From the NCBI GenBank assembly GCA_003139775.1, contig PLGI01000113.1:1-50822 (forward strand): a DNA stretch of 50,822 nt, read 5' to 3'. The position numbers were made by a program, and so were the translations under genes. This document shows, in pieces, positions 1 through 50,822 of this stretch; positions within the stretch are counted from its first letter, which is position 1, and each line of letters starts with the position of its first letter. The notes beneath the pieces were generated by a model. That model searched no databases. It was not told the DNA's origin and saw nothing but the letters and a program-made list of their open reading frames with translations. Source of the stretch: Syntrophaceae bacterium. GTDB taxonomy: Bacteria; Desulfobacterota; Syntrophia; Syntrophales; Smithellaceae.

Positions 1-247
1 AGGCCGTGCAAGATTGAACCAGCAACAAGCGCCTCGCTGTTATCGTGCGAGGTGAAAATTATCCGCGGTATTTGCCGTCAACTGGAATGGTATGCTCACC
101 ACAAAAATACTTGACTTTAAAGGTCAGTTCTCATAGAAAACGCAAATACTGCATTGATTTTCTTACCGGTTAATTTAGTCTCCGGCGTGTATGTCCAATG
201 CAAAACAATGTAATAATTACAGTCGATACTGATGGAGGTTTTAAATT

Positions 248-1405
248 ATGAGAAAAACATTTTCTTTTACCGGCGCAAAAAAAATTATTTTCGGCAATGG
301 ATCATTATTAACATTGGCCAGCCACATTAAAGAACTGCATGCCCAAAATCCACTTGTGGTTATCGATAAAAATCTTGCCAAGACAGGTTTGTTGGAAAGG
401 GTTGCCAGCGTTTTGATTACCGAAGGCATTAAATTTACGGTATATGATAAAATTGAACCGGAACCGCCCATTGAACTGGCGGATGAAGGCGCGAAGATTG
501 CTGTAAAAAACAAATGCGACATGGTCATCGGAATCGGCGGTGGCAGCTCAATGGATGTAGCCAAAGCTATCGCGATACTTGCGACCAACAAAGGCAACGC
601 TGTTGATTATCTTGGTCTCAATAAAGTTCCCAAGCCGGGGCTTCCCAAAATCATGATACCGACAACGGCCGGGACCGGCAGTGAAGTAACTTTTACGGCG
701 GTTTTTGTGCGGAAGAACTTAAAAAAGAAGGAAGGGATGAACAGCCCGTATCTTTATCCGGAACTGGCGCTTCTGGATCCGGAATTGACTCTGAGCCTGC
801 CGCCCGCGCCTACGGCGCAGACTGGCCTGGATGCGCTGTGTCATGCCATCGAATCATACACATCGGTTAACGCTTCGCCCATGAGTGAAATGTTTTCCCT
901 GGAAGCAATAGCTCTCATTGCCGAAAATTTACGTACTTGCGTGCACGATGGTCAAAATATCGTTGCGCGTGAAAGAATGTTTTTAGGCAGCTTATATGCC
1001 GGGATCGGGCTGGCCAACGCCGGCGTGACGGCAGTGCATTCGCTGTCTTATCCGCTGGGTGGTAAATACGGCGTGGGTCACGGCCTCGCCAATACGATGA
1101 TGTTGCCGGCAGTAATGGCTTTCAATCTGCCCGCGGCGTTGGAAAAATTTGCCGATATAGCCGAGGCAATGGGAGAGTGTATCGATGGTCTTCCTGACCG
1201 TGAGGCCGCTTACTTAGCGCTGGAGGCCGTTGAGGCGTTGATTGAGGATTGCGGCATTTTCGCGTCGCTTGCTCAATTTGGTATTAAAGAAAAAGATTTT
1301 GCGGCATTGGCTGATGTGGCGTTGAACGTAGCCGTACCTTTGAAGAACAATCCCCGCAAGGTCACCAAAGAAGATATGATCGCGATTTACGCGCAAGCTT
1401 TTTAA
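248..1405 (+). CDS. Iron-containing alcohol dehydrogenase family protein
   Basis: 385 aa ORF with GIGGGSSMDVAKA and PTTAGTGSEVT nucleotide-binding motifs and metal-ligand His motifs (DALCHAIESY, VGHGLANTMMLP) typical of Fe-ADH. Confidence 0.92.
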   Translation: MRKTFSFTGAKKIIFGNGSLLTLASHIKELHAQNPLVVIDKNLAKTGLLERVASVLITEGIKFTVYDKIEPEPPIELADEGAKIAVKNKCDMVIGIGGGSSMDVAKAIAILATNKGNAVDYLGLNKVPKPGLPKIMIPTTAGTGSEVTFTAVFVRKNLKKKEGMNSPYLYPELALLDPELTLSLPPAPTAQTGLDALCHAIESYTSVNASPMSEMFSLEAIALIAENLRTCVHDGQNIVARERMFLGSLYAGIGLANAGVTAVHSLSYPLGGKYGVGHGLANTMMLPAVMAFNLPAALEKFADIAEAMGECIDGLPDREAAYLALEAVEALIEDCGIFASLAQFGIKEKDFAALADVALNVAVPLKNNPRKVTKEDMIAIYAQAF

Positions 1406-1525
1406 TACCAATCAGCTATCAAACATTAAGAAGTTGATTGACATGGCATAATACCAAGTAAGCTTTCAATAATTCATATTTTAATGTTTGAAAGCAACTT
1501 GCTATAAGAAAGGAAGGTTAAACAA

Positions 1526-2728
1526 ATGGCTGGAGCAGAACTAATCGGCAAAGAAGAAATCAAGGAAGTAATGGATGTCCTCGAAACGGGCATTCTGATG
1601 CGTTATGGTTTTGATAAAGAAAGAAAAGGAATTTATAAGGTTCGAGAGTTTGAAGAGGCGTTTGCCAAGCATTGCGGTGTCAGCTACGCGCTGGGTGTTA
1701 CTTCCGGTTCGGCCGCGCTCCAGATTGCCTTGAAGGCAATGGATGTTGGTCCCGGTGATGAAGTGCTTGTGCCTGCTTTTACTTTTTTGGCCACTTATGA
1801 AGCGGTGATGGAAGTAGGCGCCATTCCCGTGATGGTTGATATTGATGATACCCTCAACCTTGATCCAAAAGAAATTGAAAAGAAAAAAACGCAGTACACC
1901 AAGGCGGTAATTCCCGTGCACATGTGCGGATCAGGCGCCAATATCGATAAAATCGTGGAAATCGCCCATAGAAATAAACTGCTTGTTTTGGAAGATAACG
2001 CTCAGGGATGCGGTGCCAGCTTCAAAGGTAAAAAGCTGGGCAGTTTCGGCGATATGGGAACTTTCAGCTTTGATTATGTTAAAACGGTCACTACCGGTGA
2101 AGGCGGTATGGTGATTACCAATAACCTTGATTATTACCACCGGTCGGAATGGTATCATGACCACGGCCATGATCATAATCCCAAAGTAAGCCGCGCACTG
2201 GAGGGTAGAACCATTCTTGGTTTCAACTTCCGGATGAACGAACTGCAGGGGGCGTTAGGCCTGGCGCAGTTACGCAAGTTGGATTATCTTATCGGCGAGC
2301 AGAAAAAAAATAAGAAGTTTATCATGGATGTGCTGGCGCAGGTTCCGGGCGTAGGATTCCGCGCTAAACCCGATCCAGAGGGAGATTCCGCCACGTTTTT
2401 AGCGTTTAATATGCCGGATGAAAATCAGGCGCAAAAATTTCAGAATTTGCTTAGCGCTGAAGGTGTGGATACTGTCTGCTACAAGAAAAATCTGTGGCAT
2501 TATGTGCCGAACTGGGAACATTTTCTGGCGCGTTCGACTGCCAACTCCAAAAAATATCCCTTTACTGATCCGTCCTATAAAGGCAAGGTGCAGTATACCA
2601 GAGAGAGCATCCCACAGGCCGAAGACATTTTAGGCCGCACACTGGTCATTGGCATATCGGTGAAGATGAGCCAGGAAAAACTGGACACGATTAGAAAAGG
2701 AATTGAGCAAGCCGCGAAAAATATATAA
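1526..2728 (+). CDS. DegT/DnrJ/EryC1/StrS-family PLP aminotransferase
   Basis: 400 aa ORF; SGSAALQIALKAMDVGPGDEVLVPAFTF, LEDNAQGCGA and SFDYVKTVTTGEGGMV (PLP lysine region) motifs. Confidence 0.9.
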   Translation: MAGAELIGKEEIKEVMDVLETGILMRYGFDKERKGIYKVREFEEAFAKHCGVSYALGVTSGSAALQIALKAMDVGPGDEVLVPAFTFLATYEAVMEVGAIPVMVDIDDTLNLDPKEIEKKKTQYTKAVIPVHMCGSGANIDKIVEIAHRNKLLVLEDNAQGCGASFKGKKLGSFGDMGTFSFDYVKTVTTGEGGMVITNNLDYYHRSEWYHDHGHDHNPKVSRALEGRTILGFNFRMNELQGALGLAQLRKLDYLIGEQKKNKKFIMDVLAQVPGVGFRAKPDPEGDSATFLAFNMPDENQAQKFQNLLSAEGVDTVCYKKNLWHYVPNWEHFLARSTANSKKYPFTDPSYKGKVQYTRESIPQAEDILGRTLVIGISVKMSQEKLDTIRKGIEQAAKNI

Positions 2729-2851
2729 CAAACTCGATCTACTTTGTATAACTTTGTTGGCAGCTGCGTCGGCTTCCTCAATGTATGTAAAATACGCCTC
2801 GTCGCCTTTTCGCTGCCGCCGCGTTCTACTTCGGATATCAAGTTTGTTAGG
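2727..2851. repeat. Short intergenic element with imperfect terminal inverted repeats
   Basis: TAACAAACTcGAT at the left end and ATCAAGTTTGTTA at the right end are near-perfect inverted repeats (12/13) bracketing about 120 bp of GC-richer sequence in an AT-rich gap. Confidence 0.4.
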
Positions 2852-2925
2852 GAAATAAGAAAAAAAGTAATGTTTTATATGAGAAACGAAGATTTTTACT
2901 TGTTTTTATATCTCAAATATTTTGC

Positions 2926-2954
2926 TTGACAAGCAACCTGAAATTGCATAAGTT
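2926..2954 (+). promoter_or_regulatory. Possible sigma70 promoter upstream of rplM
   Basis: Consensus -35 TTGACA at 2926-2931; 17-nt spacer to a weak -10 (TAAGTT). Confidence 0.3.
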
Positions 2955-2991
2955 TCATTTTTCAATTTTTAACTAAGATGGTGGTTTTATT

Positions 2992-3420
2992 ATGAAGACA
3001 TATATGGCAAATGCTGAAACGGCAAACAAAGAGTGGTTCATTGCGGATGCTTCCGGTAAAGTATTGGGAAGATTCGCTAGTCAAATAGCGCTCCGTTTGA
3101 GGGGAAAGCATAAGGCTACTTATACTCCGCATTGCGATACCGGTGATTTTATCATTGTAGTCAATGCGGAAAAGATTATGCTTACCGGAAAAAAAATGAA
3201 AGACAAAATGTATTATTCTTATTCTGGTTATCCCGGCGGATTAAGAGAAACTACCGCAGGAAAAATGTTGGCGGAAAAACCCGAAAATTTGATCCGTATA
3301 GCGGTTCAGGGTATGTTGCCCAAAACTAATTTAGGGCGAAAAATGCTCAAAAAACTAAAAGTTTATGCCGGCAATGCCCATGTTCATGAAGCCCAGTGCC
3401 CGCAGATTTTATCTATTTAA
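2992..3420 (+). CDS. rplM: 50S ribosomal protein L13
   Basis: 142 aa; W(F/Y)[36 protein letters not shown] and [20 protein letters not shown] motifs. Confidence 0.98.
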
Positions 3421-3466
3421 TTTGCCCGAAACTGGCAATTAGATCATTTTATATATTGGAGAAGTT

Positions 3467-3859
3467 ATGACGCAACAACGATATTATGCAACAGGCAAAA
3501 GAAAGAGCGCTATTGCTCGCGTTTATATGAAAGCGGGTAGTGGTAACATTGTAGTCAATAAAAGAAGTTATGATGAATATTTTACTCGTCCCAGCTTAAA
3601 AATGATCATCAAGCAACCTTTTGAGATCACGGGGAAAAAAGATCAGTTTGATCTATATGTTAATGTAAGCGGCGGTGGGGTAGCCGGTCAAGCAGGGGCG
3701 GTAAAACATGGGATCTCTAAAGCTCTCCTGGCATATGATGCCGAGTTGCGCTCAATCTTGAAGAAGGCGGGCTTTTTAACCAGAGATGCCCGAGTCGTCG
3801 AAAGAAAAAAATACGGGCAACCCGGAGCAAGGAAAAGATTCCAATTCTCCAAACGTTAA
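3467..3859 (+). CDS. rpsI: 30S ribosomal protein S9
   Basis: 130 aa; [40 protein letters not shown] and the [18 protein letters not shown]-terminus. Confidence 0.98.
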
Positions 3860-3868
3860 ATTTCAACA

Positions 3869-3895
3869 GGGGGGCTTCCGGCCTCCCTTTTTTTT
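3869..3895 (+). terminator. Rho-independent terminator after rpsI
   Basis: GGGGGGC-TTCCG-GCCTCCC stem-loop followed by TTTTTTTT. Confidence 0.75.
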
Positions 3896-3907
3896 GGGGG
3901 ATTTCAT

Positions 3908-4945
3908 ATGATGAAAGCAGCAATATTTGGAGCCAGCGGATATACCGGTCAGGAACTGACAAGAATTTTGTTGGGGCATCCTGAAGTTAAATTAGTTGCC
4001 GTTACGTCCCGGCGTTTTGCCGGACAACCGGTAACTGAAGTATTTCCATCGCTACATGGTTTGACTTCATTAAAATATCAAAATGCAACGCCGACAGAGA
4101 TAAGCAAAGTTTGCGATATTGTTTTTCTGGCTCTTCCCCATGGCGTTTCCATGAAAATTGCTCCGGAATTTATCAGGACGGGGAAGAAAGTAATTGATTT
4201 AAGCGCTGATTATCGACTGCGGGACATAAAAACCTATGAAACCTGGTATGGAAAGCATAGCAGCGCCAAGCTTATAAAGAATGCTGTTTATGGAATTCCC
4301 GAACTCTACCGGCAAAAAATTAAGAAAACCAAGTTCATTGCTAATCCGGGTTGCTATCCGACCAGTATTATCCTTGGTCTTGCTCCGGCGCTTACAAAGA
4401 AGCTAATAGATGTATCCACGATTATTGCTGATTCAGCCTCCGGTGTAAGCGGGGCGGGGCGGGAACCGCTAACCGGTTCGCTTTTTTGTGAAGTGGACGG
4501 CGGTTTTAAAGCATATAAAGTCGGGAAGCATCGGCATCTTCCGGAAATCGAGCAGGAATTGAACGCTCTGGCCGGTAAAAAATTCGCTATTTCTTTTACA
4601 CCACATTTATTACCGGTGAAACGAGGCATTTTAAGCACAATTTATGCGACGCTGAAGAAAGATATTGCGTTGCCGGAGTTGCATTCCCTTTATTCCTCGT
4701 TTTACGCGGAAGAAAAATTTGTCCGGATTTGTCCGGCGGGAATTTATCCTAATATTTCTTCTGTGTGCGGATCAAATTACTGCGATATTGGATTGGCTGT
4801 TGATTTGCGAACAAAAAAAGTAATTATAATAACGGCAATTGATAATTTAATTAAAGGTGCCGCGGGTCAGGCCGTGCAAAATATGAATATCATCTGTGGT
4901 TTTAAAGAAGACACCGGTTTGCAAGCCGCACCGCTCTATCCCTGA
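3908..4945 (+). CDS. argC: N-acetyl-gamma-glutamyl-phosphate reductase
   Basis: 345 aa; FGASGYTGQELTRILLGHPE, active-site NPGCYPTS, SGVSGAGREP motifs. Confidence 0.97.
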   Translation: MMKAAIFGASGYTGQELTRILLGHPEVKLVAVTSRRFAGQPVTEVFPSLHGLTSLKYQNATPTEISKVCDIVFLALPHGVSMKIAPEFIRTGKKVIDLSADYRLRDIKTYETWYGKHSSAKLIKNAVYGIPELYRQKIKKTKFIANPGCYPTSIILGLAPALTKKLIDVSTIIADSASGVSGAGREPLTGSLFCEVDGGFKAYKVGKHRHLPEIEQELNALAGKKFAISFTPHLLPVKRGILSTIYATLKKDIALPELHSLYSSFYAEEKFVRICPAGIYPNISSVCGSNYCDIGLAVDLRTKKVIIITAIDNLIKGAAGQAVQNMNIICGFKEDTGLQAAPLYP

Positions 4946-4964
4946 TGAAAGTAAGTTGAAAAAT

Positions 4965-6446
4965 ATGTCTCAGAAAATATTTAACACAGCGACAAGAAAA
5001 AAGGAAGTCTTTAAGCCCTTGAAAGAAGGGGCTGTCGGTATTTATGTTTGTGGTATCACCGCTTATGATGTCTGTCATGTTGGGCATGCCCGCGCGGCCG
5101 TTGTTTTCGATGTTGTGGTCAGATATTTACGGACACGAGGATATCAGGTGACGTATGTTAAAAATTTTACCGATATTGATGACAAAATTATCGACCGCGC
5201 TAATAAAGAAGGCGTCAACTTTACGGAAATATCGGAACGTTACATTAAATTGCACAACGAAGATATGGCGGCGCTGGGAGTTCAAACTCCCACGGTAACC
5301 CCGAAAGCCACCGAGCATATGGAAGAGATGATTGCTCTGATCGGCGTCCTCGAAAAGAAAGGATATGCTTATTGTGTGGATGGAGATGTATATTTTTCAA
5401 TAAGTAATTACAAACAATACGGCGGTTTGTCCGGACGTAATCTGGAAGAAATGATTGCCGGCGCGCGCGTTGACGTCAATGACAAAAAAAAGAATCCTCT
5501 GGATTTTGCGCTTTGGAAAAAAAGCAAGGAAGGTGAACCTTCCTGGGGAAGCCCATGGGGAAAGGGCCGGCCCGGCTGGCATATTGAATGTTCCGCCATG
5601 AGCCGGCGTTATTTAGGGGAAACTTTCGATATTCACGGCGGCGGTGAAGATTTAATTTTCCCACATCATGAGAATGAAATTGCTCAATCGCAGGCGGCAA
5701 CAGGAAAGCCCTTAGCAAATTACTGGATGCATAACGGTTTTGTTAAAATAAATTCGGAAAAGATGTCCAAATCTTTAGGTAATATATTTCCCGTTAGAGA
5801 AATCCTAAAAAAGTATCATCCGGAAATACTGCGTTTATTTATGCTGCAGAGTCATTATCGCAGTCCGGTTGATTATTCGGAGAGTTCGCTTGCCGAAGCT
5901 AGATCAAGTTTGATCAGATGTTATACAACTTTGCGGCTTCTGAAATATGCCCAGGAGAAATTATCCGCGGACATAATGCCTATTATGAAAGAATTTTCAG
6001 CAGAGGAAGAAAATTATATAGGTAAGTTCAAAGATTTGGCGGATAAATTTGACGCGGCGCTGGATGACGATTTTAATACCGCTCAAGCTTTGGGTCATGT
6101 CTTTGATACGGTAAGGCTCACCAATAATTTGATTGCTGATGAAAAGAATATGCCGGCTTCTAATAAAGCTGAAATTTTGGCGGCAGCAAAGAAAATATTT
6201 GATCATTTCGGTGCGGTTTTAGGAATTTTTCAGAATGATGCAGATCAATTCTTTCTGTCTGATAAGGAAACCGAGTTACGTAAAAGAGGATTAAATGTTG
6301 AAGAAATTGAAAGCTTGATTAAGAAAAGACAAGCTGCCCGGGAGACTAAAGATTGGGCCAGAGCTGATGCTATAAGAAAAGAGCTTGCAAGGCTTCATAT
6401 TGTCCTTAAAGACTCCGCTAATGATACAAGCTGGATAATTGAATAA
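4965..6446 (+). CDS. cysS: Cysteinyl-tRNA synthetase
   Basis: YVCGITAYDVCHVGHARAAVVFDV (HIGH-like), WHIECSAMS, KMSKSLGN motifs; likely start ATG at 4965 rather than the longer ORF start at 4896. Confidence 0.97.
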   Translation: MSQKIFNTATRKKEVFKPLKEGAVGIYVCGITAYDVCHVGHARAAVVFDVVVRYLRTRGYQVTYVKNFTDIDDKIIDRANKEGVNFTEISERYIKLHNEDMAALGVQTPTVTPKATEHMEEMIALIGVLEKKGYAYCVDGDVYFSISNYKQYGGLSGRNLEEMIAGARVDVNDKKKNPLDFALWKKSKEGEPSWGSPWGKGRPGWHIECSAMSRRYLGETFDIHGGGEDLIFPHHENEIAQSQAATGKPLANYWMHNGFVKINSEKMSKSLGNIFPVREILKKYHPEILRLFMLQSHYRSPVDYSESSLAEARSSLIRCYTTLRLLKYAQEKLSADIMPIMKEFSAEEENYIGKFKDLADKFDAALDDDFNTAQALGHVFDTVRLTNNLIADEKNMPASNKAEILAAAKKIFDHFGAVLGIFQNDADQFFLSDKETELRKRGLNVEEIESLIKKRQAARETKDWARADAIRKELARLHIVLKDSANDTSWIIE

Positions 6447-6579
6447 AGTACTTTTGCCATACCTCGGTCATATCTGAAAAAAGCTTTTAATATTTTCTAA
6501 TAATCTCCGAAAAGAATGGAAATATCAGAGAAAATGGTATAAATATAACAATTACATCTCCAATATTGAGAGGAATATT

Positions 6580-7914
6580 ATGAAAAAACTATCAATAAAA
6601 ATCTCTTTGCTAGTCATGATTTGCCTGGGATCCTTTGTCCTTCTCGGACTTTATAATGATAGCAAGGTTTCCGCAGTGGATAGAGTGGATAAAAATGTCT
6701 ATAAAGATATTAAACTATTCACCGAAGTTTACGACATGATAAAGAAAAACTATGTTGATGAAATTAATTCAACAACGTTAATTCAAGGCGCGATCAACGG
6801 GATGGTCAAGTCTCTGGATCCCCACAGTTCCTTTATGACTCCGGATTTATATAAAGAACTGGAGGTGGAAACACAGGGGCATTTCGGCGGTATTGGTATT
6901 GAAATCACCTTATTAAAGGATATTTTAACAGTAGTGTCCCCGATTGAAGATACGCCTGCATTTGTTGCCGGACTAAAAACCGGAGATCAAATTATAAGAA
7001 TTGATGGCAAATCTACTAAAGATATAACCGTTATGGAAGCCGTGAAGAAACTACGCGGTCCCAAGGATACGAAGGTTACGATTACGATCATGCGGGAAAA
7101 TATGCCCAAACCGAAAGATATTACATTGACGCGTGCCATTATTCAAGTAAAGAGTGTTAAGGTTAAAAATATTGAAGATCATATTGGATACATTCGTATA
7201 GCTTCTTTCCAGGAAAAAACGGCCGACGATTTACGCAAAGCGATCAAGGATATTAGTGAAAAGCTTAAACCGATGAATGGTTTGGTTTTGGATTTGAGAA
7301 ATGATCCGGGAGGATTGCTAACTCAGGCAATTGAAGTTTCCGATGTATTCCTTAAATCAGGAATTATCGTTTCCACTCGCGGCCGAGTAAAAAGCATGGA
7401 GACAAAAGCAATGGCTAAAAACGACGGTAATGAACCAACTTGTCCCATGATTGTTTTGGTCAACGAAGGTACGGCCAGCGCCGCGGAGATCGTTGCCGGA
7501 GCTCTGCAGGATAATGGGCGGGCTTTGATTGTTGGGGCGCAAACTTTTGGTAAGGCCTCCGTGCAGACCGTTATTCCGCTGGAAGATGGTTCCGCGCTTA
7601 AGCTGACGACCGCACGTTATTACACGCCGAATGGACGATCCATTCAGGCGGAAGGCATCAAGCCGGACATTATTGTCAAGTATATCAAGCCAGCGGATGA
7701 AGCGGAAAATGCTGCATGGTGGGAAGACCGGATTAGAGAAAAAGACCTCGAAGGCCATATAAAACCGGCGAAAGAAGACGGCACCAAGATTGATGAATCT
7801 AAGAATAAAGAAGATTTAAAAGATTCGTCTGATTTAGCCCATGATAATCAGCTTAGGACAGCAGTTGATATCTTGAAAAGCTGGGATATCATGAAAAAGA
7901 ATGTAAACAATTAA
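6580..7914 (+). CDS. S41-family C-terminal processing peptidase
   Basis: 444 aa; N-terminal hydrophobic segment, PDZ domain (GGIGIEITLLKDILTVVSPIEDTPAFVAGLKTGDQII), catalytic NEGTASAAEIVAGALQD and GKASVQTVIPL motifs. Confidence 0.95.
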   Translation: MKKLSIKISLLVMICLGSFVLLGLYNDSKVSAVDRVDKNVYKDIKLFTEVYDMIKKNYVDEINSTTLIQGAINGMVKSLDPHSSFMTPDLYKELEVETQGHFGGIGIEITLLKDILTVVSPIEDTPAFVAGLKTGDQIIRIDGKSTKDITVMEAVKKLRGPKDTKVTITIMRENMPKPKDITLTRAIIQVKSVKVKNIEDHIGYIRIASFQEKTADDLRKAIKDISEKLKPMNGLVLDLRNDPGGLLTQAIEVSDVFLKSGIIVSTRGRVKSMETKAMAKNDGNEPTCPMIVLVNEGTASAAEIVAGALQDNGRALIVGAQTFGKASVQTVIPLEDGSALKLTTARYYTPNGRSIQAEGIKPDIIVKYIKPADEAENAAWWEDRIREKDLEGHIKPAKEDGTKIDESKNKEDLKDSSDLAHDNQLRTAVDILKSWDIMKKNVNN

Positions 7915-7949
7915 TTTTGTTCACAGAAAGTGCAAAAATATAGTTATTT

Positions 7950-8834
7950 ATGAGATTATTTAAACGTCTCTTTTCGGCTTTGGTGATATTTTTAATCGTT
8001 GTATCAATTGCCGGCATTATTTATGTGCTGCAATTTAAAGAAGAACCATCGGTAATTAAAGAGCCGAAAAAAGAAACAAAACAAAAAGAACCACGGAAAG
8101 CAGTTACACCTAAAAAGGAAAAAGAAAAATCCTTGTCCCCAAAGCCTGTATCATTAAGGCAGGTAGCAATTATTATTGATGACATTGGTTATGACTTGAA
8201 ACCGGTAAAAGAATTACTGAAAATTAACGCCGATTTAACATTTGCTATTTTGCCTTTTTGCACTCATACCCGCGAGGCGGCGGAAATGTTTCATCGGGCT
8301 CATCGGGAAACGCTCCTGCATTTGCCCATGGAGCCTGTTTCTTATCCGCGCGAAAAGCCGGGTAACGGAGCTCTTTTCACGGATATGAATGACGAAGAGC
8401 TGATATTTCAATTAGAAAAAGATATTGCGGATGTGCCTTACATCTCCGGGGTGAATAATCATATGGGTTCAAAATTCATGATGGATGAAAAAAAACTTAC
8501 TTTAGTTTTTAATAAGTTAAAAAAAAATAATTTGTTTTTTGTAGATTCGCGCACTTCAGCTGATAGTAAAGCTTTTGTCACTGCTGAAAAAGTCGGCTTA
8601 CCGGTAGCTGCGCGTAAAATATTTCTTGATAACAATCGTGACTACAATGAAATTTATAATAATGTGATCAATATCGCCAAAAAAGACAGTGATGTTTCTC
8701 AGATGATCCTTATTGGTCATCCTTACCCGGAAACTATTCGAGCAATCAGCGACGCAATGAAAGTTTTACGAGAAAAAGGAATATCGATTGTTCCGGTATC
8801 GCAGATAATGAAAAAAGTAAAAACCTCTAATTAG
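7950..8834 (+). CDS. Divergent polysaccharide deacetylase family protein
   Basis: N-terminal TM, then VAIIIDDIGYDLKPVKELLKINADLTFAILPFCTHTREAAEMFHRAHRETLLHLPMEP; matches the divergent polysaccharide deacetylase (DUF610/YibQ) pattern, and follows the S41 peptidase. Confidence 0.88.
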   Translation: MRLFKRLFSALVIFLIVVSIAGIIYVLQFKEEPSVIKEPKKETKQKEPRKAVTPKKEKEKSLSPKPVSLRQVAIIIDDIGYDLKPVKELLKINADLTFAILPFCTHTREAAEMFHRAHRETLLHLPMEPVSYPREKPGNGALFTDMNDEELIFQLEKDIADVPYISGVNNHMGSKFMMDEKKLTLVFNKLKKNNLFFVDSRTSADSKAFVTAEKVGLPVAARKIFLDNNRDYNEIYNNVINIAKKDSDVSQMILIGHPYPETIRAISDAMKVLREKGISIVPVSQIMKKVKTSN

Positions 8835-8889
8835 ATGTTCATAATTTTATTTGATAAATAATAATAGTAACCGAAGTTGATGATTCAAT

Positions 8890-10590
8890 ATGCAAAAAAA
8901 ACTAACCTATCCAGTATTCATATTGATTTTAGTTTTTATAAATTTATACGGTTGCAGTCATTTGCCGGCTGTTCAGGTTTCCTCTGTATCTTCTGAAAAA
9001 ACATCATCAGATGCGATTTATCACTATTCTCTGGGTGTTCTTTTGCGCTTGGACGGTAAAATTGAGGAAGCAACTAACGAGTTGAAGCAAGCAGTTGCCG
9101 CCGATCCCGGCTCTTCTTATCTTATGACAGAGCTTGTCTCTCTTTACACAGAACAGGGCGATCTCAACCAAGCCATTTCCCTGGGCGAAGAAATGCTTTC
9201 TAAAAATCCTGATAATATCGAACTCCATCTAATTATGGGCGGTTTGTACCTTAATATTCACGAAAACAAAAAGGCTATCACAGAACACAAAAAGGTAATT
9301 GAACTGGATCCTAAAAACCTTATGGCCCATCTTTATTTGGCGATAACTTACGCTGAAGAAAAAAGATTTGATAAATCTGAAGAAACTTTTAAGAAAATGT
9401 TAAAAATCGATCCCGACAACATTATGGGCATCTACTACTATGGTAAAGTTCTGGCTAAAATGTCACGACTTGAAGATGCAGAAAAGATGTTCAAAAAGGC
9501 TATATCTTTAAACCCGTATTTTGAGATGGCTTTATTTGATTTGACTGCACTTTACGAAAAGCAGGAGAAGTTGGACAAGTCCATTGAAGTTTATCGCAAT
9601 TACTTGGAGATCAATCCCGCACGGATAAATTTGCGAGTTAAAATGGGAGAGCTATTAATTAAAGAAAAAAAATATGAGGAAGCCCAAAAAGAATTTCAGG
9701 AAGTATTGAAAGTTGATCCCGATAATCGTGATGTGAGAATTATGCTGGGTCTTTTATATTATGATATGCGCCGATTTGATTCTGCTGCGATTGAATTTTC
9801 TACAGTTCTGAAGAAAGATATTACAGATGACAAGGTTCGTTATTTACTGGCTACCGCTTATGAGGAAAAAGGCGAAAACAAATTGGCCATGGAGGAATAT
9901 CAAAACATTTCTATTTCATCCGAATTATATGACAACTCTCAAGTTCACGCCGCAATGATCCTCAAAAAAGAAGGTAAAATCGCTGAGGCCATTAATATAA
10001 TAAAGGAAGATATTAAAAAAAAGAACGATCAGGTTCCTTTTTATCTTTATTTAGCTTCACTTTATGAAGACGCTAAAGATATTGCTGCGGCTGAAAACAT
10101 CTTGAGTGAGGGAATCAAAATTGCTCCCCGGAATATAGAATTACATTATTCTTTGGGCGTGATTTATGAAAAAACAAACCGCCTTGCCGAAAGCGTCAAA
10201 GAAATGGAAATGGTTTTAAATATTGATCCTGACAACGCCGAAGCGCTAAATTTTATAGGCTACAGTTATGCGGATCGCGGCATGAATCTCGAGGAAGCGG
10301 AAAAAATGATTGTCAAGGCTCTGAAAATTAAACCCGACAATGGTTATTTGATAGACAGCCTTGGTTGGGTTCATTTTAAAAAAAATAAATTAAGCAGCGC
10401 CGTAAAATATTTAAAGCAAGCTCTGGAACTTTTACCTGACGATGTTAATATCATTGAACATATGGGAGATGTTTACGTAAAGCTGAACAAGACTAAAGAA
10501 GCTCAGGAAATGTACAATCGTGTGCTTAAGATTGATCCTAAAAATAGTTCGGTACAAAAGAAACTTGAAGATTTGACCAAGCAGAAATAA
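8890..10590 (+). CDS. TPR-repeat lipoprotein
   Basis: 566 aa; lipobox-like INLYGCSH, many 34-aa TPR units (A..Y....KA....P.N). Confidence 0.88.
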   Translation: MQKKLTYPVFILILVFINLYGCSHLPAVQVSSVSSEKTSSDAIYHYSLGVLLRLDGKIEEATNELKQAVAADPGSSYLMTELVSLYTEQGDLNQAISLGEEMLSKNPDNIELHLIMGGLYLNIHENKKAITEHKKVIELDPKNLMAHLYLAITYAEEKRFDKSEETFKKMLKIDPDNIMGIYYYGKVLAKMSRLEDAEKMFKKAISLNPYFEMALFDLTALYEKQEKLDKSIEVYRNYLEINPARINLRVKMGELLIKEKKYEEAQKEFQEVLKVDPDNRDVRIMLGLLYYDMRRFDSAAIEFSTVLKKDITDDKVRYLLATAYEEKGENKLAMEEYQNISISSELYDNSQVHAAMILKKEGKIAEAINIIKEDIKKKNDQVPFYLYLASLYEDAKDIAAAENILSEGIKIAPRNIELHYSLGVIYEKTNRLAESVKEMEMVLNIDPDNAEALNFIGYSYADRGMNLEEAEKMIVKALKIKPDNGYLIDSLGWVHFKKNKLSSAVKYLKQALELLPDDVNIIEHMGDVYVKLNKTKEAQEMYNRVLKIDPKNSSVQKKLEDLTKQK

Positions 10591-10803
10591 TCACGAGTAT
10601 GAACCCAACGCAAGCTTTTGGAAATCGATTTTAAAGCTCACTACGGGATGAATTCCACTTACAAATATTACGGCACTGCGTTTGTAATATTTGAGTTTTA
10701 TTCATATAGTCCCACTTAGCTTCGCACGTGGGATAATTCGTCCAGCAAGCTTCTGTTCACTTTGTTTCTGAAGCTTGGGTCTCATTATCAACGAGTCTCA
10801 TTA
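10586..10803. repeat. Dispersed intergenic repeat, copy A
   Basis: Starts AATAATCACGAGTATGAACCCAACGCAAGCTTTTGG and contains CACTTTGTTTCTGAAGCTTGGGTCTCATTA; both blocks recur at 29014-29149 and the first recurs at 48091-48124. Confidence 0.65.
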
Positions 10804-10819
10804 AAAAAAGAATTCTTTT

Positions 10820-11602
10820 ATGCACAAAAACTATTTTTCCTTACCCTGTATAATATTTTTGTTATTGCTGGCGATGCTTGCCAGTGGTTGCGTTCCACAA
10901 GCAGTTATTTATCCTGATTCTCCAGCCGAAAAAATTATGGCGGCAATCTCCAGCGCTGTTGCTGAAGATGATATTTTGAGCGCTACAGCGCAGATAGATT
11001 TAGTAACAATTCATGGTTATCATCCCGCAAGGGCAGCCTTGATTATAAAAAAGCCGTCTTATTTACGGTTGGAACTGCTTCCGTTAATCGGGACGCCCGA
11101 TTTTTTTCTCGTTGCTTCTCCTGAAAACATGAGCATTTTTATCCCTTCAAAGGGAGAATTTTACTATGGATTGCCGACACAAGCCAATCTGGCAAAATTT
11201 TTACCATGGCAATTTAATATTGAAGATATAATAATGATTTTGGCCGGAACTTATCCTTCCTTAAAAGAAAAAGTCATTACTTATCAAAGTTATCACGAAA
11301 AAAATTTTCTGCGCATAGAAATGACAGCGCAATCAGGATGCTCGCAAATTATCTGGGTGGGAGAAAATAATCGATTACTGAAACTCGTTCGCAACGATGA
11401 ATACGGCAAAGAAATATATAATGTTAAATATGACCACTATGAAACCCAGAGCTCTATTGCCGGGGAAATTACCATCAGCATGGCCGATGGAATAACTTCA
11501 CTATCAATAAAATATTCGGACCTAAAAATTGAAAAGGCAACCGACTTGTCAATTTTTAACCTTCCGATTCCTGCCAATGTAAAAACGATTCTGCTGGATT
11601 GA
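10820..11602 (+). CDS. Outer-membrane lipoprotein (LolB/DUF4292-like)
   Basis: 260 aa; lipobox LASGCV, beta-strand-rich pattern (ARAALIIKKPSYLRLELLPLIGTPDFFLVASPENMSIFIPSKGEFYYG) like LolB/LolA-type proteins. Confidence 0.6.
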   Translation: MHKNYFSLPCIIFLLLLAMLASGCVPQAVIYPDSPAEKIMAAISSAVAEDDILSATAQIDLVTIHGYHPARAALIIKKPSYLRLELLPLIGTPDFFLVASPENMSIFIPSKGEFYYGLPTQANLAKFLPWQFNIEDIIMILAGTYPSLKEKVITYQSYHEKNFLRIEMTAQSGCSQIIWVGENNRLLKLVRNDEYGKEIYNVKYDHYETQSSIAGEITISMADGITSLSIKYSDLKIEKATDLSIFNLPIPANVKTILLD

Positions 11603-11630
11603 TAATATTAATCTCTCTTCCTGTGGGGAG

Positions 11631-12458
11631 TTATTTGATCTCCTGCAGGCTGGAGCGCGCGATGCGCGCCTGGCTGGTATTCGGATAATTTTTGATTACT
11701 TGTTGTAGTAGCAATTTAGCGCTGGTTTTGTCTCCCAACTTTAGGAAGGAAATGCCTTGTTTGAGTAAGGCATAAGGAACTTTATTGCCGTTCGGGTAAT
11801 TCTTAGTTACTTTTTCATATTCCAGAATTGCTGTTTCATACTTGTTTTCAAAAAAATAACATTCACCAACCCAAAACTGAGCATTATCGGAATACTCGCT
11901 ATCAGGATAAGTAGCTAAAAAATTTTGAAATTCGGTTCTGGCTTTATCGTAATTGCCTTCTTTGAAAATTTGATAAGCGGCCGAATAGGCTTTTTCCTTG
12001 TCCTGTTTTTTTGCCGGATCTTTGGCAACAGAGGCACTGGTTGATTTACTGCTCTTGTCGGAAGCATCGCTGGAATTATTTTTATTGCCGATTTCCAGAA
12101 AATTTTCAATAAAATTGATTTTCAGGAGAATGTTATCAAAGCGTTGTTCATCCTTTTTTGTACTAAGAGCCGAATCCTTTTTTTGTGTTTCTACTTGACC
12201 GCGAAGTTGCTGAAGATTTTCCCGTAAATCGGTAATGTCTGCTGCTGTGTTGGCTTGCCCATTACGCATGGCCTCCAGTGCTGTGGAACTCTTTTTCAAG
12301 GTGGCCAACTCGGCATCCACTACGGCCAATTTTGCATCCATTTTTTCTTCCATTTTCTGGTTTAATTCCGAACGAAGGGCCCTCAAGTCCTGCATAGAAG
12401 CGCAACCCGCAACGGAAAATGCCGCTACAGCTAAAAGAAGATAAATATAATTTTTCAA
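11631..12458 (-). CDS. cpoB: Tol-Pal system protein YbgF/CpoB
   Basis: 275 aa; lipobox VAGCAS, coiled coil, C-terminal TPRs (AYQIFKEGNYDKARTEFQNFLATYPDSEYSDNAQFWVGECYF), adjacent to pal. Confidence 0.93.
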   Translation of the reverse strand: MKNYIYLLLAVAAFSVAGCASMQDLRALRSELNQKMEEKMDAKLAVVDAELATLKKSSTALEAMRNGQANTAADITDLRENLQQLRGQVETQKKDSALSTKKDEQRFDNILLKINFIENFLEIGNKNNSSDASDKSSKSTSASVAKDPAKKQDKEKAYSAAYQIFKEGNYDKARTEFQNFLATYPDSEYSDNAQFWVGECYFFENKYETAILEYEKVTKNYPNGNKVPYALLKQGISFLKLGDKTSAKLLLQQVIKNYPNTSQARIARSSLQEIK

Positions 12459-12482
12459 TTTTTTTACCTCATTAAATTATTA

Positions 12483-13067
12483 TTACCGTGCAATTAAAAA
12501 ATGGGCGCGTCTATTTTTGGCCCAGGCTTCTTCGGTGTTGCCCGGATCCAAGGGACGTTCTTCACCATAACTAATGGTTCTTATTGTTGATTCTTTAATG
12601 CCCAAATTGACTAGATATTTTTTGGTTTCCTGGGCGCGTCTTTGCCCCAGAGCCATGTTGTATTCGGCGGTTCCTCTTTCATCGCAATGTCCTTCAATAA
12701 CGATTGAAGAAATTCTATTTTTCAATAAAAAATCGGCATTGACCTTAAGAATTTCACGGGCATCAGGGCGGATAATGGAGCTGTCGAAATCAAAATTGAT
12801 ATCACGAACAGAATCTTCTGGTGTTGCTGTCGTTTCCACACTGGCTGACTGTGCCCTGTTGTTTGTGCTAGTGACGTCGTTAGGATTCGTGGCGTTGCTC
12901 AGGTTGGATGTTTCGGTTGTTTTTGCCGCTGTTTGCGCAGATGCAGCGTCCTGTTCCTGCGCTGAGTTGCTTGTGACTACTGATTTTTTTTCGGCGCAGC
13001 CGGAAAAAATGGTTAGACCAAATATAAGTACAACAAAAATTCCTATAAAGGTTAAATTCTTTTTCAT
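12483..13067 (-). CDS. pal: Peptidoglycan-associated lipoprotein Pal
   Basis: Lipobox FSGCAEK; OmpA-like domain INFDFDSSIIRPDAREIL...IEGHCDERGTAEYNMALGQRRA; start likely MKKNLTF. Confidence 0.96.
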   Translation of the reverse strand: MKKNLTFIGIFVVLIFGLTIFSGCAEKKSVVTSNSAQEQDAASAQTAAKTTETSNLSNATNPNDVTSTNNRAQSASVETTATPEDSVRDINFDFDSSIIRPDAREILKVNADFLLKNRISSIVIEGHCDERGTAEYNMALGQRRAQETKKYLVNLGIKESTIRTISYGEERPLDPGNTEEAWAKNRRAHFLIAR

Positions 13068-13308
13068 TATTATTGTTCCTCCCTTTCCATGCGAAAATAA
13101 GGTTGTCATAAACAAAAAACTTAAAAACAAGGGGACATCTTGTCGTCAATAAAAGTATAACAAAAATTGGGACAATTTTTAAGACGAAATCCTCATTATG
13201 TCCACCTTATTTTTCCACGTTTCTGATAAATACAGGGTTTATCTTTAGTGTCTTTATATACGGCAAAGGATAAAAAATAGCAACCCCTAAACATTGGTGA
13301 TAATAAAA

Positions 13309-14634
13309 TTATTTAAATCTTGGCGACCACGTCGGCATTACTGATTTATAGCTGTTTTCAATGAGTACTCTTGGACTTAATCCGTTAGAATTCATAATGC
13401 AAATTTTACTTTTCGAATTTTTTTGGGAGACATAAACAATTTGTCTGCCGGAAGGTGACCATGACGGTGATTCGTTATTCGCGATATCGAAAGTTAATTG
13501 TAAGGGGTTATTGCCGTTTTCATCAACGGAAAAAATCTGATACTTATCGTTGATTAATCCTTCGTACGCAATACGGCCACCGTGCGGCGACCACGAAGGA
13601 GAAGTATTATATTTTCCGTCATAAGTTATCCTTTTTACATTATTTCCATCGGCATCCATTATATAAATTTGCGGCGAGCCGGAACGATTGGAAACAAAAG
13701 CTATTCGTTTTCCATCGGGCGACCAGGCAGGAGAAACATCTATAGAATAATTATTGGTCAGGCGTTTCAGCTTCAACGTTTCAATTTCCAGGATATATAA
13801 CTCTTCATTGCCTTCCTTGCTTAGGGTCAATAATAATTTTTTTCCATCAGGAGAGAAAGACCCGCACAAATTAAGCCCTTCAAAAGAAGCCACTTTTTTT
13901 TCCGTACCATTTTTAAAATTCCGGATATAAACTTCGGGACGCCCACTTTTAAAAGATGTAAAGGCAAGAAAATTTCCATCAGGCGACCAGCGCGGGGCAA
14001 TTATAATGGATTGGTGATTTGTGATGTTTTTTAACTCAGAACCATCATAGTTGATAGCGTAAATATCCGATTTGGAGCCTTTCTTGGACACAAACGCGAT
14101 TTTTGTGCTAAAGTCGCCTTCATCGTTGGTAAGTGCTAATAGAATATCAGAAGCTATAGCTCTGGAAAGCGCCTTTAGTTTGTTGATGTCAGAGCGGTAT
14201 TTTTTGTTGAAAAGAATTTCTCCGCGGGTAACATCAAACAGTCGGCTCTCCACAATTATTTCTTTGTTGTTTTGGGTTATGTTGCCACGGAGCAAATAGT
14301 CGGCGCCGATTGCTGCCCAATCGGAAAAACGAATGTTTTCTCTTGTCGCTGCATTTCCGGGCGGGTTGTTTTCTAAAAAGCTTTTTTTATTTAAAATATT
14401 GAATATTCCGGTCATGGACAGGTCTTTTTTGACATCATCGGAAACTGTCATGCCGAAATCCGCCGCTTTGGTTGTGCTTGTTGTTTGATTGCCAAAGTCG
14501 CAAATGGCAATAGGGATTTGCTGGAAAGTTGGGGAATCTATGTCCACATAAACCTTTGCGGTGACGCTATTAGTGAAAATCGGTAATGTACAGAAAAGAA
14601 ATATAAAAGTTGAGATTAAATAATTTTTTTTCAT
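13309..14634 (-). CDS. tolB: Tol-Pal system beta-propeller protein TolB
   Basis: 441 aa; N-terminal TolB domain plus repeated WSPDG(K/N) propeller motifs. Confidence 0.97.
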   Translation of the reverse strand: MKKNYLISTFIFLFCTLPIFTNSVTAKVYVDIDSPTFQQIPIAICDFGNQTTSTTKAADFGMTVSDDVKKDLSMTGIFNILNKKSFLENNPPGNAATRENIRFSDWAAIGADYLLRGNITQNNKEIIVESRLFDVTRGEILFNKKYRSDINKLKALSRAIASDILLALTNDEGDFSTKIAFVSKKGSKSDIYAINYDGSELKNITNHQSIIIAPRWSPDGNFLAFTSFKSGRPEVYIRNFKNGTEKKVASFEGLNLCGSFSPDGKKLLLTLSKEGNEELYILEIETLKLKRLTNNYSIDVSPAWSPDGKRIAFVSNRSGSPQIYIMDADGNNVKRITYDGKYNTSPSWSPHGGRIAYEGLINDKYQIFSVDENGNNPLQLTFDIANNESPSWSPSGRQIVYVSQKNSKSKICIMNSNGLSPRVLIENSYKSVMPTWSPRFK

Positions 14635-14690
14635 TTATCTTTGTTACCTCCTCCTTACCGTCTCGATATCCTTTTGCCTGCAATCCGGTA

Positions 14691-15410
14691 TCAGCGTAAT
14701 TCTGCAGAATGAAAACGAATGCCGATTTCAATACTGCTGTCCATAATCCAGGACGGCAATGGCGGAAAGGGGCTGGATTTCTTAACCGCCCGCAGAGCGG
14801 AATCGTCAAAATAACGATTACCGGAACGTTTTTCGAAGCCCATATTTTCCAGTGCGCCGCTGCGCGAAATTCTTACATCAATAATGGTTTCAATATTTTC
14901 CTTGGGCATCAATGCCTGAGGCATCGTCCAGTTTTTTTTTACCCTTGACCAAACAAATCCGATATATTCGTTCGTTTGCGCGTTGACTTCCGATTCCGAC
15001 ATTTTTGCTCCGCTGGCGGCAGATGAAACCGCAGAGGTTTTCTGTTTATCCCGCTGGTTTTGCCGGATGGCGCTGACAGCTTTTTCAATATTCAATTTTT
15101 TCATTTCTTGATTTTTTACCGGAGTGGAAGCGATGCTGGTAATCTTCCGTTTTATAATTATTGAGTTTGTTGCTTCGTTTGGTTGCAGGATATCTTTCAG
15201 CCCGGAGGAATCATGGGCAGGCAGGATAACTTCGGAACCTACAAGTTGAACGGAATAGGCCGGTCCGAAAGTTAAATGCCGCGAAGCAGTAGGGATCGAA
15301 ATAAGAATAACGGTAATAACAATCAAATGGATTGCCAGAGAGAGGAAGATCATATTGTGGAAGTTGCCGTTATTGCCGCGGTAGCCGTTGTTAAACGTCC
15401 GGGGTATCAT
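14691..15410 (-). CDS. tolA: TolA/TonB C-terminal domain protein
   Basis: 239 aa; N-terminal TM, C-terminal VWSRVKKNWTMPQAL...VDVRISRSGALENMGFEKRSGNRYFDDSALRAVKKSSPFPPLP; between tolR and tolB. Confidence 0.88.
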   Translation of the reverse strand: MIPRTFNNGYRGNNGNFHNMIFLSLAIHLIVITVILISIPTASRHLTFGPAYSVQLVGSEVILPAHDSSGLKDILQPNEATNSIIIKRKITSIASTPVKNQEMKKLNIEKAVSAIRQNQRDKQKTSAVSSAASGAKMSESEVNAQTNEYIGFVWSRVKKNWTMPQALMPKENIETIIDVRISRSGALENMGFEKRSGNRYFDDSALRAVKKSSPFPPLPSWIMDSSIEIGIRFHSAELR

Positions 15411-15829
15411 TTTATTTCCTCGGGCGGTTCCGTAATCATTCCGAGTTTATCGACGCCGGCCTTGCGCACTTCCGACATGACTTCGACAACAAATCCGTAG
15501 GGAACGTTTTTATCGGCGCGAAGAAAAACTTCACGGTCGATCCTGTTGGAAAATATTGCTTCCAGTTTGGGATTTAACTCTCCCAGCGTTAACTTGGTTT
15601 TGTTGAGGAATATTTCCTTGGCTTCGCTGATCGTCAGGACAAGTTTTTCTTCGGTGACGTCTACGCTTTTTGATTTTACCCTCGGCAGATTTACGTCAAT
15701 GCCCATGGAAAGCATGGGCGCTGTAACCATGAAGATAATTAGCAGCACCAGCATAACGTCGACTAAAGGTGTAACGTTAATTTCAGCCATAGGTTTATCA
15801 GCATTGTTTCTTCTACGTAAGACGCGCAT
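15407..15829 (-). CDS. tolR: ExbD/TolR family biopolymer transport protein
   Basis: 140 aa; MAEINVTPLVDVMLVLLIIFMVTAPML motif. Confidence 0.96.
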   Translation of the reverse strand: MRVLRRRNNADKPMAEINVTPLVDVMLVLLIIFMVTAPMLSMGIDVNLPRVKSKSVDVTEEKLVLTISEAKEIFLNKTKLTLGELNPKLEAIFSNRIDREVFLRADKNVPYGFVVEVMSEVRKAGVDKLGMITEPPEEIK

Positions 15830-15850
15830 ATTCGTTAATTTTCCCAGCTT

Positions 15851-16573
15851 TTATTTACGGACAAGATATCGTTCGACAATATTTAAAAATTCAGCGGCAA
15901 AGTTGTCCATTTCCTGAACCATGTTTTTGGACTGATTTAAAAAGTAATTATAGAAAATAACCGCAGGTATTGCCGCGGCAAGTCCGGCAGCGGTAGCAAT
16001 AAGCGCTTCAGAAATACCGGGAGCAACGACAGCAAGAGTAGCCGAACCGCGTGCACCGATTCCTTTGAAAGTATCCATAATACCCCACACTGTGCCGAAT
16101 AAGCCGATGAAAGGACTGGCCGAACCTGTCGTGGCTAAAAAACCTAAGGCGCTTTCGAGTTTGGTCATTTCTGTATTGCAGGCTTTGTTCATAGAACGTT
16201 CCAGATTGTCCAGGGAAGAAAGACTGATTTCGTCGCTGCCTTGGGCCGATTCGTTCAATGTTTTTTTAGTTTTTGTCAGTTCCGCATAGCCGACACGAAA
16301 AACTTCCGCGATGGTGGAAAAAGAATATTTTTTAGCCGCCGGCAGGACGTCGGAGAGTTTGGAACTGCGCGAATAATCCTCATCGAAACTCTCATTTTCT
16401 TTTTTAATCTTTCGATAATAGCGATATTTCAGGAAGATGATCGCCCACGAAACTACGGAAAAAATAAAGAGCAGCAACAAAACAAATTTGACCATGAGCC
16501 CGGCGTCAAGGATCATGTTTAAAAGACTGCCGTTAAAACTACCGCTTAAGTCTAAAGAGCCAATGTCTTTCAC
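15851..16573 (-). CDS. tolQ: MotA/TolQ/ExbB proton channel family protein
   Basis: 240 aa; GLFGTVWGIMDTFKGIGARGSATLAVVAPGISEALIATAAGLAAAIPAVIFYN motif. Confidence 0.96.
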   Translation of the reverse strand: MKDIGSLDLSGSFNGSLLNMILDAGLMVKFVLLLLFIFSVVSWAIIFLKYRYYRKIKKENESFDEDYSRSSKLSDVLPAAKKYSFSTIAEVFRVGYAELTKTKKTLNESAQGSDEISLSSLDNLERSMNKACNTEMTKLESALGFLATTGSASPFIGLFGTVWGIMDTFKGIGARGSATLAVVAPGISEALIATAAGLAAAIPAVIFYNYFLNQSKNMVQEMDNFAAEFLNIVERYLVRK

Positions 16574-16775
16574 TTTTTGATCTCCAAAATGGATTTTAAA
16601 TTCGAAACATATTGAAGCGTAAACTAAAGGAAAAAGGAGGCCTTGTCAATACATCTTTTTAGTTAAGGATGTTAATCCGCTATGTAACAAATGAAAATTT
16701 CTGCATTAGATGTTTATAAAGTAAAGTATTTTGCAATGATTCCTAATTGGCTAAGGTAATTAAATGTTGTCGAGT

Positions 16776-17714
16776 TTAGAGCATCTCTGGAGTAAAAGCA
16801 ACAACATCATCGATTTGGCAAGTATTGGCCAATATCATAAGTAAGCGATCAATACCCAGGGCGATGCCGGCAGATTCGGGCATGGTTTGCAGGGCTTGCA
16901 GAAATTTTTCCGGCATGGCGTAGCGCGCCCAATTTTTCGCGGAGCGTAGTTTCAGCGCTTCTTCAAAGCGTTGCCGCTGTTCATTCATGTCGGTCAGTTC
17001 CGAAAAACCGTTGGCCAGTTCTAATCCGCCGATGTATAGTTCGAATCGTTCCGCAACAGTTGGATCATTCATTTTTATTTTAGCCAACGCCGCTAGTTTT
17101 GCCGGATAGTCATAAATAAAAGTTGGACGGTCAATGCCTAAAAGTGGTTCGATATACTCAACCATGATTTCATCAAACGTGTCCTGATGGAGGGCTTCCT
17201 GACAACTGATCGGCGCGTATCTAGAAAAGGCGTCCGCGACGGTGATTCTTTCCCATGGCGGTGCTAAATTTATATTTTTATTTTGCAAGATAATGTATTG
17301 ATCGTGTCCCATGTCCTTAAATGCATTGATAAGCATTGCTTCGCACTGATACATGATCTGATGATAATCAAACTGTGCCACATACCACTCCAACATGGTG
17401 AATTCCGGCAGATGTTTATTGCCTCTCTCGGCGGCGCGAAAGCATTTACTGATTTGAAAAATTCGTTGATAGCCCGCGGCCAGCAATCGTTTCATGCAAA
17501 GTTCCGGCGATGTTTGTAAAAACCAATCGTCTGAGGGGATGGCTTCAATGTGCTCTTCAGGCGCGGGTGATGGAATTCTCAGGGGAGTTTCTATTTCTAA
17601 AAAACCATGATGGATAAAAAAGAGACAAATGCTTTGAATCAGTTTAGCGCGCGCCTGCAGGGCTTGAGACTTGCGCGCCAGATTAAAATCGTTATCGAGA
17701 AGGGATTCACTCAA
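16776..17714 (-). CDS. epmA: Elongation factor P--(R)-beta-lysine ligase (EpmA/GenX/PoxA)
   Basis: 312 aa; class II LysRS-like catalytic core only (FLEIETPLRIPSPAPEEHIEAI, LQTSPELCMKRLLAAGYQRIFQISKCFRAAERGNKHLPEFTMLEWY, GIALGIDRLLM), adjacent to efp and epmB. Confidence 0.95.
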   Translation of the reverse strand: MSESLLDNDFNLARKSQALQARAKLIQSICLFFIHHGFLEIETPLRIPSPAPEEHIEAIPSDDWFLQTSPELCMKRLLAAGYQRIFQISKCFRAAERGNKHLPEFTMLEWYVAQFDYHQIMYQCEAMLINAFKDMGHDQYIILQNKNINLAPPWERITVADAFSRYAPISCQEALHQDTFDEIMVEYIEPLLGIDRPTFIYDYPAKLAALAKIKMNDPTVAERFELYIGGLELANGFSELTDMNEQRQRFEEALKLRSAKNWARYAMPEKFLQALQTMPESAGIALGIDRLLMILANTCQIDDVVAFTPEML

Positions 17715-17716
17715 AG

Positions 17717-18280
17717 TTATCCTTTGACGCGGGTCAGATATTCTCCCGTGCGTGTGTCGATCCGGATTTTTTCACCTTCGGTAACAAAGGTCGGTACCAG
17801 AATTGTATAACCTGTTTGCACCTTGACAGGTTTTGTAGAGCCGGCGGCTGTATCGCCTTTGGCCCATGGTTCCGCTTCGGTCACGATCAGATCAACAAAA
17901 TTAGGCAGGCTTATGCCGATTGGCCTGTCTTCAAAAAGCAGAATTTCTACTTCAATATTGTCAATTAGGAAGTTTTTGGCTTCATCGACTTGGGTTTCCG
18001 TAAGATAAACCTGCTCGTAGTTTTCGTTGTCCATGAAACAGTATTTATCGCCTTCTTTATAGAGATACTGCATTTTCTTTTCACGCAAATCGGCCGTTTC
18101 AAAGGTATCGACAGAGCGGAATGATCGCTCATACTGATTTCCATTGATCATGTTTTTGAGCTTGGTGCGGTAAAGCGCTTGTCCCTTGCCCGGTTTGACG
18201 AAATTAAATTCAGTTATGATATACGGTTCGTTATCGATTTTAACCCGCAACCCTTTTCTTAAATCACTAGCAGTGAACAT
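17717..18280 (-). CDS. efp: Translation elongation factor P
   Basis: 187 aa; DLRKGLRVKIDNEPYIITEFNFVKPGKGQALYRTKLKN...; modifiable Lys in the KPGKGQA loop. Confidence 0.97.
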   Translation of the reverse strand: MFTASDLRKGLRVKIDNEPYIITEFNFVKPGKGQALYRTKLKNMINGNQYERSFRSVDTFETADLREKKMQYLYKEGDKYCFMDNENYEQVYLTETQVDEAKNFLIDNIEVEILLFEDRPIGISLPNFVDLIVTEAEPWAKGDTAAGSTKPVKVQTGYTILVPTFVTEGEKIRIDTRTGEYLTRVKG

Positions 18281-18346
18281 AAAAAGTTTTTCTCCTCATC
18301 CTTTAATTATTAGGATTTAATATTATTTGAGTTCTTCCTAATCTAT

Positions 18347-19453
18347 TTATTTAAACTTGTCAAAAAAATGTTGATGTTGTTGTAAATCATTTTTTGTCGC
18401 CCTGGACATTACAATTAAAGGGATCTTACCAGAGTTTCCGGGCACATCCAAAACATATTGCGGCAGGCAAAGTCCGGAACATTGACGCCATATTTTTTCC
18501 ATCATGGTTATGCTTGATTGCGGATCGGTGCGAAAGTGGTCGCATCCTTTAGCCGGGTCGCAGTGAAAAAGATAATACGGACGAACCGATATCTTTTGCA
18601 GGCCGTAAAGTAAATTACTCATTATCTCTGGGGAGTTATTGATGCCTTTCAGTAAAACTGACTGGTTGGAAACGGGAATCCCCGCCTCCTGTAGCATATT
18701 ACAGGCGCGCGTGGATTCCGGGGTGATTTCGCCTAGATGATTAAACTGAGTATTAAACCATAACGGCCGGTAGCGTTTGAGTATCCGGCAAAGTTCTTTG
18801 GTAATACGCATAGGCATAACAATAGGAACGCGGCTGCCGATTCGCAAAACTTCAATGTGCGGGATGGCGTGCAGCGAGGACAGAAGGGTCTCTAAAGTTT
18901 GGTCGTCAAAGATGAGCGGATCACCGCCGGAGATAATTACTTCCCGAATTTGCGGCGATTCAGAAATATAGCGGATCATTTTCTGGAAACGTGTTTTTAA
19001 ACTAAGATGATTTGGCTGTGACCAAAAACGCTTGCGATTGCAGTGCCGGCAATAAGTAGCGCAAATTTCAGTAACGATGGCCACGCAACGATCGGGGTAG
19101 CGGTGGATCAGCTTGGGTACCGGCATATGGGAATCTTCTTTCAAAGGGTCTTCCGGTGATCCGTCAGGATAAGAAATTTCCTGCGGGTCCGGAATGCATT
19201 GGGTGCGGATCGGGTCATTTGGATTATCATTTTGAATGAGCGAAAAATAATAAGGAGTTATCGCCAGAGGATAAACGGATGTCACGGCGGTCATAGTTTC
19301 TTTTTGTAACGCCGGTTTACCGAAAAAATATTCCAACTGGCTTGTTTTGGTAATACGGTTTTTAAATTGCCAGTGCCAATCCTGCCAATCTTTTGTAGAA
19401 GCGTTTTTAAAACGGGAAAGAAAAATATTTTTGTTCATATTATTATTTACCAT
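18347..19453 (-). CDS. epmB: EF-P beta-lysylation protein EpmB (KamA-like lysine 2,3-aminomutase)
   Basis: Radical SAM CATYCRHCNRKRFW (CxxxCxxC), REVIISGGDPLIFDD, RPYYLFHCDPAKGCDHFR motifs; likely starts at an internal Met of the longer ORF. Confidence 0.93.
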   Translation of the reverse strand: MVNNNMNKNIFLSRFKNASTKDWQDWHWQFKNRITKTSQLEYFFGKPALQKETMTAVTSVYPLAITPYYFSLIQNDNPNDPIRTQCIPDPQEISYPDGSPEDPLKEDSHMPVPKLIHRYPDRCVAIVTEICATYCRHCNRKRFWSQPNHLSLKTRFQKMIRYISESPQIREVIISGGDPLIFDDQTLETLLSSLHAIPHIEVLRIGSRVPIVMPMRITKELCRILKRYRPLWFNTQFNHLGEITPESTRACNMLQEAGIPVSNQSVLLKGINNSPEIMSNLLYGLQKISVRPYYLFHCDPAKGCDHFRTDPQSSITMMEKIWRQCSGLCLPQYVLDVPGNSGKIPLIVMSRATKNDLQQHQHFFDKFK

Positions 19454-19610
19454 TGAAATTAGGGTGCATTTCGTATCACAAATTTCCCTGCTTGCAAAGC
19501 TAATCAATCGCCCGGCTCCAGCCAGGGGCTCAACTGCTCTTTAAATAGTTTAAAATTTATGGGAAATAAGATATACAATACAAGTCACAAAACAACTCTG
19601 GAGAGCAAAA

Positions 19611-20579
19611 TTGACGAATATACAACAGCGCAAAGAAAGAGTGGCGATGTTATCCATTGCTTCCAATTCTTCATTGGTTGTATTCAAAGTCATTGTCGGC
19701 GTTCTCATCGGTTCCGTTTCGATAATTTCCGAAGCGATTCATTCAGGCATGGATTTGCTGGCGGCAATGATTGCCATGTTTTCCGTAAAAACATCTTCCG
19801 TTCCCGCTGACGATGTTCATCCTTTCGGCCACGGGAAAATAGAAAACATATCCGGTTTTGTGGAAGCTCTGCTTATCTTTATCGCGGCGTTTTGGATAGT
19901 ATTTGAAGCGCTGAAAAAGTTAAACTCCTCACAGGTTATAGAATGCGCCGGCTGGGGAGTTGTGGTCATGCTTTTTTCCTCGGGTGTTAATTATACTGTT
20001 TCACGAAAGCTTTTCCAGGTAGGTAAAGAAGCGGATTCGATTGCTCTGCAGGCTGACGCTTGGCATTTACGCACGGATGTTTATACATCGGCGGGTGTTA
20101 TGGCGGGTCTGAGCATAATTTGGATGGGAAACAAACTTTTTCCCGCATCCAACATTAATTGGATTGATCCCGTTGCCGCCCTGCTTGTTGCCATTCTTAT
20201 TTTGCGTGCAGCGTATCATCTGATTGTCCAGTCTATCCGCGATTTAATAGATGTTAAACTGCCGCCCGAAGAAGAGAATTGTATCCGCAATATAATTATC
20301 AGCAATCAGCCGGCGATTAATGGGTTTCATCATTTGCGGACGCGCAAGGCCGGTCATGTTCGTTTTGTAGAATTTCATATCAAAGTCGATCCGCAGATGT
20401 CCGTGCTTGATTCGCATAACATTACCACAGGATTGGAACAAAAGATTAAACAAAAATTTCCCGAATCCGCCATTAACATTCATATTGAGCCTTGTGATGG
20501 TGAATGCGAGGATATATGCGCGGCGGGCTGTTTATTGCCCGAAGAAAAAAAGCCCAGAGTCTTAAAAAGCTCCCATTAG
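19611..20579 (+). CDS. Cation diffusion facilitator (CDF) family transporter
   Basis: 322 aa, TTG start; SIISEAIHSGMDLLAAMIAMFSVKTSS, HPFGHGKIENISGFVEALLI, ALQADAWHLRTDVYTSAGV motifs. Confidence 0.94.
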   Translation: MTNIQQRKERVAMLSIASNSSLVVFKVIVGVLIGSVSIISEAIHSGMDLLAAMIAMFSVKTSSVPADDVHPFGHGKIENISGFVEALLIFIAAFWIVFEALKKLNSSQVIECAGWGVVVMLFSSGVNYTVSRKLFQVGKEADSIALQADAWHLRTDVYTSAGVMAGLSIIWMGNKLFPASNINWIDPVAALLVAILILRAAYHLIVQSIRDLIDVKLPPEEENCIRNIIISNQPAINGFHHLRTRKAGHVRFVEFHIKVDPQMSVLDSHNITTGLEQKIKQKFPESAINIHIEPCDGECEDICAAGCLLPEEKKPRVLKSSH

Positions 20580-20627
20580 CTTTGTGGTGGCGCACTTTTT
20601 GTAGTGTGGTCAACCTAAATGGTATTA

Positions 20628-21404
20628 TTAAGATAAATAAATTGGCGGTTTAATTTCCGGCAGTTTGTCGCCTTCGTACAAAACCTTTTCCAAAAAAAGA
20701 CCGGAAGGCGGGGCGGTGAATCTGGCCGGTGCTTCCGAATAAGAGTTGAGCATTTTTTCGATATCGCGGCAGGTTATATTGTCGCGGCCGGCCTCTATAG
20801 TAATCCCCACTATGCGCCGCACCATCTTCCAGAGAAAATGAGAACCGGCAACGCGCACGGCAATGATGTCATCAAATTCCTTTAGCCACAATCCTTCAAT
20901 GTTGACTTTTGTTGATGTCTCTTTATCCATTCTTTTATCGGCAAACGAGGCGAAATCGTGGAAGCCCTGAAATAAACTCAGCGCCTGCTGCATTTTGTTG
21001 ATATTAAGATTGTCTTTGATCCACCAGACATAGCGCTTGCCAAAGGCGGTGCGCCTTTTGGCGATAAGATAGAGATAGCTTCGGCTCACGGCGTGATGGC
21101 GAGCATGAAAAAGCGGCGGGGCATTTTCCACCTGCAATACATTAATGCTTGCCGGCAGGTTATCATTGATCCCGATGCGTAGAGTTTCCGGATTAATTTT
21201 CTTGGAAGATTCCAGATGGGCGGTTTGCGCCAAGGCATGCACTCCGGCATCGGTTCGTCCGGCTCCTTGAAGTTGCACCGGCCCGCCTAAAAATTTCTGC
21301 GCGGCGGCAATTAAAGTTTCTTGAATGCTTTTAGCATTTTTTTGCGTTTGCCATCCGCGGTAATTGGTTCCGTCGTATTCTAAAACAATTTTATATTTAT
21401 ACAT
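20628..21404 (-). CDS. truA: tRNA pseudouridine(38-40) synthase
   Basis: YKIVLEYDGTNYRGWQTQKNAKSIQETL, QGAGRTDAGVHALAQTAH, FHARHHAVSRSYLYLI motifs. Confidence 0.97.
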   Translation of the reverse strand: MYKYKIVLEYDGTNYRGWQTQKNAKSIQETLIAAAQKFLGGPVQLQGAGRTDAGVHALAQTAHLESSKKINPETLRIGINDNLPASINVLQVENAPPLFHARHHAVSRSYLYLIAKRRTAFGKRYVWWIKDNLNINKMQQALSLFQGFHDFASFADKRMDKETSTKVNIEGLWLKEFDDIIAVRVAGSHFLWKMVRRIVGITIEAGRDNITCRDIEKMLNSYSEAPARFTAPPSGLFLEKVLYEGDKLPEIKPPIYLS

Positions 21405-21469
21405 AATGAGCCTTGATTTTTCGAAACGCAGTGCATACCCCCTGAAGGGCATCTGCGACGAAAAATCTT

Positions 21470-21612
21470 AGAGCGAATTATCCCCGCAGCGAAGCGGGAT
21501 TTGAAACCCTTTTATTTAGATCCAAGCTTTAGTGAGCCTCAAATGTTACAAACATAGTGCAGTAAGATTTGTCAGGCGAACTATCCCTCCGCCGTGGCGG
21601 ATAGGGATAATG
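21470..21612. repeat. Palindrome-rich intergenic repeat, more distant relative of the dispersed family
   Basis: CCCCGCAGCGAAGCGGG and CCCTCCGCCGTGGCGGATAGGG palindromes plus an AAGCTTGG..CT block on the reverse strand and GGGATAATTCG shared with copy A. Confidence 0.4.
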
Positions 21613-21623
21613 AACCTTTTGCT

Positions 21624-22994
21624 TCAGGGCTTGGTCGAAGGGTTAATACCATTTTGCTGTGTTTGTTTCTCCGGCGCCAATACATTCATTCCGGAAAGAG
21701 TTTTTATTAATAATCCCCCTGGATCAAGACAACTTAATTCAGCTCCCGGGCACAACGTCGTGATCACGGCTTTTCCGATGATTTTCCTTCCTTCCCTGCC
21801 TCTAAAGTCTCTTGTTTTCAGGCCCCAGATATTATGGAAAATAAGCGCACGGTCGTTTAGCTCGCCAATGTAAAGCATAATGTGTCCCTTGCGCCAGAGG
21901 AGACTCAAGTAAGGAATTCCTTTTTCTAAGATGACTTTTTCTTTTTGCTCGGGATCAAGTCCCTGCAGATTGATATAAGTTCCCACTTCTTTGACTTGAT
22001 CTTCGGAGTGTCGCGGCAGCCAGATGCCAAAAGGGATAAAGAAATCTTTTGTCATCGCCGAACAATCACGATTGCCATAAAGACCGCCCCAACCATATGG
22101 CTGGTCTATTAATTCGTTGGCAATTTTGACTGCGTTCAGGTAATTGAAGGGCAGCGGTTTGAGTGCGGCTGCCTGAAGGGAGACGAAGCCGTGCTTAATT
22201 ACCGCATAGTTGTTTTTATCTGTCGCCGCGATAAGTATTTCCAGTTTCTCCGGCATCTCATTAACTAAAGGAAAAATGTGTCCGATTGATGCCTTAAGAC
22301 AAAAATTGTCGTCGGTATCAAAAACGGAAGTTTGATCCTTGATAATGACGGCATAACGGCCGGACTCCCATGTTTTAATGAATTTGTCATCGACACGAGC
22401 GCAGTCCTCAGCAGGTATCCAGCCAAAAGTAAAATAGGTTTCCACCAGCGCCCAAGCTTTATCCGTGCTGAGATGGCAAACAAAAACAGGAGTATTTGCG
22501 GCTACAGAAGATATTTGCAGATTATCAAAAGGCCAACCGGAGCTGTCTCCATCAGGCTTGTAAAAGTGAGGTCTTTGCGTGGGCAGCATCCGCAAATTTG
22601 TATTTCTCGTTGTAATGGCCAAGTGCAGGGCATTGGGGTAGTTTTCTAAAGAGGCATTTTGCTGAAGTTTCTCTAACCACTCCGCTGAATGTTTTTTTTT
22701 GTTTTCACCATAACCGAGATTCATCCCGATTTTTTTAAAAAGGAATGATACTCTGTCGAATGATGCGTGAAAAGGCTGATGCTGATGCCAGACTGAAAAG
22801 TAAATGATGTTATAATCTTCGTCCATTTGCGCCTGAGTTTCCGCCCCGAGAGGCTCTATTGGTTTGGCGGTATCTTTTAAGTAGGATGCGTGATCTTGAG
22901 GCAATTCCCTTACGTCTTTGATAGTGTCCGGCGGCTGCAGACAACCGGATAAAAAGAAGAGGATTAAGACACAACAAAAAAGTTTTATTTTCAT
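21624..22994 (-). CDS. SH3-domain NlpC/P60 family lipoprotein (putative peptidoglycan hydrolase)
   Basis: 456 aa; lipobox FLSGCLQ; YGWGGLYGNRDCSAMTKDFFIPFGIWLPRHSEDQ (catalytic Cys) and later KGHIMLYIGE (catalytic His). Confidence 0.9.
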   Translation of the reverse strand: MKIKLFCCVLILFFLSGCLQPPDTIKDVRELPQDHASYLKDTAKPIEPLGAETQAQMDEDYNIIYFSVWHQHQPFHASFDRVSFLFKKIGMNLGYGENKKKHSAEWLEKLQQNASLENYPNALHLAITTRNTNLRMLPTQRPHFYKPDGDSSGWPFDNLQISSVAANTPVFVCHLSTDKAWALVETYFTFGWIPAEDCARVDDKFIKTWESGRYAVIIKDQTSVFDTDDNFCLKASIGHIFPLVNEMPEKLEILIAATDKNNYAVIKHGFVSLQAAALKPLPFNYLNAVKIANELIDQPYGWGGLYGNRDCSAMTKDFFIPFGIWLPRHSEDQVKEVGTYINLQGLDPEQKEKVILEKGIPYLSLLWRKGHIMLYIGELNDRALIFHNIWGLKTRDFRGREGRKIIGKAVITTLCPGAELSCLDPGGLLIKTLSGMNVLAPEKQTQQNGINPSTKP

Positions 22995-23204
22995 GAAAAA
23001 ATGCCTTGATTTAATTTTACAGACTTTTATAGTCTTTTTTTAGGCTTTGAGCAAGATTAAACGATGAATGTTTGCCCGGCTGGTGAATAATTTTGTGGAA
23101 TAAGACATTGAACACTGATATAAGTAACAAAACTGTTTCAGGCATGGGATTGCTGGTTAAAAAAAAGTCTTTTGCCCTTCACTAAAAAAGTAAGGAGTTG
23201 AAAA

Positions 23205-23753
23205 ATGGATAGCTTTGTGCCCCGTAAAATTTTTTTTACAAAAGGTGTGGGCACGCACAAAGATGAATTGCATTCATTTGAGCGTGCCTTACGTGATGCC
23301 GGAATAGAAAAATGCAATTTGGTGCAGGTATCCAGCATATTCCCGCCGCGCTGTAAAATGATTTCCAAAACTCAGGGTCTTAAAGAATTAACACCCGGCG
23401 CCATTACATATTGTGTTTTGAGCCGCTGCTGCACCAATGAACCCAAAAGGCTTCTGGCGGCATCGGTCGGGTGTGCCATTCCCGCCGACAAAGCATCTTA
23501 TGGTTATATCAGTGAACATCACGCATACGGTCAGAACGAAAAACAAGCAGGTGACTACGCGGAAGATCTGGCCGCGGCCATGCTGGCCTCCACTTTGGGT
23601 ATTGATTTTGATGTCGATGAAAGCTGGGATGAGAAAAAAGAAATATTTAAAATCAGCAGTAAAATAGTCCGGACTCTTAATGTAACTCAATCCACAATTT
23701 GTAAAGATAATAAATACACCACAGTTATTGCCGTGGCTTTATTTGTGTTCTGA
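23205..23753 (+). CDS. pdaD: Pyruvoyl-dependent arginine decarboxylase
   Basis: 182 aa; [39 protein letters not shown] with the VSS self-cleavage motif; [38 protein letters not shown]. Confidence 0.95.
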
Positions 23754-23846
23754 AATACTGTCTTTTGCTACAAAAAGGAATATATATCGGGAACTCAACC
23801 GGCAGGCTTTTCCTCCGGCTATGGTCTCTTAAATATATCGCAAGAT

Positions 23847-24722
23847 ATGAATAAAACTATCATGAAAAAAGAAATACCGGAATTAAAAATGCAGGACGTC
23901 GGCGGAGCCGAATTGCCTTACCTTTATTATGAAGGAGAAGCTCCGCAAATTCTTTTTGCTCATGCCACAGGTTTTTTGCCCTGGCTCTGGCATCCGATAA
24001 TAGAAGACTTGGCGCCGTCGAATCAGGCATGGGTGCCGTATATATGCAATTATCGCGAGTGTGATCCGGAAAAAGGCGGTTTGGGTTGGAATATTATTGC
24101 CGAGGACTTATCCGGCTTCTGCCGTTCGCAGCACATTGTAAATCATTTAGCTGTCGGGCATTCGATGGGGGCTACAGTGCTCACTATTGCCGCCGCTGTT
24201 TTTGGCATGGAGCCGCGCGCCATGATTCTAATTGAGCCGATTTTCCTGCCGGAAGAATTTTACTCGATGAAAGTCAGTGTAAAAGATCATCCATTGGCTT
24301 CCAAATCGATAAAAAGAACAAATCACTGGAAAAATGAAGAGCAAGCTTGGGCTTATTTAAAATCAAAATCGCTTTTTTCTGACTGGGATGAGGAAGTTCT
24401 GGCACTGTATATCAAATACGGCATGGAAAAACAAAAATCAGGAGATTTAAAACTTGCCTGCACGCCGGAAAGCGAGGCGGCGATGTTTATGGGCGGCGGG
24501 AGCAGGAACCCCTGGCCACTGCTCGAAAAATTGACTTGTCCGGTTTTGGTGGTAGAGGGAGAAAAAAGTCCCAATAAAGACTTCGTCGATTTGCCAAGGG
24601 CTGTATCTTTATTGCGTCATGGAAAATACAAATCAGTTGTCGGAGCTGGACACTTAATCCCCATGCAGAAACCGCAAGAAGTTGCTCAAATCATAAAAGA
24701 ATTTTTGGCGGAAGTAATCTAA
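23847..24722 (+). CDS. Alpha/beta hydrolase
   Basis: 291 aa; nucleophile elbow AVGHSMGA, ILFAHATGF, late acid/His region VVGAGHLIPMQKPQEV. Confidence 0.9.
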   Translation: MNKTIMKKEIPELKMQDVGGAELPYLYYEGEAPQILFAHATGFLPWLWHPIIEDLAPSNQAWVPYICNYRECDPEKGGLGWNIIAEDLSGFCRSQHIVNHLAVGHSMGATVLTIAAAVFGMEPRAMILIEPIFLPEEFYSMKVSVKDHPLASKSIKRTNHWKNEEQAWAYLKSKSLFSDWDEEVLALYIKYGMEKQKSGDLKLACTPESEAAMFMGGGSRNPWPLLEKLTCPVLVVEGEKSPNKDFVDLPRAVSLLRHGKYKSVVGAGHLIPMQKPQEVAQIIKEFLAEVI

Positions 24723-24789
24723 GATACAGTTGACGAATTTCAATAAATATGTAAGCTTTCCACTGGAAGTAATCTAAAAACAATCAACA

Positions 24790-25656
24790 ATGGGAAACCT
24801 GTTCATGGCTTTGACCGAAAATAATCAGTGTGGCTCGGAGGGCGAAGCAAAGAGTCGGCCAGGTACGTTTCTGGCGCAGCCGTTCACCCTTATTGGGGAA
24901 GCGGTAATCGGCTGGATTAACGGTTTAGGTAAGGCAACGCTTTTCCTTTTTATGGCACTTGTCAAAACCTTTCGGTCCAAGCAGTTATCCAAGGTTATTC
25001 AGCAAGTCTATTACATCGGGGCGAGGTCCACAACGATTATAATGCTGGTCAGCTTGTTTACCGGCATGGTTCTGGGTCTGCAATCATACCACGCGTTGAT
25101 AAAATTTGGCGCGGTGGGCGGGTTGGGAGCGCTGGTTTCTCTTTCCCTGATCAGGGAATTGGGACCGGTTCTTACGGCCATTATGATTACAGCCAGAGCG
25201 GGTTCCGCCATCACGGCCGAGATCGGCATCCAGCGCATTTCCGAGCAGGTCGACGCCCTGCATACCATGCGTATTGATCCGTTTCGATATCTTATCAGCC
25301 CCAGGATTATAGCGGCGATCATCAGTTTTCCCCTGCTCACCGCCGTGTTTGACTTCATTGGTATTATAGGAGGCTATGTCTCCGGTGTGGCGCTTCTAGG
25401 TTTGAATGCCGGAGTTTATTCCCACAGCATTCAATCCAATGTTGATATGAAAGATCTCACCGACGGTTTTATTAAGGCGATAGTATTCGCGGTAATCGTC
25501 GCCACCGTCTGCTGTTATCAGGGATATTATGTACACATGCGCAAGGATAGCCATGGCGCCAAGGCTGTCGGCCTGGCCACTACTTCGGCTGTTGTTATCT
25601 CCTGTGTGTTGATTCTCGTTTCGGATTATGTAGTGACTTCGCTTCTTTTAATATAG
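24790..25656 (+). CDS. mlaE: MlaE-type lipid ABC transporter permease
   Basis: 288 aa; STTIIMLVSLFTGMVLGLQSYHALIKFGAVGGLGALVSLSLIRELGPVLTAIMITARAGSAITAEIG motif. Confidence 0.96.
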   Translation: MGNLFMALTENNQCGSEGEAKSRPGTFLAQPFTLIGEAVIGWINGLGKATLFLFMALVKTFRSKQLSKVIQQVYYIGARSTTIIMLVSLFTGMVLGLQSYHALIKFGAVGGLGALVSLSLIRELGPVLTAIMITARAGSAITAEIGIQRISEQVDALHTMRIDPFRYLISPRIIAAIISFPLLTAVFDFIGIIGGYVSGVALLGLNAGVYSHSIQSNVDMKDLTDGFIKAIVFAVIVATVCCYQGYYVHMRKDSHGAKAVGLATTSAVVISCVLILVSDYVVTSLLLI

Positions 25657-25664
25657 AGAAATTT

Positions 25665-26909
25665 ATGAATACTCCATTGATTGAATTTAAAAATATTATC
25701 AAGCGTTTCGGATCGCAAACAGTTCTGGAGAATGTAAATTTACAAATATATGAGGGACAGGTTACCACTATTATCGGTCTGAGTGGTTCGGGTAAAAGCG
25801 TGCTGCTCAAACATATCATCGGTCTGCTTAAGCCCGACGAAGGAACCATTCTCTTCCGCGGCAAACCGTTGACCGAAATGAAGAAATCCGAGATTGCCGC
25901 TTTACTGGCCCGGATTAGTTATATGTTTCAAGGTAATGCATTGTTCGATTCCTTGACTGTCTATGATAATATTGCGCTGCCCCTGAGGGAAACTACAAAT
26001 TTGAAAAAAGCGGAAATTGACCGCAGGGTTATGGCTAGAATCGAACAGACAGAGCTCACCGAAGCCGCCTACAGGTATCCGTCGGAACTCTCCGGAGGTA
26101 TGCAAAAACGGGCGGCGCTGGCGCGCGCGCTGATAACCGATCCTCAAATCGTTTTGTTTGATGAACCGACTACCGGCCAGGACCCTGTCCGGAAAAACGC
26201 GATACTGAGCATGATTGCTCAGTATCAAAGAAAATTTAATTTCACCGCGATCATGGTCAGCCATGAGATCCCGGATGTGTATTTTATTTCCAACCGGATT
26301 CTTGCTCTCTATGATAAAACAATTGTCTTTCAGGGAACGCCGGAAGAACTGGGAAATTTTGATCACCCTTTCAATGATGAAGTTATCCATAGCCTCGAAG
26401 GGTTGCAGAAGGAACTGACGGGTCTGTATTCTAAGCGACAGTTTAAAGTTTTAAATCATGTTCAGTTAAAGCGTAGAGAAGCAGGTGAAAATTACTGCAT
26501 TGCAGCTTTTACTCTGACAAATCTGGATGCAATCATTTCCAGCATGGGTCACGATAAGGCGCAGGAAGTCATCCACTCGATGGGAGTATATATTGACAAA
26601 CACTTTGGCGCCATAGGCGGCTTTTCCACCCGCCGCAAGGCCAATGAATTTGTTACAGTGCTGCCTTTTTCGGATATTGCGGAAGCTGAGAGCATTTTGA
26701 AGGATTTTGTTAAGGATTTTCAGGAGCAGGGAATCCGCGATATTTGGGCCGGAGCTCAAAAGCAGGCGCCTTCAGGGAAGTGCGTTGATTTCTCCATTCG
26801 GGCGGGAATTGCTCAGGGACAACCTACTGCTGAAATAGATCAGGTTATAGATTCGGCAAGATCTCAACAAAAGGAAATTGGACGGCTGCAATGCGCCGTC
26901 GGGGAGTAA
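25665..26909 (+). CDS. mlaF: MlaF-type ABC ATPase with C-terminal degenerate GGDEF-like domain
   Basis: N-term: IIGLSGSGKSVLLKHIIGLLKPDEG (Walker A), LSGGMQKRAALARAL, VLFDEPTTGQDP. C-term (about 26440-26900): YCIAAFTLTNLDAIISSMGHDKAQEVIHSMG...RRKANEFVTVLPF...FSIRAGIAQG resembles a GGDEF domain with KANEF in place of GGDEF. Confidence 0.93.
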   Translation: MNTPLIEFKNIIKRFGSQTVLENVNLQIYEGQVTTIIGLSGSGKSVLLKHIIGLLKPDEGTILFRGKPLTEMKKSEIAALLARISYMFQGNALFDSLTVYDNIALPLRETTNLKKAEIDRRVMARIEQTELTEAAYRYPSELSGGMQKRAALARALITDPQIVLFDEPTTGQDPVRKNAILSMIAQYQRKFNFTAIMVSHEIPDVYFISNRILALYDKTIVFQGTPEELGNFDHPFNDEVIHSLEGLQKELTGLYSKRQFKVLNHVQLKRREAGENYCIAAFTLTNLDAIISSMGHDKAQEVIHSMGVYIDKHFGAIGGFSTRRKANEFVTVLPFSDIAEAESILKDFVKDFQEQGIRDIWAGAQKQAPSGKCVDFSIRAGIAQGQPTAEIDQVIDSARSQQKEIGRLQCAVGE

Positions 26910-26913
26910 ACAA

Positions 26914-27393
26914 ATGAAAAAATACAAGATAGAAACAATAGTCGGCATCTTTGTCTTTTTGGGATTGCTCTGCATAGGGTACATGACTGTAAAACTCGGC
27001 AAAGTTTCTTTGTTCGGCGACACTTCTTATCCCATCATTGCCAAATTCGTATCAGTAACCGGTCTGAGAGATGGTAACCCGGTCAATATTTTAGGTATCG
27101 AGGTCGGACAGGTGGAACGAATCACCATGGATCAGGAAAACCAGAAGGCGGTAGTGGAATTAAAAATCAAAAAAGGAGTAAAGATATATGATGATGCCAT
27201 CGCCTCCATTAAAACCGAAGGCCTGATGGGCGATAAGTATGTCAGTATTGATCCCGGAGGCTCCGGATCGCTTCTCGGACCTCGTGGGACCATCACGGAA
27301 ACGCAGGGGCCCGTGGATATAGTGGACCTTGTTGGTAAATATGCATTTGGGGAAGTGAAAAAGGATAAGAACACGGAAACGGAAAAGAAATAA
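26914..27393 (+). CDS. mlaD: MlaD/MCE family lipid-binding protein
   Basis: KKYKIETIVGIFVFLGLLCIGYMTVKLG then MCE domain (FVSVTGLRDGNPVNILGIEVGQVERI); start ATG at 26914. Confidence 0.95.
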   Translation: MKKYKIETIVGIFVFLGLLCIGYMTVKLGKVSLFGDTSYPIIAKFVSVTGLRDGNPVNILGIEVGQVERITMDQENQKAVVELKIKKGVKIYDDAIASIKTEGLMGDKYVSIDPGGSGSLLGPRGTITETQGPVDIVDLVGKYAFGEVKKDKNTETEKK

Positions 27394-27411
27394 ATTTAGG
27401 AGGCTTAAGTA

Positions 27412-28005
27412 ATGAAAAAACAGTTTGCAGTATTAAGTGTATTGATAATTTTTGTATTGTCTATCCCGGTATACGCCGGAGTGCCGATGACCACAGCTGA
27501 AGCCTCTGTTAATAGAGTGCTCGATGTGCTGCGTGATGCCAAGCTTAAAAGCCCGGCAGCTAAAGAAATAAAGAAAGAGAAGCTCCGGATAATATACAAA
27601 GACATGTTTGATGAAATTGAATTTTCCAAGCGCACTCTGACGCGCAACTGGAACAAGTTCAGTCCCGCCGAGCGCGTGGAATTTGTGAAGCTCTTTGAGC
27701 AGATTCTGGAAAAATCATATATCGACAAAATTCTGGACTACTCGAACGAAAAAGTAGATTTCTATAAAGAAAGCATGCTTTCCGATAATCAGGCTGAGAT
27801 TCAGACGAAGATTATTACCTCCTCCAAAGAAATTCCCATTTTTTACCGAATGATCTTAAAAGATAGTAAATGGAAAGTATATGACGTTGTTGTGGAAAAT
27901 GTGAGCCTGGTTCAGAACTATCGCACCCAGTTCAATGATATACTGGGAAAGAATACGCCTGAGCAATTGCTGGAGATTCTGCGAAAAAAGGTAAAGGCGC
28001 AATAG
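27412..28005 (+). CDS. mlaC: MlaC/Ttg2D family phospholipid-binding protein
   Basis: 197 aa with signal peptide; RNWNKFSPAERVEFVKLFEQILEKSYIDKI...VVVENVSLVQNYRTQFNDIL motif. Confidence 0.95.
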   Translation: MKKQFAVLSVLIIFVLSIPVYAGVPMTTAEASVNRVLDVLRDAKLKSPAAKEIKKEKLRIIYKDMFDEIEFSKRTLTRNWNKFSPAERVEFVKLFEQILEKSYIDKILDYSNEKVDFYKESMLSDNQAEIQTKIITSSKEIPIFYRMILKDSKWKVYDVVVENVSLVQNYRTQFNDILGKNTPEQLLEILRKKVKAQ

Positions 28006-28053
28006 GAAGAAACAGATGAATTACAATTTCAAATCAAAGATGTTATCTAGGCG

Positions 28054-29010
28054 GTGGGAAAGATGCGCATCGGCTACATGAAAACTTACCTAACTTTGAT
28101 TGTATTGTTCATCTTTCTGGCGGTGGGGTGTGCGCACAGTCCCAGCACATCTTCTACCGTTTTGCCGCAAGCTAAGTCTTCGCCCCAGCCGATTTTACTT
28201 GCTTCCAACGCAGGAGAAATCCCGGTAAAATCGTCGAGCAAGCCGGGTGACGCAATCGATGATGAATACAAAGACGATCAGAATCTCGACTACGCCAACG
28301 ATACTTTTAATGAAGAAAAAGTAGAAATTGCCGACCCCCTAGAACCCTTCAACAGGGCTATGCATCAATTTAACGACAAGCTGTATTTCTGGGCGCTCAA
28401 GCCCGTTGCGCAGGGATATAAAAAAGTCGTTCCTGAACCAGCGCGGATCAGCGTGAAAAATTTCTTTTCTAACCTCGGATTCCCCAACCGTTTCCTCAGT
28501 TGCCTGCTTCAGACGGACTTCAGCGGCGCGGCCACGGAATTCGGCCGTTTTACGATAAATACTATCTGGGGCATCGGTGGGCTTCTTGATCCTTCTTCTA
28601 ATAAAGAACTAGACCTCCAGAAGCAGGATACTGATATGGGACAAACTCTGGGAGTATATGGTGTGGGGCAGGGTTTTTACATTGTTTGGCCGGTACTCGG
28701 TCCTTCCAGCCCGCGTGATTCGATCGATATTGTCAGCGAATATTTTTTGTATCCCGTCTCTTACATTTATCCTCTGTACGCCTGGTTAGGAGTCAGGGGA
28801 TATCAGGAGGTTAATGATACATCTCTGAGGATTGGTGATTATGAAGCGCTCAAAGATGCGGCCATCGATCCCTACGTGGCTTTTCGAGATGCTTACATTC
28901 AATACCGGCTGAAGAAAGTTAAAGCGAGGAAAGCGAAGTTGGCGCCATCCAAGCCGCAGGAAGTGAATTCTCTAACGGATGATCCGGTATTGCTGAAGAA
29001 GGAAAATTAA
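28054..29010 (+). CDS. mlaA: MlaA/VacJ family lipoprotein
   Basis: Lipobox AVGCAH; DPLEPFNRAMHQFNDKLYFWALKPVAQGYKKVVPEPARISVKNFFSNLGFPNRFLSCLLQ; true start probably at an internal ATG (28063 or 28078). Confidence 0.95.
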   Translation: MGKMRIGYMKTYLTLIVLFIFLAVGCAHSPSTSSTVLPQAKSSPQPILLASNAGEIPVKSSSKPGDAIDDEYKDDQNLDYANDTFNEEKVEIADPLEPFNRAMHQFNDKLYFWALKPVAQGYKKVVPEPARISVKNFFSNLGFPNRFLSCLLQTDFSGAATEFGRFTINTIWGIGGLLDPSSNKELDLQKQDTDMGQTLGVYGVGQGFYIVWPVLGPSSPRDSIDIVSEYFLYPVSYIYPLYAWLGVRGYQEVNDTSLRIGDYEALKDAAIDPYVAFRDAYIQYRLKKVKARKAKLAPSKPQEVNSLTDDPVLLKKEN

Positions 29011-30015
29011 ATGAAAATCACGGGCAAGAACACCAAAGTAAGCTTTGGAGACGTTTCGCAGCAAGCTGCTGATATTATATCCCGCTTATGCGGGATTGTT
29101 CGACCTGCAAACTTCGGTGCACTTTGTTTCCGAAGCTTGGGTCTCATTACCCTCCGCTATGCGGGATTGTTCAACTATCCAATTCCGCTGCGCTTCGCTT
29201 GCGAAATTGGAGTTTCACGAATAAAATTCCTCTCGAAAAATTTTCTGAGTATTGCGCTAACAGTATTATTAATTTTTACAATTAACGCAACAGACGCAGC
29301 CGCTGGATTATTTGGGCCGCCTCAAACCGTTTCTAAAGAAGCAGGTGGATTAAATACCGCCATTGGGTACTGGTATCATGAGGATACATACACCAATGGT
29401 GCAGATCATATAATCAGGCAGAATGAAGTTTATTCGCAAGTGGCTTATGGCGCAAAAAATATTTGGGAAATATACGCGCGAATCGGGGTATCGGATCTAA
29501 AAATATTCGACGTGTTCAGTTCCACGAATGCTTCAACTACGACTGATAAAAATAATTTTGAAGAAAACTGGAAGTTTTTCGGCACTCTGGGAGCAAAGGG
29601 CTTTTACCCCATCAACAAGACATTCGGAATAGGCGCTTTTATTCAAGGAACATATTACTTCAGTAACTTTACGGACGATGTTGCGGGAACCAATGGCATC
29701 ACGCCTTTTACAACCGATCTTAAAGTTAAAAATCTTTTTGATGTGAATTTCGGTGTTGGATTTCAAGCCACCGTTCCCTATGGTATCAAATTATATGCGG
29801 GCCCCTATATTTATTATTCGGAGGCAAAGGTATCTTTGGCCGCCAACATTCCAGGCCTTGAATACGCAGCCGGAAATGTTTCTATTGAGAACAAGTCAAT
29901 TGCCGGTGGATTTGCAGGAATCGACATACCACTTGCCAAAGGATTTCGTCTGAATTTTGAAGGACAATATTCAGACAGATTCTCCGCCGGAGCTGCCGTG
30001 ACTTATACATATTAA
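29011..30015 (+). CDS. Outer-membrane beta-barrel protein with repeat-derived 5' end
   Basis: Signal-peptide-like SIALTVLLIFTINATDAAAG near residue 85, alternating barrel-like C-terminal region ending in YTY; codons from 29011 to about 29240 overlap the dispersed repeat. Confidence 0.7.
   Translation: MKITGKNTKVSFGDVSQQAADIISRLCGIVRPANFGALCFRSLGLITLRYAGLFNYPIPLRFACEIGVSRIKFLSKNFLSIALTVLLIFTINATDAAAGLFGPPQTVSKEAGGLNTAIGYWYHEDTYTNGADHIIRQNEVYSQVAYGAKNIWEIYARIGVSDLKIFDVFSSTNASTTTDKNNFEENWKFFGTLGAKGFYPINKTFGIGAFIQGTYYFSNFTDDVAGTNGITPFTTDLKVKNLFDVNFGVGFQATVPYGIKLYAGPYIYYSEAKVSLAANIPGLEYAAGNVSIENKSIAGGFAGIDIPLAKGFRLNFEGQYSDRFSAGAAVTYTY
29014..29240. repeat. Dispersed repeat, copy C (inside the beta-barrel ORF 5' end)
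   Basis: AATCACGGGCAAGAACACCAAAGTAAGCTTTGG...TTTCGCAGCAAGCTGC matches 48092-48150; CACTTTGTTTCCGAAGCTTGGGTCTCATTA at 29120-29149 matches 10758-10787 at 29/30. Confidence 0.75.
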
Positions 30016-30232
30016 TTTTTTAATACCATCTCGATGTCTTTTTCACTTCGCCATGCTTTATAGAAATGGTTGTCAAGCGCAATATGCTTGAAATTTTGAT
30101 TCGAAAGAACAAAGGCTATTGACCCCATGGGCCATTTTTGGTATAGCGCAAAAGAATGAAAATCGGGCAGCGGTCTTGAAACCCTCCCGTCCAGCCAAAA
30201 ATGAAGCAACAAAAATAACAAGGGGATAAATA

Positions 30233-30658
30233 ATGGAGAAGAGATTGAAGGTGGCAACCATTATGCTTTATGTGTTTGCCGCTTTCCTTATCCTGTTTGG
30301 GCTGGTATATTTATTAAGTCCAAGGATAATGCCTTATCATGAGAGATTTCTCGGCAAGACGTTTGAGGAGTTGGACCCGAAAACGGCTTACCTCAGTCTG
30401 GCATCCTTGAAGGTGGTGGGTGCCCTTGCGTTATCCATGGGTATTGGTTTTGTCATGATGATCAGGTTTCAATTCAGCAGAGGGGACAGGTATGCCTGGT
30501 GGATCATCCTGGTGATGTCGCTTTTGGCACTTGTTCCGATTACCGTTATCTCATTTTACATAGGGGGGGTGCATTCACCCGGATGGAGCATCGTGATCAG
30601 CATTCTGGTGATGTCTGTTGCAATGGCTATTTCAAAGGGTTCTTTTAAAAAACCGTAA
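30233..30658 (+). CDS. Small integral membrane protein
   Basis: 141 aa, four predicted hydrophobic segments; no family recognised. Confidence 0.65.
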   Translation: MEKRLKVATIMLYVFAAFLILFGLVYLLSPRIMPYHERFLGKTFEELDPKTAYLSLASLKVVGALALSMGIGFVMMIRFQFSRGDRYAWWIILVMSLLALVPITVISFYIGGVHSPGWSIVISILVMSVAMAISKGSFKKP

Positions 30659-30688
30659 CAGCAATCAGACAATCATGGAAAGATAAAA

Positions 30689-31120
30689 ATGAAAATTGTT
30701 TATTCATATTATGTATTGGATATCATGCATAAAGGTCATCTCCTGATGATGAAAAACGCAAAGGCGATCGCCGGAGAAGACGGGAAACTAATTGTGGGAA
30801 TCCTGACGGATGAGGCGGTTATGGAGAAAAAGCCCAAACCGCTGCTTTCCTTTGAAGATCGGATAGCGCTTGCGGCCGCGATAAAATATGTGGATGTGGT
30901 GGTGGCCCAGGAAACCTATTCGCCATTGCAGAACGTGATGAGGATTAGACCGGATATCCTGATTGAAAGTTCCAGTCACGATGAGCAGGACATCGAAAAG
31001 GCAAGAAAGGTTATGGAAGAAATCAACGGGAGCGTTATTGTGATCCCCTATTTTCCCGGGCAGTCATCGACAAACATCAAGAATGAAATATCACGCATAT
31101 TAAAAGACAAAAAAACATGA
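30689..31120 (+). CDS. Cytidylyltransferase-like nucleotidyltransferase (HxGH superfamily)
   Basis: 143 aa; MHKGHLLMMKNAK (HxGH), VGILTDEAVMEKKPKPLLSFEDRI, C-terminal SSTNIKNEI; like TagD/PCYT2-type cytidylyltransferases. Confidence 0.85.
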   Translation: MKIVYSYYVLDIMHKGHLLMMKNAKAIAGEDGKLIVGILTDEAVMEKKPKPLLSFEDRIALAAAIKYVDVVVAQETYSPLQNVMRIRPDILIESSSHDEQDIEKARKVMEEINGSVIVIPYFPGQSSTNIKNEISRILKDKKT

Positions 31121-31263
31121 AAAACAAACTTATATTCTGGAATATCTGGTCATCTTATGCAACGTACTATTTCGGCAAGGTCAATCTGAACAGGATGGTG
31201 CCAGCGTTATTGGCCACGCAAAAAGATTTGAGCATGATGAACCTTACCGCAGTCTATTTTTAA
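31117..31263 (+). pseudogene. Truncated N-terminus of an MFS transporter
   Basis: ATG overlaps the upstream stop (ATGA); 48 codons MKNKLIFWNIWSSYATYYFGKVNLNRMVPALLATQKDLSMMNLTAVYF* resemble the TM1 region of GlpT/UhpT-like MFS proteins, then stop. Confidence 0.55.
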
Positions 31264-31341
31264 AATTTTAGATTTAATAATGACTTTTAGGTTTTGCTTT
31301 AAAGTTATCTATTAAACAATAAACTAAGAGGTGTATCAACC

Positions 31342-31854
31342 ATGCGAATTGCGGATATCATGACGTCTTTACGGATTATTATGACCCCGGTAATTATATG
31401 GCTCCTATTACATGACGAGAGGGTGGTTGCCTACTATCTTTTCGCCGCCGGAGCGATAACCGATACCCTGGACGGTTATTTTGCAAGAAGAAGCAAAAAG
31501 AAGGTGACGTACGGGCACAATTTTGATGCGTTGGCTGATTTTATCTTCGGGTTTACGACGATATTTGTTGTTGTTTACGTGTCCAAAGCGTGGCCACTTC
31601 TGATCGTCACCCTGACGGGAATAGCCTTCTGGACCCCGATCATCATCCTTATCTCCCGGAAAGCCGGGACTCTGGATATACCGCATCTGGAGACGAATCT
31701 GTTGGCTGCGGCGGTTTATCCGACGGTCATGGCATACATCATCGGCTGGCAATATGCATGGATCGTGCTTCTTTTCACGGCGGTTGTGATGCTTCACTAC
31801 ATGTGGAAGTATATCGTGTATGTACGCAGCCTTTACCGGGAAAAGATGCCCTGA
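31342..31854 (+). CDS. CDP-alcohol phosphatidyltransferase family protein
   Basis: 170 aa; DTLDGYFARRSKKKVTYGHNFDALADFIFG matches the DG(x)2AR(x)8G(x)3D(x)3D-type active-site motif. Confidence 0.9.
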   Translation: MRIADIMTSLRIIMTPVIIWLLLHDERVVAYYLFAAGAITDTLDGYFARRSKKKVTYGHNFDALADFIFGFTTIFVVVYVSKAWPLLIVTLTGIAFWTPIIILISRKAGTLDIPHLETNLLAAAVYPTVMAYIIGWQYAWIVLLFTAVVMLHYMWKYIVYVRSLYREKMP

Positions 31855-32064
31855 TCAACGGTCATTGCTTTTTTTTAACATGGCTTTGATTTTGTCCTTG
31901 AAGTGGTTGTAGAGATACAATCCCAGGACAAACCCGAGAATCAGCAATTGAGGCAGGGTAATGCTGTGCCCCTCCTCGGCGGCTGCGAAAACCGCCTGTG
32001 GAAACGCCAAATAAAAAAGTGCTGCCGTAAGAATGACTGTTGTAATGGTTCTGAAATGTTTCAT
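31855..32064 (-). CDS. Small single-pass membrane protein
   Basis: 69 aa; signal peptide ending AVFAAAEEG, second hydrophobic segment LPQLLILGFVLGLYLYNHF, basic tail. Confidence 0.55.
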   Translation of the reverse strand: MKHFRTITTVILTAALFYLAFPQAVFAAAEEGHSITLPQLLILGFVLGLYLYNHFKDKIKAMLKKSNDR

Positions 32065-32079
32065 ATTTAATCCCTTCTA

Positions 32080-32979
32080 TTACATTTTCTTTAATCCTAA
32101 CTGTCGCCAGAAGAACAGCATGACGAGCCAATCTATCGCGTGGTGGGGCAACGCCCAGGTAAGAAAAGCGGCCAACCTGGCATCCCAGCCGACGATGTAA
32201 CGTGTTCCAGGCCTTTTTGCCGTGAGCGCCCGGGCAACCGTCCTGGCAACCACATCAACGGAAACAGCAACCATTTTTATCCTTTTTTTATCTTTAAGGA
32301 TTTCAACGACCCCATTGATGGTGGGACCATAGAGGTCAAAGGCCTCCTGCGGGAAATTTTTTGCCTTGATTGCCGCTTCTGTCTCAACTTTGTCCCACAA
32401 GGGGGTATAGACGATTCCGGGTTCAATGATTGAAACCGGGATTTTCCATGGTTTAAGCTCCAGTCTGAGCGAATCGGTGATGGCTTCCAGAGCGGCTTTT
32501 GAAGCTGAATACGGGGCCGCGTAGGGTTGGGGCATGATGGCGGCGCCTGAACCCATGTTAACGATGCGGCCATGCCCCTTCCGGATAAGAGACAAAAACG
32601 CCTGGGTGACGGCGATGTGTCCGATAAGGTTGACCTCCAGCAGGTTGCGGATTTCAGCGATGGAAAGAAACTCCAGGAGGCCGCTCGCAGTAGCAATGCC
32701 CGCATTGTTAACCAACCCCGCCAGACCGTCGTCGCCCACCTCACCGGATACGAACTTCAAAGCGGAATCGATGGATTCTGAATCGGTTACGTCTATGAGA
32801 ACCGGGGTGAGTCTACCGGAGGCGTTTTTCCTCAAGTCGTTGCCGTCAGCTTCCCTGCGCACCCCGGCAAAGACTTTAAACCCTATGCTGTCAAGGTAAA
32901 GCGCGCAGGCCTTGCCTATCCCGGTTGAGGTTCCGGTTATGAGAATCGCGCGTTTCCCCTCTTCTCGACTCCCAGACAT
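32080..32979 (-). CDS. Short-chain dehydrogenase/reductase (SDR)
   Basis: 299 aa; ILITGTSTGIGKACALYL, LVNNAGIA, MGSGAAIMPQPYAAPYSASKAALEAI (S-Y-K). Confidence 0.94.
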   Translation of the reverse strand: MSGSREEGKRAILITGTSTGIGKACALYLDSIGFKVFAGVRREADGNDLRKNASGRLTPVLIDVTDSESIDSALKFVSGEVGDDGLAGLVNNAGIATASGLLEFLSIAEIRNLLEVNLIGHIAVTQAFLSLIRKGHGRIVNMGSGAAIMPQPYAAPYSASKAALEAITDSLRLELKPWKIPVSIIEPGIVYTPLWDKVETEAAIKAKNFPQEAFDLYGPTINGVVEILKDKKRIKMVAVSVDVVARTVARALTAKRPGTRYIVGWDARLAAFLTWALPHHAIDWLVMLFFWRQLGLKKM

Positions 32980-33219
32980 GGATATAGCCTCCCCTCTATA
33001 AAGATATTTATGAATTAACCGGATAAATTTTAACTTAATACCCTTAAGCTTTTTCTTTGTCCAGATAAAATTTGACGGCCGCTGGGTAAGTTTTTTAAAA
33101 AAAATACATCTTTAGGCTGATTTACATCGGCCTGTAAAAGGGTTATAAAATATACTTTATTGGTATTGGTCCATTTAAACTTGAGTAAATAAAAATCTAT
33201 TAAAAAGTATGATCTGTCG

Positions 33220-34350
33220 ATGAAAAAAGAAGAAGCAACAAAGGAATTGTTGAAACAGACCAAAGAAAAGGAAGAAACCCTTTACGAGTTGCTCAACCAA
33301 CCGTTGAGTTTTATCCAGAAGGCTCTGGTTGATGGACTTTATACCTTATATTTTGATGTGCTCGGGAAGAAACCCAAAATCGATGAGGATGCGGCAAGGC
33401 AGGCTTGGGAAACATTTAAAAAGTATTTTCCCGAAAAAGTCGAGGAGATGCTTGCACAGCTCCTTGATGACCCGGAGGGCTATCATCAAAAAGTGGTAGC
33501 GTTTGAAAAAATATGCCCCCCTGTTTTTGTTGATTTTCCCACAGACCCAAGCTATTACCGCGTCATCATCAGTGACCCCTCGCGTCAGCTTCAAGAGGTT
33601 CTGACTAAACTGGCCCTTTTTTCAAATTTTTCATCTTCAAACGGTAAGTATTCTGCCCTTGATGTGGGCACCGGGTATGGCCGGCTCGCCAGGGTTATAG
33701 AAGACACATTGCGCTCTCTTTACGCGGGAGGGAAGGGCTACAGGGTCTTTGGCCAGGATATATTGGAAGGCAATGTAGACGCAGCAAAAAAATTAAACCG
33801 AGAGACGGGATCGGAGATCACCTTTTTTACGCGTGATATGAATCAAATCCCCTTTCCGTCGGATTCATTAAACCTTGTCAACACGACCGACGCATCCTAT
33901 CTTAACTTCAGGCACAGAAGGCCGTTTTATATCGCCGAGATCGCAAGGGTCCTGCGCCCTGACGGCGGGGTATGCTGCATAACCAATCCCAATGAGCACA
34001 CTACCCTAAAGGAGTATAACTATTTAATGATGCGGACCAACTACAGGACTTATTTGAATCCTGTTAATATCACGAAGGCCATGGTTCTCGGCAAATGCTC
34101 CATATATATAGACGCTCTTTCAAAAGCCAGACCAGACTGGGCGCTTACAACCACTGCAGACATGACGAATGCATTAAAAAAGGTATTGAAAGCAGACATT
34201 ATTGATGTCAACAACTGGCCGAAAAAGGGTGGCCCGTCAATATACAGCGGGTTTACCTTTGCGGTTAACGACAGCACAAAAACGCAGATCGACAGGTACA
34301 CAAAATTCCGGGAGCGCCAAAAAGAAGCGGAACAGTGGTTTGATATTTAA
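33220..34350 (+). CDS. Class I SAM-dependent methyltransferase
   Basis: 376 aa; motif I LDVGTGYGRLARV, later DMNQIPFPSDSLNLVNTTDASYLNFRHRRPFYIAEIARVLRPDGG. Confidence 0.87.
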   Translation: MKKEEATKELLKQTKEKEETLYELLNQPLSFIQKALVDGLYTLYFDVLGKKPKIDEDAARQAWETFKKYFPEKVEEMLAQLLDDPEGYHQKVVAFEKICPPVFVDFPTDPSYYRVIISDPSRQLQEVLTKLALFSNFSSSNGKYSALDVGTGYGRLARVIEDTLRSLYAGGKGYRVFGQDILEGNVDAAKKLNRETGSEITFFTRDMNQIPFPSDSLNLVNTTDASYLNFRHRRPFYIAEIARVLRPDGGVCCITNPNEHTTLKEYNYLMMRTNYRTYLNPVNITKAMVLGKCSIYIDALSKARPDWALTTTADMTNALKKVLKADIIDVNNWPKKGGPSIYSGFTFAVNDSTKTQIDRYTKFRERQKEAEQWFDI

Positions 34351-34497
34351 GGCGCAAAATCGGATGAGGAGCGGGTTTTTATACTAGAATGCGACTAGTA
34401 TTTTCCCTGTATTAATCCGGTAAGAAATCCTATTGCAAATATGCTATTATCATAATAAAAAAAATTCGTATAAACATTCAGGAAAAAGGAGAACATC

Positions 34498-35598
34498 ATG
34501 GGATTAAACACGGTAATTGAAAGCCTTGGTGTGTATACCCCCGAGGGGAGGCTCAGCACAAAGGAGCTTGTTGACGGGTGCAAGGTAAAGCCCGTTTTTG
34601 ATCTTGAGGAATTAACCGGGATTAAGACCCGCCCTATGGTTGCGGATAATGAATATGCTCTAGATCTTGCCCGCGAGGCGGCAACCCGGTGCTTTGAAAT
34701 CTCCAAATATCAGCCGGAAGATATCGACCTGGTCATCTGCACCAATATCTCCCGCTACAACGGTCCTAACTGGAAGGCCAGCTTTGAACCATCCACCGCA
34801 GCCTTGCTTGCCCGTGATTTTGATTTTAGCAATGCGATTATCTTTGACGAGCCCAACGCCTGTGCCGGAATGTTTACTGCCCTTTATATTGTGGACGCCT
34901 ACCTGAAGGCCGGTTTTGTTAAAAGAGCAATGGTGATAAGCGGCGAAGCCTTGACCTGCCTTGCCCGCACCGCGCAGAAGGAAATGAGCGCCCCCTTTGA
35001 TCCGCAGATGGCTTGCTTAACTGTTGGCGATGCAGGGGCGGCGTTTATCCTTGAGCAGACGGATAATCCGGATGTCGGATTTCATGACATGGATGCCTTT
35101 ACGGTTGCACAACACTGCGACTACTGCATAGCCTCATTCAGCAAGGAGCCGCATGGCGGATTTGTGATGTACACAGATTCCATTAAAATTCACCAGATCG
35201 CTATCGGCATGACCGCGGAGCATGTGGGGCGGATGGTCAAAGGAACCAAATGGGAAAACAGCGATAATCATCATTATATCATGCATCAGACCGGAACACG
35301 AGCCATCAAAACGACCCGGAAAAGCATTAATGACTGGGTGGGGACAGAGGTTTGTTCCGAGAAGAATTCCATTGTCAATGTCGTCGAACGGGGAAACAGT
35401 GCATCCACCGCCCATTTTGTCGCTCTGTGGGATCATATAAGAAACGGGGCCATAAAATCCAAGGAGAACATACTTTTTGCGGTTCAGTCATCCGGGATCA
35501 ATCTTGGCGTTGCCCTGTATACATTGGATGATCTTCCTGCAAGAGTAATGAACTGGAGTAGGATGGAACAACGGGAAGCGATCAAAGAAGCTGTGTAA
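34498..35598 (+). CDS. 3-oxoacyl-ACP synthase III (KASIII/FabH-like)
   Basis: 366 aa; Cys region FDEPNACAGMFTALYI, His region HHYIMHQTGTRAI, Asn region VERGNSASTAHFVAL: intact C-H-N triad. Confidence 0.88.
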   Translation: MGLNTVIESLGVYTPEGRLSTKELVDGCKVKPVFDLEELTGIKTRPMVADNEYALDLAREAATRCFEISKYQPEDIDLVICTNISRYNGPNWKASFEPSTAALLARDFDFSNAIIFDEPNACAGMFTALYIVDAYLKAGFVKRAMVISGEALTCLARTAQKEMSAPFDPQMACLTVGDAGAAFILEQTDNPDVGFHDMDAFTVAQHCDYCIASFSKEPHGGFVMYTDSIKIHQIAIGMTAEHVGRMVKGTKWENSDNHHYIMHQTGTRAIKTTRKSINDWVGTEVCSEKNSIVNVVERGNSASTAHFVALWDHIRNGAIKSKENILFAVQSSGINLGVALYTLDDLPARVMNWSRMEQREAIKEAV

Positions 35599-35609
35599 AG
35601 GAAAATGCA

Positions 35610-36500
35610 ATGGGAATTACAATCAATAGCATCGGGCTGTGTGAAAATAAGAATAAGTCCGTAAAAACATCATTAGAACTGTGCCGGCGGGCTGCTGAGC
35701 CCTGTATAAAGAAGTCCGCCTACAGCAAAGAGGATATCGGTCTGGTGGTCAGCGTTTCCGTTTATCGGGATGATTACTTCTGCGAGCCGTCATTTTCGAG
35801 CTTTGTTCAGAATGATCTCAAGATCAACCACGACAAGACGGACTCTTTAGGACCCAAGACACTTTCCCTTGACGTATTGAACGGAGCCATGGGTTTTTTA
35901 AACGCCTGTCAATTGTGCTCTGCCATGATAACCGCCGGAAAGGTAAAGACCGGGCTGGTGGTCAGTAGTGATCTTGTCAATGGAAGTATCAGTGAAAAAG
36001 GTTGTCCCCCGGGATTTCTTCCCTCCGGCGCCGCCATGCTGCTTGCCGGAGAAAAGAACGGCGGCTCAGGGTTTAAGACTTTTTATTTTAAAACATTCGC
36101 GGAAATGCAGGATGCCTGCGAATCATATGCATTTCATGATAAAGATCATATGACTATGATATTTAAGAGGAATCCTGATGTCGAAGATATATACCTCCGT
36201 GCAATATCGATGGGGGTCTCTGAATTCCTGAAAAAAGAAGCCGTTGGGCTGGATGACTTTGACATGATCATCCCTTCCCAAGTTTCTTCCGGGTTTATCA
36301 CAAAAATGGCCGGCATCCTGGGCGTGAAAAGGGAAAAGATGATTGATGTCACCCGTGAAGGGGGGAATTTATTTAACGCCTCACTTCCTGTGGCCATGGA
36401 TCATGTCTTTAAATGCAACAAGCCAGAGCCGGGGCAGAAGGCCCTTATCATCCATGTTGCTTCCGGGATACAGGTCGGCTGCGTTGTATATGAGTTTTAA
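35610..36500 (+). CDS. KASIII-fold protein lacking catalytic Cys and His
   Basis: 296 aa; LSLDVLNGAMGFLNACQLC (Ala at the Cys position), FDMIIPSQVSSGFITKMA (Ser at the His position), GGNLFNASLPVAMDH (Asn retained); 11 nt after the intact KASIII. Confidence 0.82.
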   Translation: MGITINSIGLCENKNKSVKTSLELCRRAAEPCIKKSAYSKEDIGLVVSVSVYRDDYFCEPSFSSFVQNDLKINHDKTDSLGPKTLSLDVLNGAMGFLNACQLCSAMITAGKVKTGLVVSSDLVNGSISEKGCPPGFLPSGAAMLLAGEKNGGSGFKTFYFKTFAEMQDACESYAFHDKDHMTMIFKRNPDVEDIYLRAISMGVSEFLKKEAVGLDDFDMIIPSQVSSGFITKMAGILGVKREKMIDVTREGGNLFNASLPVAMDHVFKCNKPEPGQKALIIHVASGIQVGCVVYEF

Positions 36501-36572
36501 TTAATTTGTTTGATAAAGGCCAAAAGAGAAGGGCACGAAGAACTCTTTAAAGTGGTTTAATGTATTCCATAA

Positions 36573-37712
36573 TCAATTTCTTAAATATTGCATTAGTTTA
36601 ATTTTATTCTCAGCAGGGGATGATTTTGGACGGCCGAGATCTTTTCTAGCACCTTTTTTCACTCGAATTTCAAGGAGTCCGAGGTCTTTTGTGGTGATGA
36701 ATTCTTCCAATGCTTTTATAAGTTCTTCTTCAGTTGTTGCCAACCACGTTTTTTGATGGCCACATGCTTTTGCAATTTTTCCAAAATCGACTTTGAACCC
36801 GCACGTTGGCTGACCTCCGACTGAATCGTGAGCGCCGTTATTGATAACAATGTGTTTTAGGTTTGTAATACCTGATTCGGCAATAGTGGTGAGTGCGCCC
36901 ATGTGCATGAGCATGGCGCCGTCGCCATCGATGCAAAAAATAGTTCGATCTGGTGCGTGGAGCGCAATCCCAAGTGCGATTGAGGAGGCATGTCCCATGG
37001 AGCCAACAGTGAGAAAATCAGAATCTCCTTTTTGGCCCATCTTGATCCTGCTTTCATAAAGTTCGCGTGATGCCATGCCTGTGGTTGAAACAAAAACAGG
37101 ATTATTGATTGTTGATGTGATTTTTAAAATGATTTGAATGGCCTCTTCACGAGTCAGTGAATAAGGAGATGGCGTTGTATTTTTTTTGAGAGCTTCGTAT
37201 GGCTCAAAGGTATCTTTTCGAATGACGAGTGCGTAGGGTGCCTTTGAGGAATGCATAAACTCAAATGCTTTTTTTATCGCCGCTTCGGCGTCAACGAATT
37301 CTTGTGGAAGAACTTCGTATGGAATCCCCAGCGTTTTAAGTAACTCTAATGTAATTTCCCCTTGTTTGACATGTTGTGGTTCATCTTTGACTCCTGGTTC
37401 TCCACGCCAACCGATAATGAGCAGCATGGGAATGCCGTAGACTTTTGGATCTGCAAGTGAGGTCAGGGGATTAACGGCATTTCCTTCACCAGAGTTTTGC
37501 ATATAGACGAGAGCGGGTTTATTTGTGGCGAGATAGACACCGGCCGCAAGTCCTACGGCCACGCCTTCATTTGCTGTAATGAAATTTTTATTTGAAGGCA
37601 CACTGTCTTGGAGGTAGGCGCAAAAGAACTTTAAAAGGGAATCTGGAACTCCACAGTAGAAATCGATGCCTTTGCTCGTCAAAAGTTCGAAAAATTTGGC
37701 ACAGTTCAACAT
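36573..37712 (-). CDS. aepY: Phosphonopyruvate decarboxylase (TPP-dependent)
   Basis: 379 aa; FYCGVPDSLLKFFCAYLQ, ANEGVAVGLAAGVYLATNKPALVYMQNSGEGNAVNPL, TPP motif GDGAMLMHMGALTTI; adjacent to PEP mutase. Confidence 0.93.
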   Translation of the reverse strand: MLNCAKFFELLTSKGIDFYCGVPDSLLKFFCAYLQDSVPSNKNFITANEGVAVGLAAGVYLATNKPALVYMQNSGEGNAVNPLTSLADPKVYGIPMLLIIGWRGEPGVKDEPQHVKQGEITLELLKTLGIPYEVLPQEFVDAEAAIKKAFEFMHSSKAPYALVIRKDTFEPYEALKKNTTPSPYSLTREEAIQIILKITSTINNPVFVSTTGMASRELYESRIKMGQKGDSDFLTVGSMGHASSIALGIALHAPDRTIFCIDGDGAMLMHMGALTTIAESGITNLKHIVINNGAHDSVGGQPTCGFKVDFGKIAKACGHQKTWLATTEEELIKALEEFITTKDLGLLEIRVKKGARKDLGRPKSSPAENKIKLMQYLRN

Positions 37713-37723
37713 AGAAAAATCCG

Positions 37724-39040
37724 CTAAACTTTATTGGGTAAAATTTTCAAAATTTCCGAGACAGACATACAATGCGCATTTGATGCTTCCAATGCTCGCC
37801 CATTTCGTAGAATAGATTCGGCTGCTTTTACCATTGCGGGATACGCTGCGCGAAGGAGGTGGTTTGCGTAAATTACGATATTGACGCCAGCTTCAACTAA
37901 CTCTTTTTCATAAATTTGGCAGTATGTTGTAGGAACGACAACGAGTGGAACTTTCTTTTCAAATTTTTGATATTCCTTACAAAATTGTAAAATTTCTGAT
38001 TGATCTTTTGCTTGGCTGTGAATCATTATGCCATCGGCACCGGCCTTCATATAGGCACCGGCGCGAGTGAGGGCATCGTCCATTCCTTTTTTCAGAATGA
38101 GGCTTTCGATGCGCGCGATAATCATGAAATCATTTGTAACCTGAGATTTTTTACCGAGGGAAATCTTATTGCAAAAAGCCTCAACGGAATCTTGAGTTTG
38201 TGAAACATCAGTTCCAAAGAGTGAATTCATTTTGAGACCCTTTTTATCTTCAATAATAACGGCGGAAACTCCAAGCCTCTCCAGTGTCCGGACCGTATAG
38301 GTAAAGTGTTCTGTGATGCCTCCGGTATCACCGTCAAAAATCATGGGCTTCACTGTAACTTCAAAGATGTCATTGACTGTTTTAAGCCGTGATGAGAGGT
38401 CTACCAGTTCAATGTCCGGACGGCCGTGAGCTGTTGATTCTGTTAAGCTGCTGAGCCAAATAGCATCAAATGATTGAGTGCCTCTTCCCGGATTTTTAAC
38501 CTCTGTTTTTTCTACAATAAGAGCACTTAACGCATTATGGGCCTCAGAAACGCGCACAATATTTTTAAGACTTAAGAGACGACGCAATTTTGCCAAACGA
38601 AGTTGTGGTGTTGTTCCAATTTCTCGAAGATGGACATGAAGTTCAGTTGAAGAGATACCTTTTGTGTATTCAGGTTCAACCATCTGGCCGCCCCACTCTG
38701 CAAGAATGGCAATGGCTTTGGCACGCACATCTTTGAGTGGCCCTTCGCGCCAATCCGTTCCGTGAACCATGTAATCAGGTTTATATTTACGAAGATTGTC
38801 CTCGTAATCTGGAGTCTCTTGCATGACGACCTGATCGACGCCTTTAACATTTTCAATCACAGCTTTGCGCTGTTCGTAACTCATGAAAGGAAGTCTTTTA
38901 TAGGAAGCAATAGCCTTATCTGTAAAAAGGCCAACCATCACTTCGCCGAGTTCTTGCGCAACTTTAATAATATTCAAATGCCCAGGATGAATAAAATCAA
39001 CAGCCATTGGAACATAAACGAGTTTTTTCTTTTGAGTCAT
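37724..39040 (-). CDS. aepX: Phosphoenolpyruvate mutase with N-terminal cytidylyltransferase domain
   Basis: 438 aa; N-term VDFIHPGHLNIIKVAQ...GISST (HxGH cytidylyltransferase), C-term FDGDTGG and IIEDKKGLKMNSLFG (PEP mutase EDKxxxKxNS signature). Confidence 0.94.
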   Translation of the reverse strand: MTQKKKLVYVPMAVDFIHPGHLNIIKVAQELGEVMVGLFTDKAIASYKRLPFMSYEQRKAVIENVKGVDQVVMQETPDYEDNLRKYKPDYMVHGTDWREGPLKDVRAKAIAILAEWGGQMVEPEYTKGISSTELHVHLREIGTTPQLRLAKLRRLLSLKNIVRVSEAHNALSALIVEKTEVKNPGRGTQSFDAIWLSSLTESTAHGRPDIELVDLSSRLKTVNDIFEVTVKPMIFDGDTGGITEHFTYTVRTLERLGVSAVIIEDKKGLKMNSLFGTDVSQTQDSVEAFCNKISLGKKSQVTNDFMIIARIESLILKKGMDDALTRAGAYMKAGADGIMIHSQAKDQSEILQFCKEYQKFEKKVPLVVVPTTYCQIYEKELVEAGVNIVIYANHLLRAAYPAMVKAAESILRNGRALEASNAHCMSVSEILKILPNKV

Positions 39041-39053
39041 ATCAGGAACTCCA

Positions 39054-40073
39054 TTATTGAATACATGTTGGACAAAGTCGCAGTCCTTCTAGATTTCCTT
39101 CTTTGTGTTTTTTTCTTAATTCTTCCATTGCAGGTGAATTCCAAATTTCATAAAGAGAATTTTTATGAATGTTGCCGACGGCAATCTTTCGTGCGCGATG
39201 AGCTGCGCACGGTAAGGCCAATCCATCTCCGTGAATAAAGAGAGATTCCCATGCATAAGAACATTTTTGCTTTCCCTCTTTAGGAGAAAAAGATGTGGCA
39301 TGGGCGCGTGAGTCATTTTCTTCCTGATCAAAAGGACTAATCGGGACGTAGCGCTGGATGGCAACATAATCAACCTTTTTGACCCAATATTCGCGAAAGG
39401 CTTCGACTTCATGTTTATTATCTTCTTGGAGAACTAGACTAACGCGTGTTGCCGGAAGTTCGACATTGCGCTTGATCTTTAAATTTAAAAAAGTGTCAAT
39501 ATTGGCCATGACTTTATTATAGTCTGCATCAACTCGAATCTTTTTATAAGTTTCAGGAGTGAGAGCATCAACACTAAAACAGAGTCTTGTGAGGCCAGTG
39601 TCGAGAAGTTTTTTTGACATTCTTTCTGTGAGGAGCATTGCATTGGTATTCATGTGAATATCCATGATGCCGCGCTTTGTTGCGTAATTGATTCGTTCGA
39701 TTAAATCTTTATCGAGCAGAGGTTCGTTGGCGTGGTTCATTCCAATCGAAGGGCAGTTGTGTTCGGCACATTCATCGATGAGTCGACAATATGTTTTGAA
39801 ATCCATTTTTCCTGCGTATGAATAACCTTTTTCAAGATCAGGATGACCGTGGACACACATTTTGCAGTGAAGGTTGCATCGGAATTTTGTTTCAAAACGA
39901 ACAAAAAGAGGAAAGTCCGGGCGATATTCCATTCGAGAAGCAGCAGCCCAATTTCGGCGATACTCATCCCATTTTGCTCCAAATTTTTTTCGAAAAGGGG
40001 CATCAGGATCTTCTTTGAGCGATGAATTGAGCACTCTGCCGGCGGATGTTTCTTGTTGTTTGATTGTCGCCAT
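39054..40073 (-). CDS. Radical SAM protein with SPASM domain
   Basis: 339 aa; CNLHCKMC (CxxxCxxC), C-term CSYAWESLFIHGDGLALPCAAHRARKIAVGNIHKNSLYEIWNSPAMEELRKKHKEGNLEGLRLCPTC. Confidence 0.92.
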   Translation of the reverse strand: MATIKQQETSAGRVLNSSLKEDPDAPFRKKFGAKWDEYRRNWAAASRMEYRPDFPLFVRFETKFRCNLHCKMCVHGHPDLEKGYSYAGKMDFKTYCRLIDECAEHNCPSIGMNHANEPLLDKDLIERINYATKRGIMDIHMNTNAMLLTERMSKKLLDTGLTRLCFSVDALTPETYKKIRVDADYNKVMANIDTFLNLKIKRNVELPATRVSLVLQEDNKHEVEAFREYWVKKVDYVAIQRYVPISPFDQEENDSRAHATSFSPKEGKQKCSYAWESLFIHGDGLALPCAAHRARKIAVGNIHKNSLYEIWNSPAMEELRKKHKEGNLEGLRLCPTCIQ

Positions 40074-40506
40074 ATATTATCCCCTCAATACGCTATTTTT
40101 CAGAGAGAAACTTATCATTTTCCAAGTGTGAAGTATAGGAAATTTAAGACTCTTGGCGTGTGGTGTAATATTTTGATAATAATTTCCTTTTTGTGTGGTG
40201 AAGTATAAGAAGTCCGGTCTTGTATGTCAAGATAATCTTGATAAACTGACCACCTGAATTGTCTCATAATAAAATGTAATTGTAGGGACGGATAAAAAAA
40301 GAAAGCATTATGCTTTGAAATATCGCATGGAGGGACAAAATTAGAAAAACAATATTAAAGAAAGAAGTAGATTATCTGTTTCATTTTATCCACAATTTCG
40401 AAGTACTTTCTTCTACGGATTAAAAGAAAAAGTGTTTGCCTATCCCTAAGATGCCATCAGTGACGGCACAAAGATCCAACCAAGAAAGTAAAACAGAACT
40501 AATCGC

Positions 40507-43029
40507 TTAAGGGTTTACCTTTTTATAGAATATTTTTTTTGCCAGTTCCGCCGTTAAAATATAAAGCGCCATAATAATTCCCAGTATCATAAGAAACGAC
40601 ATGGGCAGGTGTACAAAATCAAATATCTTTCCGAGAGGTGTAAAAGGAAAGATGAGCGTAGCAATAACAATAGCAATTGTGGCGATGAATAGGTATTTCC
40701 CTGGCATGCTCTTAAAGAATGGTCTTCTGCTGCGAATGACAAGCACGATAATTGAGGCGGAAATAACAGATTCTACGAACCATCCTGTTCTGAATTGCGC
40801 AGGTGTTGCGTGAAGGATGAACAACAAAACACCAAAGGTTAGATAATCAAAAACCGAACTGATCAAGCCAAAAGTGATCATGAATTTTTTAATAAAAGAA
40901 ATATTCCACCGTCTTGGGTAATTTACCATTTCGACGTCTGTCCGATCAGTGGCAATGGTCATTTCCGGAAAATCAGTCATCAGGTTCGTCAACAAAATTT
41001 GTTTGGGCAGCAGAGGAAGAAAAGATAGAAACAGAGAAGCGCCCGCCATACTGAACATGTTTCCGAAATTTGCGCTGGTAGCCATAAAGACATACTTCAT
41101 AGTATTGGCAAGCGTAGTCCGGCCTTGATGTACACCTTGCACGAGCACCTCCAGATTCTTTTCTAGAAGCACGATATCGGCCGATTCTTTGGCCACATCC
41201 ACTGCAGTATCAACAGAGATACTCACATCTGAGGCATGGAGGGCGGAAACATCATTGATGCCGTCTCCGATATAACCCACAACATATCCGGCTTTTCTGA
41301 GCGCAATGATAATGCGTTCTTTTTGATTGGGCTCTACTTCCGCGAAGATGTCCGTTTGGGTTACCTTTTGCAGTAGAGCGGCATCACTTATTTCCCGCAG
41401 TTCAGGGCCGGTGAGGATTTTGGCATCAGGCTTTCCCACATCCTTACTTATCTTGGCGGCGACGAGGCGGTTATCTCCGGTGATAACTTTCAGGGAAACA
41501 CCAAGTTGCTTAAGGCGATCGATCGTTTCCAAAATTCCCTTTTTAGGCGGATCGAAGAAAAGCAGGAAACCGAGGAATGTCATATCTTGCTCGGAATCTT
41601 TATTGATGACAGACTCTGTTCCCATATCCCGCATGGCAACGCCAAGCACACGGAAACCCTGGTTACTGAAGTCCTCAAACTTCTGCTGGATCATTTGCTC
41701 CACTGTGGTTGTATCTATCTTATCCCCGGCCTTGTTTTCCGCAAAAGGACAAACAGCGAGCACATTCGAGAGGGCCCCTTTAGTAACCATGAAATACCGG
41801 CCATCCTTTTTGATCATGATACTCAAGCGCTTGCGGATGAAATCATAGGGAACCTCGTCAACTTTTTCATAACCGGAAATATCCTGCTGCTTATAAGAAC
41901 GGATCGCTTCATCAATAGGATTGGAAAAACCTTTTTCATAGAAAGAGTTCAGATAAGCATGAAAGAAAACCCGATCGCTGGGATTGCCGTCGATGTCTGT
42001 TGCCGAATGCAGGCGTACCGTACCTTCCGTCAGAGTTCCCGTCTTATCTGAACATAGAACATTCATACTTCCGAAGTTTTCTATAGAGGCAAGCCGCTTT
42101 ACAATGACCTTTTGCTTGGCCATTATTTTAGCGCCGTGAGCCAGGTTGATGCTGATAATGGCCGGCAGCAACTGAGGTGTCAGTCCTACAGCGAGGGCCA
42201 GAGAAAAAAGGAAAGATTCGAGAACAGGCCGGTGAAAAAAGACATTTATGGCAAAAACGGCAATGACAAGCAACAGGGTCACTTCGAGCAGTAAATAACC
42301 AAACTGCCGGATGCCACGTTCAAACTCGGTCTCTTGGGGTCTCAGTTTCAACTTCTCGGAGATTTTTCCGAACTCCGCCTGCTTTCCCGTAAAAATCACA
42401 ACAGCCTTGGCTGTGCCGCTGATAACATGGGTTCCCATAAAAAGACTGTTGGTGCGTTTGGCAAGTGGTGTTTCCGAAGGCAGAAGACTGGCATTTTTTT
42501 CGACAGGGAAGCTTTCACCCGTCAGGGTTGCCTCATCCACGAAGAGATCCCTGGATTCCAGAATAAGGCTGTCGGCGGGAATAGCATCCCCGGCATTCAA
42601 CATAACGACGTCGCCCGGGACAACATCTTCCAGCGCAATGTCACACTGGCTGCCGTCTCGCAGGACAGAGGTCTTGATCTTGACTATCGCCAGCATCTTT
42701 TCCAGAGCGTTAGCGGCGCCCTTTTCCTGCCAGAATCCCAGAAGGCCGCTGATTAAAACGATTGTAATAATAATAATGGCATCTGCCGGGTCATGAAGAA
42801 AAGCGGAGAGCCCTGCCGCAAAAATCAAGGTCAGGATAATAGGACTTTTGAATTGGGCAATGAGCAATGCCAGCGTGTCAGACCGTTTCGGCGGCTTCAG
42901 AAGGTTTGCACCATACTGTGCCAGACGCTCTTTTGCTTCCTCAGCGCTTAATCCTTCCATCTTCGCATTAAGCTGAGTCAGCAAATCGGATTGAGGAATA
43001 CCCCAATATTTAGGTGGCTGCTGAATCAT
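40507..43029 (-). CDS. mgtA: Magnesium-translocating P-type ATPase
   Basis: 840 aa; DKTGTLTEG, TLTGESFPVEK, VGYIGDGINDVSALHASDVSISVDTAVDVAKESADIVLLEK, IATDRTDVEMVNYPRRW (MgtA/B-type). Confidence 0.94.
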   Translation of the reverse strand: MIQQPPKYWGIPQSDLLTQLNAKMEGLSAEEAKERLAQYGANLLKPPKRSDTLALLIAQFKSPIILTLIFAAGLSAFLHDPADAIIIITIVLISGLLGFWQEKGAANALEKMLAIVKIKTSVLRDGSQCDIALEDVVPGDVVMLNAGDAIPADSLILESRDLFVDEATLTGESFPVEKNASLLPSETPLAKRTNSLFMGTHVISGTAKAVVIFTGKQAEFGKISEKLKLRPQETEFERGIRQFGYLLLEVTLLLVIAVFAINVFFHRPVLESFLFSLALAVGLTPQLLPAIISINLAHGAKIMAKQKVIVKRLASIENFGSMNVLCSDKTGTLTEGTVRLHSATDIDGNPSDRVFFHAYLNSFYEKGFSNPIDEAIRSYKQQDISGYEKVDEVPYDFIRKRLSIMIKKDGRYFMVTKGALSNVLAVCPFAENKAGDKIDTTTVEQMIQQKFEDFSNQGFRVLGVAMRDMGTESVINKDSEQDMTFLGFLLFFDPPKKGILETIDRLKQLGVSLKVITGDNRLVAAKISKDVGKPDAKILTGPELREISDAALLQKVTQTDIFAEVEPNQKERIIIALRKAGYVVGYIGDGINDVSALHASDVSISVDTAVDVAKESADIVLLEKNLEVLVQGVHQGRTTLANTMKYVFMATSANFGNMFSMAGASLFLSFLPLLPKQILLTNLMTDFPEMTIATDRTDVEMVNYPRRWNISFIKKFMITFGLISSVFDYLTFGVLLFILHATPAQFRTGWFVESVISASIIVLVIRSRRPFFKSMPGKYLFIATIAIVIATLIFPFTPLGKIFDFVHLPMSFLMILGIIMALYILTAELAKKIFYKKVNP

Positions 43030-43120
43030 ATGAACCTATGTTAAAGAGACAGACGGAGATTGTCAATAAAAATAAAAATGAATAGGAGACATGAAAGAGA
43101 AACACCGTCAACCTCTGTAT

Positions 43121-43300
43121 CATTGCGAGTCCCGACACGTCGGGACACGGCAATCTATTTCTTTCCCCTTTCCTAAAGGAGGATTGAGGGGAAATTTAAT
43201 TTGTCATTACGAGGCAGCGAAGCCCGGCGAATGCATGGGTATGCTGGGTGAATCCAGTACTGGCAATGGTTTGCGTGGTTCATCGATTGCAATTGTCAAA
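43121..43300. repeat. Intergenic CATTGCGAG-type dispersed repeat with internal hairpin
   Basis: CATTGCGAGTCCCGACACGTCGGGACACGGCAATCT (perfect 8-bp stem at 43129-43146), then GTCATTACGAGGCAGCGAAGCCC. Confidence 0.5.
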
Positions 43301-43331
43301 AAAAAATATGTCCCAGTTTCCTCTCAACCGT

Positions 43332-43715
43332 TTATACCGTCACCGCATCTAAATACATAAAAGATTGCGGAGGTGTAGCATTAAAATCTTCACGTAGGCA
43401 GAGCGCCTTTTTATATCTTTTTGTTTTTTTGATTTTGATAGCATAACCACTTTCCTTGTCCGAGAAATAACTAAAGAAACATGTCTCATCTATGCCAGCA
43501 TATTTTTTAGTTTGTTTCCACAATTCTTCCAATTCGTCATTAATTATTTTTTCTATTTCAAACTCACCAATTACTTTTTGAACGGGAAAGGATGCATACA
43601 CTACAACTGTTTTTACGTCAGGGTTTCTAAAAACTGTTCGGCGGAATTCAAATTTCTTTGTTCCGGCAAAAATCATCTCGGCAAATTTAGGTTTAATCGA
43701 CAATAATACGCGCAT
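43332..43715 (-). CDS. ASCH/PUA-like domain protein
   Basis: 127 aa; MRVLLSIKPKFAEMIFAGTKKFEFRRTVF...VVYASFPVQKVIGEFEIEKI pattern typical of ASCH domains; overlaps the upstream GNAT-PUA ORF by 23 nt. Confidence 0.75.
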   Translation of the reverse strand: MRVLLSIKPKFAEMIFAGTKKFEFRRTVFRNPDVKTVVVYASFPVQKVIGEFEIEKIINDELEELWKQTKKYAGIDETCFFSYFSDKESGYAIKIKKTKRYKKALCLREDFNATPPQSFMYLDAVTV

Positions 43716-44505
43716 CGGACTTAGTCTCCTTCATAATTAGCGTGAACTGTTCAGGTGATATTTTTTGAAAACCACGTGGCGCAGATTCAATATCCCTAAT
43801 GATACCAAAATCAATTAACTCCTTTAAGTTGACTCTTTTAGGAAATGAGTAAACATAGAGAAAATTAACGATAAAGGGCCGCATTGTTTTATTGTAATTC
43901 CAATGTTTTTTCAACTCATCATCTGTAAAAATGCTTCTTTTTCTGCATTTACTAATAAAATCATGTTCGTCTTTTATATCAATAATAATATTTTCAACTA
44001 TTCCGATAGTTGTTATCACGCTTTTGTAGTATCCGCCTGTGCGATAAAATATTATTACATCACCAGTGTTTAAACCTTTTTCCAATGATCTTGAGATATA
44101 AACCTTACTGATGGCGTTTCTGTGTGGTTCATTTTCCACAAAGTCATCTTTTGATTCCGTTCTTAATATTGAGTCCGGCAATAATTCAGTATGGTATTCC
44201 GGCTTAATAGGAACGAGAAATATGTTTGCTTTACTCGAAAAAAACGGGTAGGTTATTTTCGGATTTGCCTGATTATACACTCGTTGAAAATTTCGCACAT
44301 AGACCAACTCTTCGCCGCTTAATGATCGTTTCTTACCATGAAGCACAAAGCCCCATTCTTCAAACAATGTTATAAGTCGTTTTTCATCATCACGTTTATC
44401 GAAAATTGTTACATAAATTTCATCAATTTCATTTATAAAAGCATTATCAAAAATAATCTTTAGAAATCTTTCACCCAGTCGCACACCATTGCTAACGACT
44501 TTGAA
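43693..44505 (-). pseudogene. GNAT plus PUA/EVE-like C-terminal half of a split PIN-GNAT gene
   Basis: FKVVSNGVRLGERFLKIIFDNAFINEIDEIYVTIFDKRDDEKRLITLFEEWGF (GNAT) then KGLNTGDVIIFYRTGGYYKSVITTIGIVENI (PUA/EVE-like); continues the ORF at 44598-45296 once the insert is removed. Confidence 0.7.
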
Positions 44506-44597
44506 TCTCTCCGGGTAATATTCCCCGAAGCTTGCTTCGCTTGGAGAGTAGCTACCAACCATGAGATACCCCGCAGCTTGCTGCGGGGAGGTTCATT
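44506..44597. repeat. 92-bp palindromic repeat inserted in a coding region
   Basis: Contains CCCCGCAG-CTTG-CTGCGGGG (44569-44588) and CGAAGC-TT-GCTTCG (44526-44539); length is 2 mod 3 and explains the frame switch; GCAGCAAGCTGCGGGG matches 48137-48152. Confidence 0.7.
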
Positions 44598-45296
44598 TGT
44601 CCCGACCTTCAGTCTTTTTTTCTTGCTAAAAGCTGGTGTAATATCAGCATAGTTTTCTTCATCCCCTTCTATCTTTAAATACAAAAATGATAAAATTTTA
44701 TCCTTATTATATGAGACATACGCGGTTTCATCAGATTTTTTATTAAACCACTTATCAAAATCGACATAATCTTCACGGAAACCGTCGAAAAAGTGATCTT
44801 GCAGGTTGACTTGTCCAAAATACTTTTTTGTAACACTTAAAACTTTGTAATCCACCAACGCTGGATTTTCAGAAACTACTTTTTCGAGAAACGAGTCAAT
44901 GGTAAAAACCCTATCGCCAATTCCTAATAATTCAGCCTTTTTATGGATATTTTTGTCCTCTGTAATGAGTAGATCGACTCTATTACAGAAAACTTCATTC
45001 AGAAGAATCGTGTCATTTTTATCATTTATTGTGATATCGATAGAGTTAGAAATGGTTTTTACATTATCATTTATCGGTGCAACAGTTTTGATCTTTTCAT
45101 AGCTGTCTAATTTTACGCTAAAAGTATTTGCAACATCCTTGTTTATATTTTTTTCAATTTCTTCGACAGTTACTGGATGAATACATTTTATATATTTGCC
45201 TTTATCAAGCCACTTGAACAAAGTACCAATATCGCGATTGACAACGCGACTTGCTTCACGGTGTATGATTATATTTGTATCAAGTAATGCTTTCAT
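44598..45296 (-). pseudogene. PIN-domain N-terminal half of a split PIN-GNAT gene
   Basis: MKALLDTNIIIHREASR...NDTILLNEVFCNRVDLLITEDKNIHKKAELLG (PIN acidic residues) followed by GNAT N-terminal region ending KKKRLKVGT at the insert boundary. Confidence 0.72.
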
Positions 45297-45814
45297 TTAT
45301 TTATAGCCAACTTTATTTTTAGACTTCCAATAGTCCATCAAAATCATCTTCATTAGGAAAAATAATACAATATCTTGAAAACAATGCAACTATTAAATGC
45401 GTAAGGGTAAAGGATAAATGGTGAAGGGTGAAAAAAAGATGTCTTGCTGCGGAATTTGCTCCGGCATTGGGATCAACAGTAGAAAACTCGAAGCCAAGAC
45501 CAATTCAAATTAAGGACACTTTTGTAATTTTAGTAATTGGAAAATAAAAATTGAGAAAAATATTTGCAGCTTATTTGACAGCGAATGAAAAAACGATTAC
45601 ACAGATGGAGAGAGCGATTATAACAGTTTGGCGCTTTTAAAAAATATTAATGTATTTTTTTATTGATAGCTTCCTCCTACTGTTGATTCTATAATTCAGA
45701 CAACCCGTACAACACTTCACTCGATAATAGCCAAAAAAATCGCAGAACTCTGACTCAAAATGTGTTACAAGTTCTGGGACAATTAAAAATTATAAACAGC
45801 AGAGGGAGCAAAAA

Positions 45815-47287
45815 ATGAATTCGACCGATAAACAGGACCGTTCTATTCTACAGAGAATCGCCCAAAAAGTGATGCTTGAGAAAGGCTTGCTTCCAGAGTT
45901 TTCCGGTGATGCACTCGCTGAACTGGACAAGATTATTACTCCTGCAACAATTGACGATGAAAAGTTTCGTGACCTTAGGAATCTTTTATGGGCTTCAATT
46001 GATAATGATGATTCACGTGACTTGGATCAGCTCACGGTTGCCGAAATGATGCCCGGAGATGAAATAAAGGTTCTTGTTGCAGTAGCTGATGTCGACTCGA
46101 TTGTTAAGAGCAAATCTGCGATTGATGCTCATGCACAACACAATACAACCTCTGTATATACAGCCGCCGAGATATTCTCGATGCTTCCCGAAAAACTTTC
46201 TACCAACTTTACATCATTGAACTTTAATGAGGATCGACCGGCGATTATCATCGAGATGGTGATTGGTTCAGATGGTTCTCTGAAAGCGTCGGATATCTAT
46301 AGGGCCCATGTCCGCAATCATGCAAAACTCGCGTATAATAGTGTTGCGGCGTGGCTGGAAGGGAAAGGGATTGTGCCTGAAGCTATTACTGCTGTAAAGG
46401 GACTTGCCGATAATTTGCACATGCAGGATAAGGTGGCACAAAGCATGAAAAGCCTCCGGCACACTCACGGAGCGCTGAGTCTTGAAACCATTGAGACGAA
46501 ACCGATATTCAAAGGAGATGAAATCCTTGATCTCGAAGAAGAAAAAAAGAACCGCGCCAAGGACATTATTGAGGATTTCATGATAGGGGCAAACGGTGTG
46601 ACCGCACGGTATCTCTCGTCAAAAAAAATCCCTTCTATACGCCGTGTAGTCCGCACCCCGAAACGATGGGATCGAATTGTCGAACTTGCTGATGAACATG
46701 GGTTCAAGCTTCCTCATGAGCCAGACGCAAAAGCGCTGGACGAGTTTTTGATAAAAGAGAAAGAAACAGATCCCCTGAGATTTCCTGATCTCTCACTCTC
46801 AATTATCAAGCTGATGGGAGCCGGTGAATACGTTGCGGAACTTCCGGGAGACACTTCTCCGGGACACTTTGGTCTTGCTGTTCGAGACTACACCCATTCT
46901 ACGGCCCCTAATCGCCGCTATATTGATCTTATCACAGAACGCTTAGTAAAGGCAGCCATAGAAGGAAAAACTTTGCCATATAGCAATAATGAACTAGAAG
47001 TTCTGGCTAAGCATTGCACAGAGGGAGAAGATGCTGCCAACAAAGTGGAACGACAAGTCAGCAAATCTGCTGCGGCAATTCTTTTAGAGTCCAGAATTGG
47101 TGAAAGTTTCGATGCAATTGTAACCGGCGCGGCTTCCAAGGGCACGTGGGTCCGTATTCTCAATCCTCCCATCGAAGGAAAACTGGTATATGGTTTCGAA
47201 GGCATGGACGTGGGCCACAGGATTCGAGTGCAACTGATACATACCGATGTGGAGCAGGGGTTCATAGATTTCAAGAGAATTGGCTGA
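45815..47287 (+). CDS. RNB-domain exoribonuclease (RNase II/R family)
   Basis: 490 aa; ASIDNDDSRDLDQLTVAE, VAVADVDSIVKSKSAIDAHAQHNTTSVY, SPGHFGLAVRDYTHSTAPNRRYIDLITERLV. Confidence 0.93.
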   Translation: MNSTDKQDRSILQRIAQKVMLEKGLLPEFSGDALAELDKIITPATIDDEKFRDLRNLLWASIDNDDSRDLDQLTVAEMMPGDEIKVLVAVADVDSIVKSKSAIDAHAQHNTTSVYTAAEIFSMLPEKLSTNFTSLNFNEDRPAIIIEMVIGSDGSLKASDIYRAHVRNHAKLAYNSVAAWLEGKGIVPEAITAVKGLADNLHMQDKVAQSMKSLRHTHGALSLETIETKPIFKGDEILDLEEEKKNRAKDIIEDFMIGANGVTARYLSSKKIPSIRRVVRTPKRWDRIVELADEHGFKLPHEPDAKALDEFLIKEKETDPLRFPDLSLSIIKLMGAGEYVAELPGDTSPGHFGLAVRDYTHSTAPNRRYIDLITERLVKAAIEGKTLPYSNNELEVLAKHCTEGEDAANKVERQVSKSAAAILLESRIGESFDAIVTGAASKGTWVRILNPPIEGKLVYGFEGMDVGHRIRVQLIHTDVEQGFIDFKRIG

Positions 47288-47323
47288 TCAATGCAGCAGG
47301 TGTTGGGTTTAGGAAATACGCAT

Positions 47324-48067
47324 ATGAAAACTCGCTGTAGTTCGTTGCTATTCATTTTAGTGGCATTACTAATAACAGTTGGTTGTGTACATAATAAAAC
47401 CATAGACGGGTTCAATGCTAATGAGTGGTTTGAAATGGGCCGTCAGGCTAGTATTGATAATCGCTTGGACAACGCACTAGATGCATATAATAAAGCAATT
47501 GAACTCGACCCGAAAGTTGCAAAGAGCTATATTAACCGTGGACGTATCTATTATTATCTTGGCAATTACAATCAGGCAATTGCAGATTACGACAAGGTCA
47601 TTGAACTCGACCCGAAAGATTCAGAGACCTATATTAACCGTGGACGTACCTATTATTATCTTGGCAATTACAATCAGGCAATTGCAGATTATGACAAGGT
47701 CATTGAGCTTGACCCGAAAGATTCAGAGGCCTACGTTAACCGCGGAAATGCCTATGATCGCCTTGGCAACTACAAACAAGCCATTGCGGATTACGACAAA
47801 GCCATTGAGCTAAACCCGAAAAATACACATGCCCATATGAACCGGGGAGGTGCCTATGTTAAACTTGACAACCACAATCAGGCCATCGCGGATTATGACA
47901 AAGCTATTGAACTAAACGCAGAATTTGCACTTGCCTATTATAACCGGGGACTTGCCTACAGTGCATTTGGCAACCACAATCAGGCCATTGCGGATTGGAA
48001 AATAGCAGCCAGACTAGGTCTTAAAGAGGCACAGGATTATTTAAAACAGCAGGGGATTGTTTGGTAA
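47324..48067 (+). CDS. TPR-repeat lipoprotein
   Basis: Lipobox VGCVHN; successive 34-aa TPR units (YINRGRTYYYLGNYNQAIADYDKVIELDPKDSE). Confidence 0.9.
   Translation: MKTRCSSLLFILVALLITVGCVHNKTIDGFNANEWFEMGRQASIDNRLDNALDAYNKAIELDPKVAKSYINRGRIYYYLGNYNQAIADYDKVIELDPKDSETYINRGRTYYYLGNYNQAIADYDKVIELDPKDSEAYVNRGNAYDRLGNYKQAIADYDKAIELNPKNTHAHMNRGGAYVKLDNHNQAIADYDKAIELNAEFALAYYNRGLAYSAFGNHNQAIADWKIAARLGLKEAQDYLKQQGIVW
47531..47734 (+). repeat. Two near-identical tandem 102-bp TPR-coding units
   Basis: Units 47531-47632 and 47633-47734 differ at about 6 positions by eye. Confidence 0.85.
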
Positions 48068-48090
48068 AATCATTTGCCATCTTTTTTTAG

Positions 48091-48162
48091 ATAATCACGG
48101 GTATGAACTCCAAAGCAAGCTTTGGCAATAGGTTCCGCAGCAAGCTGCGGGGAGTTTCATTA
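48091..48162. repeat. Dispersed repeat, copy E
   Basis: ATAATCACGGGTATGAACTCCAAAGCAAGCTTTGGCAATAGGTTCCGCAGCAAGCTGCGGGGAGTTTCAT; shares blocks with copies A, C and the 44506 insert. Confidence 0.7.
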
Positions 48163-48320
48163 AGTGGATGAGTCGGTTCGGGTCAAAATTTTCCCCTGCG
48201 TGCTCTACGGCGACATTGATTTGTGCTTATAACTGGCTCAGGTTAGTTTCAATCACGGGGTTTTACTACCAGTAAGGTTCGACCTTTATCCACATGGATT
48301 TGTTATTATGTCTTAAATAT

Positions 48321-48578
48321 TTAAGCTGCTTCTTCCAGCGTTAGAGTGTATCCTAGATTATTAAGTCTTTTTATATAGCTCTTTTTGATATGATCTTTTC
48401 TCCGTTCATCAAGAAAGTTTCCTTTGAATTCTTTGTAAGGGATCTTGTATTTCAATATGTGGTAACAAATGGTAAGTATTTTATGCCCGACGGCAACCAG
48501 AGCCTTTTTGTTACCCCTTCTTCCCACAAGACTCTGATATTTTGCCCTCAAATGGGTGGCAGTTTTGAAGCGGTATAC
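48321..48578 (-). pseudogene. IS110-family transposase C-terminal fragment
   Basis: VYRFKTATHLRAKYQSLVGRRGNKKALVAVGHKILTICYHILKYKIPYKEFKGNFLDERRKDHIKKSYIKRLNNLGYTLTL; matches the IS110 transposase C-terminal pattern, no N-terminal part attached. Confidence 0.82.
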
Positions 48579-48609
48579 TCATCTTCTCCTAAAAGTTTTT
48601 TTATCCAGT

Positions 48610-48978
48610 TTATGTAGGATAATACCAAGTTCCACTAGTGGAAGGTATACTATTATTTTTTACCGTCGTTACAGTTATTACAATATCACTACCATTAGCC
48701 GACTCTGAAAGTGCAAAATCAGAACCAACATTAGAGTTTGCTTGAATAGAATTCAGAACAGCCGTAGGTGTAGTCGGTCCAGCGCCTGACAACATTTGTG
48801 AGGCATAATAATTACTTGAGCGCGCTTTTAATTCTGCAATTGCCGCCTGTGCGGCGCTGATTCTCGATTGGTCCATCATACTAATGTACCTCGGAATAGC
48901 TATCGCAGCTAAAATTCCCAAAATAACCAAGACCGCTATGATTTCAATCAACGTAAAACCTTTTTCATTTCTTAACAT
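48610..48978 (-). CDS. Type IV pilin-like protein (prepilin)
   Basis: 122 aa; EKGFTLIEIIAVLVILGILAAIAIPRYISMMDQSR, class III prepilin signal with G/F cleavage and Glu+5. Confidence 0.93.
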   Translation of the reverse strand: MLRNEKGFTLIEIIAVLVILGILAAIAIPRYISMMDQSRISAAQAAIAELKARSSNYYASQMLSGAGPTTPTAVLNSIQANSNVGSDFALSESANGSDIVITVTTVKNNSIPSTSGTWYYPT

Positions 48979-49173
48979 TTTTTTCGCCTTTCTTAACTTT
49001 AGTTAATTATAAATTTTTTGTTTACATTATTAATCATGGTTATTTCTTTGTAAACAATTATGTAAAGGTAAAAACTATGCCTTTATCAGGAATATAAATA
49101 TTTTTTTGCTTTTTTAACCGGCCCTAAATACTTATACTATAAGTTAAGCTGGAGCTCATCCATTTTTTATTTC

Positions 49174-49298
49174 TCAATTCAGGTGCGCCTCTGGTGCTGG
49201 AGGACAGTAAATTAAAGAACTATGTGGCCTGAACGTGTTGTATTCCAATCGCCATTTTTCAATAAGAGTTTTCGTTTCTTTCAAGGTATAAAAAATCT
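49174..49298 (-). pseudogene. IS3-family transposase OrfB C-terminal fragment
   Basis: Reverse strand reads EIFYTLKETKTLIEKWRLEYNTFRPHSSLIYCPPAPEAHLN*, an IS3-type OrfB tail. Confidence 0.75.
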
Positions 49299-49475
49299 CT
49301 CCATCGCCACATGCGTTATACCGCTTTCTCGTGGCCAGTTCTTAAGTCTAAAGAGATCATTCGTCATAGTTGTGAAGGTCCTGATTTCCTTTTTCAGACC
49401 AGTTCCCATAATACAGGCTGTTATTGTTCTCTTATGAACATCCAGGCCGCATCCCCTTTCGATTATTATATCCAT
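49281..49475 (-). pseudogene. IS110-family transposase N-terminal fragment
   Basis: GLDVHKRTITACIMGTGLKKEIRTFTTMTNDLFRLKNWPRESGITHVAME, the DEDD N-terminal domain pattern, truncated at the IS3 OrfB tail. Confidence 0.85.
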
Positions 49476-49709
49476 GAAATTTCCTCCTCTTTGTTTGGAA
49501 TATTACCGACATAAATACACTATTTCTGCCCATACACAAAGGAACACCTCCAGTAAATTGCTCATTTTCATTCTTGGTTATGCCGACAGGTTGGCATGGG
49601 GGTTCCATCGGAAATAATCAAAAAAAAGTGACCTTCACCCCAAAAACCGTACCAGCAGATAAGTTAGTTTTCTGGCATAATAAAAATATTGAGGAGGAGG
49701 GATTATGCC

Positions 49710-49943
49710 ATGAAGAAGAAGTTTACGGAGGAGGAGATTGCCTTTGCTTTAAAGCAGGTGGAGCATGGGACTCAGGTGGCCGAAGTTATCAGGAAGATGG
49801 GGATCACGGAGCAGATCTATTACCGCTGGAAGAAGAAGTGTGGTGGTTTGGGCATGAGCGAGTTGAGGCGTTTGAAGCAGATGGTGGCGGACTTGAGCCT
49901 TGACAAGTACATGCTTCAGGAGGTACTCACAAAAAAATTATAA
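49710..49943 (+). CDS. IS3-family transposase OrfA
   Basis: MKKKFTEEEIAFALKQVEHGTQVAEVIRKMGITEQIYYRWKKKCGGLGMSELRRLKQMVADLSLDKYMLQEVLTKKL. Confidence 0.9.
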   Translation: MKKKFTEEEIAFALKQVEHGTQVAEVIRKMGITEQIYYRWKKKCGGLGMSELRRLKQMVADLSLDKYMLQEVLTKKL

Positions 49944-50768
49944 GGCCTGCCGCAAGAGGGTTTTGGTAACCTTTCTGTAAGATAGTTTTCGGGTCAGCGA
50001 ACGACGGGCTTGTGAAGTTCTTATATTCAGGAGATCAAGTTACCGATATCATAGTAGCGCAGATGGTCAGGCCGAGTTGAAGATGAGAATCAGGGAGATT
50101 GCCGCATTTAGGGTGCGATATGGCTACAAGCGAATCCATGTACTTCTCCTGCGAGAAGGTTGGGAAATTAACCATAAGCGGGTCTACTGTATTTACTGTG
50201 AAGAAGAAGGTTTGAATTTGCGCAGGAAGCGATCCAAAAAGCATAAGAGAGATAACCTAAGGGTAACCCGGGAGAACATTCAGAATGTTAACGACTGCTG
50301 GGGTATGGACTTTGTATCAGATAGTACTTTTCACGGGAGGCGTTTTCGTATTTTGACTATTGTAGATATATTTAGTAGGGAATGTCTTGGACTTGACGTT
50401 AATCTAGGGATCAAGGGGTGGCACTGCTTGATCATATAAAATCGTTGTGGGGTATTCCTAAGAGTATACGCTACGACAATGGTCCTGAGTTTGTTTCGAA
50501 TATTCTTGATAAGTGGGCTTATGAAAACAAAGTAGCTCTTGATTTTTCAAGACCAGGGAAACCAACGGATAATGCATTTGTGGAATTATTTAATGGCAGC
50601 TTACGTGACGAATGCCTGAACACAAATTGGTTTTTGTCTTTGGATGATGCTCGTGATAAGATTGAAGCATGGCGGACGGATTATAATGAGTTCCGTCCTC
50701 ACAGTTCTTTGGATAACAAAACACCAAGTGATTACGTAAGAACAGAGCTTTTGAGGCTGGAAAACTAA
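49944..50768 (+). pseudogene. IS3-family transposase OrfB, disrupted
   Basis: In-frame TAA at 49978-49980 and a frame change/deletion near 50420-50440 between DIFSRECLGLDV and LLDHIKSLWGIPKSIRYDNGPEF; C-term RPHSSLDNKTPSDY. Confidence 0.85.
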
Positions 50769-50822
50769 CTCTTTTTAAGTGGACCAGTTTTTGGGGGACC
50801 CTCAGGACCCTCAAAACTGCGG

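Follow-up and report, generated by a model that had tools for sequence, protein, structure and literature searches.

A cytidylyltransferase (CyT) subtype that is paired with a radical SAM (rSAM) enzyme is the new and interesting part of a three-gene phosphonate operon from a 3.4 Mb Syntrophaceae-like MAG. The whole stretch of DNA analysed, referred to as the window, is 50,822 nt long and is contig C163 of this genome; of its named relatives the nearest is PLMV01000011 ('Syntrophaceae bacterium isolate fen_1165'). The operon encodes an rSAM protein, a fusion of CyT and PEP mutase (PepM) domains, and a phosphonopyruvate decarboxylase (Ppd). Sequence comparisons suggest, with a probability of about one half, that CMP activation and the radical step are one unit acting on a two-carbon phosphonate, similar to Fom1 and Fom3 of fosfomycin synthesis but with a non-B12 enzyme. 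Judged by tree position and diagnostic residues, two different radical enzymes share one CyT subtype as their partner, one by adjacency and the other by fusion. An open-access literature search found no paper that joins SPASM radical SAM proteins with phosphonopyruvate chemistry, and none that joins radical SAM, a fused cytidylyltransferase and phosphonate.

The operon and its three proteins

The genes are on the minus strand in the order rSAM, fusion, Ppd according to the ORF list (Table 1), the fusion being separated by 13 nt from the rSAM gene and by 11 nt from the decarboxylase gene. This matches exactly the three-gene operon with 11–13 nt gaps described in a first-pass annotation of the window. 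The next upstream gene encodes a Mg-transporting P-type ATPase (positions 40507–43029), so the operon appears to be limited to three genes. The promoter-like site between them is weak, since the total number of such sites in the window equals the chance expectation from shuffled sequences. No glycan gene adjoins the operon, and the neighbouring gene on the decarboxylase side is found, within the genus, only in the window genome. An Rfam scan of positions 30000–50822 gave no match. At the contig end, ORFs at positions 49689–50768 resemble an IS3-type transposase pair by eye.

Table 1. Positions of the operon features and of nearby lipid-type genes in the window.
Feature	Positions	Strand	Basis
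Radical SAM protein with twitch-type C-terminal domain, 339 aa, first operon gene	39054–40073	-	PF04055 + PF13186
CX3CX2C motif CNLHCKMC (residues 66–73), radical SAM cluster	39855–39878	-	Sequence, alignment A2
Twitch domain (C271/C289/C334/C337), one auxiliary Fe-S cluster predicted	39063–39263	-	Cys invariant in A2; matches BtrN C-terminus
Cytidylyltransferase-PEP mutase fusion, 438 aa	37724–39040	-	PF01467 + PF13714; TIGR02320
CyT domain (residues 1–141), rSAM-linked subtype	38618–39040	-	Clade of 11, 99/94 support; residue contrasts
PEP mutase domain (residues 152–436) with EDKKGLKMNS	37733–38587	-	TIGR02320 over cut-off
Phosphonopyruvate decarboxylase, 379 aa	36573–37712	-	TIGR03297 484.2 bits, cut-off 312.5
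Promoter-like site TTGACA-17-TATACT, 11/12 match, upstream of operon	40202–40230	-	Weak
Separate small cytidylyltransferase, 143 aa, candidate link to operon	30689–31120	+	PF01467
CDP-alcohol phosphatidyltransferase, 170 aa, candidate lipid transferase	31342–31854	+	PF01066 63.8 bits; syntenic in G037

Family-model matches of the three genes are far beyond chance. The fusion has PF01467 at residues 15–133 and PF13714 at residues 152–411, and an HPGH motif is present, which bears out the earlier description of an HxGH cytidylyltransferase joined to a PEP mutase. The PEP mutase assignment is supported by TIGR02320 (396.6 bits, cut-off 319.6) and by EDKKGLKMNS, which conforms to the EDKxxxxxNS motif. 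With the TIGR03297 match of the decarboxylase, these models support the annotated route in which PepM converts PEP to phosphonopyruvate and Ppd converts this to phosphonoacetaldehyde. The solved structures nearest to the fusion are 5x3d and 5unc, and the closest solved CyT sequence is 5x3d, which we take to be the CyT domain of S. wedmorensis Fom1. The CyT-PepM fusion architecture is known and ordinary. PF01467 is fused to 23.6% of Ppm enzymes, and Fom1, whose CyT makes CMP-hydroxyethylphosphonate (CMP-HEP), is cited as an example (Rice et al. 2019, PMC6697681).

The rSAM protein belongs to the radical SAM superfamily, with the CX3CX2C motif and a PF04055 match over cut-off (59 bits), and it also matches PF13186 (49.6 bits). 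The annotation had called it a radical SAM/SPASM protein. The first half of this name stands, but a full SPASM domain has seven Cys and two auxiliary clusters, and the four Cys at the C-terminus denote a one-cluster twitch domain instead. PF04055 and PF13186 are the only domain matches; there is no B12-domain match, and the protein is not a Fom3-type B12 radical SAM methyltransferase. Its AF2 model (pLDDT 80.6, pTM 0.83) is nearest in fold to BtrN (2-deoxy-scyllo-inosamine dehydrogenase), followed by SuiB, DesII, MoaA and viperin-CTP complexes, with query-normalised TM-scores of 0.4–0.6 that represent superfamily-level similarity. BtrN shares the combination of a radical SAM domain with a one-cluster twitch, but at 16–17% identity the likeness to this dehydrogenase is one of fold only. 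A comparison of the window rSAM protein with viral contigs gave no match.

A cytidylyltransferase subtype with radical SAM partners

The annotation had proposed a neighbourhood survey for pepM with this radical SAM protein. The arrangement rSAM-fusion-Ppd, with rSAM directly upstream of the fusion, is found in only four loci, of which two are from sister genomes and two are on short contigs (4.1 and 5.6 kb). These are the window, L026 in the sister genome G037, L025 in a Planctomycetaceae MAG (rSAM 76% identical to that of the window) and L099 in a Mucispirillum MAG (about 62%). A tree of PepM domains unites the window with L025 and L026 and leaves L099 unresolved. In L099 the operon is followed by two genes, one APS-kinase-like and one transferase-like, and its contig has no Fe-dependent alcohol dehydrogenase (Fe-ADH); the contigs of the other relatives stop too early to show whether one follows. 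The APS-kinase-like gene (PF01583, L099:3047–3565) is directly 3' of the decarboxylase and recalls the cytidine diphosphoramidate kinase of the Campylobacter capsule.

The Synergistaceae locus L047 encodes a radical SAM protein of another type, joined in one chain with a cytidylyltransferase. Such rSAM-CyT fusions are present in 8 of 188 Synergistota genomes, and a PepM gene adjoins in all eight. A PF12804-CyT-PepM arrangement occurs in seven of the eight loci (confirmed with Pfam in L152; in some loci the assembly splits it) and is mostly followed by Fe-ADH and Ppd. With PF12804-CyT-PepM beside rSAM-CyT, L047 and L150–L156 show three nucleotidyltransferase domains per pathway. In the rSAM tree the proteins form two far-apart clades, the window type and the Synergistaceae fusion type. 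The fusion type is without one twitch Cys, and the two radical enzymes may differ in action. The AF2 model of the L047 fusion had a pLDDT of 51 and was set aside.

The CyT domains behave differently from the rSAM proteins. In a tree of 97 CyT domains, built on an alignment of only 135 columns, all 11 rSAM-linked domains form one clade with 99/94 support. Four of these are PepM-fused (window, L025, L026, L099) and seven are rSAM-fused (L047, L150–L154, L156). The 86 other domains lie outside, including Fom1 (5x3d), all domains from Fe-ADH operons and two viral-contig rows. Other CyT trees agree on the clade once the second CyT of the window, which is very divergent, is omitted. Members of the clade differ at positions that are otherwise near-constant: L39F, V91M, D95T/K, Q102L/M and V109A. 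The window domain has F39, M91, T95, L102 and A109, and it is neither on the Fom1 side of the tree nor a carrier of the L39/V91/D95/Q102 set of Fom1-type HEP cytidylyltransferases. P11 was dropped as a marker of the subtype because two viral-contig CyTs carry it too. The rSAM-fused CyT of L047 is 76% identical to the window CyT and only 60% identical to the PepM-fused CyT of its own locus. Occurrence of this one subtype with two different rSAM proteins is the main reason why the radical and CMP-activation steps are thought to share a substrate. The subtype was recognised after the fact, and the Synergistota set was gathered with a CyT-containing query and so is not independent of it; only L047, found with a PepM query, is independent.

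Two IMG/VR contigs filed as viral, 3300029319_009117 (L164:337–5199) and 3300009593_004315 (L165:8034–12875), encode LicD-like and methylphosphonate synthase-like proteins (the latter matching 6b9s at 7e-76) together with a CyT-PepM fusion, Fe-ADH-like ORFs and a decarboxylase that is divided between two ORFs; should they be of viral origin, they represent a virus-borne phosphonate pathway. CyT-PepM fusions with 51–55% identity are also found in the putatively viral INPHARED entries MT837901.1 and MT836947.1 (short 'Bacteriophage sp.' from human faeces).

The step after phosphonoacetaldehyde

An AEP transaminase had been reported as missing. This holds for the operon, and a genome-wide search for phnW-like genes with TIGR03301 (PhnW/AepZ, cut-off 360.8) gave no match over cut-off, with a best score of 47.6 bits. 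Across G000, G037, G534, G535 and G536 no match passes the cut-off, and the mark of an AEP/Pnt pathway is not found in these genomes. The window genome has three strong class-V aminotransferase matches, which are cysteine-desulfurase-like by eye. PntC-dependent Pnt pathways, as in Treponema denticola and Atopobium rimae, resemble the window operon in the cytidylyl activation of a phosphonate, but PntC is a PF12804 protein that uses AEP and occurs with an AEP transaminase, whereas the window has PF01467 and no transaminase (PMC6697681).

The missing transaminase is ordinary; the odd feature of the window operon is the absent Fe-ADH. Among 80 loci of the closest relatives of the fusion, 65 have a Fom1-side CyT and enough downstream DNA, and an Fe-ADH is near the fusion in 61 of these. 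The relatives thus appear mostly to use the Fe-ADH (HEP) route, as in fosfomycin, and rarely a transaminase. The CyT-PepM/Ppd/Fe-ADH operons of many phyla (e.g., L020, L027, L030) have a fusion and a decarboxylase homologous to those of the window, with the fusion mostly at 59–68% identity, but they carry an adjacent Fe-ADH and a Fom1-type CyT; the window operon has neither and has the rSAM gene instead. In the ORF list no Fe-ADH, and hence no FomC-like one, adjoins the window operon. Of the six Fe-ADHs in the window genome, none is an orthologue of the cluster type. The best of them has 36% identity to any cluster Fe-ADH at 219 bits, compared with a median best hit of 397 within the set. The Fe-ADH gene at positions 248–1405 was considered as the missing FomC and is not supported, being generic (best identity 36%) and 35 kb away. 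The rSAM protein as a substitute for Fe-ADH was rejected, as six Synergistaceae operons carry both rSAM-CyT and Fe-ADH.

Proposed pathway and alternatives

The closest known system is the fosfomycin pathway of Streptomyces (Fom1, Fom2, FomC, Fom3), which likewise combines a CyT-PepM fusion with a decarboxylase and a radical SAM enzyme. The window operon differs in that it is without a FomC-type Fe-ADH, its rSAM is a twitch protein with no B12-domain match and not Fom3, and its CyT does not group with the Fom1 side of the tree. In fosfomycin synthesis Fom1 makes 2-HEP-CMP and the radical SAM enzyme Fom3 uses 2-HEP-CMP as its substrate (PMC8158854). By this precedent, the substrate of the window rSAM would be a CMP-phosphonate or else the free phosphonate immediately ahead of its activation. 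The CyT, distinct from the HEP type, would attach CMP to a two-carbon phosphonate, either phosphonoacetaldehyde itself or a reduced form made by an unlinked dehydrogenase. CMP would serve as a handle for the rSAM as it does for Fom3, and a C-methylation of the Fom3 kind is not expected without B12. The best guess for the chemistry is a BtrN-like two-electron oxidation or another hydrogen abstraction at the side chain; that it is an oxidation in particular is a guess from the fold model and unlikely to be right in this specific form. The modified phosphonate may then be released or transferred to a glycan or lipid of the cell surface. The annotation had expected a CMP-activated phosphonate for lipid or glycan transfer. 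CMP activation is indeed implied by the fused domain, but the Fom3 precedent shows that such a transfer is not a necessary consequence (PMC8158854). The rSAM step is still unexplained, as was stated earlier, but with its pairing to one CyT subtype the gene is not a mere attached tailoring gene.

Besides the small number of loci, the dependent Synergistota set, the lost twitch Cys and the short CyT alignment, two further points stand against the reading of CMP activation and radical step as one unit. The alcohol or aldehyde for the CyT is without an assigned enzyme here, and the rSAM family at large occurs in surface-glycan loci and could have a sugar substrate. The second point leads to an alternative that we regard as rather unlikely, an ordinary operon for surface tailoring by CMP-HEP or CMP-AEP with unlinked enzymes, where the rSAM modifies an acceptor sugar or CMP-sugar. 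Distant homologues of the window-type rSAM (29–37% identity) are in O-antigen/flagellin glycan loci with NeuB and PF02348 cytidylyltransferases, and the operons of L020 and L099 run into CDP-glycerol-type transferases and glycan genes. PF02348 CMP-sugar cytidylyltransferases are found in four of five distant loci (L113, L114, L161 and L162, not L163) and NeuB in two; they provide a context for a CMP-linked rSAM and also favour the sugar substrate. This alternative explains neither the fusion of a separate rSAM type to the same CyT subtype nor the change of subtype with the rSAM partner, and no glycan gene is next to the window operon. Paired radical SAM genes occur in two of the four PF02348 loci. 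A truncated second copy of the window-type rSAM in G037 (contig C23, L112:1634–2455) adjoins a helicase-like gene and is away from any PepM.

A scheme in which the rSAM and this CyT subtype serve to activate another phosphate compound, itself not a phosphonate, for later attachment to the phosphonate is improbable. The Synergistaceae operons, with a Fom1-side CyT in the PF12804/PepM triple fusion and another in the rSAM fusion, hence have two or three nucleotidyltransferases in one pathway, which agrees with such a scheme; however, the operons of the window, L025, L026 and L099 each have a single CyT, which is of the rSAM-linked subtype and PepM-fused, so that a phosphonate is the natural substrate. 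A sporadic, horizontally acquired operon with little or no current function is very improbable: the operon is in only 2 of 17 genus genomes (the window genome and G037), PepM-like matches are in 4 of 155 genomes of the class, and G037 has the truncated rSAM copy and a fusion broken at an assembly N, but none of the window genes is broken, their motifs are conserved, and the operon is 93–96% conserved between the sister genomes.

The relatives L020 and L099 point to surface glycans as the destination. L020, a further Fe-ADH-type locus from a member of the same order as the window genome, encodes in sequence the fusion, Ppd, Fe-ADH, a flippase-like protein, a CDP-glycerol-type transferase and a glycosyltransferase. 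A phosphonolipid product is possible. The small cytidylyltransferase and CDP-alcohol phosphatidyltransferase genes are 5 kb from the operon, and the former is syntenic in G037 and, within the genus, present only in the two operon-bearing genomes, a co-occurrence that may reflect kinship of two close sister genomes. Along with genes for an SDR, a methyltransferase and two KAS III-like proteins, these two genes occupy positions 30689–36500, a region that is largely syntenic in G037 and possibly an unusual lipid locus.

We tentatively propose, as somewhat short of an even chance, that a non-B12 twitch rSAM remodels the carbon chain of a CMP-phosphonate and that the matching CyT subtype, found with two rSAM types in several phyla, is a marker for such surface phosphonates. 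The steps past phosphonoacetaldehyde in surface phosphonate pathways are largely unknown, and a CyT subtype that tracks its rSAM partner offers a concrete, testable pair. The pairing would carry the use of CMP as a handle, as in fosfomycin synthesis, beyond B12 methylation, and the subtype may predict which pepM clusters make products other than HEP or AEP.
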